Positions 1 through 64,000 of a stretch of 64,000 nucleotides of DNA are shown one piece after another; position 1 is the first letter of the stretch; each line of letters begins with the position of its first letter. The notes under the pieces were generated by a model. The model ran no database searches, was not told the DNA's origin, and was given only the letters and a program-made list of their open reading frames with translations. Source of the DNA: Hexactinellida sp. DTS-2022 (taxonomy: Eukaryota; Porifera; Hexactinellida); contig JAPNXP010000010.1 of assembly GCA_028753945.1 (NCBI GenBank), positions 5,149,042-5,213,041 of the forward strand, written 5' to 3'. Made by a program: the position numbers and the translations under genes.

Positions 1-156
1 CACCAACCTCGCGTTTGCACTGCAACATTCATTATAAAGACCTTGTATCCAACGTTCACGTGATTGGTTACATTTTATTATATTGAATCGATAGAATCAA
101 ATTTGTTAATATTATTAACGTGAGTGAGCAGGAGCGTCGAACTATTACATTTTTCG

Positions 157-451
157 GAAAATCATGCCGGGGCGAGTTAGGGATTTTTAAAAATTTCACC
201 TAGTATAAAAAGTGTTTTCCGAAAAGTTGTTTTCACGAAATAGGTTCGTGTCGAACTAACCGTATGAATACTTTTCCAGCGATGTTCGCAGTGGGTCCAA
301 ATGTGCAGGAAATTGCTCAAAAGAGTTCAGAATTAATAGAAAATAGTAATCCATGATGGATACATCCAAATTATCCGAAACACCACCAAAAATCACCGGA
401 TTTCGGCAGATTCATGCCGGAGCGGAATAGTGGCCGCCCCGGCATGATTTT
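157..451. repeat. Short element with inverted GC-rich ends (MITE-like)
   Basis: The motif AAAATCATGCCGGGGCG near position 157 recurs in inverted orientation at about 434-451, giving a possible terminal inverted repeat of about 15 bp around a 295-bp body. A further partial copy of the motif lies at about 470-486. The local G+C rise contrasts with the AT-rich flanks. I could not identify a target-site duplication, so the boundaries are approximate. The rest of positions 1-690 shows no coding signal. Confidence 0.4.
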
Positions 452-895
452 ATGATGAAGGGGCACGCCCCGGCCGCCTCGGCATGGTCGACGCCTATGT
501 GAGTGAGTTACATATATAAATTGTCATGTTTCAAGGGAAAATTCCTTCAGATGATTCCAATTTCAACCAATAAGTAACAAATTATATTAATCTTTTGGCT
601 CCTCCTTAATGACAAATTTTTGTGCGACTCTGTTAGTTTGAAGTCTTCATCCAGACCATCATAGAGAAACCATCCATCTCGTGTTCTAATATTCATTGCT
701 TTTCAATTTCGCCTTGCTTTATAATGAGGACGCATGAATTCGCACATTGTTTGTATAGTAAGCGATCTTTTACAATGGTACCTTTAGCATTTCTACATAT
801 CTTCTTCTTCAATGTTTCCGATATAGGACCAAGATATGAATTCGAAATTATGTACTGTAATATTCGATTGTCACTGCAAGAAAATTTTGTAGTGA

Positions 896-1543
896 ATTTC
901 TTTACGAAAAACGGGTTTGAGGATTGATCAGCCCTCAAGTGATGGTGGAACAACTTCAACCGGAAATGTCGCTAGACAATGTTTTTTAAACAAGAACAAT
1001 TTTATATTCCATGCAACTACACTTGTTCCAGTCGAAACTAGAGATGAATTAATTATCATTCAAAATAATCTCTCTGTAATTTTAAGGATATTTAACAGCA
1101 GCGACGAAATTGATACTGAGAAATTGGAAACTCTAGCCAAGGAAACTTACGAACTCATTATCACCGCTTTTCCTTGGGCCAACATAACACCTTCTCTACA
1201 CAAGCTACTAGCCCACTGTACTGAATTGATACGAGACTGTAATGATGGCTACGGGTTAAAAGAATATTCAGAAGAAGCGGTAGAGGCTTGCAATAAGCTA
1301 ATTCGACGGTTTAGAGAACATCTCTCTCGAAAAAATTCATTTACGTCCAATATCAAAGATGTATTTACCCATCTTCTTAGTCAGAGTGACCCCGTCCTCT
1401 CAAGTTACCGAAGAACCCTAGTGTGTAAGCATTGTGGTAGAATAGGGCATATTAGGAATATGCAATGTAAAGGTAACCAAGTGGTAACTTTAGAACAGGA
1501 TAAACTAGTTAACTCTTTCATGCTCCAAAATCTTAATATATAA
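896..1543 (+). pseudogene. C-terminal part of a RAG1/Transib/Chapaev-like DDE transposase
   Basis: The open frame encodes about 215 residues. It contains a block reading GTTSTGNVARQCF, then a helix-rich stretch, then SLHKLLAHCTELI and SEEAVEACNK followed by RRFREHLSRK. This order matches the C-terminal catalytic region I recall for RAG1 and its transposon relatives, in which the third acidic residue (Glu) sits in the SEEA.EA.NK-type motif just after an H-K-.-L-.-H helix. A Cys-rich tail (CKHCGRIGHIRNMQC) follows. The frame opens directly after a TGA with no natural start and lacks the first two catalytic Asp residues, so it is a fragment. The matching N-terminal half lies downstream on the opposite strand (1779-3174), which implies a rearranged copy. 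Assignment to RAG1-like rather than Chapaev-like is uncertain. Confidence 0.55.
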
Positions 1544-1778
1544 ATTAGTATGATGCTCTAGTATAGCTCATATTAGTCGTAATTTAGTTATTTGGAAATT
1601 TTTTATGTATTTATTTTCTTACTTTGGGTAATATAAAAAATATTTATGAAAAGAGAGAATTAAATAATGGGTGTAAAAATTAAATGACGTCACAACTCAA
1701 AAGTCTGGAGCCATACAAGTATTGTGAGTTGATTAATCGATTTCTAGGTAGGGATAACCCATATGTAAATAATACAAT

Positions 1779-3174
1779 TCAATGACCTATCTGCTCGGGA
1801 AACCCCCACTCCCTATGAATGTCCCAAATAAACCACTGTGTTAGGATGCCAGACATCTTGCCATCGAGCATCCTACGAATTATATTTGTTTGGACAGTTC
1901 CTTGTGGAAAATGGAGTCCTTCATTTTCGATTGCTTTCACTTTCGGGTTGATAATATTTTCCATTAGGAATCTAACATTTTCAAGACACTCTTTCCGAGC
2001 TAGTAATACAACAGGTTTTACACAAAACTAGGAATTAGAAGTGCTATTCACCCAGACTTGATTGGTGTCTGAGTCTTGGATAGAAAGGATTTTGAAAGCG
2101 AATAATATACAAAATTTCATACTTGGCGTTGGGTTTAGCTCATATTGATTGTAGATTTGATGACTATCCGAACCATCATCAATTTTTAAATAACCGTGAC
2201 ATGCTCTGGTATAGAATTCTTTTGTATGAAATTGCAATCCCAATTGTTTCGTTAATTTGATTGGAGACATAGGTTAACTCGTTAACTAAGAGAGTGTTGT
2301 TATGATAATGTAATGTGCCAGCTTGGAATATGAGGGAAAATTGACATCTTCAGACTTACACACACGCCTAAAGTGTGTATACTTGCGTTTTCCGATTTCA
2401 AGGATATCTAGTAGGGAAGTAGACTTATCAAGAGGCATAGTTTTGGACTTATTACTAAATTTTCCTGTAGAGATGATTTAATCACAGACATTAACAGTGT
2501 TAGTATCACGGGACTCATTAGATATCAGCTTCAAAGCGTATGCTGCAACAATTTTAGAATCAACTTCTTATTTTTTGCAATTACATCAATTAAGTATAGA
2601 AGGCGAATAAATGGTAAACGTAGACCTCTTAGCTTAATGAAGCTGTGACAACGGTTTCCTTATTTCCTTTGAAATATCTGTCTCAATGATGACCTTTCTC
2701 TCAACTTTGCGATCTCCCGGAGGGTCTGATGCAGAGACGGAACCGGTCGGAACCCTGACCGGCCGGTCGAGATCTCTATATGATCTATTCGATATCATGA
2801 TATCATAATTTGTTTTCTATTATTTATAAATTATTGCTAGCTATGATTGACCGGTCGACCGGCCGGTCGGGTCGGGTCAAATTTCCAACTGCACCGGTCG
2901 GGTCGGGTCATGAAAATCCCGACCGGTTCCATCTCTGGTCTGATGGTATAGTGTAAAAGACTTTATCTTCCCAAACTAGCATGTTTTTTTACTTTCTTGC
3001 AGCATCCCGGTTAGATTTGAGACAGGTGAATCGATAGCGCAAGGTCGCAACTTGGCTTTCATCGGGATCGAAGTCTTGTACGAATGCTAGAGCAGCACTT
3101 CTTGCCGATTCCTTCGATTCTAGATACTTCCAAGCATCACAGTTGTTCATATCAATGAATATGCTAATGTACAA
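1779..3174 (-). pseudogene. N-terminal/middle half of the same RAG1/Transib/Chapaev-like transposase, decayed
   Basis: Several short minus-strand frames follow one another: about 3174-2992 (ending SALAFVQDFDPDE... and CLKSNRDAARK), about 2982-2940 continued past the inserted MITE, and 2031-1779, which contains LARKECLENVRFLMENII and then NIIRRMLDGKMSGILT. In this transposase family, as I recall it, an Asp-rich 'DSD' helix is followed by a region ending in a (M/L).DGK....LT motif before a zinc-binding segment; the last frame fits that place. Stop codons and frameshifts separate the pieces and a 206-bp hAT-type MITE (2732-2937) interrupts them. The C-terminal catalytic part lies tail-to-tail on the plus strand (896-1543). 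Confidence 0.4.
2732..2937. mobile_element. hAT-type MITE with 8-bp target duplication
   Basis: The 206-bp element has ends CAGAGACGGAACCGGTCGG and, inverted, CAGAGATGGAACCGGTCGG (18 of 19 identical). It is flanked by a perfect 8-bp direct repeat GTCTGATG (2724-2731 and 2938-2945). An 8-bp duplication and CAGRG-type ends are hallmarks of hAT transposons. The interior is built of repeated GACCGG/CCGGTC motifs and has no coding capacity. Removing the element and one target copy rejoins a minus-strand open frame of the transposase remnant. Confidence 0.85.
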
Positions 3175-3750
3175 AAATTAGATAAAACTTTTGTGCCCTA
3201 ATAATAAAGCTATCGGGTATCATCTTCGCAGGGTTTCGCGGGGGAGAATATTGGTTAAAATTCAAGATAATACAATAAGATACTTGGAAAATGGCGGCAA
3301 CAACGGCACGAAACGGCACTACAAGTTTTACAACTAACAATGCTAGGGGCCTTAGCAGATAGATTGGCTAAGCACATGAGTTCACAAGGACAAGTTTAGG
3401 AAGGTAATATTACCAGAAGAGAATGGTACCCTTGTAATTCTTGATGGTTTAAGCTATGTTTATCGCATATTGAATAACATCCCAAGTATGTAGGTCGACT
3501 AATAAATGACATTGCGATATATGATGTAGGATCATATAACTACAACAAAGATAAAAATATATGATAAAATATGAGCCTATAATAGATTATTTCTATATGA
3601 ACAATTCAATTTAGAGGCATTAAAAAATGTCTTCCTAGGTTTGTGACGATTGCGAAGACAATGGAAATATTTTTAAAATGATTTGAGAACAGAAAATCTT
3701 TTCCCTGATTGCCGTCAAAAACCCACTGTGTAATATTTGGATAATATCTA
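3175..3750. other. Stretch without recognisable genes
   Basis: I see no conserved protein motif or clear repeat boundary here. About 60 bp at 3750-3808, just beyond, recur at 18290-18350, so the right edge is probably repeat-derived. Confidence 0.4.
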
Positions 3751-3807
3751 ATTATTATTACCTGTTGTTTGTTCTGGAAATATCTCCAACTATTTGGGTA
3801 CGGAATA

Positions 3808-4030
3808 CAAAGTTGCCTCTGTTATGAGATGAGGCCACGTACTAGTATGAAGACTAGACGCTCTATGGGCCCTCACCTCATAGGGATGTTATGTGGGTGG
3901 TTTCGTCCTATCTCAAGGACTCCTCAGGAGCCCTCGACCGATGTTGTGATGTTAGTCACCATAGCCTTCATGAGTATAGTCCTTGGGAAAGACTATAGGT
4001 GGCAGTACGGGACGCTACACTGATAGGGTG
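3808..4030 (-). repeat. Decayed copy of the hammerhead-bearing repeat
   Basis: Blocks of this segment match the repeat at 56.2-56.5 kb: the stretch TGAGATGAGGCCAC...AGTATGAAGAC, the ribozyme segment, and a block containing GTCCTTGGGAAAG followed by CAGTACGGG. Relative to the ribozyme, the last block lies in the opposite orientation to the 56-kb copy, so the modules have been shuffled or the unit has internal inverted symmetry. The orientation given follows the ribozyme. Confidence 0.55.
3897..3941 (-). ncRNA. Degenerate hammerhead ribozyme (type III layout)
   Basis: On the minus strand, stem II (GTCCT, loop TGAGAT, AGGAC) and the following GAA plus ACCAC are intact. The core CTGATGA is changed to CTGAGGA, stem I is shortened from 13 to 8 nt, and the 5' strand of stem III no longer pairs well. 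The core U-to-G change should abolish self-cleavage. It is recognised by comparison with the intact copies at 47442-47491 and 56339-56388. Confidence 0.7.
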
Positions 4031-4252
4031 GAACAAACTTGTAGTTGGTCCGGCCATAGACTATTCACTGATTGATTTTTCCATTACCATGGATTACTTC
4101 AAGTCTATTTTGTAAACCACCCACAATATTTGAATATAAGTTTACCACAATTCAGTCTAGATCAATCTCTTTTCTATACATTTTTTGTGCCTTTCTATTT
4201 ACCACACCACTCTTTATTTATCTTTTCTTTCATTATTTTATATACTAGAATC

Positions 4253-7180
4253 ATGCCAAACAGGTGTAGTGTTGCTAATTGCACTTCTAATTATGATGGT
4301 ACTGAATATACTCCTATTTTTGAGATGTTACACCACTGGATACCACTGGCCAAAGGATGTACAAGATGATTGGAAAAAGTTTTTACATCGAGATGATGCC
4401 TGGCAATTGAGCAGAATTTTCATCTGCGCTAACCATTTTAGTGAGCAGGACCTGTTACTTTCTGTTGCAATTCCTCAAGGCGATGGTTCTATCAAGAAGT
4501 TTCCCCGTAAGCCTGGTCTTCGCAAGGGTGCTAAGCCTAATATTCTACCAAATTTCCCATCTTACTTACAAGATCAAAATGTACTTCCTGAACGTCTTGA
4601 CCGCGATGAATTAGATATCCGACATTTTCGTCAAGCGCTTCAGTTGAGTATTGCTGAACACCAAACAGAGAATGAAAAGTACTCCGTGATGAGCATTGAT
4701 GAAATGCAACACAAATATACAATTTTAAACTTGCATGAAGAATGGTTATATTTTCGCTCTAGTCCAACTACCCTACACATCTTCAAAAGAATCTTGTCTG
4801 GACATCTACTAATATTGTCTCACCAGATAATATTAAATGAAGAATTGAATGTCAAATGTTTTCTTAACGAGGTACCAATTCAAACACGGATTTCTCAGAT
4901 TACTGACATGCGTCAAATTTCTCAATTAATACAAGAACTCGACACGTATCAAAAGCCAGATGATATTGAGTTAGGAATCACCAAAGCTATCGATAGTGTT
5001 AAATACACAGTAGAAAAGTTAACAACTAACGAAGATACCACAATACATGATTCTCAAACTTTACTTAATCGTTTGCAATTTATTCTCTGTCAGCTCGAAA
5101 ACTTAGATATGTCTAAAACAAGACGTCGCTATAACGTCTTGACATTAGTCTTCTCCCTTAAAGCTCAATTGATATCTTCTGGTTGTTATAGATATTTGCA
5201 ATCATTGGATTGTCTTAGTTTACCCCATCCTTCAACACTCAGAAGACTCTATTCTAACATTGGTTTAGATACAAATTTTGTTGATTATTTGAAAGTTGAG
5301 TGCCAGAATTTTGATAAGTTCAAAAGATATGTTATTTTAAAACTTGATGAAATTCACGTACAGCCTAAGTATACCTACAAGGGAGGAAGAATCTTTGGTT
5401 CGCCTTTTATTAATCCCGATTCCATCACGTCTGTCAGCCAATCTTCTGACCTGGATCCAGCTAAAACTGTTTTGGCTTTTCAAATTTCAAGTCTCTTCAC
5501 CAAATGGTCCGATATTGTAAGACTCCTTCCATGTTGTAATGCTAAATCTTCTGAATTACTTCCAGTAGTTAATCAAGTAATTATAGACATCGAAAGTTGT
5601 GGCCTAATAGTAATAGCAATCTGCACTGACGATTACCAGTTGAACGTGAGTTTATTCAAATCGTTAGCTAATTCATCTAACTTGCAGTTTAGTTTTTCGA
5701 ACCCAGCTGATCCCACTCGAGCTATATTCTTGATGTCCGATCCAGTACATATTGTTAAATGTATTCGGAATAACTGGATAAATCAGAAAGATCCCCTTAC
5801 CACGCTTATTTTCCCATCTATCACTGATTATTTCAATAATACCTTTCCTTATCAACTAGCAACGGCTTCTTTCCAGGATATCAGGAACTTGTACAAGTTC
5901 GAACTATTTTCAAATGCTAAGACAGCCCACAAGTTAACTTCACAAGCAGTCTGGCCATCAACCTTTGAGAGACAAAGTGTACCCTTAGCTCTAGCAGTTT
6001 GGGATCAATCAACACATAACGCTATCTTTGTATTCAACCAGAGAAACAAAATTTTCAACCAGACTCATCAATTTATCGATCTTATATCCAGATTTTGGAA
6101 GATGTGCAACATTCATTGTCCTGGTAAAAATATTCGTCTACGTGATTCTGATTCCAAAGTATTCAAACACCAAGATGAACGTTTTGAATTTCTTGCAAAA
6201 TTTTGTTCTTGGCTTAAGAACTGGAAAATACATAGCTGTACAGGAAAAGCCGGCAAACTTAGCCCACAGACCTTTACCAGCTTAATTCACACTACTAAAG
6301 TAATTCCTAAAATTATCAATCATTTGACCAGCGATGAATGTGGATTTTCCTATGTGTTAACCGGATTCTTACAAAACGATCTCTAGAGAAGCATTTTGGC
6401 GTTTACCGGCTAATGTCTGGTTGCCAATACAACGTTTCCTTTTGTCAAGTTCTTGAGAGCGAGCGACGGATCAAGATTGGTAACATTCTCAAGTTGTACC
6501 AAGCCCAAGATGGCAAATATGAGTCGTCACTAAAGGAATTCGTTAGAGGTTTTTCAGTTCAACAGGATGCTGGAGTTCGCCAATCAGACTTGAACATTTA
6601 TTCTTTTCTTCTACATCAAAATTTTGAATTCTCACCTACAGTGGAAATCCGCCAAGCATTGGCTTTTTATTGGTGGATATGCAGTTCACAACATTTGTAA
6701 GAATATGCTCTATTCAAAGAAGTCTAAATTCACTACATATTGTAATCATTGTGTATCTCTACTCACTGAACTAGAATGTTTCTCTCTCGAGTGTGAAGAG
6801 TCGATCTTACAATAATTCACTTAGCTGACCGGGGTGGACTTAAATATCCATCCAATGATGTAATAAGCGCAGTTACTATTCAATGGCAAATACTTACTAT
6901 TCTTGAACAGAACCCAGCTTTGTTGAGACAATTCATTGCTGAATCAGACAAAAAGGTTCTAATTCAATTAGCGATATCTAGAATAGAATTTGTTAGTTTC
7001 GAATTCTGGAGAAATGAATGTCCTGACTGCCAGAAACCTTTTATGTACTATCTGGCTCAAATTCTCTCTGCTACTACTAATTGTTTATTGAAGAATAAAA
7101 TAAGAAATTTGAATTCTAAACGTGGCCTAAACAATCCTACAAGATCGACTAAAAAGCTACTAAAGTTGCAGTCAAAGTGA
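4253..7180 (+). pseudogene. THAP-domain P-element-like transposase (THAP9-like), frameshifted
   Basis: The start MPNRCSVANC opens a THAP zinc finger: C-x4-C, then C-x2-H in FICANHF, and a downstream KPNILPNFPS block. The large frame to 6386 carries the P-element-type catalytic core, with a first Asp in ILKLDEIHVQ, a second in CTDDYQLN, the block SDPVHIVKCIRNNW, and after a frameshift QND-LEKHFGVYRLMSG with the catalytic Glu. A C-terminal LADRGGLKYPS block follows in yet another frame. Four lesions are visible: a 10-bp tandem duplication inside the THAP domain (4332-4351), an extra CT at about 6384, an extra T in a T run at about 6670, and a shift near 6805-6830. A copy free of these would be about 950 residues, in the usual range for P/THAP9 transposases. 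Terminal repeats were not found. Confidence 0.85.
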
Positions 7181-7535
7181 ATTCGAATAGTATGTGTATT
7201 TTATTATTATTAGTTAATTGTCTGCGTTCAAGTATTCTTAATATGGTTGAATGCAACCATTTTCGTTATCATTCAAGTTATTAAACTATACTAAGCATGA
7301 TATCAAATATTAGAGAGTATATTTTAGATTTGACTAATCTAAGCACAAGACTTGAAGTAATCCATGGTAAATTCAGTGAATAGTATATAGTAACGTAGTC
7401 TGTGAATCTTATAGATATCAATATCTACTATAAGAAACCGTACAAAATTCTTTGTAAAGAATCAGCAAATAAGAGTTTCCTGGTGTTATTGTAAACTTTG
7501 ATGAATAGCTATTTGTTGGGTGAGAAGTCTGATGC
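7181..7535. other. Spacer between two transposase pseudogenes
   Basis: AT-rich, without coding signal. It probably contains the 3' end of the P-like element and the 5' end of the FLYWCH-MULE element, but no terminal inverted repeats could be paired. Confidence 0.35.
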
Positions 7536-8859
7536 ATGTTTGGTAAACAATCCATGAGAATAAATTGTATAAATACTTCTCAACGTATCTTAATTATAAT
7601 AAAGTCTGAACATGGAAACGTTGAAAACAATATTCGGAGGCAAAAATTGATCTTTAATGGCTATGTCTATATTAAGGATCGACATTCAAATGAAGCAACC
7701 TACTGGCGTTGTGAGAAAAGGGGCATATGCAATGCACGTATGATAACATTTAGGCCAGATGATTCCGTAAAAAAACATCCCTCTGCCCATAACCATCCCA
7801 CTGATCTTTCCTCTGTTCAAGCAGCAAGGACAATTGAAGAGATAAAGTCAAGAGCTATATTAACAGATGAGGCAACTTCTTCAGTAATCAATAAGTGTAC
7901 TGAATCCATATCAATTACTACAGCAGTCAAACTACCTTCAAAGGAATCGTTGTCGAAAATTGTAAGAAGGAAAAGGAAAGCAACAGAGTTAGACTTTTTC
8001 GATTCTGTTCACAGAACTAGGGATCAAACTTTTTAATATCGAATAATCCAGAGTTGGACCTAATCATACTTGGGACGGAAGATAACATCGCAGTGTTAAA
8101 TAGATATAGAGATTGGTTTTGTGATGGAACTTTCGACTCAGCTCCAATTGGATACCAGCTATACACAATTCACGCGTTGGTGAGTGAGACTGTCACCATT
8201 CCATTGATTTTCTGCATCGCCAGACAGAAAAATGAAATTACATACCGTGAGATATTCTCTTCCATAAAAGAATTCAATTTAACACTAAATCCCAGATCAA
8301 TAATGCTAGATTTCGAAAGAGGTGCTATTAATGCAATGGCGCAACATTTTCCCGCTGCTGAACTTCAGGGGTGTTTTTACATTTTGGACAGGCAATTTGC
8401 AGGTATATTCAATCTTTCGGGCTCCAACAACGATATAAAAATGAAGAATTTGCTTTAATTGTCAAGCAATTCCAGGCCTTAGCATTTGTACCGCCAATTG
8501 ATGTCGTACCCTGCTATGAAGAACTCATAGATTCTTTAAGTGACCAACTCATTGCTGATCTAAGCGATTTTCTACAGTATTTTGAGAAAACATGGATTGG
8601 GATTCAACATCATGGTCGAAGACGTCGTCCACTATTTGATGTAGAGTTGTGGAATCTTAGATACAGAGTAGAGAGGTCTTTACCAAGGATAAATAATTCC
8701 GTAGAGGGTTGGCATCGAGCGTTTGACCAGAGGGTAAATATTACGCATCCAACTACTTCAAAACTCATCAGAAAAATTGTAGTCGAGCCAAGTTCAAATG
8801 AAATTACTATGGAAAAAGTTAGATGTGGCCATGAACTATCAAAGCCCAGGAAGAAGTAA
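7536..8859 (+). pseudogene. FLYWCH-zinc-finger MULE transposase (copy 1), frameshifted
   Basis: An N-terminal FLYWCH-type finger is visible (LIFNGYVYIKDR, YWRCEKRGICNARM, HNHPTD). A MULE catalytic domain follows: WFCDGTFDSAP (first Asp), IMLDFERGAINAM (second Asp), a GCF.H.Q-type block split by a frameshift near 8375, and INNSVEGWHRAF with the expected Glu. Two single-base losses explain the frame breaks: one T missing in the T5 run near 8032 and one base missing at about 8375. This is class II cut-and-paste transposase machinery; the FLYWCH finger probably binds the element ends. Tandem motifs at 9057-9172 probably mark the right terminus. Confidence 0.82.
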
Positions 8860-9056
8860 GCTCAAATAATTAAGAGAATCGAAAAGTTGGTTGATCAATA
8901 CATATACATGCCACACATAGATTATCTTCGTGGGATGTCACTCAATCTACACTTTAATATTTCCTATTATTAATTTCAATGTTTATTAATGTTATTTTAC
9001 TACATATTAAATTATAAAAATTATAATGATCATTTGAAATATAATAGCAATAATTT

Positions 9057-9172
9057 ATATCCTTTCGGCAAGATATCCTTTCGGCAAGATATCCTTTCGG
9101 TAAGATATCCTTTCGGTAAGATATCTTTCGGCAAGATGTATTCGGCAATATGTCTTTCGGCGAGGTGGGCGG
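9057..9172. repeat. Tandem array of TCCTTTCGGCAAGATA-type motif
   Basis: About six to seven copies of a 16-17-bp unit (consensus near ATCCTTTCGGYAAGAT), decaying toward the right. It lies 200 bp downstream of the FLYWCH-MULE pseudogene, in the position where the other two MULEs of this window carry their terminal tandem-motif arrays. No inverted partner remains on the left side. Confidence 0.75.
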
Positions 9173-9816
9173 ACACGAATAATTAGGCATTGCTTTTCCC
9201 CCAATAAAAATTTCCTGGACAAAATGTAGTAAATACTGCACGACTGGACAAACATTTCAATTCATCAACAAAGATCGCAGGACAGACTTCAAGAAGGCTA
9301 GCGTTGCTGGGTTGTATTCTGCCATTTAAAATATGGAAGGATAGCTGGCTTATTTGGAAGTAGTTATAATTGTGAGGCATTCTAAGATTATTAAGATCAA
9401 ATAAATGACTGATGAACAGCACTAAACGTTAGTATTATTTCATAGACAGAAATGAAACCTAACTTAGGTGTCATTTTAAAGAACAATCAAACAATTCAAG
9501 CCTGCAAATATTATAATATCAGGCCCATAGCAAGACAAATAGTATTGGTGCACGAAGTGATGTCACGTTAGTATGATTTAATTATGGTACCCGAATATTG
9601 ATGCGGCTGCCTAAATATTGGTGCGGGCTAACCTGCTCCTACGGCCATGGATAATATATTAAGTGCAAAAAATATGTTATGTTAATTCCTAAATCTTAAT
9701 GCGGCTCACTAGAATAATAGAAAACTAATATTTGGCTCTCGGAAGAAAAAGGTTGAAGACCCCTGCTATAGAACTTTGTAAGAGATTCTTACTTCCATGA
9801 GAAATAGTAACGTAAA
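9173..9816. other. Intergenic, old transposon debris
   Basis: No gene is seen. Short hAT-like ends are recognisable: CCTGCTCCTACGGCC near 9631, which also occurs near 19330, and GGTTGAAGACCCCTGCTA at about 9750, which resembles an inverted hAT-Charlie-type terminus. Confidence 0.4.
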
Positions 9817-10427
9817 TCTATATTATTAAATCTCGATTGTTGTGTGTTTGTGTGTGTGTGTGTTTGTCCGGATTGTATTAAAGTGATGGGGGAATAGAAA
9901 CCGCATTAATATATGAGATACAGTATAAACTAACTGTCAAATGTTATAATTGGTAAACAAATGTTATAAGGGGTAAACAAGTATGCTGATTTCGAATTTC
10001 GCATTTACAAATTTCTAATATGAATATTTGTTGTTGTTGTTGTTGTTGTTGACACAAATAAGTAAACAAATTAATGAAAATTCAAAATCAACCTAGAAGT
10101 TAGCTTTCAACGGGTATTATAGGTAAACAAGTATGCTGAACACGAATTTTCCGTTTAAAAATTTCTAATATGAAAATTTGTTGTTGTGTTTACACAAAAT
10201 AAATAAACAAATTAATGAAAATTCAAAATCAACCTAGAAGTTAGCTTTCAATGGGTATTATAGGTAAACAAGCTAAAACTATGGAAAATGGTAGAAAGGG
10301 TTGTATATAACGTCCCTTTCTACCATTTTCCATGGCAGAAAGGGTGAAGAGTAAGGTCGCACAGCGATCGTTAACTTGAGGTGCGTAGCACCGATCCGTC
10401 GCAAAGCGACCGAGACCGAAAGGCTCG
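9817..10427 (+). mobile_element. Helitron-like element, non-autonomous (copy 1)
   Basis: The 5' end is TCTATATTATTAAATCTCG preceded by A, followed by a GT-rich microsatellite and about two copies of a roughly 140-bp minisatellite. The 3' end has the short hairpin GTCGC-AAA-GCGAC about 18 nt before the terminus GGCTCG, followed by T. TC at the 5' end, a 3' hairpin and insertion between A and T are Helitron features, although the canonical CTRR end is here CTCG. A separate 20-bp-stem hairpin lies at 10279-10331. An 18-bp direct repeat flanks this copy, which is unusual for a Helitron. Confidence 0.65.
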
Positions 10428-11150
10428 TACTATAGAAATAGTAACGTAAATACTACACGTATTCCTATTTCTATTTGTAATAATTAATCTTTAATCAATT
10501 TAAACATATTTGTCAAAACATCTTCACAATTCAAACATTAATAAATTATATTACACTAAGATTAAATGTAAATTGAATATTGAAATTCTAGTTAAATTAA
10601 ACATTCGGGAAGTGCAATCAGAAGAAGCACACTCCCATCCCGTCTATGAGGGAGTTTTACCTCTAAATTATTTCGTTATAATGTTACTGTATTTAAAAAG
10701 CATACTTTTCTACAAGATACATTCTTTAGTATCTTCAATTTAACTATTCTGGTAGATTCTTGTACACAACGTATAATGTTTCAGTAAAAATAAACAAGGT
10801 GTTACCGTAACTAAGTTCCGCATGCATGATTGATTATGCAATCAAAGAAGTCATAAAACAATGGGTAGCAATTCTGCCACGGCTTATGAATATCCATGGT
10901 ACCACTAATAGAGGTAGCAATTCTGCCACGGTAGCAATTCTGCCATGCCAGTACCTACATTGTAGTTTTCGTATTATTAATTCCTCTAATAGCAATATTC
11001 GCCTGTGAACAAGAAAATTCCGTGTAAAATGCGACTTGATATACGCGAACTCCACTGTATTATTAACAAATTACAACTGAGCATATACAGTAGAATCCGC
11101 TTAATAAAATACATTGAATTACAAAAATATTTTACTTCTCGAAAATAATA
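10428..11150. other. Intergenic stretch
   Basis: No gene is recognised. Three copies of the short motif GTAGCAATTCTGCCAYGG lie between about 10866 and 10948. Nothing else stands out. Confidence 0.4.
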
Positions 11151-11154
11151 TATA

Positions 11155-11429
11155 AATTGTACAGATAACAAATTTCTGATGATAAATCTGAAATCTGCAT
11201 GGTCGATTCACCCAGGTTAGCCTTTTAAAGCAAGTTTCTACCAAAAAATTAAATTTTGAAATTGTCAAAAAACAGGTGCAAAAATATAATTTACGAAGCC
11301 ATTGCGGGACCCCTAAATCAGTTCATAAATACCTGAAATTTTTTCCACAATCATTTTATGACACATAAAAACTTCCTAGGGGGTCCCCCATAAACATTTC
11401 TAAAATTCGATTTTTTTGGGACACCCTAC
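11155..11429 (+). repeat. Single arm of a GGTGTCCCAAAAAATC-ended repeat
   Basis: About 275 bp that recur nearly unchanged at 17870-18160 and, inverted, at 17552-17830; a shorter piece is at 22610-22722. The outer end reads TCGATTTTTTTGGGACACCC, resembling Tc1/mariner-like terminal sequences. Here only one arm is present. Confidence 0.7.
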
Positions 11430-11652
11430 CAGTGTATTGTACTTATAAATAGAATAATTAATTATATTTGCTACTAATTCAATTGTAGTAGCTTGGTATG
11501 AATTCATTAAATAACAACCCTCTGGAAATAAGAGGGCATTTCTCATATAAATAGATAGGGCACCCTATAAAGTAGAACCTCGTTTGTACGAACACCAGGG
11601 GACCGTAAAAATGCGTTTTCCGGAATTCGTATTAATGTCCCCAAAGGTGATA

Positions 11653-11792
11653 CAGTAGATGTCGGATATAAGCACACCGGTTATAAGAACACTATGTTGA
11701 AAAACGGTTGCCATATATCCTATATAATTTATGCCGGTTATAAGAACATTAAGTGCAGTTCCCGACGATGTTCTTATAACCGGCATCCACTG
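11653..11792. mobile_element. Small TA-flanked MITE (pogo/mariner-like)
   Basis: It begins CAGTAGATGTCGGATATAAG and ends with the inverted, diverged counterpart, with TA on each side. Related ends occur at 63479-63650. It has no coding capacity. Confidence 0.6.
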
Positions 11793-11909
11793 TAATAGTG
11801 TCAAATACTGTACGGTAGGTAAATATAATGCGGTTTATAGTATAAACAAGTTTACTACGAATAGTGTCATACTAATACTATTAAATTTGAATAATAATAA
11901 TATCACACA

Positions 11910-13124
11910 TTAACTAGAGAATATTACTAGCTGGGTAATTGCACCACTATACACAGTTACTATATTTAGATTATTAGTTAGAGCTATTCCATACAAGTTC
12001 CCTCTGTCCTCTGGTCTCTGTATGGTGTGTAGGAGTGTGCCCTCTTTGGTTAGTATTCTGATATTATGAGTATCCCACTCTCCGTGTATTATGTTTTGAT
12101 GTGCGTCCAAACAGAAGAAGTCAGGATTAAGGACTAATCCCGTATATTCAGGTTGCGTATCGAAAGAGCGTATCATATCCCCTGTGTAGGTTAACACGAG
12201 TATGTATCTACTAGCTAGCACGTACACCTCATCTGGTGTCAGTTTAACGTCTTGCGGGTATCGCATTGTTTGGTGCGTTATGGATCTTAGGTAGTGTAGG
12301 GCGTCATCTAGGACTTGGATTCTGTTGTTGAAACAATCCGCTACGAACACATCTCCGTTGGTAGAGACGGAGAGTCCGCGAGGGCTATTGAACTGTCCCA
12401 CACCAGATCCCTCACTCCCTAGGCTAGCGACGAGACGCATGTCAGCCTCTATTTTGAATCGGAACACAGCGTGTACTCTTCTGTCCGTCACGTACAGGTT
12501 GTCTCGATGGATCGCTATACCCCATGGCTGTCTCATGGCTTGGTTTGTGAAAGTATTTAGGAATTCGCCTGTCTCCGAGAAGATTGAGACTCTACAGGAA
12601 CCAAACCCTTCTGTGACATAAATCAGATTTGTGTTTTGATCAATAGCGACACCATGAGGATACGTGAGCTCTCCAGGATGTCCATACATCCCGACAGCTA
12701 CAATCGGTCTCATTTCTTCATATCGGGGTACAACGGGCACCTCCTCCTCGACTACCTCTCCCACACCTGCGATCACCTGCTCCAGGTGTCCACAGGTGCC
12801 TCGGAACACCACGCGTTTCTCGGGCTGGGGTACCCTCACCTCTGCTAGCTTTTTTTCTATTTTCTCCAGTATTTCTAGCTGGGTCTCTCTCAGTTCGTTC
12901 ATTTGGAGGAGACGCTCGGTTTCGGTTTTCAATGCGATTAATTCTTCTTCTTTTCGCGCGCTCTCTATGGGCCTAACGGCTATTTGGTCGCGTGTGTCGC
13001 GGTATGTGGTTATGAGTGCCACTCGTCGCTGCTGGACACACATAATTATGCGGTCGAATAGTTGGTGTATTTCCAACTCGACAGGGTCTACGGGGTGTAT
13101 TGGGTCAGGGAATCGAACTGCCAT
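11910..13124 (-). CDS. NHL-repeat protein with N-terminal coiled coil
   Basis: A 404-residue intact single-exon frame. Residues about 15-115 are charged and heptad-like (a Glu/Lys/Arg/Leu-rich stretch with LLQMNELRETQLEILEKIEK), predicting a coiled coil. From about residue 145 to the end run five to six NHL blades, seen as YPHGVAIDQNTNLIYVTE, QPWGIAIHRDNLYVTD, FNSPRGLSVSTNGDVFVAD plus NNRIQVLD, and YPQDVKLTPDEVYVLA. The layout is that of TRIM-NHL proteins lacking RING and B-box, so it is more likely a binding or scaffold protein than a ubiquitin ligase. Lineage-expanded NHL genes of this type are what I recall from sponges. A TATA-like ATAAGAT lies about 90 nt upstream on the minus strand. 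No signal peptide or membrane segment is visible. The binding partner is unknown. Confidence 0.88.
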   Translation of the reverse strand: MAVRFPDPIHPVDPVELEIHQLFDRIIMCVQQRRVALITTYRDTRDQIAVRPIESARKEEELIALKTETERLLQMNELRETQLEILEKIEKKLAEVRVPQPEKRVVFRGTCGHLEQVIAGVGEVVEEEVPVVPRYEEMRPIVAVGMYGHPGELTYPHGVAIDQNTNLIYVTEGFGSCRVSIFSETGEFLNTFTNQAMRQPWGIAIHRDNLYVTDRRVHAVFRFKIEADMRLVASLGSEGSGVGQFNSPRGLSVSTNGDVFVADCFNNRIQVLDDALHYLRSITHQTMRYPQDVKLTPDEVYVLASRYILVLTYTGDMIRSFDTQPEYTGLVLNPDFFCLDAHQNIIHGEWDTHNIRILTKEGTLLHTIQRPEDRGNLYGIALTNNLNIVTVYSGAITQLVIFSS

Positions 13125-13925
13125 TTTGTTATTATTTGCTAGTTAGCTAGTTTGTGCTATGGAAGGAAAGTAGTTTGTTAGTAGAATGCTGTAGAGAATG
13201 TGTCTCGTATCTTATAGCAGAGCTAGGTGGTGGAACTGAGTGGAATGTGGCATCTGTTTGTGTGCCGCCTCTTCTGATGCACATGGTGACTCCATCCAGT
13301 CAGGAATGTAGTGAAAGGAAATACTTTCATTTCAGAACTTTTGATATTATATTTCATAGTTTCAAAAATAACTGAACTTCGAGTTAATTGAGTAGTTACG
13401 TATAACGTATTAGTTCCTATTATAGTTCCTATTAGCTGGCATTGTTTGTATTTACATGATGGCAGTTGGCCGCTATGGGACAAAGTAACCGGTACTAACG
13501 TGTCCCATGGATCGACTCTCAAATCTAAATTTGTTCCAATTACGATACCATAGTGGTTATTGAAAGTGAACACCTCCAAGAAATGAACAACTCCACAATA
13601 TGAACATTTTTTCTCGGTCCTATATTTTCCCATTGCTTAAGACACACGTTATGATAAATCATGAAAAGTGAACACCTCTCAAAAGTAAACGTTTTGGCTG
13701 GTCCCCAGGGTGTTCACTTTCTAGAGGTTTTACTGTACTTTACTTTTAGATCCAAAATTCCAAGTCCCAATACACCTATAAATTTAACGTATAAAATGCT
13801 ATGGTATTAACCAATTTCATTTGTATTGAAATGACTTTGAAGGAACTGTAATAGTGTTCGTATTAACAGGAATTTAGTATTAACCGTGTTCGTATTAACG
13901 AGGTTCTACTGTATAGATCAGTCAT

Positions 13926-14186
13926 CAGTGGTTCTTAACCTTTTTTATGTCATTTCCCCTTTTGGCCTGTTCACTCTACCCGATTTCCCCCTTCATTTGT
14001 AGTATAAGGAATAAAGTAGCCTTGAAATTACAAATTATTAGCTCTCTGGCGATAACTGCTTCTTGGCCACCAGTGGATCAATGTTAGGAGGTATTATTTT
14101 ATTTTGGTTTTATTATTATTATTAATTTTGTCTAAATTGATTTCCCCCTTATATTCCCGAAATTTCCCCCCGGTTAAGAACTACTG
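13926..14186. mobile_element. hAT-like MITE
   Basis: The left end is CAGTGGTTCTTAACC and the right end, inverted, is CAGTAGTTCTTAACCGG; such ends are typical of hAT (Charlie-like) MITEs. The 261-bp interior is T-rich and non-coding. No clean 8-bp target duplication is visible. Confidence 0.6.
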
Positions 14187-14228
14187 TATAGATGCTACGG
14201 TAGATGTTGACACTTGGAACATGTCATC

Positions 14229-14958
14229 ATCTACCGGGGTAGACGTTTGTATTAACTTCATTTTCAATTAGAAAATTCTAGTTTGGCTTCTTGATTTTCA
14301 GTAGATGTGATTTGTGTTAACATAAATTACAATAATTAATTAAGAGTTCTAATTTAATACTAGTATTACTAAACACTTATGAATAATTAATTAATACTAT
14401 TTACTAAACACTTATGCATGATCCTAAGTCTAAGCAGCAAGCATGATCGAAATTTATTTTAGAGGATTTTGGGAACTTTGACGGCGGTTCAATCTGAATT
14501 TTCGGGTTTCTAATCCCATCATATGACACGAGGCGTTCTTTTATGAATGTATTTAGTGTGAAATGATTGCCATAGATAAGTGTATGACCTATGTGTCTGA
14601 AAGTTAAGATATCGTGTCCATGCTCGTTTTATATAGGGATCAATGAATTTCTCATTTACTTGCACGTTTCCTGCTTCAATAAATAGTAAAGGACAAAGTT
14701 GAGGAAATTTACTTGACACTCTTTCACAATATATATCTTTCCTTTGGCATAATTTGCACTTTATCGGGATCAGTTTAGACTCGATAGTTGTCTGAAAATT
14801 TGTAAAAAGAATAGAGAAATAGTTGATGCGTTCTTTTGATGGTAAACAGATCTGAGAAATTGGAACACTTAACATCTACCGCGGTAGATGTTGTATTCAA
14901 CTTGACTTCCAATTTTATAATTATCGTATGGCTTCTTGATTTTAAGTGGAGTCAACAA
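14229..14958 (-). other. Unknown 118-residue frame between two direct repeats
   Basis: A minus-strand frame (14519-14875) has coding-like features: LIPIKCKLCQRKDIYC with a C-x2-C pair, then SKFPQLCPLLFIEAG. It is weakly reminiscent of the finger region of ubiquitin-specific proteases, but too little is present to assign. It is flanked by direct repeats of about 85 bp (14229-14312 and 14872-14958), each beginning with an almost perfect palindrome ACATCTACCGCGGTAGATGT. This may be a remnant of a transposable element with long direct ends. Function not assigned. Confidence 0.3.
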
Positions 14959-15047
14959 ATAGATATACGTATAATATTAAATTATTAATATTATAGTTTT
15001 ATATAATTTCACGTCTTCTTATTGTATGTCTGACAATCGGTTATGCC

Positions 15048-15413
15048 CAGTGGCGGCGTAGCTCGGCGCCACTGGTTGGCACAGATTGGGAGCAGCCTAC
15101 CTCGGAAGGGGCATTCTAACATTAATGCCCCACCTGACGTGGGGCTTGAGGTGGGGTACAGGCAGTGGTGTTTTGCCAAAAAAAGAAGTGGGGGGCGCTC
15201 CCTTTTCAAATTTAGCATTTTCTTAGAAAACATAGGTGAAAACGGCCCCCAATAATCAATCTATAGATAACTGATAGGAAGGAGCGCCCCCCTGGGATAA
15301 AAGCGCCCCCCCCCTAGCGAAATTAGTGGGGGGGGGCGCCCCCCCGAGCCCCCCCCCCCCAAAAACATCACTGGGTACAGGCCTAACCTGGCCCCACCCT
15401 CCCGACGCCCCTG
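15048..15413. mobile_element. hAT-like MITE hosting a second hAT MITE
   Basis: The ends are CAGTGGCGGCG and, inverted, CAGGGGCGTCG. Flanking 8-mers are GTTATGCC (15040-15047) and TTTATGCC (15414-15421), a 7-of-8 match consistent with an aged hAT duplication. A younger element (15163-15373) sits inside it. Confidence 0.65.
15163..15373. mobile_element. hAT-type MITE, GC-tract family
   Basis: A 211-bp element with ends CAGTGGTGTTTT and, inverted, CAGTGATGTTTT, and a perfect 8-bp target duplication GGTACAGG (15155-15162 and 15374-15381). The interior has long C and G tracts around an AGCGCCCCCC motif. A second copy at 43314-43506 interrupts the glycine-cleavage H-protein gene. Confidence 0.88.
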
Positions 15414-17551
15414 TTTATGCCCACAGATGAGCACGATTGGCAGTTTGTGAATTCGCTTCCAACTGAAGAATGGTAGATTGAACAAGACTTATCTTCAGAT
15501 AAATGGTCCAAAATAGCCCCAAGTGCACTCAAGTGTTGCAAGATCAAAATTGATCGTTATGTCATAATTATTTGAGTCTTCCTCGTTAGTATCAGCATAA
15601 TCATTTCGAATTCTAAGTGAGAGGTATTTTCAGTAAAAATTCGACCAAATTCCTCTGCAAAGTTTATAGTGCCTTCGTTGTCGTTTAAATACTGTATTTT
15701 CAATTCCGGAAGGACTAAATTGAGATATTCTACTGAATACATTGAAGGATGATGTGAAGTAGGAATATCGAAATCTCGGAGCCCCCGAGGTGGATCTCGA
15801 CCAGAGAGAACCTTATTTATAAGGACTGTTATTTAGAACTGTGAGCAGTGATGTATTTTTCATGTATGATACTCTGTCTAACAGTTTAGCCCAGTTGGAT
15901 TGTCCTTTCTATAATAAACTTTGAAGAATATTCTCTACACGATTATTTGCATTTTCCACAGAACTTTGGGATTGCGGCTCCCTAGGTTTTCCATGTATTA
16001 TTTTGGTTGATGGTCACAGCGTATAGCATTGTCGCTCTGTAGTATATTTGGTGCACCAAGTGTGTAAAAGATATTAACTAATTATTTGTAATTCTTTTGC
16101 ACACTTTTGTTTTAAGGCCTTTAATTCTACTACCTACTTGGTAAAATGATCCTGGTAATTTAGAATTCACTTGGTAGGATGGGTAGGGATAGGGTTAATG
16201 CTTCATTCGCTGATCTTGAACAGTTTTGTGTTAGTTGGGGAGGTTGATACAAGGGCGTTTACATGTGTAACACCTGACCTGTAGTATTGATAACTTTCTA
16301 ACTCTGATTAACCTCCATCTTTACCAATTACAAAGACTTCTGAAGTGGCTGGAAACAGCGGAAAAAGATGACTTAAGGAAAATTCTAGCTATTATTCACA
16401 CGATGAAGTTTGATTCGCTACACTTTTGGTTAGCAAGGAAAATGAGTGTAGAATGTGAAAATAATGAACTTAATTTCTTTGGGTGAGAATACAACATTGT
16501 TAACGCACTAGTTAGTGTTGGATTAAGCATCCAGGAATATGAACAGTGTATTATACAGCAATTTGTAAATACGCTCTTAATCCTGGTCTGAACCAATTTT
16601 CCATGCGCCTAAATCACAAATTAATGTTACGGTATCTAGGAGAGGTTCCAAATTTTCGCGCTCCTAAATTCAAATTTTCCAAAAATCATGCTCCAAAAGG
16701 AGCGTCTCGCGCTCCTGGATAATTCCTTGAATAATTTAACTTGTCCCAAGTGCCAACATCTACCGTAGTATAGATAACTAGCCGGGTACCCGCACTTCGC
16801 CGCGGTATTCAAATTCACGGGATTCAATTGTTGTTTTCTTTCATACACAATTGACCCATTGAATTATAGACCAATAAAACTCGAGTCAGAATAATGTCAA
16901 AACTCTGCAATATACATATGGTAAATTGCAAATTATGCATTCTTTTGACTTTAAAATATCATATTTGGATTCCTCATACACTAAAACCTAGATTCCACGT
17001 TTGAAATGTTTTTCTAGCAGCACTGTGAACTTTTGATAATTACCATCGAAATGTATGGGAAGGTGCCAAAAATCACATATTTTGAGTTAACTTCGCGAGG
17101 AATGTAAATATCTCTTAAAAGCTCCTTATTCAGGGTGGTGGTGTAACTCCTAGATGGCATACAAATTTTGGTTCAGATCTGTTGTGAACTCTCGGAGGAG
17201 ATGTGAGGACAGACAGACAGACAAACCTACTACTTTATATAGAAGCTTGCTTATATCTAGACGGTCTATAAAAGCCCATACAAACTTAGCTATAAATCAA
17301 TAGACTAAAAGCCACTGCCGTCTATGGGTAATACTATTTAAGTCGAGTCTATTGAGATGCTATATGCTATTAAGTTCATAGGATTACTGTAGACAGTTGA
17401 GAGAGTGTATTATTCATTAATTTCAGAAATAAGAATACCTGAATATATGATTCTGAAATCCTGGCTATGCCTTAATACTATTCAGTTGTATTATCCCGTT
17501 TATAGGAGATTCTATTTGATAATTACTATGTAAACTATGTAATATTAAGGT
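15414..17551. other. Intergenic stretch
   Basis: No convincing gene. The segment around 16800-17240 (ending with a GACAGACAGACAGAC run near 17210) recurs inverted beside the CTGT microsatellite at 36.3 kb, and its beginning resembles the stretch at 22150-22220. It is repeat-derived intergenic DNA. Confidence 0.4.
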
Positions 17552-18162
17552 GTCCCAAAAAATCGAATTTTTGAAATGTTTATGGGGGACCCCCTAGGAA
17601 GTTTCTATGTGTCATAAAATGATTGTGGAAAAAATTTCAGGTATTTATGAACCGATTTAGGGGTCCCGCAATGGCTTCGTAAATTTTATTTTTACACCTG
17701 TTTTTTGACAGATTCAAAATTTAATTTTTTCGTAGAAACTTGCTTTAAAAGGCTAACCTGGGTAAATCGACCATGCAGATTTCAGATTTACCATCAGAAA
17801 TTTGTTATTTTGTGTACATTCATTTAATCTATTAATAAAATACATTGAATTACAAAAATATTTTACTTCTCGAAAAGAATATATAAATTGTACAGATAAC
17901 AAATTTCTGATGATAAATCTGAAATCTGCATGGTCGATTCACCCAGGTTAGCCTTTTAAAGCAAGTTTCTACCAAAAAATTAAATTTTGAATCTGTCAAA
18001 AAACAGGTGTAAAAATATAATTTACGAAGCCATTGCGGGACCCCTAAATCAGTTCATAAATACCTGAAATTTTTTCCACAATCATTTTATGACACATAAA
18101 AACTTCCTAGGGGGTCCCCCATAAATATTTCTAAAATTCGATTTTTTTGGGACACCCTAGGC
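17552..18162. mobile_element. Inverted-repeat element with about 270-bp arms
   Basis: The left arm starts AGGTGTCCCAAAAAATCGAA and the right arm is its inverted counterpart, ending TTTTTTGGGACACCCTA. The arms are nearly identical over about 270 bp around a spacer of roughly 50 bp. The termini resemble Tc1/mariner-type MITEs. A single arm is found at 11155-11429 and a fragment at 22610-22722. Confidence 0.75.
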
Positions 18163-19725
18163 CACTGTCTATGGATAGTCTTCTCTAAACAAACGGAGTA
18201 AAGTAAACAGAACCTACAGCTAGACATAGTATTTACATTTTAAAGTAAATAATATACAATAGTACAACATAACAATCGAATAATAAGTAATTATTGTTAC
18301 CTGTTGTTTGTTGTGGTAATATCTCCAACTAGTTGGGTACGGAATTTAAGGTGTGTGCCTCCACATTTCCTCCAAATGATGATATATTCGGAGTTATGAC
18401 AAGAACAATCATTCACAGTGGATTTCATATTAACTATTAGTGGCAGATGATAGATTTAAGTTAAGAGCTACGGTATATTTCGTTGTTATAGTTGGCCTCC
18501 TGGTTTTTGATGCGGCGCCTGTGCCATTAAAAGTACTGTAATGTCTCAAATAGGATAGGAGTTATAAGGGTTTATGTAATGATGTGCAGGGCCGTCGAGA
18601 GCGCGAGCGGGCCCCGGGTCAAAATTTTGGGTTCGGGCCCCCTCTGATATTTTTTTCCGTTATCGTGAAGTGAATAAACTAAACGCAAACTATCGCATTC
18701 GTATTATATATATTTTAATTATTAAATAAATTAAATCCTATTTACTCATATTTTTAGGAATTTTCAAATAACCTTTAGCTATATAGCTATAGAGTTTATG
18801 ATATACAATTTATTTTGGCACCAGATTTATGTTAATAAGAGGACATCACAGTTTGTGACTTATTGTTCTAAACAGTGAAAGAAACAAAAAGGTTGTTAGC
18901 CAGGTTATCATCCAGGCGTGCGCGACGCGCCTCTAGCAGGCCCGTAGCACGACAACATTTATTGGTGCGGCACAGTGACGTAACCATATTTATTATAAAC
19001 ATACATGAATCTTTTCTTCTTTATACGCGCTTAGACTCTATGTTTTTAGTTACTCCACTAAGGGAAATTCATAAATTCAATAATACTAATAAAATTTTAT
19101 AGTCTTTATTGAAGAGTAGCAAGAGTTGCTACTTGGAAAAGAATCTACGTAATGGTTACAAATACGATATTATAATAATGGTTACGAACAGTTTGGCGGT
19201 GGCAGCAGCACGCAGTTGTGTTTACCAATACCATTATGCCGCTCCTATAGTTGTCGGTGACTTAAATGTGTTCCCGAATATTTGTGTGGTCACTAAAATT
19301 ATTGGTGCGGCCATGGCCGCACCTGCCGCACCTGCTCCTACGGCCCTGTCTAGGCGCTTAATTTTGAAAGAAAAATTTTTAGGTGCTCGAAAATCGAGAG
19401 GTGCTACCATAGCGTTATACAAATTGAGTATTTTAGGCGCTTGTGAGCGAGCTCAAACTTAATCTAGGCGCGGAGAAAGATTTTCCTGGGTAAAAGCCTG
19501 TGTTAGCCTATTTACGCGTGGCTGTCGTTTGGATCGGATCCCGTACCTGAGTTAGTTATGGAAAATTATATAACTGTTACAAAGTAAGTCAGGACCGGGT
19601 TTCTAGGAAGGATTAAATAACCAAGGTATTACTCTACCCAGCGATGTCTGTATTTACCTTGACTTGTCTACCTAATAGAGCCTATAAAGCCCATGTATAC
19701 CTTCACAGACAGAATTTCTCGGGCC
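18163..19725. other. Intergenic, transposon debris
   Basis: It contains a 60-bp block shared with 3750-3808 (at 18290-18350), a GC-rich hAT-like end CAGGGCCGTCG near 18589, and a related inverted end near 19340-19350. No reliable gene is visible. Confidence 0.4.
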
Positions 19726-19731
19726 CCACTT

Positions 19732-22058
19732 TTCGTGACAGGACTTTTCGCTACAAGACATTTCGTGACGGACACTTCGTGACAAGACATTTCGTGACAT
19801 GGACTTTTCGTGACAGGACATTTTGTGACACGGACTTTTCGTGACTGGACATTTCGTGATAAATTAATTAACATAAATTATATAATTTCAATAAACCCGT
19901 ATGAAAAGCAATTTTGGTAGTTGATCAGTATTTGTATCGGCCTAAATGAGACAAGTTTTGTTATTAATTTGTTAACTCTATACATATTCAATTGTCACCC
20001 ACAAGCAATAAGTGACTAAAGGTGTTAATTAAAAACTACGTATATTCAATTATAGTTAGTGGTAGAGAAATCATATAAATTGAGTATTGTTTGAATAAAG
20101 TATTAAAACTCATTACTTTTTGAAAATTATTACGAATACTCTACAATGAGCTACAATTTACCTTCTTCAAATTACACTTCTGACGATGAGTATGATATCG
20201 ATATTCATACATCTCCATTTCATGAAATTCCTGAGAGTCAAACATCTTTCAGTCCAACTGTATCCACTCAGTTTACACATCCTACCACATCGACTCAGTT
20301 ATTAGTAACTGAAACATCAAAAGGTGGATTGTGTCTCCAGGTAGATGGATATTGTTATACAAAACACAGGATGACACGATGTTACCCAGTGGCACTGTAT
20401 TCAGAGAGGTATTTGCAAGGCTAGAATACACACTAAAGAAAACCTAGTTATTTCTAAAATGAATGAACATAGTCATGAAAGTAACTCAAATGTATTCGAA
20501 AACTATCGAATTAAGGCAAGAATTAAGCGTAAAGCTTCAGAGACGCAGGAAGGTACACATGCTATAATTACTTCTTCAATCAATCAATTGAACGAGGAGG
20601 CTGCAGTTCATTTGCCTAAGATAGACACCCTGAAGAGAACAATTGTAAGAAGTCGTAAGAAGTCTAACAACGTTCCCCCAGAGCCGACATCACTTACAAG
20701 TCTGGAGCTTTCAGAATTTTACAAAATAACGGATAAAGGTGATCGTTTTCTACTTCACGATTCTGGATTTGAAAGTGAAAATCAACGAATATTGATTTTT
20801 GGGACTAGAAAGAACCTGGATATGCTATCTACATCAAGTGTATGGCTTGCAGATGGCACTTTCAAAACAGTACCTGGGTTATTTTATCAACTCTACGTAA
20901 TACACGCATTGAAAGGAGGTCAGGATCTTTTTAAAATGGTCATCTTCTGCCCAGTTTATTTGTCCTATTACCAAACAAGTCAGAAGAAACATATAGTCGA
21001 ATGTGGACTAAAGTTATCGATTTTTGTCCAGACGCCTGTCCAACCCATCTAATTGTTGATTTTGAAAAGGCCGCAATCAATGCATTTTCTGCTCATTTCC
21101 AAATACTCACGTTAAAGGATGTTTTTTCCACTTATGTCAGAATGTATGGCGAAAAATTCAGCAATTTGGTTTAGCGACAAGGTATAGAACAAGATACAGA
21201 ATTTGCAATCTAAGTTAGGATGTTACCTTCGCTAGCCTTCGCCACTCCAACTGATATTCCGGAACTTTTCAATCAACTATTCATAGATTTGCCACCTGAA
21301 GCTTATGATTTAGCTCTCTATTTTGAATCAACTTATATTGGTAGGCACACAGCAAATTCCGCCCTAATGTCACCACCATTGTTCCCATTACAGATGTGGA
21401 ATCAGCATTTCATGGTGCAAAATGGTTTACCCCGCACTACAAATGCTGTGGAAGCATGGCATCGTTCATTTGGATGTAATATTTCATGTCACCACCCATC
21501 AATTTGGGAATTCCTCGAAAATTGAAGAAAGAGAAGGGCCTAGTTGAGGTTAAACAGATATTTTGCATTACAGGAAGGAAGCCTTCGAAACGCATGTGTT
21601 ACGACAACAGGGAGGGTGCGTTGGAGAATTTAATTGATGGTTATTTAACAAGGCCCAAAGAGGAGTTTTTGAGAGGGATAGCTTATCACTTCACATTTAG
21701 TGATTAATATAATGCATTTTATTTATATCCTGCTTAGTTTTTTCATTCATATTTTCTTTCACATAACAAATATAGAACTGCTTATCTTAACCAATAACAT
21801 TTATCAAATGGCTATTCTTGAGTTCTATTAATATTGCATAAGAAAAAGACTTAACAAATTCATTATATAAATATTTATTGTCCTACTGATCAACTACCAA
21901 AATTGCTTTTCATACGGGTTATTGAAATTATATAATTTATGTTAATTAATTGTCACGAAATGTCTTGTCACGAAAAGTCCATGTCACGAAATGTCTTGTC
22001 ACGAAATGTCCGTCACGAAATGTCTTGTAGCGAAAAGTCCTGTCACGAAAAGTCTGTA
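19732..22058 (+). mobile_element. Complete MULE with long tandem-motif inverted ends
   Basis: The left terminus (about 19732-19930) and right terminus (about 21890-22058) are inverted copies of each other. The outer about 130 bp consist of repeated CTTTTCGTGACAGGA / CATTTCGTGACAAGA motifs; the inner about 65 bp are a unique block ending ATTGATCAACTACC-like. Between them lies the FLYWCH-MULE pseudogene. Long TIRs are typical of Mutator-like elements. I could not find a clear 9-bp target duplication. Confidence 0.85.
20146..21707 (+). pseudogene. FLYWCH-zinc-finger MULE transposase (copy 2), frameshifted
   Basis: An acidic, Ser/Thr-rich leader is followed by a FLYWCH-type finger (GGLCLQVDGYCY, then in another frame QWHCIQRGICKARI, and NEHSHES) and a MULE core: LADGTFKTVP (first Asp), LIVDFEKAAINAF (second Asp, third frame), GCFFHLCQNVWRKIQQFGL, and TTNAVEAWHRSFG (Glu). 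It ends RPKEEFLRGIAYHF. At least three frameshifts (about 20380, about 20945 and about 21130-21215) break it. The core is closer to intact than in copy 1, and both terminal arrays survive, so it is the best reference for this family in the window. Confidence 0.85.
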
Positions 22059-22609
22059 TCCCAGGGAATATATATTATATTATGGGACTATTGACAACTC
22101 AAAGGAAGCTCAAATTTTTTATTGGTTGAAATTATGACTGTTTTAGGGACAGTTAATTGTTGTTTTCTTTGATACACAATTGACTCATTTAATTAGACCA
22201 ATAAACTCGAGTCATGGATATTGCGAGAACTCTGCAATCTGGTTGGTCATGGTCAGTACAATCGAAAAGTGTGGAAAATGCTTAAGGTAAATTGCAAAAT
22301 ATGCATTGGGAGGGGGTCACTGAATATCTATTATTTGCTATAACTTATAAGGGATTAACAAGGTTGGGAATCGCTGTCATAAGGTTTTCACTCAGTGATA
22401 CGTATTTATCTTTAGCGTTTAAAATTTAGATTGGAGTCACCTCGGGACCAAGTTGCTTTGACTCTGATTAAGCGTAGAAATAATCAATTAACAGAATACA
22501 TTTTAAGACAAAATCTAATTCGGTCCTATAAATCCTGTGAGATTTTGACCCGATTAAGCGAAGAAATCTATTAACCGGTGGTTCTATTAATAGATTAAAT
22601 GAATGTACA

Positions 22610-22722
22610 CAAGATAACAAATTTTCTCAAATTTCTTTCCACAATCATTTTATGACACATAGAAACTTCCTAGGGGGTCCCCCATAAACATTTCTAAAAT
22701 TCGATTTTTTGGGACACCTTAA
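22610..22722 (+). repeat. Fragment of the GGTGTCCC-ended repeat
   Basis: Matches the distal about 110 bp of the arm seen at 11155-11429 and 17870-18162, including TCCTAGGGGGTCCCCCATAA and the GGGACACC end. Confidence 0.7.
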
Positions 22723-22876
22723 TAGACACGTATGATTTAATGTCTCTATCAATTGTCAAGTGTGTTTTATAGAATGCTTATCTGAGACTAATTTAATTGG
22801 TTGAGAGTAAATTCACCCTGAAAACCTATGTAATTCACCCCCCTATATTTTATGCAATACTATCTAGTATCAGTTA

Positions 22877-23149
22877 CAGTGGCGTATCCAGGATTATCGT
22901 GAGGGGGTGCTTTGGAGCGAGCTTAGCGAGCGATGGTAAGGGGGGATCTGGGAGGCAAGAACCCCAGAATTTTTTTTGGATCTTAGACGCTCAAATATCG
23001 ATGTACAGCTATTCTTGTCACATAGTAGGAGGAGTTAATATTGTGCAGTTGTACCAAATTATAAATAACAACATATCCCTTTTGGAAACCAGTTATGAGG
23101 GGGGTGTTTAAACACCCAAATTCCCCCCCCCCCCCTGGATACGGCACTG
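22877..23149. mobile_element. hAT-like MITE with CAGTGGCGTATCCAGG ends
   Basis: Left end CAGTGGCGTATCCAGG; right end, inverted, CAGTGCCGTATCCAGG. A 5-bp direct repeat AGTTA flanks it (22872-22876 and 23150-23154); the 8-bp duplication expected for hAT is not perfect. The interior is rich in G and C tracts. Confidence 0.65.
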
Positions 23150-23745
23150 AGTTAGTTATTTATTGAAATCTCGTTATAACGAAGTGCTTGGGACCTGTAA
23201 ATCCCTTCGCTATATTCGGATACTCGTTATAAGCGGATAATTAATACATTGTATTTAGAGCTCTAGGGTAAATATCCATTTTGTTAAAGCGGTTATTTCG
23301 TTATATCCGACAGTATAACGGGAGTTTAATAAATTCATCCGTGATATTCTCTAAAACTGAATGCAAATGTCAAAAAATATTTAATTCTCAATGCACGCTA
23401 GGTCGTGTCCAGGAATGGCATCACACAAAATATTTAGCGCCTAAGTTATTGACACCTGGGTGCTGTTTTTGTGTTCAAAGTTTATGTGGCGTACGCAAAC
23501 AAATCCCAATAGAATCTCTTTTTTAACGTGTAAGATATCGCAATGATAGATGTAAGAAATAAAAATATTCAAAGAGCTAAATAATTGCTTAAGATCTATT
23601 AATCGATATATATTCGATAAGATGGAAGGATCTTATGCAGTTAGTTAGCTCTTTGCATTTTATCAAAGTAAAATATGAGATTAAATCTGACAAGTTAACC
23701 ACCGTATTAAGCAATCTGTAAGATATTAATGTTGGACACACATTG

Positions 23746-23752
23746 TATAAAT
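23746..23752 (+). promoter_or_regulatory. Possible TATA box of the lectin/7TM receptor gene
   Basis: TATAAAT lies 48 nt upstream of the ATG at 23794. Spacing would allow a short 5' leader. Sequence-only inference. Confidence 0.3.
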
Positions 23753-23793
23753 TGCACAAATTGAAGAATTAATTCAAACACTGTTTATTCAAA

Positions 23794-23857
23794 ATGAAAA
23801 TACTATCAATATTGGCTATTATTCTCTATTTGGGGATATTTTCACAACAAACAACAG
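23794..23857 (+). CDS. Exon 1: signal peptide of the lectin/7TM receptor
   Basis: ATG is followed by a 21-residue hydrophobic sequence beginning MKILSILAIILYLGIF and ending in a polar QQTT, a classic signal peptide. It stops at CAG|GTAAAC, a good donor site in phase 1, which matches the phase-1 acceptor of the lectin exon. Confidence 0.65.
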
Positions 23858-26800
23858 GTAAACATATAATTTTTTTAAATATATTTGCTATGTTAGAGCA
23901 TAGATACGTTAAGTATTCATTAAATGATTATTTGTAACATGATAGACAATCTCATAATATGAAGGGAATCTGAGCTCTATTTCTAAAATATATATTTATT
24001 AGACATTCAGTACATACTTTTATGTCCCAATATTTCTAAAAATAATTATTAATATCACTCAAAATACATGATTTCTTTATTTAATCACATATTTGCATAT
24101 TATCACAGAATAAATACGACAATTTGTTTGTTAATATTTTTTGGATCAAATATATATAATTAACAATGTTCAATAATGTAATGTCACTATTAATGATATA
24201 ATTTAGGCCAAAGTGTGGTGCAAAATACACTATGTCGTGTAATGTCGGGTTGAAATAATCCACTTTTCAAAACTTAGTTTAACTACTGATTAGGAAGTAC
24301 AGTCGACTCAGCTTAATAGAGTCACCTCGGGACCAGGTTACTTTGACCCGATTAAGCGGGGAAATCTATTAGCCGAAAATATTTTTAGTCAAACTGTCAT
24401 TCCGTCCTATAAATCCTGTGAAATTTTGACCCCATTAAGCGGATAAATCTATTACCCGGTGGCTCTATTATTAAGCGGAGTCGACTGCATATTTCAATGC
24501 TATATTTATATGTAAATGTCTTGCCACAATAACAAATTTATATCGATATTCCAAATTATTGTTGGATGCATTTTCTATATAGTGTCTTACAAAAACAGAC
24601 AGTAGCTATATGTAAAGCTATGGCATTAAATACTGTATTATAGCCCTAAGGCCCTAAGGTTAATACCGTCTCAGATCAGATGTTTACTGCGGTGGTTGAA
24701 TCCTGGTTAATCACTTTACTATCAATCTTCTCATTTGTATCTATGCAAGCTGTTAAATACACACGCATTAATATTCCTTCATTTTAGAGTTAGGAATATG
24801 TTAGAAATTTGAAATGTGATTGGATAATGGATATAAGACTTATTAGTTATTTTACAGTAATTTTGAGTTAAACTATGGTTAATGGAATACGTAGATCAAT
24901 GAATTAAATTAAATATATAAAATTATCCGTATATAACTGTCCAATTTTGAATAATAATATCCATTTTTTACTGTGCCGACTATACTATAGTATAGTGGCC
25001 CAGTATTGGAATCACTGCCTTTATTATTTTTATTACTGTGCCGACTATACTATAGTATAGTGGCCCAGTATTGGAATCACTGCCTTTATTACTGTGCCGA
25101 CTATACTATAGTATAGTGGCCCAGTATTGGTCTTAGTGCTTTGGTTATAATAATAATAATAATACTGTGCCGACTATACTATAGTATAGTGGCCCAGTTC
25201 TAATCTTACTGCCTTGGTTATTACTGTGCCGACTATACTATAGTATAGTGGCCCAGTATTGGTCTTAGTGCTTTGGTTAGTTATTATTACTGTGCCGACT
25301 ATACTATAGTATAGTGGCCCAGTATTGGTCTTAGTGCTTTGGTATATTATTATTACTGTGCCGACTATACTACAGGATAGTGGCCCAGTTCTAATCTTAC
25401 TGCCTTGGTTAGTTATTATTACTGTGCCGACTATACTATAGTATAGTGGCCCAGTTCTAATCTTACTGCCTTGGTTATTACTGTGCCGACTATACTATAG
25501 TATAGTGGCCCAGTATTGGTCTTAGTGCTTTGGTTAGTTATTACTGTGCCGACTATACTATAGTATAGTGGCCCAGTTCTAATCTTACTGCCTTGGTTAA
25601 TATTATTAGTCCGTAGATCGTGCACAGAACAGAGTTTTGTAAACTAAGAGCCCAAATTTTCACGATATGTGTCTCATGGGTTACAGATGTGCACCTGGGG
25701 TCAAAAAAAATTATTACAAATTTTTGGCTACATTTTTGCACCTGTTTAATATTAGAAAAAGAACAATAAATAGTGCGCGTATATTTAATTTATATGCATT
25801 CGATAGAGAATTAAATTCTACACCTTTTCACAGTGCACGAATTTTTAAATTGAGTTTCGTTTGTGCCACAATTGAGTTGCAAGTTTCCTTTGTTTACTAA
25901 CACTTCAGTTCAATTGAAGTGTTAAATCGAATTCTATTGTTTCAACTTGTGATAATTATATTGATTCAACTTGTGAGATCGAGTAGGCTTCTATTTTCCA
26001 ATTGAAAAAAAAGATTATATATTTCACAGCAACGACAGATTATGTGATTATATTTAATTCTGCGAGAATATTATTGCACTGTTAATATACTCACGTAATT
26101 AATTATAATTAATTCAGTCAGTATATGACTTATATAGATGCTTATAATTTGTTTTTAAGGGGTTATCGAGAGTGCGGAATTGAAATTTGATAACCAAATT
26201 AATTAATTAATTATTCATGACAAAATAATTTAACTTAATAATTGTAAGTTGACATTGAAATTGGTGTTAAATTATAAATAATATTAATTATTATTTATAC
26301 TAATTAATTAAATATCATAAATCTGAGAAATCAAATAAGATAGAAACAAACTTCCAATTTATCCATTGATCTTTATGCCACGTAACACCTCTACAAATGG
26401 GTCTTGACACCTTGAGGTGATGATGAAATCGTCAAAAAAATGTGTTTTTACAATTTTCTTAATTCGATATTTAAAATGGGTTAGTTGATGTTGGGTGATG
26501 ACCCAACACTCACAAAAAAATGCTGAGTCATCAGCTATTATAATCTACTCAAACTTGAATATCTCTAAAATTAAGTGATCTAAATGGAAACTTCCACCAC
26601 TCTAAGGGTCGATGCCTTCTGTAACACCTTTTTGAAATAATTTAACACCATCATAGTGATGATGACATGGCGATAAAAAAATCCAAAATTGCAGCTGTGC
26701 CGACAGCATGTTTCATTGGAGGCACTATCAATAAGCCACCACCAAAATATAGTGCCACCAAATGAACATGGGTCGGCACAGGCTGCAATTTTGGATTTTT

Positions 26801-29800
26801 ATTTTTATTATTATTATTATTATTATTATTTATCCGTAGCCACTCCACAGAACAGAGTTGTATCAATCAAGAGCCCAAATTTTTAGGATGGGTGTCTCAT
26901 GGGTTACAGATGTGCACCTGGGGTCAGGATTTTTAATTAACAAATTTTGGACACATTTTTAACACCTTTCAAAATTTGTCTGGTCTATAACTCAAAATAT
27001 GTTTTACTAAACGCACAATTTTTATTTCATATTTGGATTTACCATAAAATTCTGCGTCTGATGGGAGAAGAAATCTTTCAATAAAGGGGTCAATTTCTGC
27101 CATAAATGGGGGTTGAAATTTCTTTGTTACTCACACTTCAATTTCAGTAAAGTGTTAAATCTAATTCTATTGTTTCAACTTGTAATAATTATATTGATTT
27201 AACTTGTTAAATCCTACTCTAGTGATTCAACTTGCGATAATTATATTGATTTAACTTATAAATTCCAGCTGGCTTCTATTTAATTCTAGCATTACTATAC
27301 AATGGATTAAATAAAATATTATAATATAAGGAATTTGTTGACTTAATTCAACTTAACCGTGGATAACATTGCTAAAATAAATAACTAATAATATAATGTA
27401 TTATCAATACATAATGAATGAATGGCATGGCATTAAACTCAAGATGGTTTATGATAGAACCGTTAAGATTTTACATTCCACAACAACGACAGATTAAGTG
27501 ATTATATTTATTTCGGCGAGAATATTCTTGCACAATTAATGTACGGACGTAACTAATTATAATTAATTACTTTTGTATTTAACTTATAGACGGTTCCAAT
27601 TGGATTATTGGGGTTATCGAGTGCGCTGAATTCAAATATGATAGTGAAATTCGATTTAAATTAATAATAAGAGCAAATAATTGAACTTTATTTATTTTGC
27701 TGTACATAATGATGGTGTTAAATTATTAATTTATTAATTAAATATTTATACTAATTAGCTAAATTTCATTAATCTCAGAGATGATACAAGATAGAAATAA
27801 ACTTTCAATTTATCAATTGGTCCTTATGCCAAGAACCACCTATACAAGTGGGTCTTGACACATTGAGGTGATGATGACATCGTCAAAAAAATGTTCTTTT
27901 AAAATTTTGTGAATTAAATAATTCGCATGGGTTGATGGAGTTGGGTGAATACCCAACACGCACTTTAAAAATGCTGAGTCATCACAGATTATATTGTACT
28001 GAAACTTGAATATCTCTCTAATGAAGTGAGCTAGATGGAAACTTGTACCACTCTAAGGGTCGTAGCCTTCTGAAACACCTTTCTGAAATAATTTAACACC
28101 TTTATAGTGATGATGACTTGGCAAAAAAAATCCAAAATTGCAGCCTGTGCTGACAGCATGTTCCATTGGAGGCACTATCAATAAACCACCAACAAAATAT
28201 AGTGCCACCAGTAACATGCGTCGGCACAGGCTGCAATTTTGGATTTTATTATTATTAGTCCGTAGATCGTCCACAGAACAGAGTTTTATTAACTAAGAGC
28301 CCAAATTTTCAAGATATGTGTCTCATGGGTTACAGATGTGCACCTGGGGTCACGATTTTTTATTACATTTTTTTGGACACATTTTTGCACCTGTTTAATA
28401 TTGAAAAAGGAACAATAAATAGTACCCGAAAATTAAATTAATTTGCATTCGATAGAGAATTAAATTCTACACCTTTTCACAGTGCACGAATTTTCAAATT
28501 GTACTTAGTTTGTGCCACAATTGAGTTGCATGTTTCCTTTGTTTACTAACACTTCAGTTCAATTGAAAGTGTTAAATCAAATTCCATTGTTTCAACTCGT
28601 TATTATTATATTGATTCAACTTGTGAGATCGAGTAGGCTTCTATTTTCCAATTGAAAAAAAAGATTATATATTTCACAACAACGACAGATTATGTGATTA
28701 TATTTACTTGTGCGAGAATATTATTGCACTATTAATATACTGACGTAATTAATTATAATTAATTCAGTCAGTATATTACCTATATACTAGATGCTTATAA
28801 TTTGTTTATTAGGGGTTATCGAGAGTGCGGAATTGAAATTTGATAACCAAATTAATTAATTAATTATTTATGACAAAATAATTTAACTTAATAATTGTAA
28901 GTTGACATTGAAATTGGTGTTAAATTATAAATAATGTTAATAATTATTTATGCAAATTAATTAAATATCATAAATCTCAAAGATCATAGAAGATAGAAAC
29001 AAACTTTCAATTTATCAAATGGTCCTTATGGCACGTGCCACCTATGCAAGTGGGTCTTGACACCTTGAGGTGATGATGACATCGTTAAAAAAATGTGTTT
29101 TACAATTTTGTTAATTCGACATTTAAAATAGGTTAGTTGGTGTTGGATGATCCCCAGGCCTTCATCTGGGTGCGCAGCGCGCACCCAGGGGTGCGTTATT
29201 TTAAGGAAAATGTTGGAAGGGTGCGTTAAATTGAATCAATTTGGGTGCGCAATGCGCACCCAGAATATCTTTAATACTAATTTTGGTCTTTTTTTTGGCA
29301 AATCTACTATTTTTTGGTAAATTTGGGTGCGCGATTGTAAAAAAAACATTACCTAGGGTGCGCGGATCTCTTAGGGCTAGATGAAGGCCTGGTGATGACC
29401 CAACACTCACATAAAAAATGCTGAGTCATCACAGATTATATTCTACTGAAATACCTTTGTGAAATAATTTAACACCTTCATAGTGATGATGACCATGCGA
29501 AAAAAAATCCAAAATTGCAGCTTGTGCCGACAGCATGTTCCTTTGGAGGCACTATCAATAAACCACCAACAAAATATAGTGCCACCAAAGGAACATGCGT
29601 CGGCACAGGCTGCAATTTTGGATTTTTTTTTATCCGTAGCCTCTCCACAGAACAGAGTTTTATTAACTAAGAGCGCAAATTTTCAGGATATGTGTCTCAT
29701 GGGTTACAGATGTGCACCTGGGGCCACGATTTTTTATTACATTTTTTTGGACACATTTTTGCACCTGTTTAATATTGAAACAGGAACAATAAATTGTACC

Positions 29801-32800
29801 CGAATATTACATTTATATGCATTCGATAGATAATTAAATTCTACACCTTTTCACAGTGCACGAATTTTCAAATTGTACTTAGTTTGTGCCACAATTGAAT
29901 TGCAAGTTTCCTTTGTTTACTAACACTTCGGTGCAATTGAAAGTGTTAAATCTAATTCTATTGTTTCAACTCGTTATTATTATATTGATTCAACTTGTGA
30001 GATCGAGTAGGCTTCTAATTTCCAATTGAAAAAAAAGATTATATATTTCATAACAACGACAGATTATGAGATTATATTTACTTCTGCGAGAATATTATTG
30101 CACTGTTAATATACTGACGTAATTAATTATAATTAATTCAGTCAGTATATGACTTATATAGATGCTCCCAATTTGTTTATTAGGGGTTATCGAGTGTGCG
30201 GAATTGAAATTTGATAGCCAAATTAATTAATTTATTATTTATGACAAAATAATTAAACTTAATAAATATAAGTTGACATTGAAATTGGTGTTAAATTACA
30301 AATAATATTAATAATTATTTATACTAATTAATTAAATATCATAAATCTCAAAGATCATAGAAGATAGAAACAAACTTTCAATTTATCATTTGGTCCTTAT
30401 GGTACGTGCCACCTATACAAGTGGGTCTTGACACCTTGAGGTGATGATGACATCGTTAAAAAAATGTGTTTTACAATTTTGTTAATTCGACATTTAAAAT
30501 GGGTTAGTTGGTGTTGGGTGATGACCCAACACTCACAAAAAAATGCTGAGTCATCAGCTATTATATTCTACTCAAACTTGAATATCTTTGAAATGAAGTG
30601 AACTAAAACTAAACTTCCACCACTCTAAGGGTCGATGCCTTATGTAACACCTTTTTGAAATAATTTAACACCTTCATAGTGATGATGACATGGCGGATAA
30701 AAAATCCAAAATTGCAGCCTGTGCCGACAGCATGTTCCTTTGGAGGCACTATCAATAAACCACCAACAAAATATAGTGCCACCAAAGGAACATGCGTCGG
30801 CACAGGCTGCAATTTTGGATTTTTATTATTTTTTTTTCTCCGTAGATGGTGCCCTGGCCAGAGCTTAATTGTTGATGGGCTGAAACTTGGCATGTAGGTG
30901 CGATGGGACCGTCTAATTTGCACCTGTGGTTACGATTTTTGATTAACAAATTTTGGACACATTTTTGACACCTTTCAAAATTTGTCTGGTCCATCACTAA
31001 AATATGTTTTACTAAACCCCCAAATTTTATTTCATATTTGGATTTACCATAAAATTCTGCGTCTGATGGGAGAAGAAATCTTTCAATAAAGGGGTCAATT
31101 TCTGCCATAAATTGGGGTTGAAATTTCTTTGTTACTCACACTTCAATTTCAGTAAAGTGTTAAATCTAATTCTATTGTTTCAACTTGTAATAATTATATT
31201 GATTTAACTTGTTAAATCCTACTCTAGTGATTCAACTTGCGATAATTATTTTGATTTAACTTATAAATTCCAGCTGGCTTCTATTTAATTCTAGTATTAC
31301 TAGTATACAATGGATTAAATAAAATAATATAATATAAGGAATTTGTTGACTCAACTCAACCAACCATGGATTACATTGCTAAAATACATGACTAATAATA
31401 TAACTTATTATCAATACATAATGAATGAATGGCATTAATTAAGATTTTACATTCCACAACAACGACAGATTAAGTGATTATATTTATTTCGGCGAGAATA
31501 TTCTTGCACAATTAATGTACTGACATAATTAATTATAATTAATTCCTTTTGTATTTAACTTATAGACGGTTCCAATTGGATTATTGGGGTTATCGAGTGC
31601 GTGGAATTCAAATATTATAGTGAAATTCGACTAAATTAATAATAAGTGCAAATAATTGAACTTCATTTATTTTGCAGTACATAATAATGGTGTTAAATTG
31701 TTAATAAATTAATAATTACTAGCCCTTCGGTCTCGGTCGCTTCGCGACGGATCACTCTCTCACAAAAGTCGCTTCGCGACTTTTGTTCGTTCGTGTTAGG
31801 CACTACGCGATACAATTAACGGCCGCTTCGCGGCCTTTCCCTTCCCAAAAAGCTATAATATTACTAATGAGTTCACCTGTGGCTAGTGAATTACACACTG
31901 TGACTTAATAACGCGTGCCTAAAATTAAATTTTGGGTTGTGATTACTGTAATTTGTTTGGGGAATTATGTTGAGTAAGTTATTCTCATTGCTCAATAGTT
32001 ATTAAGTATTAGTTAATTAATAGCTCAATGATTCTTAAGGGTAGCTCGTTCAGCTATATTAAAGGTTAGCTTGTTAGCTCAATTAAATTGAGACATGTGG
32101 TTGGTAAATTATACGCAATTAATTATTTCAGTAAATTGTATTGCAAAGTAATTTACTAACTCTGGGTGTAATCTCTCCATAATAATGGTTTAAAGAGGAG
32201 TTGCAAAATATTTGATTTAATAGTAATAAACATTTATAGATCTCACCATAAACAATTCATTTTGCAGGAGCTGGGTTAGTGAATTATTTAATTTAATTGA
32301 TAGCAATAATTAACATAATAAATCCCATCGTTAGGCAGAACCAAAATCTTAGATTACTTAACTTAATTCATTTCTAGTAGAAATCCTAGGTTCCATTGAT
32401 AGTCTTATTATGGAAGCCAATATAGGTGTAATAAATAAATAATGCATTCGAGACTCTTAGCGCATTCTTTGTTAACAAACAAATCAGATTGATAGTAATA
32501 TTATGCATACTTATGTCATTGACGTAAGCTAAATACATCACGAATAGAAATAAACTGATGGAAGCCAAACTGGATTAATCAAGTATGAAATTTCGGAAAT
32601 AATGTAGGTGAAGATTAAATCATCAAACCTCAATATATGCAATGATGCAGCAATAGGAGGTTACATTTTTGTTATTGCCTGGCGCAGATTAAGTGCGATA
32701 ATTATAAAAATTTCTAGAGACATGCAATACATTCTGTTTTATAATGTGACAAAATTATTTGTCGATTGAACCAAAAATGTAAGAGCTGAATCCAAATTAG

Positions 32801-35800
32801 TTCCTACGTGACGTCACATTCCCATAAATTGGTATACGTGTGTCTCATTGCATGTTGTGTTATTATCGAACATTGTGGGCGAATCGAATAAAAACTGAAT
32901 GAGTTATCCCCAAATATGTGCTTTTATGACGTCATAATCCCGTTATTTCGCTTAGAAAACCAATAGATCGTTGTCAGCGTGTAAAATTACCCCTGTATGC
33001 CAATTTTCAGCTTTCTAGGACTCGTAGTCTTTCCTATTAATTCTGGACAAACACACACACAAACACACACTTGCACTTTGCTATACCTGTGTTGGTACGA
33101 TACACTATTTATGGTTGATTAGTGCAGGGACTAATTAATTAACTGTGTCACAATCAGAAGTAAAATGGGAATTCGTGAACTGCTATCAGGTGTAGAAATT
33201 TAGTGTACGTCTAATGATTTGAATTTTCTACAGATCGGAGAAAAATTGGGAAGCTAGTACAAAATATCTGTTTTTTGCAACCGTGACGTCATAATCCCGT
33301 TATTTCGCTTAGAAAACCAAAAGATCGTTGTCGCAGTACAAAGTTACCCCTGCATGCCAATTTTCAGCTTTCTAGGACTCGTAGTCTTTCCTATTAATTC
33401 TGGACAAACACACACACACACACACACAAACAAACAAACAAACAAACAAACACACAACAATTCCGCTTTTAATATACAGATTTGTACTAATTTGATTCAT
33501 GGAATTAATCTCAGAGATTATACAAGCTAGAAACAAACTTCAAATTTATCAATTGATCCATATGCCACCTAACACCTCTACAAATGGGTATTGACACCTT
33601 GAGGTGATGATGACATCGTCAAAAAAAGGTGTTTCTATAATTTTGTGAATTCTATATTTCGAATGGGTTGGTTGGTGTTGGGTGATCACCCAACACGCAC
33701 ATAAAAAAATGCTGACTCATCACTTAATATATCTATATTATTAAATCTCGATTGTTGTGTGTGTGTGTGTGTGTTGTCCGGATTATATTAAAGTGATGGG
33801 GGAATAGAAACCGCAATTAATATTGGGATATAAACTAACTTTCAAACAAGTATGCTGAACACGAATTTCGCGTTTATAAATTTCTCATATGAATATTTGT
33901 TGTTGTTGTTTACACAAAATAGGTAAACAAATTAATGAAAATTCAAAATCAACCTAGAAGTTAGCTTTCAACGGGTATTATAGGTAAACAAGTATGCTGA
34001 ACACGATTTTCGCGTGTATAAATTTCTCATATTAATATTTTTTGTTGTTGTTTACACAAAATAGGTAAACAAATTAATGAAAATTCAAAATCAACCTAGA
34101 AGTTAGCTTCCAACGGGTATTATAGGTAAACAAGTATGCCGAACACGAATTTCGCGTTTATAAATTTCTCATATTAATATTTGTTGTTGTTGTTTACACA
34201 AAATAGGTAAACAAATTAATGAAAATTCAAAATCAACCTAGAAGTTAGCTTTCAACGGGTATTGTAGGTAAACAAGTATGCTGAACACGAATTTCGCGTT
34301 TAAATTTTATAATATGAATATTTGTTGTTGTTGTTGTTGTTGTTTACTCAAAATAGCTAAACAATTTAATGAAAATTCAAAATCAACCTAGAAGTTAACT
34401 TTCAATAGGTATTATAAGTAAACAAGTGTGCTGAACACGAATTTCGCATTTATAAAATTCTAATATGAGTCTTTGTTGTTGTTGTTGTTTACACAAATAG
34501 GTAAACAAATTAATGAAAATCAAAATCATAACGTCCCTATCTACCATTTCCATGGTAGAAAATGTGAGGAGTAAGGCCGCATAGCGGCCGTTAACTTGAG
34601 GTGCGTAGCACCGATCTGTCGCAAAGCGACCGAGACCGAAGGGCTCGTTCTACTGAAACTTGAATATCTTTGAAATGAAGTGAGCTAAAACGAAACTTCC
34701 AACTTACTAAGGGTCATTGCCTTTTGAAACACCTTCTGAAATAATTTAACACCTTCATAGTGATGATGACATGGCAAAAAAAATCCAAAATTGCAGCAGT
34801 GCTGACAGCATGTTCCTTTGGAGGCACTATCAATAAACCTCCACCAAAATATAGTGCCACCAAAGGAACATGCGTCGGCACAGCTGCAATTTTGGATTTT
34901 ATTATTATTATTATTTCTCCGTAGACGGTACCCTGGCCAGAGCTTTATAGTTAATTGGGCTGAAACTTGGCATGTAGGTGCGGTTGGACCGTCTAATTTG
35001 CACCTGTGGTTACGATTTTGATTAACCAATTTTGGACACATTTTTGACACCTTTCAAAATTTGTCTGGTCCATAACTAAAAAGATGTTTTACTAAACCCC
35101 CAAATTTTATTTCATATTTGGATTCACCATAAAATTCTGCGTCTGATGGGAGAAGAAATTTTTCAATAAAGGGGTCAATTTCTGCCATAAATGGGGGTTG
35201 AAATTTCTTTGTTTACTCACACTTCAATTTCAGTAAAGTGTTAAATCTAATTCTATTGTTTCAACTTGTAATAATTATATTGATTTAACTTGTTAATTAA
35301 ATCCTACTCTAGTGATTCAACTTGCGATAATTATATTGATTAACTTATAAATTCCAGCTGGCTTCTATTTAATTCTAGTATTACTATACAATGGATTAAA
35401 TAAAATAATATAATACAAGGAATTTGTTGACTCAACTCAACCAACCATGGATAACATTGCTAAAATAAATAACTAATAATATAACTTATTATCAATACAT
35501 AATGAATGAATGTTATTAAACTCAAGATGGTTTATGATAGAAACTAACTTCAAATTTATCTACCGTTCCTTGTGACTCCGACCAATTAACAAATGGTTCT
35601 TCACACCTTGGGCGTTGATGACTTGGCGAAAAAAATCCAAAATTGCAGCCTGCGCCGACAGCATGTTCCTTTGGAGGCACTATCTATAAACCACCAACAA
35701 AATATAGTGCCACCAAAGGAACATGCGTCGGCACAGGGTGCAATTTTGGATTTTATTTTATTCATTGAAATTTGATCATGATTTTTCAATCGTGTTGGCC

Positions 35801-36279
35801 AGGAATTGTAATGTGTTAATAATATAGATTGATTATATAAGTAATAAACAGCTTTTTATTAAGTGAAACTTATTTAGGTCTTAACATTGTTCACTATGAA
35901 TGTCAATCCTCAAATTCTTACTGCTTTACTATCAGTGAAGAGAAAGTTAACTGGGTTACTGCTAATGCTACTTGTGTACAGCAAGGAGGAAGATTAGTTG
36001 AGAATATATACAATTGGATAAATGCATTCATTAAAGCTAATAATGGAGGAGATTATTGGACTGGATATAGGAGAGTGGGGGACACTTGTGAATTTCAATC
36101 GACAGATGGATATACATTTCCAGATTATTATCAGATTTATTGGAAGGAGAATCATCCACTGTATGGTAATGACTGCGTGAGATTTGATGGAGAGAGCATT
36201 AAGTTTCTATCGTTAGACTGCAGCACTAGTCATACTGCGGTTTGTCGTATTGGTAAGTATCTATATATAAAAAAGACAA

Positions 36280-36367
<88 letters not shown>

Positions 36368-38527
36368 CTCACATCTCCTCTGAGATGCCTGAACCGATCC
36401 GTACCAAATTTTGCATATTATCTAGGAATTATCTGACCACTCCAGATAAGGAATTTTTAAGAAAAATATTCACATCTTCCATCCCCAAGGTGATAAAACC
36501 TTTGATCAATTAAATTCGAGGGTTGTCCCAGTATGATTAGCATCTAGCATTCAATTAGTATAAAAGGATTTTTATGTCTCTATCATTTGTTAAGTGTGCA
36601 TTATAGAATGCCTAACTGAGAATGTAATTTAATTGGGCGAGAGTATATTTAATTCATCCAATCAGTTATTTGTATTCCGTTAGTATAGCTGTTGTATTCC
36701 TATATGATTTCCCATAATATAAACAACAATTGAATTTACATATAGACCAATAAAATTCAACCTTACATTTATGTTGTTGACAATTTAATAGTCATACCTA
36801 TTGCTATATAGATCGGGTTGACATATTTTTGCCAACTTCAGTCATAATTGACACACTAAATCCAAACCTGTTATTCAACTATTACGTATGCCACTTAAAA
36901 AACGTTCGCGTGTTGGTAATGATTGTAAACAAACGCCCAATACAGCGAGAAAGCGAATAAAACGTGAAAATGAAACTTACCAACAAAGACAAAGCGTAGT
37001 AAATTAGCAGAAAAACTCCGCCCAAAGGGCGGCTTTTCGGCTAGTACTTAATAAGATAAACTCATTATTTATAACACTACATTACATAATAAAATCTACT
37101 AAACACATGGAGATACATACATAATGTTATATACTTGTTTATAGATGGTATTACGTGTGAAATGAGAGTACAAGAGTATGCCGGCGTACAAAATCATGAA
37201 GATGTTTGCTCTTCTGTAGTAAGCTGTATTTTATTATTCATGCTTCATGGATTTGCAAATTCAGTTATTGGTTTATCAGAATTCTACATATTTAGTGTTT
37301 AAATTGATTGCCACCCATTTTGCAAAAAAATAGTACTGTATTAGTAATGCATATTTAGCTTATTAGGATCGGATCCTTTAGAACCAAATATTGAATACAG
37401 TGTAACCTCGCTAACCGGGGAATTTGGGACTCCAGATTTTGAAGTTATTCCCCAGTCCCCGGTTAGAGGGTGTCTCTATTTATTGATTTTCCTATGGTCT
37501 TGACTATCTATTGAAACTTATATTTTAGCACACTTAAGCAGGCAAGCATCACAGACTTTTTCGGAAATTCTAATTAGCCGTGTAGCTTATTTGTGTTCTA
37601 GAAACTTTCAGATTTAGGGAAACTAGTAGAATGCATTGTTTGTATCAAGTAAAGTACTATTAGTAAGACGCTGTAATAATACTATTCATCTGGACTTATG
37701 TTATAAATTTCCCGTTTAGCGAGGTTAGGATTTAAAGTATTATACGAAGTCGTAACCAGATCACATTCCCCATTCCCCGCTTAGGGCAATTCCCCGGTTA
37801 GAGAGAGTCATTTGTATATTAAACGACGAAATCAAAAAAAGAATTCCCCGCTCCCCGATTATCGAGGCCCCGGTTAGCAAGGTTACACTGTAGTATGAAT
37901 ACAAATATGAGAGTTACTTTACTATCTTTTAATTATGTCCCTTGACAGTCAATTTACTTAGAATGAGCGATAGATTAACAATTCAAGAAATACGTACTCT
38001 CCCATAATATTAATCTACTCCGTATATTTAGTTCAGCTCTGGTATCCCAACAGAAAGTTCTTTAAGGAATTTGACTCTAAACTTGAACGTAACTACAGAT
38101 GATATTATAGACTTCTATGACTATCTACAAGGTAAGAATTCAATGCAAGTATTTACTCAATATTTAAAAATAATGTATTTATTCTTTTTATTTATAGACA
38201 TTCTTATCACTAAACTGAGAGCTAACACACAAATACAAATACCTACTATATATGGAAACTTTATACAGATAGAAACTGATACATTTCAAGGTATTATTAG
38301 ATAATAATTCTAGTAATATTATACGTATATAATACTATATTAAATCATAATGATGTAATATATAATTTGTCGTCCAGAATTGATTGAGGAACTGGAAAGA
38401 GCTACATAATTTAAATTTGGTAGGGGGTGGGGAATTTGGTAGAGCGTTTCATAAATAACCACATTTTATTCCCATAAGGTGAATAATTCCTATATAATTG
38501 TATATCTATATTATTAAATCTCGATTG

Positions 38528-38562
<35 letters not shown>

Positions 38563-41500
38563 TTTGTTTGTCCGGATTGTATTAAAGTGATGGGGGACTA
38601 GAAACCGCATTTATATATGAGATATAAACTAACTTTCAAATGGTATAATTGGTAAACAAATGTTATAATAGGTAAACAAGTATGCTGAACACGAAATTCC
38701 CATTTACAAATTTATGATATGAATATTTATTGTTGTTGTTTACACAAAATAGGTAAACAAATTTATGAAAATTCAAAATCAACCTAGAAGTTAGCTTTCA
38801 ACGGATATATAGGTTAACAATTATGCTAAACACGAATTTCGCATTTATAAATTTATAATATAAATATTTGTTGTTGTTGTTGACACAAAATAGGTAAACA
38901 AATTTATGAAAATTAAAAATCAACCTAGAAGTTAGCTTTCAACGGGTATTATAGGTAAACAATTGTGCTTAACACGAATTTCGCGTTTATAAATTTCTAA
39001 TATGAATAATTGTTGTTGTTGTTTACAGAAAATAGGTAAACAAATTGATTAAAATTAAAAATCAACCTAGAAGTTAGCTTTCAACAGGTATTATAGGTAA
39101 ACAAGTATGCTGAACACGAATTTCGCATTTAGAATTTAGAATATGGAAAACAAGTTAAAACTATGGAAATTTTCTAAAGGGATGTATATAAGTCCCTTTC
39201 TGCCATTTTCCATGATAGAAAGGGTGAGGAGTAAGGCCGCACAGCGGCCGTTAACTTGAGGTGCGTAGCACCCATCCGTCGCAAAGCGACCGAGACCGAA
39301 GGGCTCGTACGATGTATATAATAGCAGCCACCAGTACAAAACGCCAATTTTTGTCATTCCCTTGAGTGGCCGTTATTAGCAGATTCGACTGCATTCAAAT
39401 ACAACTGACATTTAATTTGAAATAGAATATGCTTTAAAGCAGTGTTCCGCAACCCCTCATTTGCCGGCCGCATGCGGCCGGCAGAATTTCTTCAAGAAAA
39501 TAATTGTTTTACAGAATCTCTTTTGGATTTGATGTTCTATGTAGGCCTTTGAATTTATATTTAAAATTTCGTCACTATTCAGACCCTAGTGTATCAATTT
39601 TGGCGGGGAAAGGTAATCTCTGTTATAAACACACATTTAATTTGAAAACTATTATTATATTATGAGTACACTCCCCTAACAAACCCAAAAATCTCCTATG
39701 GAAATAGTACTATACATATAAGTCTAATATTTAGCGCTTATGTTCTGCGAATACTATTAATTGTCGCCACTTTGGGTTCAGAATCGTATTATATGCCACC
39801 GAATTAACCATAGTACTGATAGTAGAAGCTTTCAACTCTATTACATTTTGATTAGATTTGAAAATTATCATCCGATGTCACCATGTACCACTTCTTCCAA
39901 TTGCCCCTATGCTACAAGATGGGAATATGTGGCACATGGTGGCATTCGATGATAATTTTCAACCTAATCAGTAGCTAGCTAATAGAGTTAAATATTTTGG
40001 TTGAATACTTCGAATGCATAGAATACAAATATGACATCCAAATTGCAATATCCCATATATTTCGTATATAATACACATTATTAAAGACTTACTATATTAC
40101 TATTTTCTATGAGAAGTTGATATAGTACGAATACTTTGGTAAGGGAGTGTAGAGTTATCCACCTATTTGAACAATAAAACATATAGTATATACTACTACA
40201 TAACCCCTCAAAATAAATGATACACGAAGGGAATTTTTTCCAATTTTTATTGTGGTCGGGACAGCTGTGGGCTTAAGAAAATTGGCCTCGAGATTCAAAA
40301 AGGTTGCGGAACACTGCTTTAAAGGAATGGCGATTATAATGGGAATTTGCACAAATAATAATTCGTTTGGTAACTATTTTTCAAATATAATTACGTAGGC
40401 ATAGATGTTGTATAGTTATTACTGCATGTTTATTATTCTACTGTACCATAGAAAATACAAGCCTGGTTATTCATATAACTCCTGATACAAGCAAATTCGA
40501 AAATAGTTCTTTAGAGTATGTTTGGGATTCATATTTAGGGTACTTCACTATTACACTTCGTGTAATTTCAGTTATTTATGTTCCTTGTTATATCAGAGAA
40601 ACAATTTTGTGGTAAAAGTAATCAAGGAAACTGAAATAGCACCAAAGTATAAACTCAGAGATACGTATTATATTTAGTGTTTCAACTTTAGATTGGGAAG
40701 TAAAATCATTACCATTTACACAAGCTACAACTCTACTACAGATTTAACAATTGTCTTTAAACCATCCTATTCCGACTATTATTTCAATGTAAGTTTGATT
40801 ATAAATCGAGAGTACCAATTACTAAATTTATGCAATTATTAGTTTAGATTATAATTCAATTTGTTAACTGAAATTCATTCTTTAGAAAGATGATGAGTGT
40901 TTATATCTGAGCTCAGACGGGTGAGTAATACTTTTCTTTAAATATTTATAAGTTTGTTATAAGTCAGGATAATCATTAATCTGTTCTTAGAAATTGGTCA
41001 ACTGTTGGAGGGCATACAAGCTTTATTTCAAATAAAACCTTACTGTGTATCATCTATCATCAAGAAATAAGTACCATAGCAGTAGGAAGAAATTATAGCT
41101 ATACCAATACCGATTATAGCTATATCAATACCGATAAACCCAACTCTATCGACTATAGTTTATATTACAATTTAAGTTATCCTATCTTAGTCATATGTAT
41201 GATCTCTGCATTGCTCTTCTTAACATCTCTTATCATATTCATTGTTTCTTGGAAGAAATTCTTTTCTCACGATATCAATGTAGTACATTTCAACAACACA
41301 CTTGCTCTATTACTGGCTATGTTAAGTGTACCATTGATATATCTAGGATACATTAATTATAAAGGTACCCATGGATGCATTGTAATATCATTTGTTCTCA
41401 ACTTCCTGTGGACTAGCGTATTTCTATCCTCTCTCTCAATAGCTATAGTAGTCTTCTACACAATATGGGTAGTCAGCATTAGACACACAGCTAGGAAGTT

Positions 41501-42203
41501 GTACAAATACTTAATTCCTATTTGTTGGGGTGTCTCTCTCTTGTGGGCTACAGCCTGGGTATTGTACAATACACTAACTGTCAATCCCTGTGACCGAGCT
41601 TATTATTCTGAGCAATGTTTTGTTTTCAACAGAAACGCAAAGTTGGAGATTGGTTGGTCATTTCTAGGCCCAATGGTTGCAATTGTCTTAACAAACGCTT
41701 TATTGCTAATCCTGACTCTCTTTAAGATCTGGTTAGCACTTAGGAAACAGAATAGTCAGGAGGGAGATTTGAAGAGACTCCGTAGAGTAGTTATTGGGGG
41801 AATTCTCTTGATACCAGCGTTAGGTCTCCCTTTTATTTCATTGCTAGTAATACAATTGTATGATGCCACTAAACACTATGATGCCTCGAATAATGCCTCA
41901 TATGATGAATCCAGCATCCATAATAATATCCTAGCTTTCCTTGCCGTCATGTTCATCAACTCTCCTATAGGCATAGCACATTTTATACTGATAACGTGTC
42001 AGATAAAGGAAACAATCCTTCGCAAATACTGTTGCTGTTGTCGCAGAATAACTCGCGCTCAAATTGCTCATTCCCTCCACCTTAATATTGCTAGAAAAGT
42101 CCCTAAACTTAACCGAGACACTCCTAATGAAGTTATTCCAATTTCTGTTCCTGCGACAGAATCTACTGTGTACTCCAATGGTTCTATTGAACCAGGTAAC
42201 TAA
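23794..42203 (+). CDS. Adhesion-type 7TM receptor with N-terminal C-type lectin domain (nine-exon model)
   Basis: My exon model is 23794-23857, 35878-36252, 37145-37218, 38032-38131, 38198-38290, 40452-40515, 40692-40788, 40886-40920 and 40991-42203. All introns are GT-AG, the phases match at every junction (1,1,0,1,1,2,0,2), and the joined length is 2115 nt (704 residues plus stop). The order is signal peptide, C-type lectin-like domain (about 23-146), a low-complexity GAIN-like stretch, a degenerate GPS (about 294-328), then seven hydrophobic segments (about 362-640) and a cytoplasmic tail with a CCCCRR cluster. This is a plasma-membrane receptor of the adhesion (B2) GPCR type. The GPS lacks two of four Cys and reads HQE instead of HLS/T, so autoproteolysis is doubtful. 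Introns 1, 2 and 5 are stuffed with transposons. Assignment of exon 1 across a 12-kb intron rests on phase match and the missing signal peptide; other exons may have been missed. Confidence 0.75.
24300..24487. mobile_element. Small MITE with CAGTCGACTC ends (pogo/Tigger-like)
   Basis: The left end CAGTCGACTCAGCTTAAT follows TA; the right end is its inverted counterpart (AAGCGGAGTCGACTG) followed by CA rather than TA. The interior repeats 'GATTAAGCGGRRAAATCTATTA' -like blocks. It lies in intron 1 of the receptor gene. Confidence 0.6.
24970..25600. repeat. Array of ten near-palindromic 35-bp units
   Basis: Each unit has the core CTATACTATAGTATAG flanked by ACTGTGCCGA and TGGCCCAGT, making an almost perfect palindrome. 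About ten copies recur every 54-73 bp, separated by short AT-rich spacers such as ATTGGTCTTAGTGCTTTGG. One copy near 25365 is mutated in the centre (CTACAGGATAG). It sits in intron 1 of the receptor gene, directly before the composite tandem repeat. Confidence 0.9.
29156..29394. mobile_element. MITE with CCAGGCCTTCATCT inverted ends
   Basis: The ends CCAGGCCTTCATCT are perfect inverted repeats of 14 bp. The interior contains several GGGTGCGC/GCGCACCC palindromic motifs. It split the GATGACCCAAC block of a composite unit; the flanks (GATGATCC and TGATGACC) look like a diverged 8-9-bp duplication. Confidence 0.75.
31719..33480 (-). mobile_element. Helitron-like element (copy 4) inside the composite repeat
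   Basis: Minus orientation: the 5' end TCTGTATATTAAAAGCGG is at 33480 and the 3' end, GTCGCGAAGCGAC hairpin then GGGCTAG, is at 31719, with host A and T on either side. Here the canonical CTAG end is kept. Comparison with the uninterrupted units (for example 30308-30330) shows a clean empty site, AATTATTT, split between A and T with no duplication. The element contains CA-repeat tracts and a duplicated TGACGTCATAATCCCGTTAT block (near 32932 and 33286), but no helicase frame. Confidence 0.82.
33732..34647 (+). mobile_element. Helitron-like element (copy 2)
   Basis: The 5' end TCTATATTATTAAATCTCG is preceded by host A. A GT microsatellite and about five copies of the roughly 140-bp minisatellite (GTAAACAAGTATGCTGAACA...) follow. 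The 3' end is GTCGCAAAGCGAC then GGGCTCG followed by host T. The host unit is restored by joining ...CTTAATA with TTCTACTGAAAC, as in sister units, with no target duplication. Confidence 0.78.
35878..36252 (+). CDS. Exon 2: C-type lectin-like domain of the receptor
   Basis: A 375-nt phase 1-1 exon between TTATTTAG and GTAAGTAT. It encodes a full-length CTLD with the expected Cys pattern (YECQ, YCFTISEEKVNW, ATCVQQGGRL, DTCEF, NDCVRF, LDCSTSHTAVC) and the characteristic ANATC..QGG.L and YWTGY blocks. No EPN or QPD sugar-binding triad is visible, so glycan binding is uncertain. As the outermost domain it would form the ligand-binding head of the receptor. Confidence 0.88.
36281..36366. repeat. 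(CTGT)n microsatellite
   Basis: About 21 perfect copies of the tetranucleotide in intron 2 of the receptor gene. Adjacent sequence (CCTCACATCTCCTC...) recurs inverted next to a short GACA run at about 17200, so the microsatellite probably arose in the tail of a dispersed repeat. Confidence 0.95.
36888..37044 (+). mobile_element. Helitron remnant: start of a replicase frame plus canonical 3' end
   Basis: A 39-residue frame (36888-37007) starts MPLKKRSRVGNDCKQTP and has NTARKRIKRENETYQQRQ, the basic N-terminal motif I associate with Helitron Rep/helicase proteins. It ends in a stop and is followed by the textbook terminus: hairpin CCGCCC-AAA-GGGCGG (37018-37032), then CTTTTCGG and CTAG (37041-37044) followed by T. 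The 5' end was not located. It lies in intron 2 of the receptor gene. Confidence 0.65.
37398..37890. mobile_element. TA-flanked MITE, pogo/Tigger-like
   Basis: The 493-bp element has ends CAGTGTAACCTCGCTAACCG and, inverted, CAGTGTAACCTTGCTAACCG, with TA on both sides. Related short MITEs occur at 57265-57349. Non-coding; located in intron 3 of the receptor gene. Confidence 0.82.
38505..39307 (+). mobile_element. Helitron-like element (copy 3)
   Basis: Same 5' end (TCTATATTATTAAATCTCG after A), a long GT tract, about four minisatellite units, and the 3' GTCGCAAAGCGAC hairpin with GGGCTCG end followed by T. It lies in intron 5 of the receptor gene. Confidence 0.75.
39441..40316. mobile_element. 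hAT element remnant with 8-bp target duplication
   Basis: Ends CAGTGTTCCGCAACC (inverted perfect) and a target duplication CTTTAAAG on both sides (39433-39440, 40317-40324). The 876-bp body has no transposase frame. It includes an imperfect hairpin at about 39850-39970 whose arms contain TTGAAAATTATCATC. It lies in intron 5 of the receptor gene. Confidence 0.88.
40991..42203 (+). CDS. Last exon: GPS remnant and seven-transmembrane domain
   Basis: It opens in phase 2 with GNWSTVGGHTSF and LLCIIYHQEIS, a GPS-like stretch, then a Tyr/Asp-rich linker (NYSYTNTDYSYINTD). Seven hydrophobic segments follow, including LLFLTSLIIFIVSW, LALLLAMLSVPLIYLGYI, ILLIPALGLPFISLLVI and ILAFLAVMFINSPIGIAHFI. A Cys-rich second extracellular loop (CDRAYYSEQCF) and a basic juxtamembrane tail (RKYCCCCRRITRAQ) suit a secretin/adhesion-family GPCR. 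The frame ends at TAA 42201-42203; a possible donor CCAG|GTAACT just before the stop means an alternative 3' exon cannot be excluded. Confidence 0.85.
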
Positions 42204-42990
42204 TTTATTTGTTGTATTGTTGTGTGTTTCTTATGATACTTTAATTGATTGAATTCCCATTCCGCTTTGTTTAGTAACTAGTTATTAGATTTGCCTAATT
42301 AGTTGGTAATCTATTTGTGTGCTACTACTTTGCAGTTAATTTGTATTGCATATTGTTGTTGTTTTCAATTATTAAAGAATTGTTAATATACAATTCCCAA
42401 AATAACATTAAGAATAATGGACGTTAAATTAGCTAATAAGTACATATTCAACTGTTTAACTAATAACAACTTAAAAATAGGGTTTGCATTAAGTTAAGTT
42501 GAATTAGCTTTTTATGAAGTCTCTCTATTATGAACACAATTTTTGGTCACTTGAATGTTCGTAATCTCACAGTAAATGTAACCAAGATTTTTGCGGCCAT
42601 TTTGACTTAAATAATAACAAAGAGTTTCCATTTCACGCGCCAATACGTAAATTAATTTTATTCCCCCGCCTAAAATCAGGCGCTAAAGAGTTAAACGCGT
42701 TAAATATCATCTCTATAAGATCATAAACTCAACTATTGAATCAATATTATAACCCAAATTACTGACATTATTGGACTAGTATGAATGATGCATTATGTAT
42801 GCTGATCGTAGTCAATTGAATGCATTATAGCGAATAGAATCTATAGAGTACATATTATAGTAAATAAACAACAACAAATTCACATTATTTAGCATCAACA
42901 AAATTCTTCATATGCTTTTTCATCCATTAGATGATCGATCCATCGAAATTTTATCGGAAATTTTAGTTTGATCATCCAAACGTCTAAATA

Positions 42991-43297
42991 CATACCTGCC
43001 AACCGTACAGGGATTTTGACCATTTTGGCTGGACCATACAGGGATTTTATAATTTGTACAGGGATTTTTAGCTAGGGTAAAATTATTGATTGTGAGTCTA
43101 TTAATACATAAACATTTTGTTTTGTTAAATAATCTGTTCCTAATCGAGCATACAGGGATTCCCTGTACAGTCTATATAAACCAATATTTTCACCTTTACA
43201 AGAAAGATTTTTTGGGGTGTACAGGGATTTTGGCCAATGTACAGGGGCAAATAGGAGCCTCGTACAGGGATATGTCTGAAATTGGTTGGCAGGTATG
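42991..43297. mobile_element. CATACCTGCCAACC-ended element in the H-protein gene
   Basis: A 307-bp element with 14-bp terminal inverted repeats CATACCTGCCAACC, a 6-bp target duplication TAAATA (42985-42990, 43298-43303), and several internal GTACAGGGAT motifs. A second copy is at 54551-54901. Superfamily not assigned. Confidence 0.82.
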
Positions 43298-43313
43298 TAA
43301 ATATGGTGATTTG

Positions 43314-43506
43314 CAAAAAAAGAAGTAGGGGGGGCGCTCCCTTTCAAATTTAGCATTATCTTAGAAAACATAGATGAAAACGGGCCCCAATAATGAATCT
43401 ATAGATAACTAATAGGAAGGAGCGCCCCCCCTGGGATATAAGCGCGCCCCCTAGCGAAATATGCGGGGGGGCGCGCCCCCCCGAGCCCCCCCCCAAAACA
43501 TCACTG
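43314..43506. mobile_element. hAT MITE (GC-tract family) in the H-protein gene
   Basis: A close relative of 15163-15373, with target duplication GTGATTTG (43306-43313, 43507-43514). The right end CATCACTG is intact; about 13 bp of the left terminus are missing, so the element can no longer transpose. It donates an artificial C-terminal extension to the interrupted H-protein frame. Confidence 0.83.
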
Positions 43507-43943
43507 GTGATTTGTTTATCAGTTCTGGTTTATCTTCTAACTGTTTGTTTACCTCGACAACCTCGCCGTCAAATGGAATGTAAACTTCAGAAGCGGCTTT
43601 GACACTCTCTAACATACAAAATGTTTCTCCTTTTTTCAACTTTTGTCCTTTATCCGGAATCTCAACGTATACTAGATCTCCTAACTGGATTTGTGCATGA
43701 TCGCTTATACCAATCGTTATAGTTTCAGTTTCACTTTGAGTTAAAATCCATTCGTGAGATTCTGTGAATTTAACGTATTTGTGTGGTATGCGACCCTCAG
43801 GGAGCTCAACACCAATAAACCTCCTTTGGATACAAAATTGGTTCGAAAAAGAGATATTTTTAGGCTGCCATATAGGAAAATTTGAGATTTTCCTCACCTT
43901 TTGCTGTATATTTGTACGTGCGATACAATTGCCATTGTTCCAG

Positions 43944-44345
43944 TTAAGTTTCGAATGAGTGAGATTGGAATTCGTAGTGTAAGAAGAAAGTATAATTAAT
44001 TCTGTAATAGAACTGCCATAATTTCCATTTCATTTGTTTCATATTTCGATTTATTATTTGGAGTTTGTTGAACATTCCATGTACATTTGTTTGTGTTAAT
44101 ATTAATATACCAGCATCTTTGCTTGTTAGTTTACTGTTTTCAATGTTTATTTGTAATGCAACACCCATTCCGTATATAATCTCCTTGTTAATTACATTTT
44201 GTTTTGATTGCCTAATAAAATACCTTCTAGTCGCTTCGGTAACTAGGGTAATTATTACGTCATTAACTGTTGTATTTGTTCTTGTTTTCACTTTATGATT
44301 ATTTTCAATTTCAAGTTTGTACTCCAGGAAATTCTTTTTGCCCCG
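43944..44345 (-). pseudogene. Fragment resembling wax-ester synthase/DGAT (WSD family)
   Basis: A minus-strand frame contains TTVNDVIITLVTEATRRYF followed by MGVALQINIEN and then LQIINRNMKQMKW. In WS/DGAT acyltransferases I recall a TVNDV....(G/A)LRRY block followed by a 'PVSLR' strand and an 'RL..I...M..LK' helix, in the same order. No HHxxxDG active site lies in the window nearby, so at best this is one exon or a fragment. It lies just upstream of the H-protein pseudogene on the same strand. Confidence 0.4.
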
Positions 44346-44493
44346 GTAGCATTAGTACAAAATGTTCGCTTTATAGGTGAATTTCATGTGGTCTATAGGG
44401 GTAGAATGGTATCATAATGATTTAATGAAAGTGTTAATATTCAATATTAGGCGTTGAAGTTTCGTAAGTTGGGGAATAGCAAGTTTAATTATA

Positions 44494-45753
44494 CGAGCCC
44501 TTCGGTCTCGGTCGCTTCGCGACCTTTGTTCGTTCGTGTTAGGCACTACGCGATGCAATTAACGGCCGCTTCGCGGCCTTTCCCTCCTCTAAAAGGTAGT
44601 AATATTAATAATAAATAAGTTAACCTGTGGCTAGTATATTACACACACTACTTAACGCGAGCTTAAATTCATTCTGGGTTGTGATTCGTTAATGTAATCT
44701 GTTTGGGAAATGATGTGTTATGTATGTTATTCTCATTACTTATTAGTTATTAATTATTAGTTAATAATATTATATGATATTGGCTCAATAATTCTAAATT
44801 AAGGTAGCTCATTTCAGCTCCATTAAAAGGTTAGCTTGTTAGCTCAAATAAATTGAAACCCGTGGCTGATAAATGATAAGCAATTATTTATTTCAGTATA
44901 CTATATTGCAAAGTAATTTACTTAGCCTGGATTTAATCTCTGCATAATAATGGTTTAAAGATGAGAATAAGACCGCTTCGCGGTCTTATTCTCACCATTA
45001 AACCATTATTATGCAGAGGTTAAATCCAGGGTTGTAAAATATTTGATTTAATTGATAGTAATAATAAACATATCAATCTCATAATTAGACAGATCCTAAA
45101 TCCTTGATGAATCAACTACTTAATTAATTTCATAATTTCAGTATAGGTTAGAAATTACGTAATTCCATTAATTGTCTTATTAATAGGAAGCCAATATGGT
45201 GTAATAAATAAACAATGCATCAGAGAAGTTAACTACTCGAGTGCATTCTTGTTAAAACCAAACAAATCAGATCACCCACATAGTGCTAAGAATAATATGA
45301 TACATTTGAACTAATAACTTTCGTTAATCACTTACTTGAATTGTTTGCAATAGAACACAATCAAAAATCGATTTTGCACTTTGCTATACCTGTGTTGGTA
45401 CGATACACTATTTATGGTTGATTAGTGCAGGGACTAATTAATTAACTGTGTCACAATCAGAAGTAAAATGGGAATTCGTGAACTGCTATCAGGTGTAGAA
45501 ATTTAGTATACGTCTAATGATTTGAATTCTCTACAGATCGGAGCAAAATTGGGAAGCTAGTACAAAATATCTGTTTTTCGCAACTGTGACGTCATAATCC
45601 CGTTATTTTGTTTCAAAAACCAATAGATCGTTGTCGCAGTACAAAATTACCCCTGCATGCCAATTTTCAGGTTTCTGGGACTCGTAGTCTTTTCAATTAA
45701 TTCTGGACAAACACACACACACACAGACAACAATTGCGCTTTTAATATAGAGA
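44494..45753 (-). mobile_element. Helitron-like element (copy 5)
   Basis: Minus orientation; the 3' end (GTCGCGAAGCGACC...GGGCTCG) is at 44494 next to host A, and the 5' end TCTCTATATTAAAAGCGC is at 45753 next to host T. It carries CA tracts and the TGACGTCATAATCCCGTTAT block at about 45588. A 100-nt hairpin at 44926-45027 is absent from the related copy at 31.7-33.5 kb. Confidence 0.75.
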
Positions 45754-46299
45754 TAATTATATAAGAAATTACTTATATAGAGCTCAGCTCTAGTAGAGTT
45801 CAGTTTTTCACTATGTGTATTCAGCACTGAGAAGGGTCAGTTTTTTTCCAGAGTTTGAAAGTGACCTTTAGAAAGTAAGCCTGGGCTTTTAGTATGGGAA
45901 AAAATCTGAACTCTACAAAGCTCAGCTCTATATAAGGATTCCCATTATATAATTATCACTATATCTCTGTGATCTATTTCTCACAATCTTAAAATTACTT
46001 CCCAACCTGATATACAGTCGCCGATTGCATGATGAATTCTAGATTTGAGAAAAAACAATTATAAATAGAACTACTTATATATCGGCTGAGACTTTCAATA
46101 TTAAACCAGGTTAGACAATTTTAATTTTTTAAATGAGCTTAAAAAAATCCGGAAAAATGACCTTGCAGTACCTGTAGATCTATTAGAAATGTGTTAGCCA
46201 ATATATAAGTAATCCCCTAGAAGTTTACTTGTGGTAATTGCAGAACTACTATATTAATTGTGATAAATATCCAGAGAGTAATATATATATATATATATA

Positions 46300-47097
46300 C
46301 GAGCCCTTCGGTCTCGGTCGCTTCGCGACGGATCACACTCTTACAAAAGTCACTTCGCGACTTTTGTTCGTTCGTGTTAGACACTACGCAACACAATTAA
46401 TTAACGGCCGCTTCGCGGCCTTACTCTCCTCAAATTAAGCCTGTGACTTGTAAATTTCACGTACTCAATTCAGTATGCTGCTATTTGGGACCCCAGTATG
46501 TCAATATATTAATTCATTCATTCATTCATGTTATTTACTAACCATGATTTACTGCATAGTAAATTGTTTGTAAATAGTTGAATTAATCAAGTATGCAATT
46601 TTGGAAATAATGTAGGTGAAGATTAAATCGTCAAACCTCAATATGTGCAATGACGCAGCAATTGGAGGTTACATTTTTGTAAGTGCCTGGCTCAGATTAA
46701 ATGCGAAAATTACAAAAATTTCTAGAGACATGCAATACATTCTGTTTTATAATGTGACAAAATTATTTGTCGATCGAATCAAAATTGTAAGAGCTGAATC
46801 CAAATTAGTTCCTATGTGACGTCACATTCCCATAATCGGTATACGCGTGTCTCATTTCATGTCCATCTAAAATTGTGGGCGAATCGAATAAAAACTAAAA
46901 GAGTTATTATCAAATATGAGCGTTTATGACGTCATAATCCCGTTATTTCGCTTAGAAAACCAATAGATCGTTGTCGCAGTACAAAATTACCCCTGGATAC
47001 AAATTTTCAGCTTTCTGGGACTCGTAGTCTTTCCAATTAGTTATGGACAAACACACAGACAAACACACACACAACAATTCCTCTTTTAATATATAGA
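46300..47097 (-). mobile_element. Helitron-like element (copy 6)
   Basis: Minus orientation with the same 3' end (GAGCCCTTCGGTCTCGGTCG in plus orientation) at 46300 after a TA microsatellite, and a 5' end TCTATATATTAAAAGAGG at about 47097. Includes the conserved block TGACGTCATAATCCCGTTAT near 46926. No coding capacity. Confidence 0.72.
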
Positions 47098-47399
47098 ATC
47101 ATATTATAGATAGATATCCAGGATTGGGGTCAAAATTGACCATAATATATTAGCCAACTAAATAAATCACCAAGTCCCTCAGTTAACGGCCGCTACGCAG
47201 CGGCGCAGTCTTACTATCTTAAATAACTAACATAAATAATAAGTTAATATGTTGTTTGTAAAAACTACAATATCTATACAGTTGTTTGACAATTAGTTAA
47301 CCTGTTCTGGAGTCAACCCGATCGGAACTGAACGAGATATTATACTACAGCATGCTTAATCTACCTATCCTATTATGTTGTGATGAGCATGAGACACCG

Positions 47400-47605
47400 T
47401 AAATATATCTCACACTCACCAAGATCAACTTGTGATGGGTAGTGGTTTCGTCCTATCTCAAGGACTCATCAGGAGGGTAACCCTCGACCACACTACAACT
47501 GGTCTACTCCAGTTCTAGTTACCAGTGAGCCATACCGTATGCCTTCTCAGGCCGAACGACTCACCTACGCTAGGATCCCTCTAGCGCACTCCTGTCGGCC
47601 ATCAT
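47400..47605 (-). repeat. Hammerhead-bearing repeat (second copy)
   Basis: About 200 bp of unusually even base composition in AT-rich flanks. It contains an intact hammerhead ribozyme on the minus strand and, 5' of it, a stretch with GGTAACTAGAACTGGAGTAG that parallels the ACTGGTAACAGATGCCGACT stretch preceding the ribozyme at 56.3 kb. The region further 5' has strong local inverted symmetry (GCGCTAGAGGGATCCTAGCG). Confidence 0.65.
47442..47491 (-). ncRNA. Hammerhead self-cleaving ribozyme, type III, intact core
   Basis: Read on the minus strand: GTGGTC (stem III 5' strand plus the GUC cleavage triplet), GAGGG-TTA-CCCTC (stem I hairpin), CTGATGA (core), GTCCT-TGAGAT-AGGAC (stem II hairpin), GAA (core), ACCAC (stem III 3' strand). 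All invariant core residues are present. Cleavage is predicted after the C of GTC (plus-strand 47486). Compared with the 56-kb copy, the last stem II pair is T-A instead of C-G, a compensatory change. Confidence 0.93.
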
Positions 47606-47816
47606 GACAATGTCATAATATCATAATTTCGATTGAGAATCCAATTAATCGATGCCGCAGTGCAAAATTATCCCTCGATACAAATTTCAGGCTCTTTGAT
47701 ACGCATTACCTTTCCAATTCATTCAGGACAAACAGCCAAAATGAAGAATATTTGTCTTAAAATATATACATACGTAGATAGATTACATCACGAAAATGTA
47801 GTAGCTCACCTGTCAT

Positions 47817-47972
47817 CATAGGCGTCGTAAATTCAAAGGTCAATCCTTCGGGCCGCCCGGGAATTCCGGGTAATGTTCGGGTAAACTCCGGGTATAGTAT
47901 TAGTAGCATAGGGGCAACCCTTCCGGGCCGCCCGGACATTTCCGGGCACCCGGGCGGGTTACTACGCCTATG
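47817..47972. mobile_element. hAT-like MITE with GC-rich palindromic interior
   Basis: A 156-bp element with ends CATAGGCGTCGTAA and, inverted, CATAGGCGTAGTAA and a perfect 8-bp target duplication CCTGTCAT (47809-47816, 47973-47980). The interior repeats GGGCCGCCCGG motifs. Confidence 0.85.
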
Positions 47973-48837
47973 CCTGTCATGATTTATTAAACCTAATAAT
48001 ATGCTTTTCGCCCTCACCAGTCAGACTGCTGCAAAATCATTAATTTGAAATCTCTCAAATTTATATCGAGAGTGATCTACGTAATTAATTCAAATGTACA
48101 TGTTATACTATCTACAAATATTCTTGAAGAAAGCAGGGATTAACATAAAAGTATTTACGGTTGACTCTCATTAATACGAACACATATAAGGGGAAATGTC
48201 GGTTAAAGAGTGCAATGTTTAATTCCTCTAGCCTATACAATGCATGCAAGGGACTCCAGTTAATACGAATTCCGGATTGTATGAACGATGTATATGAATA
48301 AATTCAATGTATAGCTCATCATGGGCAACTTGTGGAATGCCTTAAGTTCAAATTGTAATTCAAATTAAATAATTTTGGTAAAATTTAATTATTCATTGTT
48401 TCAGACTAACATGTAAATGCTGAGAAGATTGTAATCTGCAATGCTGATTTATAATTATATTTGGTAACCAAATCATTAAGTGCTCCCCAATTTTAGGAGC
48501 TCGCTCATTTTTTATTACAAGGATTGCATTTATACATTCACATAATGTAGTATGATCAGGTCCAGTAGGGTTCATTTAGATTCCGAGAAAGGGCAAATGG
48601 GCATTAATTTTATTGGTAAACAATATTTTTTTCACCAGTATTCGAATACGATTGGGCCAAGGCTCGGTGCTGGCAATGCTCGATACTGGCGCCAGACCAA
48701 GTGTAAATCAGCATATTGTAACAGTATTATTCACGATTCATAAATAATTCTTATCAAATGAAAAAATCCAACCAGTTGCAGTTTATTAACAAGTTGCAGC
48801 GAGCTTGTTAGCAATAATATTAAATTGAAAAATCTAA

Positions 48838-49260
48838 AATACAGCTGTGCAGTTAGCATTCTCATCTGGATGCACTATACTTTTGGCGGTTTATTGGTAG
48901 TCCATTAGGAAATGCTGTCTGCAAAGTTGTGATTTTAGATTTTTGTCGTGTCATTATCACTATATAGGTGTTAAACCATTTCAGAAAGGTGTTTCGGAAT
49001 GTAACGATCCTTTGTTATTCAAGATTGAGTATCAATATAATAGCTGATGAGTCATCATTTTTTCTGTATTCATGTTGGGTGATCTCTAAACAACGACAAA
49101 TACTTTTTAAAATATCGAATTCCCAAAATTGTAAAATCATGTGTTTCGCGATATCATCATTACCTCTAGGTATCAAGACCCATTTGTAAAGGTGTTACGT
49201 ACCAAAAGGAACTATTTAAAAATTGGGAGTTTGTTTCTAACTCGCATCATCTGAGATAAA
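48838..49260 (-). repeat. Diverged, inverted copy of the composite repeat unit and its hairpin
   Basis: The hairpin (48838-48950) and the following blocks (CTGATGAGTCATCA, GTTGGGTGAT, TCAAGACCCATTTGTAAAGG) match the end of the composite units at 25.6-35.7 kb in reverse orientation, with many substitutions. It shows that the unit is dispersed and not confined to the receptor intron. Confidence 0.7.
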
Positions 49261-50320
49261 TAACAGTTAGCAAATTAGTATTGCAAATTATTATTTAATT
49301 TATTCATAATTAAAACTAATCATGTGTAACTTGTAGATTGCCTTCAGTTCGAATAGTTATTCATATTTAATCAATACATATAGTGAACTTATGAATAAAT
49401 AGAGGTAATTTAATGCATTCTTCAGGTATCGAGCAATCCATCAAGAGATTATCTTTAACTTTATTATTTGAAAAACATTTGAGAATATCCATAAATCTAA
49501 ATGTATACATTCTTTCTAATGAGTAAATACTTTGCTAACTATAAATAACTAATCTACAAGTCAAGAATTAATCCAATATCAGTTAGAACAATTGTAAAAA
49601 TTTACTCAAAGTATTTGACGAAAAATCCAGGGTCAAGACTTAAGATAGAAAAATAATATATGGAAATGTTCGGATATATTAAATTGTATTTGGCTCATTA
49701 AATAGATCTATTTAAAGATGTTATTTACTCCTTGCTCATAAATATAAATATAAAGTGGTTCAAATATTTAATGAGCTCATTATCTATCTAGTCAATGTCT
49801 AAATACATACAACACCACAAAATTCAATATTTTCTGACATTAAAAATGATCTACTAGCGATCAAATGAAAATTACTTTAAGGAAGGGGTTGTCCACTTTA
49901 TAAGAAGTTCCAGAAATTTAGAAGAAATCATCACTACTAGATTAGTTAAACCAATGTTTAGTTCATAGGTTATTGGAATCTGCTTGTGGTACCTCAAACC
50001 GAGTGGAGTAGAAAGGGGTGGCGCAGGTAGAGCAATTGCGCCATCATTCTTTCACATTGCACGGTTAGTCGTGGTAAACAAGTTAGTACTAAGGTTTTGT
50101 ATTTATAAACCGAAAGATGCTCGCGCGCTACCCGTCCCGCTCATACGTCACCTGTCCGCCAGTAGCCCGGCGATGCTAACAACGCACCTGACACAGTACA
50201 ATCCTGAATAATTATAAAAATATTTCCCAGTTTTCCACCTTTTGTAAAATCTTCTCGCAGGTCACGCGATCACGTATACCTAGCCCTGGTCTAACCGAAT
50301 TTTCAATACATATTACATAC
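49261..50320. other. Intergenic stretch upstream of the pathogen-related gene
   Basis: AT-rich up to about 49980, then a G+C-richer segment (49990-50190) before the promoter of the next gene. No gene or repeat boundary is recognised. Confidence 0.4.
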
Positions 50321-50325
50321 ACAAC

Positions 50326-50333
50326 TATAAAAG
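50326..50333 (+). promoter_or_regulatory. TATA box of the pathogen-related gene
   Basis: TATAAAAG, a consensus TATA element, lies 63-70 nt upstream of the ATG at 50396, implying transcription start near 50355-50365 and a 5' leader of 30-40 nt. Confidence 0.55.
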
Positions 50334-50395
50334 CATTATTGAGGGATTAATGCACATTTGGTAAGCAACTATTATAATACTCGATAATTGGAACA

Positions 50396-51118
50396 ATGGC
50401 AGAAGAGCTTCCCGTAATAGCTCTATCAAGTGAAGAAAAGAAGAATCTTCGTGATGAAATAAATAAAATTAAAATTGAGCACAATCTAACAGAACCAGCT
50501 CGTAAGTACATTGATGAAGAGAACTGTGTTTGGAGGTATGGCAGTAAACCTGACTATACACTGGCTAATTACCAATTTTTTCTGGGAAAAACACAGAATC
50601 ATGCAGAAGGATCGCTTGAAAAAATTGTCGAGGATCTGGTAAAGACTTGGGAAATGGAATCAACGCATAAGTCTGATGTAAATGATTGGAAAACAATCGA
50701 GCAACAAGAAGGAGTTTATCATATTTCGGCTAATAATTGGAAGAGGTTTGACAAAAATGAAGCTATTAAAGTTGGCAATTATAATGTTTTGATGAGTGAA
50801 TGTCCGAAATCAATCTGGAACGGAGCAGAGCTAACATTCGAGGATTCACTTCATGTATTTAGAAGTTCTTTTAAAGCATTCCCATGGGAAGTGCTTAGGG
50901 TGATAAGTCCTCCTCCTGCAGTCACATTCAGTTGGAGACACTGGGCATACTTCAATGGTAGTTACAAGGGAAACGAAGGAAAAGGAGAGTTGGTAGAAAT
51001 GTTTGGGTTTGCTGTTGTTAAAGTTAACGAAGAGTTGAAAATTCAAGATATTAAGATATTTTACGAACCAGAGTCTTTTATAGAAGTTCTAGAAGGTAAA
51101 AAGATGCAAAAGAGTTGA
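50396..51118 (+). CDS. Pathogen-related protein-like (SnoaL/NTF2-like fold)
   Basis: An intact 240-residue single-exon gene. Landmarks in order: VWRYGSKPDYTLANYQFF (about 46-62), GSLEKIVEDLVKTWEME (about 72-88), HKSDVNDWKTI, VGNYNVLM, SLHVFRSSFKAFPWEVLRV (about 151-169), and PPPAVTFSWRHWAYFNGSY (about 172-190). I recall this arrangement from the 'pathogen-related protein' family of plants and fungi, a SnoaL/NTF2-like alpha+beta barrel of unknown biochemical role. There is no signal peptide or membrane segment, so it is probably cytosolic. The start is favoured by a TATA box 65 nt upstream and the first in-frame ATG. Presence in an animal-type genome is patchy, so horizontal acquisition or wide loss is possible. 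Function is not known; base composition resembles its neighbours. Confidence 0.82.
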   Translation: MAEELPVIALSSEEKKNLRDEINKIKIEHNLTEPARKYIDEENCVWRYGSKPDYTLANYQFFLGKTQNHAEGSLEKIVEDLVKTWEMESTHKSDVNDWKTIEQQEGVYHISANNWKRFDKNEAIKVGNYNVLMSECPKSIWNGAELTFEDSLHVFRSSFKAFPWEVLRVISPPPAVTFSWRHWAYFNGSYKGNEGKGELVEMFGFAVVKVNEELKIQDIKIFYEPESFIEVLEGKKMQKS

Positions 51119-51299
51119 AATTTGAAAAGAGATTAGTTGGGGATCTTACTTGTCCATTTATTAACAAAGTATGACGCGTGTGGTATTTGGTATCGGACTA
51201 ATATGAATTTAATATTTTTGTAATATTATCTTTTAGCTTTTGTATTTACATTTCATGAACTTTTTAAGTTCTGTGATTAAATTTTATTGTTGTTGTTCG

Positions 51300-51370
51300 C
51301 AATTGAAAAAAGCGAGATAGCGTAGGGGTTTAGTGATCCGTAGCGAAGCGACCGAGACCTAAGGGCTCAG
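51300..51370 (+). mobile_element. Helitron-like 3'-end fragment
   Basis: GTAGCGAAGCGACCGAGACC then TAAGGGCTCAG followed by T, matching the 3' end of the Helitron-like family. The 5' part is missing. Confidence 0.6.
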
Positions 51371-51544
51371 TTTGTTTGCCCAGAATTCACAGGAAATATT
51401 AGAAGAGATGTGAGGAATAAAAATTGTTTCCAGTAGTTTACATGGGTTTGTAAGCGAATATTTTGGTTGGTAAATTCTTCAAAGCTACTTATTCTGGATA
51501 CACCATTCTAACTGATTTGGCTAATGTTTAGAACTTTAATATAA

Positions 51545-51640
51545 CGAGCCCTTCGGTATCGGTCGCTTTGCGACGGTTCGGCGCTTCACGCCTCAATTTA
51601 CGACCGCTGCGCGGCCTTACTACGCCTTGAAACATAATCA
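51545..51640 (-). mobile_element. Helitron-like 3'-end fragment
   Basis: Plus-strand CGAGCCCTTCGGTATCGGTC followed by GCTTTGCGAC is the inverted 3' end of the Helitron-like family. It is truncated after about 95 bp. Confidence 0.6.
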
Positions 51641-51989
51641 TTTATAATTATACATCTCTGTGGTGTATCATAAATTTCATTTTCTTACTACTTTATAATA
51701 ATTTTATAACAGGAATACTAAAATATGGATTTATTTCATACCCCAAAGGATACTAAATCACAAAATGGCGACATTCTAAAAATTTAAAAAATTCTAAACA
51801 TGTTAAAATACAAGTAGTATCCGAGTTACAACTTAATATTTTCGTCCATAAACGTATATAAAGTGCTGGTTTATATATAATCATTCTCATTATATATTCG
51901 AAAAAATATACTAAGTATATTAGCAAAATATCTTCATTTTCTCGTAGTTCTTTTAGACTCGAATTGTATATATAGTATATTTGTGGTGT

Positions 51990-52400
51990 CATCATTAAAT
52001 GGCGCCTAAACAGCTTAACCACAAATCTGATAATCTCAAATGTGGTTCCATTGGACTCGCAATGGTTGATTACCCCATATACAACCCAAATAATAACAAT
52101 AGGAGGCATAGTTTATGCTATAATGAAATTTATAAACTGGCCTTCTATTTTTTGGGCCTTCTCGGTGACATACACGGCCGTGTATTAAGTAGGCCATGGT
52201 CTAATGACTCTAATCCTTCAAACATACAAGAGGATAACGCTTTGGTATAATTGTTGCTATTCAATTCCAGGTAGCCAAGTTTAGTCGATTCCTTAAAAGT
52301 GTTTTGTTTTAAACCTGTAATGCCTCCTTCATTCCACGTAAACGAATCCAATTTATATAGTCCCCCACATGTGGTGTTATCCAATATTAGATTCGACACA
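51990..52400 (-). pseudogene. Remnant of a leucine-rich-repeat/adhesion-type gene
   Basis: A minus-strand frame from about 52400 reads ITGLKQNTFKESTKLGYLEL, then NSNNY and FEGLESL, the spacing of one to two leucine-rich repeats. Further 3', TTFEIIRFVVKLF closely matches SFENLRFVVKLF in the EGF/TM pseudogene at 63.4 kb. Stops and a frameshift separate the two parts. A decayed paralogue of a gene combining LRRs with that block is the simplest reading. Confidence 0.4.
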
Positions 52401-52707
52401 CATTTATGTGCGTAAATCCTTGGGGGGGGGGGGGAAGACGCATCCCCAAAACCTTGTGGAATGGAGGGGACACCTATATAAATCGCCCCCCCTCTTCCCC
52501 TTACGCAGGGTGTGTAGTTGGTGGGAACAGTTTCATCTAGAAACAAGCGTTTCTCAAACTGGATGTCATGAAAAATTTCAGGGGCTCGTGATATACAATA
52601 AATTTCTGAAAGAACAGCTTGATTTTGCTAAAATTTATTCTTCATATTTTATATCCAAAAAGTAAGCAAAAGTGAGATAGTCCCATACGTATATATATAT
52701 ATATATA

Positions 52708-53196
52708 CGAGCCCTTCGGTTTCGGTCGCTTTGCGACAGACGGTGATACGCACCTCAAGTTAACGGCCGCTACGCGGCCTTACTCCTCACTAAACAATTA
52801 ATTATATAGTTAGTAATATTTGTCATAGTTAAATACTTATAATACCCGTTGAAAGCTAACTTCTAGATTGATTTTGATTTTTCATTAAAATTTGTTTGGC
52901 TATTTGTGTAAACAGCAACAAATATTCATATTAAAAATTTCTAAATTCGAAATTCGTGTTCAGCATACTTGTTAACCTATAATACCCGTTGAAGGTTAAC
53001 TTCTAGGTTGATTTTGAATTTTAATTAATTTGTTTACGTATTTTGTGTAAATAACAACAATAAGTATTCATATTAGAAATATATAAACGCGAAATTCGAA
53101 ATCAGCATACTTGTTTACATATTATGACATTTTTTTACCTATCATAACATTTGGAACTTAGTCTCTATCTCAATTATAAATGCGGTTTCTATTCCC
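52708..53196 (-). mobile_element. Helitron-like element (copy 7), 5'-truncated
   Basis: The 3' end is at 52708 (CGAGCCCTTCGG in plus orientation, after a TA microsatellite). About two minisatellite units follow, then the region next to the 5' end (GCGGTTTCTATTCCCC), where another repeat (ACCGGAGTTCGTTATAACCG) cuts it at about 53197. Confidence 0.68.
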
Positions 53197-53412
53197 CAAC
53201 CGGAGTTCGTTATAACCGGAGTAAAATCAATAGCTAGAGGCAATATGGGATTTAAATGACTTCGTTATAAGCGGAATTTCGTTATATCCATTTCGTTGTA
53301 ACCGAAGTTTTAATAATGCAATAAGATAGAAGGATTTCCGGACCATTGAATGACTTCGTTATAAGCAGGTACTTCGTTATATCCGACTTGGTTATAATGG
53401 GAGTTGACTGTA
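53197..53412. repeat. Pogo-like repeat rich in GTTATAACCGGAG motifs
   Basis: Repeated CTTCGTTATAAGCGGA-type motifs; the right end inverted reads CAGTCAACTCCCATTATAAC, similar to pogo/Tigger termini, and is followed by TA. The left end is missing. Confidence 0.55.
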
Positions 53413-54550
53413 TACTGCTGTCCGAACTCTGAATATATCGCATGATGTAGTGAACTTGTCGGCTAAGACTAGTGAATAGAATAATTCAAGTATAATAAGT
53501 ATACTAATTTGATCTCATTTCAGACATCCTTTAGCTTTAACTATCTGAGTTAATATGTCTGAGGAATGACAAGAATTGTACTGCAATGATGGGTTTTAAA
53601 AATTGGAAACAAGACATTAGTTCTATATTATGACTGATTGTCCATAATTAACTGGAAAGACAATACACTAAAACCTCCGAGATCCGACCGGAGCTCTCAG
53701 ATACGGGTACCCTTAGGCCTTAGTGGTGTAAGTCAAGCTAATAGCCTAATTATGTATTAATATAACCAATAATAGAGTTTAATGATAATAGTACGTACTT
53801 ATATTGTAACAAAAACCTATTTTAAATTATCCACAACCCCTTAAAAACATCAGTATTAATTTTGAATTAATCTAGAAAACATAGATAAGATTAGACACTT
53901 TCGGATATCACATGTACTAGCGATTGTATTTCTGAGTGTCGGACAAAGTATCAGATACGAACACCCTCCGGACAACAGTTGCCTAGATTAGAAAGGTGTG
54001 AGTATACTTCTCAAACAGTTGAAAATTTGCATCCAGGGATTCATTTTGTACTGCGACAACGATGTATTGGATTTTCAATCGAAATTATTATATTATGATA
54101 TAATAAATTGCACGGTATCACAAATTGCACGGTATCACAAAACAACATACACGTATTTACTTATTCTTTATGATAGTTTTTAAGAGAGTAAAACTAAGAC
54201 CGATACGTATCGGCCGTAAACTGAGGCACGTGGTGATTTGTTTGTTTGAATAATTTATGATGGTTGTATGGTAGTATTACCAAAAGCTCCCACCAAAATA
54301 CTTTTTCTAGCGTAATTAAATAAATAGCATAAAAACATGATGGACGCTCATTATGTACAAACCTACTTACACGTATATACATAATAATCACAAAATTCTA
54401 CATGTGTATTATTAAGAAACTGTGAGGCTTATTAAAGCCAGTTGAGGAAAGTAATTCGATGTACTACATTTCCTGTGTAAGGCTGAGGGCTAGAGGGCGA
54501 GTACCAATTAACCTAACCATCCGACAATTTCCAAAAAAATTCTCCATACT
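53413..54550. other. Intergenic stretch
   Basis: No gene or clear repeat boundary recognised. Confidence 0.4.
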
Positions 54551-54901
54551 CATACCTGCCAACCGTACAGGGATTCCCTGTACAATACAGGGATTTTAAG
54601 CATTTTGGCATTTCCGTACAGGGATTTTTTCATTTGTACAGGGATTTTTATCTAGGAAAAATTACTGATTGTGAGTCCAATAATTCCTAGAACATGTTTA
54701 CACCATCAAAATGTATCATTTTGTATTGTGTAAATTAAATGTTCATATTCAAGAATACAGGGATTCTCTGTACAGTCTATATAATCCAATGTTTTCACCT
54801 TTCCTAAAAAACCTTTGGGTGTGTACAGGGATTTTGGCCAATGTACAGGAGAAAATTGGAGCCCCGTACAGGGATATGACTCAAATAGGTTGGCAGGTAT
54901 G
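54551..54901. mobile_element. CATACCTGCCAACC-ended element (second copy)
   Basis: 351 bp, ends CATACCTGCCAACC on both sides, direct repeat CATACT (54545-54550, 54902-54907), and multiple internal GTACAGGGAT motifs. Same family as 42991-43297. Confidence 0.82.
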
Positions 54902-54921
54902 CATACTTGCAGATAAATTGG

Positions 54922-55978
54922 GGGGCTGACTGAATAGTGGAATCTAGTGTAATCTAGTGGAACCTAGTGGAATCCAGTGGAATCTAGGGTAACTGAATGG
55001 TGGAATCTAGTGGAATCCAGTGGAATCTAGTGGAATCTAGTGGAATTACTAAATTTTAGTGGAATTGACTGAACGGTGGAATCGAGTGGATTTTCTAAAA
55101 ACCGACTGAACAGTGGAATCGAGTGGAATCTTTGACTGAATAGTGGAATCGAGTGGAATTTGACTGAATAGTGGAATCGAGTGGAATTTGACTGAATAGT
55201 GGAATCAAGTGGAATTTGATTAAATTGTTAAACACTACGTATATGCTACGTGTGTATCATATTACGTTAATTTTCGCCCATGTAAAATTGTTTGCAATGA
55301 TTGAACTAATGTTGTGCATGAAGTGGCACAATATGATACTATATTAGTATTCTTACTAATCATCTCTATTGAACTGCCCAATGAATACCAACTGGATTTG
55401 ATAAGTTGTTGATAAATAATGTTAATAAGATGTGTCTAAATAACATGGTAACAAAGCCTAACTAATAAATCCTATTGTGTCACTTCATGCACAACACTAG
55501 TTCAATCATTGCAAACAATTGTACATGGGCGAAAATTAACGTAATATGATACACACGTAGCTTATAGCATATACGTACGTAGTGTTTAACAATTTAATCA
55601 AATTCCACTCGATTCCACTTTTCAGTCAAATTCCACTAGATTCCACTCGATTCCACTATTCAGTCAAATTCCACTCGATTCCACTATTCAGTCAAAGATT
55701 CCACTCGATTCCACTGTTCAGTCGGTTTTTAGAAAATCCACTCGATTCCACCGTTCAGTCAATTCCACTAAAATTTAGTAATTCCACTAGATTCCACTGG
55801 ATTCCACTAGATTCCACCATTCAGTCACCCTAGATTCCACTAGATTCCACTGGATTCCACTAGGTTCCACTGGATTCCACTAGATTCCACCATTCAGTCA
55901 CCCTAGATTCCACTGGATTCCACTAGATTCCACTGGATTCCACTAGATTCCACTAGATTCCACTATTCAGTCAGCCCC
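54922..55978. mobile_element. Foldback MULE with satellite arms and 9-bp target duplication
   Basis: A 1,057-bp palindromic element. Its arms of about 450-500 bp begin GGGGCTGACTGAATAGTGG. The outer part of each arm is a tandem array of GTGGAATCTAGTGGAATC and GACTGAATAGTGGAATCGA units; the inner part is a unique palindromic block (containing TTTTCGCCCATGTA). A perfect 9-bp direct repeat ATAAATTGG flanks it (54913-54921, 55979-55987); 9 bp is the Mutator hallmark. No transposase frame is present, so it must depend on a MULE elsewhere. Confidence 0.9.
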
Positions 55979-56189
55979 ATAAATTGGTTATACTACTAAG
56001 TTCAAAAGCCTAATTATTTAATAAATACAGTTGCTATAACATATCTCTACTTAAGGTACATAGTAAGTAGTAAATATGTATAAAAGAGTAGTATTCTTTA
56101 ATATACCACTAAAGTTGAAATTCAAGTAATACATTATTGCAAGATGAAACACCAATCGAAAATACAATGATTATTTTGTTTGCATGCTG

Positions 56190-56525
56190 ATGTTGTGAGT
56201 ATCACCTGGCCTTCAGGAGTATGGTCCTTGGGAAAGGCCATAGGTTGTCAGTACGGGCTGACTAGGACTACGGGTCCTAGTATTGACTAGCCGGCAGTAC
56301 GAACTGGTAACAGATGCCGACTGGCATTAGTGGAAGATGTGGTCGAGGGTTACCCTCCTGATGAGTCCCTACAATGGGACGAAACCACTGACTGACATAT
56401 TATCCCTGTGAGTTGAAGTCGACTAGAGCCGCTAGTCTTCATACTAGTTGGTGGCCTCATCTCATATCATTAGTACCTGCTCATTAAAATGATATGAGAT
56501 GAGGCCACCAAATAGTATGAAGACA
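56190..56525 (+). repeat. Hammerhead-bearing repeat (best-preserved copy)
   Basis: It contains an upstream structured block (GTCCTTGGGAAAGGCCATAG, CAGTACGGGCTGACTAGGAC), the intact ribozyme, and a downstream perfect-looking hairpin of about 90 nt (56434-56524). The hairpin arms read GTCTTCATACTA and GGTGGCCTCATCTCATAT. Modules are shared with the copies at 3.8-4.0 kb and 47.4-47.6 kb. No protein frame is present. The element type (retrozyme-like or Penelope-associated) cannot be decided from one window. Confidence 0.75.
56339..56388 (+). ncRNA. Hammerhead self-cleaving ribozyme, type III, intact core
   Basis: GTGGTC (56339-56344, stem III 5' strand plus GUC triplet), GAGGG-TTA-CCCTC (56345-56357, stem I), CTGATGA (56358-56364), GTCCC-TACAAT-GGGAC (56365-56380, stem II), GAA (56381-56383), ACCAC (56384-56388, stem III 3' strand). 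All conserved core residues are present. Stem I is closed and stem III is open, which defines type III. Cleavage is predicted after 56344. The 5-bp stem III is short, as in dimer-active hammerheads of small repetitive elements. Confidence 0.94.
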
Positions 56526-57264
56526 AACGATGTTTCTATGGAGCATGGTGTTGTCTTTATATTTGAAAATGTCAATTTCTCAATATTGTTGGGTAAACTG
56601 AGGTTTAAAGTAGCACCCATTTCCAATGATTGGACAACAATTTTCAGAGAACGATAACTCCCAGAAGAAGATTGTGTAATTAAAGTTTGGATTATTTCAG
56701 CGTTTTGAGTGTTTAATATAGCATATCAGCTCCGTTCCACTTGGGCTGCAGACAGTGGCGGCGCCAGGAATTGTATTCAGGGGGGGCTCTGGGCAGTGGC
56801 TCCTTGAGTCGGGTTCTAAATCCGCCCCCCTAGGCAAATTTGAAGCCGAGCCGCCCTCCAAATTTTCGAATACATGTCCTAATTTAGTAGTATATCGGGG
56901 AAACCGGAATTTGTCCTAACTGACTAGTGGAATTTGTCCTAATTTCTAACTTCGGAATTTGTCCTAAAACGAATCCGGAATTTGTCCTAAAGAAAACCCA
57001 ACATTGGAATTCGTCCTAAATATCTAAGTACTGGAATTTGTCCTAAATCTATAAGTACCGGAATTTGTTCTAATCTCTAACTACCGGAATTTGTCCTAAA
57101 TCTCTAACTACCGGAATTTGTCCTAGAGAAAACCCAACATTGGAATTTGTCCTAAGTTTCTATTTACTGATACAGTCGAGACCTGTTTTTCTAACTAACT
57201 ATTTATTTTAAATGTACAAGAAATTCCAACTTTTGTTTTATTTTCAATCGGTTTATTCTAACTA

Positions 57265-57349
57265 CAGTGTAACCTCGATTATCAGGACTGTAAATTATCC
57301 GGACTCATTTGAGTGGTCCCAATAAGTCCGGATAATCGAGGTTGCACTG
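57265..57349. mobile_element. 85-bp TA-flanked MITE
   Basis: Near-perfect palindromic element with ends CAGTGTAACCTCGATTATC and CAGTGCAACCTCGATTATC, with TA on both sides; the same terminal style as 37398-37890 (pogo/mariner-like). It is inserted in the left part of the MULE. Confidence 0.83.
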
Positions 57350-57674
57350 TATGGGATTTTTCATACTTTATTTCCATACTAAGAATTGGTTAGAATAAAA
57401 CAGGTTTCGCCTATAATGCAATTCGTAAGGTAGAATCTAGTTAATTTTTTGCTTTGAAACCTTAACCAGCAATTAGCGGTTTTATTGATGACTCATAAGT
57501 GTTTGTTTTGTATTTATTAACACCAAATATATGAATGGTTCTTTGTTCTCATTCAGTTCCAAAAGTTAATTATCAATTAAAATGTTTTATATTGATTCCT
57601 TCAAATATAAACAATACTATATAAACATATAGAATCGTAGGTTACAATTTTATTCCTATTTCTTTCAATTCGAC

Positions 57675-59270
57675 ATGGAATATTCTTTAGTAGAGGGTAA
57701 AAAGATAAATTCAAATAATTATGAATGCCAAGGTTTTCGTTATGTAAAATCTAGAGAATGTGAAACTTATATTTATCTTAAATGTGCCTTATTTAGAACG
57801 CATTCCTGCCTATCTATTGGAAGAATCGATAAAATCACTAACTTATTGGAATTAACTCGTGTCCATAATCATGATTCTGATTCTCATAATTGTAACAAAA
57901 TAATGATCAATAATGCAATCAAACGCAAAGCTGAAGTATCTACTGGTAGTCTCCGAGAAATATTTAATGAATCTTTCCGGGATGTTGATGGAGCATCATC
58001 AGTAACCTCTAAGAGCCTAGAAAGCAGCATGTTCAAGAGGAGGAAAATTCGACAACCAAAGTTACCGTCTTCTGTTCAAGAATTTGATGCACTCTTGCAG
58101 GAAACACAATATTCCACCATTCATCTACAAACCGTATTTCACATGGATCAGACAGCAATTATTTTTGGATCAGTTCGAATGGTTCTCTTTCTAAAGGAAT
58201 CAACAAATATTCAATTTGATGCAACATTTAAAGCTGTCCCCAGATTGTTTTATCAACTTTTTACCATTTTTGTTAGCATCAACCATCATGCCTTGCCTGC
58301 ACTCCATATTTTAATGACAAACAAAAGTGAAAAGTTATACAACGCTGTTGTATTAACAGTTCGGCAATTATTGCCTTCTTTTAATCCAACTTTTGCAATT
58401 GCTGATTTCGAAATAGCTCCGAGGAACTCATTTACACAGGTTTTTCCCTCCATTACGATAGTAGGTTGTTGGTTCCACTATACCAAAGCCATTTATGATA
58501 ACGTAAAAAATTGGTTTGTCAAAGTTATATAAGAAAAATCAGAATTTTCGGATATGGATTCGCAAGCTCATGGGATTACCTTTGCTTCCTGAAGAAGAAA
58601 TACTCCCTGTCTTTGGAGATACCTTCTTTAGGATTAATAAATTCAGAAAAGGAAATGGTTAAAAGGTTTAGGATATATTTTACCAACAGATGGATAAATG
58701 AACATGGTAACTTATCTGTTTTCTATTATGAAAATGCGACAAACAATGGGGCAGAGTCCTACCATAAAACATAAAATTCATACATAAAAATATCACACCC
58801 AAGCATTTGGAATTTCATGGGATATTTTTGGGCAACATAATTTCAGATATTGATTTGGAGCTGCAACGGTTGTTACAAGGACTTGAAACTACTAGAAAAT
58901 CTAATTCGGTGACCCAATCAAAGCAGATCAAAGGAATGAGTGTAAAAACAAATATTTGAATGGTTTCCTAAGCGCAGTCGAATACCTTAATGCTATCTCT
59001 CTAACTATCGGTCGTGATGACTACATACTTGGAAACCAATCACAAGTTCAAGATATTTCTGACAGTTTATCAGATTCAAATGAAAGTGCCGAAAATTCCG
59101 AACATTGTCATGTCTGTTTATTCCCTAGGAGTGAAAACTTCGCTCTCCTACATGATAATTGTGTTCACGGTGGCTATTGCAAAACTTGTGCTGATCGCTT
59201 GATGGGGATGAAGGCTAATTGTCCTATTTGTAGGAGCAGCATAAAAGGAGTATTGAAGATTTTTCAATAG
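57675..59270 (+). pseudogene. FLYWCH-MULE transposase with C-terminal RING finger (copy 3), frameshifted
   Basis: An N-terminal FLYWCH-like finger (GFRYVKSRECETYIYLKC, then VHNHDSDSH) leads into the MULE core: IQFDATFKAVPRLFYQLF (first Asp), AIADFEIAPRNSF (second Asp), GCWFHYTKAIYDNV, then in other frames LMGLPLLPEEEILPVFGDTF and NNGAESYHKT with the Glu. After WNFMGYFWA and EYLNAISL, the last open frame ends in a C3HC4 RING finger: CHVCL, then NCVHGGYCKTCADRLM, then CPICRSSI. RING fingers act in E3 ubiquitin ligases. Lesions include a stop at 58530-58532, frameshifts near 58520, 58625 and 58830, and a TAA at 58772-58774. The RING follows the transposase C-terminal region in a consistent frame, so the fusion looks original rather than a chance neighbour. 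Confidence 0.8.
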
Positions 59271-60375
59271 CTAAGTATTTCTAACCTATTTTCTTCATTA
59301 AAAACCTTACTTTAATTTAATAATCTTTTTGATATTTCGCAATATTTTATTCTTTTCCAGTTAATTTACATTAAACATCAACCTCTCTCCGAGTTTCGGA
59401 TTAATTTATACTTATTGGTATGTATTATGTTTTACAAATATAAGACAAATTCTAATCTCTTTTGAGAAAAATTCCAGAATATCCAACAATTTAATTTAGG
59501 TCAAATTCCAATGTTGGGTTTTCTTTAGGACAAATTCCAGTACTTATAGATTTAGGACAAATTCCAGTACTTAGATATATAGGACAAATTCCAGTACTTA
59601 GATATATAGGACAAATTCTAGTATTTAGAGATTTATGACAAATTCCAGCACTTATAGATTTAGGACAAATTCCAGTACTTAGAGATTTAGGACAAATTCC
59701 AATGTTGAGTTTTCTTTAGGACAAATTTCAGTACTTAGATATATAGGACAAATTCCAGTACTTAGATATATAGGACAAACTCTAGTACTTAGAGATTTAG
59801 GACAAATTCTAGTACTTAGAGATTTAGGACAAATTCCAGTACTTATTGATTTAGGACAAATTCCAGTACTTAGAGATTTAGGACAAATTCCAATGTTGGG
59901 TTTTCTTTAGGACAAATTCCAGTACTTAGATATATAGGACAAATTCCAGTACTTAGATATATAGGACAAATTCCAGTACTTATAGATTTAGGACAAATTC
60001 CAGTACTTAGAGATTTAGGACAAATTCCAATGTTGAGTTTTCTTTAGGACAAATTTCAGTACTTAGATATATAGGACAAATTCCAGTACTTAGATATATA
60101 GGACAAATTCCAGTACTTATAGATTTAGGACAAATTCCAGTACTTAGAGATTTAGGACAAATTCCAATGTTGAGTTTTCTTTAGGACAAATTTCAGTACT
60201 TAGATATATAGGACAAATTTCAGTACTTAGATATATAGGACAAATTCCAGTACTTAGATATATAGGACAAATTCCAGTACTTATAGATTTAGGACAAATT
60301 CCAGTACTTAGAGATTTAGGACAAATTCGAATGTTGGGTTTTCTTTAGGACAAATTTCAGTACTTAGATACGGAC

Positions 60376-61325
60376 GGACCTATGGGCCTGTGCCCCTGGG
60401 CACAGGCCCCATAGGTCCGTCGGTAATCGTACCCTGCTTGTGGCCCTAGGGTCAGATGTCCCCCCTCGGACACCTCACCCTAGGATCAGATGTCCCCCCA
60501 GACCAGTGGCCCTAGGGTCAGATGTCCCCCCGGACCTGTGGCCAGGGGCGTATTTGACGGGGGCTCCAGGGGCTCCATGGAGCCCCCAGTCGGTGCTCCA
60601 CTGGATCTGGTCGGAAGAAATAGAGTAAGAAGGAAGGAATGAAAATAATAGTTAAGTTCAGGGGGGAAAGTTAGAAAGGGTGGAAAAAGTTAGAATGATC
60701 AATTTGATCTTTTTGCTAAATAGTCTAAACACTGCAATTCTGAATATTGAAATGAATATTACTGAATTCATCATTGAAAATCGAATAGATGGCCTTCATC
60801 AACTCATTTTCGCATTATAAAAACCATGAAAATATGTTAATGTATTAAATATTTATATCATTTGAAACGTGTTGATGTTAATTAAGTACACAATATATTT
60901 TGAGTAGTTTTGGACTTTTGGTTAGTAAAACTCGATTATGTAACCTTTATTAATGATTAAGTTTTTTTAGTAATCATTAGTTAGGTTGGATTAATATAAA
61001 CTCGTCGGACAAGAAGTTGTGGAGTCCCACCTTGGCTTGGGGCCCTACGCCCCTGCCTGTGGCCCTAGTGTCAGGTGTCCCCCTTAGGATCAGATGTCTT
61101 CCCTCAGAAACCTCAAACTAGGGTCCCAGAACAATAAATTTCACAATGCACATCACTATAGTTTGATATTCTACATTTAAAGTAGTCCGATTAGGGGACA
61201 TCTGATCCTTAGGGGCCTAGGGGGACAGCTGACACTAGGGTGAGTAGTCCGAGTGGGGGACATCTGACCCTAGTACATGTCCGGGGGGACATCTGATCCT
61301 AGGGCCATAGGTCCGGGGGGACATT
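60376..61325. mobile_element. Foldback-like element with CCCTAGGGTCAGATGTCCCC arms
   Basis: The left side (60376-60545) starts with a strong hairpin around CGGACCTATGGGCCTGTGCC, then three to four copies of GGCCCTAGGGTCAGATGTCC. The right side (about 61190-61325) has three to four inverted copies and ends in the inverted CGGACCTATGGCC. The spacer holds another nested GC-rich hAT-like repeat (60543-61070). The architecture parallels the other satellite-armed elements; no target duplication was confirmed. Confidence 0.6.
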
Positions 61326-62390
61326 ATTTTGGGGAGACCGCTGGCAATATGGCGAGTAGATTTGAATGACCAAATCTAAGGCGCCTTAATTTTACACTCG
61401 TTTTTTAGAACCCTGGTTTTTGGTTAAACTAACTTTTAGTTTAGTTTAAGAAAAACTAGCTCTAAGAAGTGTAGGAATAAGATCCTTGATTTAGTCTCGT
61501 GGGTTTCATAGAAATTAAAATAGCTTCTTATATGTGAGAACAAATTGTCGATGCGTGGGTGCACTTGATTACTATCAAACAAATAATAATGCATTAACAA
61601 TATCATTCAAAGCATTAGCCAGCCAAAAAGAAGATAATCTTATCAATAAGTTGATCCATAGCAAATGCTATGGTGATCACACTATATGTATTACTAATGG
61701 ATTTTCCAAAAGAATGAAATTAATCTGCAACTTAAAAAGGTATTTACTAATGCTCAATACTATTTCAAAATTGAATTAATTCATTACTCAAAAGATTAAT
61801 GAAAAGATAGAGGGTTTCGAGTGCAGTCTAAAAGAATAATAACTCCCAAAGCAAATAGTGGTTACTTGTATTGCGTGTTCGTAGGAAATATTGCGATAGC
61901 AATTTTTCTAATATTATAGAATATCCATTAAAAACTACAATTCATTGAAAATGGCGAATAATAATGTAATATATTGGGGTATTAATACATATGAGAATTT
62001 TAATTCCCCAAACAAATTTCATTGTATAACATTCTTATGAGGGAGATTTAAGGTTATCAATTCTATTTCATTATCTATTTCATTAAACCCTGATTCAGGA
62101 TGTCTTGACTATTTCGTATGACAATGAACTGCGAGATAAATAGTAATTAATGTTAATTAGTGGTTATGGTTATACCACATTGAAAGGTGAAACGTCAATA
62201 ACGAAAACTAGAATAATTACATACTAAATACACAAATTAATCAGAAAGAAAGAAGAAGAATAGTAATAATGAGTAAATAGAAAACGTCACCAATTGATGG
62301 ACAAGAGTAATAAGAAAGAATATAAGAAAAAGCACACTTAGTAGTTGACATAGTATTATGAGTCAATTCATGTAGGTCATGGAATTACAA
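61326..62390. other. Intergenic stretch
   Basis: No recognisable gene. A frame of 81 codons at 61534-61779 has Cys residues (CRCVGALDYY, CYGDHTICITNG) but no family resemblance that I can name. Confidence 0.35.
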
Positions 62391-63450
62391 TTATGTAGTC
62401 ACAGCCTCAGGAACATTATTGAAGGTAACTCCTATTTCATCTAGTTTCAATTCTTCAGCTTCGAGATCATCTGATTCCTTAACAGAGCAGTTTATTACTC
62501 GTAACTTGTCCAGCTGTGCAAGTGATAGGACCGTTGTGCCAGAGAGCTCAGCAGTTGAATCTTTTTCCTGAAGTACACATACAAAATAATCAATAAAATC
62601 AACATGAATATACTAGCAATGAGGAATACCAAAGTTAAGAACAGTAGAACATAAAACATAGGCTGTCTTACTAAGGAACTTTGTGCATCAGTCGCTGCAT
62701 CAAGATCACGTTCACAATGGCTACTATTTACGGAAGTTAATTTGAAACCTTCAAAACACGAACAAACAATAACATCATTGGTATGATCATGATTACAGAT
62801 ATGATGACAACCCCCATTATTAATAGCACAGACATCAATGGAAATGCACTCTGTAAAACCTGCTTTGATACCCTTGTATACAGGAGCACTTGTAAGAACC
62901 TACTGTATTAATACAGTAATGGGAACAATTTCCTCTGTAAATAATGCACTCGTTGATATCAACACAGTCGGAAAATCCCTTCTTTGTGTACCCATCGATA
63001 CAGGAACATTCAAATGATCCAAATGTGTTGGTACAGTTTTGAGAACAATTTCATTTGGAAATACTGCACTCATCGATATCCGTACTATCGGAAAATCCCT
63101 TCTTTGCGTACCCATCGATACAGGAACATTCAAATGATCCAAATGTGTTGGTACAGTTTTTGGGAACAATTCCCACTTCCGGTAGTGCATTCATCTACGT
63201 CTGTGCAAAATGGTTCATTCAAGTTTAGGAACCCCCCACGACAATCACATCTGTAGGAACCTATTGTATTTGTACATATCTCTTCGCAGATGCTAGTGTC
63301 CTCGCATTCATGAATATCGGAGCTTATTTGACTGGCGTTATATGTTTGTGGTACATAAGTGCAATTACAACCATCTTCAAACAGCTTAACCACAAATCTG
63401 AGATTCTCAAAACTGGTTCTAATGGTAGGCCATGGATTAACTAATTGCAA
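62391..63450 (-). pseudogene. EGF-repeat single-pass membrane protein, 3' part, frameshifted
   Basis: From 63450 down: a block with SFENLRFVVKLF, a Cys-rich linker, then at least four EGF modules, mostly calcium-binding type (DIHECEDTSICEEICTN with GSYRCDC, DVDECTTGSGNCS, DINECIIYRGNCSHYC). Then a non-calcium type (NNGGCHHICNHD), a transmembrane segment (LLFLTLVFLIASIFMLILLI), a YFRKK stop-transfer, and an acidic tail ending at TAA 62391-62393. Lesions: one extra base in a T5 run (63157-63161; the sister repeat has T4), a TGA at 63051-63053, a 1-nt shift near 62862, and a 1-nt shift at 62562-62566. Several lie in homopolymers, so assembly error is an alternative for those, but the TGA is not so explained. 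The product would be a cell-surface adhesion or receptor protein. The 5' exons lie beyond or are lost. Confidence 0.72.
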
Positions 63451-63478
63451 TATACTAAGTACACATCAATTCCAAGTA

Positions 63479-63650
63479 CAGTGATCGCTGGTTATAAGCA
63501 CATCGTCGGGAATTGCATTTGATGTGCTTATAACTGACATGTTATTATAACCGACATAAATTATATAGGGTATATGGCAACCGTTTTCCAACATGGTGTT
63601 CTTATATCCGATATGTTCTTATAACCGGTGCTTATATCCGACATCTACTG
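63479..63650. mobile_element. Small TA-flanked MITE
   Basis: The left end CAGTGATCGCTGGTTATAAG and the right end, inverted, CAGTAGATGTCGGATATAAG are diverged inverted repeats with TA on both sides; same family as 11653-11792. It sits just upstream of the EGF/TM pseudogene. Confidence 0.6.
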
Positions 63651-63969
63651 TATTTCAATTGTAGCAATTATTTACAAGCTGTCGTTCTGACTCGTTCAGC
63701 GTACGGTAGTTCCGTTCTTGCAATAGGACTTACCGCCCTCGCAAAACTTCATGTGTTAGGTAGAAGAAATAATACTTTAATGGAAGGAATAGCTGTTCAA
63801 TGTGATATAATTATATTTCTGATTCACTTAAATTTATTTCTGAGCACTAGAGTTCAAATTTCCAGAGGATATTCCTGGAAACCCTTATGAAGTGGCTTTG
63901 CACTGTGTCCACTAAATGTATAGCTTTTAATTGCTACGAGCCTTATTCTCTAAATTACAGCAATAATAA

Positions 63970-64000
63970 TGAGCACTTTCGGTCTCGTTCGCTTCGCGAC
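63970..64000 (-). mobile_element. Helitron-like element entering the window edge
   Basis: GAGCACTTTCGGTCTCGTTC followed by GCTTCGCGAC is the inverted 3' end of the Helitron-like family; the rest lies outside the window. Confidence 0.6.

Follow-up and report, generated by a model that had tools for sequence, protein, structure and literature searches.

Results

Two type III hammerhead ribozymes in a 64-kb window

The window, i.e., the whole 64-kb stretch of DNA that was analyzed, includes genes for a 7tm_2 receptor and a C-type lectin, and the host genome yielded seven Ets-domain matches; Ets domains are not known outside animals, and these three findings bear out the animal host suggested by a preliminary description of the DNA. 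A Wnt family search of the host genome gave no match and was uninformative. A DNA-transposon remnant lies at 4161–6386, where a long reading frame encodes an RNase H domain of the TNP-like type (PF21787, 8.9e-15). The interval 56975–60490 is probably one transposon, in which the reading frame of a MULE transposase domain (57633–58532; PF10551, 1.4e-12) lies between oppositely oriented 27-bp repeats of the CCGGAATTTGTCCTAAAT type.

The window also carries two type III hammerhead ribozymes. Positions 56337–56390 of the plus strand gave a full-length match to the Rfam Hammerhead_3 model (RF00008, model positions 1–54 of 54, 53.9 bits, E = 4e-9; gathering score of 48.5 bits), and the minimum-energy (MFE) fold of these 54 nt comprised an open stem III (GTGGT/ACCAC), stem I (GAGGG-TTA-CCCTC), and stem II (GTCCC and GGGAC, separated by 6 nt). 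The complete hammerhead placed at 56339–56388 in the preliminary description was recovered in this match, with the sequence as described and the proposed fold identical to the MFE fold; the GTC cleavage triplet ends at C56344, as had been stated, and cleavage of the RNA is predicted after this residue (plus strand). That inventory of the window had, however, overlooked a second and better copy at 47440–47493 of the minus strand, which scored 60.2 bits against RF00008 (E = 6.5e-11), adopted a type III minimum-energy fold, and is predicted to be cleaved after C47486 on the minus strand. An exact 24-mer of the ribozyme gave 0 matches when compared with viral contigs.

Genome-wide copies and compensatory changes

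A covariance-model scan of the genome, the check that had been proposed for the ribozyme, revealed further copies above threshold: RF00008 matched the 112.4-Mb host genome at least 68 times, with at least 64 matches above the cut-off, and this count is a lower bound from which the window's own copy at 56337 is missing. When up to two mismatches were allowed, a 29-nt pattern of the ribozyme core was found 378 times (185 + 193) in the 112-Mb genome, which is far above chance because the reversed-pattern control gave 0 + 0 matches. Among 18 sources scanned, a Hammerhead_3 match was present in 14 of 14 retrozyme loci, the scores of L085 and L097 falling just under the gathering score; weak matches to miRNA families in L085 and L093 were below their own thresholds and were ignored.

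From 59 distinct motifs collected, 54 were aligned and five were left out (truncated or with insertions). Compensatory changes are present in the stems of the aligned motifs: standard pairs filled 97.5% of the 810 pair cells and double-sided changes occurred in 34 cells, neither value being reached in any of 500 shuffles, and five pairs showed double-sided change compared to a shuffled mean of 2.6 (8 of 500 shuffles reached 5). Because CTGATGAG and CGAAA were part of the pattern by which the aligned rows had been picked, nothing can be concluded from the fact that these two elements are invariant; the covariation sits in stem columns that the selection pattern left free.

LTR-like units in at least three families

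The ribozymes are located within LTR-like units of ∼215 to 330 nt with TG..CA ends. Sequence comparison indicates at least three families of such hammerhead elements in the genome (A, B, and C), with A and B present in the window. When one copy of each was compared, the alignments were restricted to the ribozyme (49–52 nt), and A and C aligned over ∼71 nt, i.e., ∼20 nt beyond the ribozyme. The preliminary description had proposed a dispersed non-coding repeat of retrozyme-like character, and this view is supported; the LTR type, the existence of at least three families, the Ty3-like partner of family C, and the presence of two families in the window had gone unseen.

The family A unit of the window, TGTTGTGAGTATC...CATCTCATATCA, spans 279 nt (56191–56469, plus strand), its ends having been set by comparison with other copies, and no target duplication of this copy was recognizable. 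It is followed by a 3′ hairpin linker (ttagtacctgctcattaaaa, 56470–56489, plus strand) that is decayed compared to perfect hairpins elsewhere, its arms having four mismatches and thus exceeding the limit of three, and by a truncated, inverted family A 3′ end (56490–56524, minus strand) that was identified by self-match at 84% identity. The 3′ end and its inverted copy form a 90-nt palindrome (56435–56524) with the same geometry as complete inverted dimers at other loci, and the window copy is a truncated tail-to-tail inverted dimer. Directly upstream, positions 54924–55976 hold a ∼1-kb near-perfect inverted repeat of short ATTCCACTAG/CATTCAGTCA-type units.

The family B unit, TGTCATGATGG...GCTCATCACA, spans 231 nt (47379–47609, minus strand). 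Its ends were placed by genome matches spanning both of them, as was the case for 34 of 49 among the matches listed (40 of 300 candidates scored). The target-site duplication (TSD) ACAT, read on the minus strand, occupies 47610–47613 on the upstream side and 47375–47378 on the downstream side of this unit (locus L017). The family B copies L070, L071, and L073 are distributed over two chromosomes and have the same flanks, indicating that this insertion was spread as part of a larger host repeat. Family C is exemplified by positions 354–575 of L081, with TG..CA ends placed by locus comparison.

Target-site duplications

The length of the TSD fits the family group, being mostly 4 bp in A and B and 5 bp in C. 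An automatic scan of 60 single units found a 4-bp duplication at 13 of 32 family A units (shuffled mean 0.7, maximum 5) and 5 of 15 family B units (shuffled mean 0.5, maximum 4), with no 5-bp duplication at any of these 32 A and 15 B units; a 5-bp duplication was found at 2 of 13 family C units, where each LTR of a complete element was handled separately. For some of the 19 A and 10 B units that had no 4-bp match, this result arises because they lie inside dimers, where the flanks are not target sites. Among 16 whole units, mostly chosen after the duplication had been seen by eye, the TSD was 4 bp in nine of nine A/B units and 5 bp in six of seven family C units; the one exception, L095, had no target duplication. 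Some TSDs match by eye at only three of four bases. Eight outward-facing inverted pairs were scanned automatically, and a 4-bp TSD was present in four; those without one were L095, the inner pair of L062, and the family A dimers L004 and L047, which are outside the 16 chosen units. The family B units L063 and L086 were broken by later insertions and kept their duplications. At L082 (185–659), two head-to-tail family B units with few bases between them share a single 4-bp duplication, CTCC, so that an LTR-LTR junction was inserted here in one piece.

Complete copies, hairpins, and inverted dimers of families A and B

Most A, B, and C units seen are single LTRs, and the LTR reading of families A and B rests on few complete copies. 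Two-LTR copies of family A are L062, L100, and L097, the last of which is incompletely covered by the retrieved sequence; the cleavage sites of L062 are 486 nt apart, and this copy is part of a 2184-bp complex flanked by CTAT. Two-LTR copies of family B are L084, L085, and L088, in all of which the first LTR is internally deleted. L084 has an LTR-internal-LTR form inside one 4-bp TSD (AAAC), and the core of its first ribozyme is altered. The purine tracts before the second LTR of the A and B copies are weak, as judged by eye. The first LTRs of L083, L084, L085, and L088 have an internal deletion in common, which follows the ribozyme and leaves some 20-odd nt of unrelated sequence next to the right arm of the hairpin; these copies apparently go back to a single aberrant source.

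In the complete A and B copies, the LTR is directly followed by a hairpin, not a tRNA-type primer site, and the final 7 nt of the LTR are part of the hairpin stem. Among 77 A/B LTR 3′ ends in the collected loci, a matching right arm (called with up to three mismatches in 14 nt) was present in 22 and absent in 55, the latter as expected for single-LTR insertions. An inverted LTR came next at 13 of the 22 ends with a right arm, and something else at nine. The 14-nt arms were free of mismatches in six loci with internal-type sequence next (L004, L045, L062, L083, L097, and L100), of which L004 is itself an inverted dimer, and the perfect arms vary in sequence (e.g., TAATAAC/GTTATTA, TTAGTAC/GTACTAA, and TCATAAC/GTTATGA). 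Tail-to-tail inverted dimers with the hairpin at the joint and the 4-bp duplication around them as one unit were found at L018/L019, L053/L056, L083, and the L062 complex. Family C also makes inverted dimers, and does so without a hairpin (L095 and L096); dimers alone therefore do not prove self-priming, and the hairpin dimers of A and B may represent palindromes that arose at the DNA level.

No autonomous partner was found for family A or B. A hairpin pattern search for an A-type autonomous element led to two places, both members of the A, B, and C families. L061, where two family A copies form a pair of 5.1 kb, was considered as an autonomous element and rejected, as its frames of >90 amino acids were only low-complexity and showed no reverse transcriptase by eye, and the left copy has a flank in common with the right copy, as if duplicated. 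At L103 (380–801), an internally deleted family A inverted dimer adjoins an integrase-like coding fragment that may resemble Ginger-type integrases.

Complete family C elements and a candidate Ty3-like partner

The complete family C elements (L081/L090, L091, and L093/L101) have two LTRs of ∼220 nt, each with one ribozyme, around an internal region of ∼150 nt (149 nt in L081), and the distance between cleavage sites is 372 nt in L081, 380 nt in L091, and 371 nt in L093. The internal region of L081, L091, and L093 begins with the primer site TTGGCGACGAAGGTGGGATC, and the purine tract ends in AAGGTGAGAGGAG just before the TGTAG of the second LTR; a polypurine tract, GGATAAGGTGAGAGGAG, was recognized by eye before the 3′ LTR. 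In L092 the 5′ LTR is down to a 27-nt remnant, and in L080 an insertion interrupts it. L080 and L095 have a different primer site, TTGGTGCATTGGCCGGGAAC, the first part of which (TGGTGCATTGGCCGGGAA) is presumably the complement of the 3′ end of tRNA-Gly(GCC).

The primer sites of family C are of the TTGG.. type, and one of them is also present in Ty3-like elements. A 17-nt primer-site pattern with up to one mismatch was found at six places in the whole genome, namely, in four family C retrozymes and in the bodies of two Ty3-like retrotransposons, L089 and L094. No tRNA gene matching the primer site (up to one mismatch over 17 nt) turned up, and ARAGORN reported 0 tRNAs in the window and 0 in L089–L094. 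Over the LTR end and primer site, family C shares at least 24 identical nt with L094 and at least 21 with L089. L094, in which the reading frames are broken, encodes a reverse transcriptase (RVT_1, PF00078, 2.7e-21) whose closest solved structure is that of Ty3 (3.9e-33), with an RNase H downstream; the gag-like frame of L089 gave no Pfam match. Two LTR copies related to L089 start with TGTAGTATC after GGAGGGAGATG, and family C LTRs start with TGTAGTATCGG after their purine tract, so that the 5′ box common to C and the L089-type LTRs amounts to 9 nt, TGTAGTATC, after a similar purine tract. An Rfam scan of L089, L094, and the two L089-related LTR loci detected no hammerhead in these four. The common LTR ends and primer site point to a Ty3-like partner of family C in the same genome. 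A further repeat, which has inverted ends of the GTGCTCGACAAATTAGGTGG type, interrupts the 5′ LTR of L089.

Discussion

We strongly favor the explanation that these elements are LTR retrozymes, i.e., that a self-cleaving, circularized RNA is moved by Ty3-type machinery and, in families A and B, primed by the hairpin, because the type III hammerheads sit inside TG..CA units with LTR-internal-LTR copies and short TSDs. From this architecture, which is directly observed, we infer self-cleavage, circular RNA, and mobility as follows. The transcript of a complete copy would cut itself in both LTRs, and an RNA ligase of the host would circularize the released RNA of ∼0.37 to 0.49 kb, for which a Ty3-type element would then supply the reverse transcriptase and, for insertion, the integrase. 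In families A and B, reverse transcription would start from the hairpin right after the LTR in place of a tRNA, an interpretation of the hairpin's position that makes it a putative self-primer. Extension of a 3′ end in the right arm across the LTR would give tail-to-tail inverted dimers, and single-round copying would give many one-LTR insertions. Tf1-type LTR retrotransposons are comparable in that they self-prime from the element's own RNA instead of a tRNA; they use its 5′ end, whereas the putative primer described here is a hairpin that immediately follows the LTR. The fuller proposal, that an animal lineage evolved LTR retrozymes dispensing with tRNA priming, in which a self-cleaved circle of 0.4 to 0.5 kb with its own hairpin primer yields one-LTR insertions and inverted dimers, is offered tentatively and we hold it to be somewhat doubtful.

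Families A and B might instead be MITEs with TGTTATGAG-type terminal inverted repeats, a 4-bp TSD, and an integrase-type transposase, the hammerhead being merely carried. Their terminal inverted repeats (imperfect), their occurrence mostly as single units, the inverted dimers, and the 4-bp TSD are all compatible with such an origin, as is the internally deleted copy next to an integrase-like fragment at L103. We nevertheless judge it unlikely, given the LTR-internal-LTR forms within one 4-bp TSD (AAAC at L084 and CTAT at the L062 complex), the purine-rich stretches ahead of the second LTR, and the same ribozyme in family C, which is clearly LTR-type. The strong conservation of the ribozyme also argues against a carried sequence: among 11 distinct family B sequences, gathered mostly by whole-unit similarity and all required to contain CTGATGA, the ribozyme differs by 0.65% per pair compared to 10.5% elsewhere. 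This difference, along with the compensatory changes in the stems, likewise makes it improbable that the copies are fossils whose ribozyme is carried along in a decayed state and no longer has a function, although core changes do occur in L038, L041, and L051 (by eye) and in the first motif of L084, 2.5% of pair cells are unpaired, and, by eye, some TSDs match at three of four bases. Near-identical LTR pairs speak against fossils as well; the two LTRs of the L081 element were 100 and 99% identical to the query LTR and those of the L093 element 97 and 99%, and from this high identity the insertions look young. Non-LTR animal retrozymes, i.e., hammerhead-processed tandem repeats moved by a LINE or Penelope-like element, would be compatible with the unit size of 215 to 330 nt, the animal host, and the one head-to-tail unit pair (L082), but are hardly tenable in view of the type III rather than type I hammerhead, the dispersed rather than satellite-like copies, the primer sites, the Ty3-like partner for C, and the complete elements that refute this account for family C, and mobilization of the LINE or Penelope type was rejected because of the TG..CA ends and the 4- to 5-bp duplications.

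The LTR retrozymes of plants, as described in PMC4918200, carry a type III hammerhead in each LTR, have a non-coding interior with a PBS and PPT, produce a 4-bp TSD, and leave solo LTRs; only boxes at the LTR ends and PBS/PPT are common to them and Ty3/Gypsy elements, according to the same source. The elements reported here have the layout given there, with a type III hammerhead inside the LTR and two direct LTRs around a non-coding interior in families C (L081, L091, and L093) and A (L062 and L100); in family B the two-LTR form is L084, with its first LTR internally deleted. The 5′ and 3′ boxes common to Ty3/Gypsy elements are present in family C only, which thereby repeats the plant pattern of PMC4918200 in that these LTR-end boxes alone are common. 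The differences are that the host is an animal and the LTRs measure ∼215 to 330 nt, that the cleavage sites are 371 to 486 nt apart (four copies) versus the 697 to 776 nt given for Jatropha, that the GC content is ∼50 to 53% (one LTR per family and two computed circles) versus the >55% stated for plants in PMC7229834, and that the TSD of family C is 5 bp rather than the 4 bp described for plants. The primer sites also depart from those described for plants, family C having sites other than that of tRNA-Met and families A and B having a hairpin in place of a tRNA site.

The metazoan non-LTR retrozymes described in PMC7229834 consist of tandem repeats with type I hammerheads and are without LTR, PBS, and PPT. 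The present elements resemble them in that both occur in animals, are non-coding, carry a hammerhead, and measure a few hundred nt; they differ from that description in their full-length RF00008 type III motif and in having LTRs, primer sites, and purine tracts. LTR retrozymes with type III hammerheads are assigned to plants, and non-LTR retrozymes with type I hammerheads to animals, in PMC7229834, PMC7761336, and PMC11722881, and the last of these states, with regard to plant retrozymes, that complete LTR retrozymes were identified only in dicots. The preliminary description expected a type III ribozyme in a dispersed non-coding animal repeat to be unusual. Animal hammerheads of type III are not without precedent: such motifs are reported for delta-like RNAs of a toad and a termite and for the genomes of dipterans (PMC7936874), and an atypical type III motif for mammalian Clec2 genes (PMC6155905). 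The topology in PMC7936874 is like that seen here, whereas those motifs are described as having atypical long helices with a pseudoknot; its available text treats the termite genomic motifs as isolated and describes no LTR element. Bivalve TRIM elements (PMC6934838) are likewise small, non-autonomous LTR elements of animals, and the available text of that source does not mention a ribozyme. A search over open-access papers recognized no animal LTR retrozyme.

The plant layout in an animal, along with the apparent Ty3-like partner of one family, would imply that ribozyme and LTR were assembled independently or that the element is of old age or was transferred horizontally. Each of these origins bears on the source of ribozyme-bearing circular RNAs, viroid-like ones included, and the hairpin that replaces the primer site in families A and B would provide a testable alternative start of reverse transcription.
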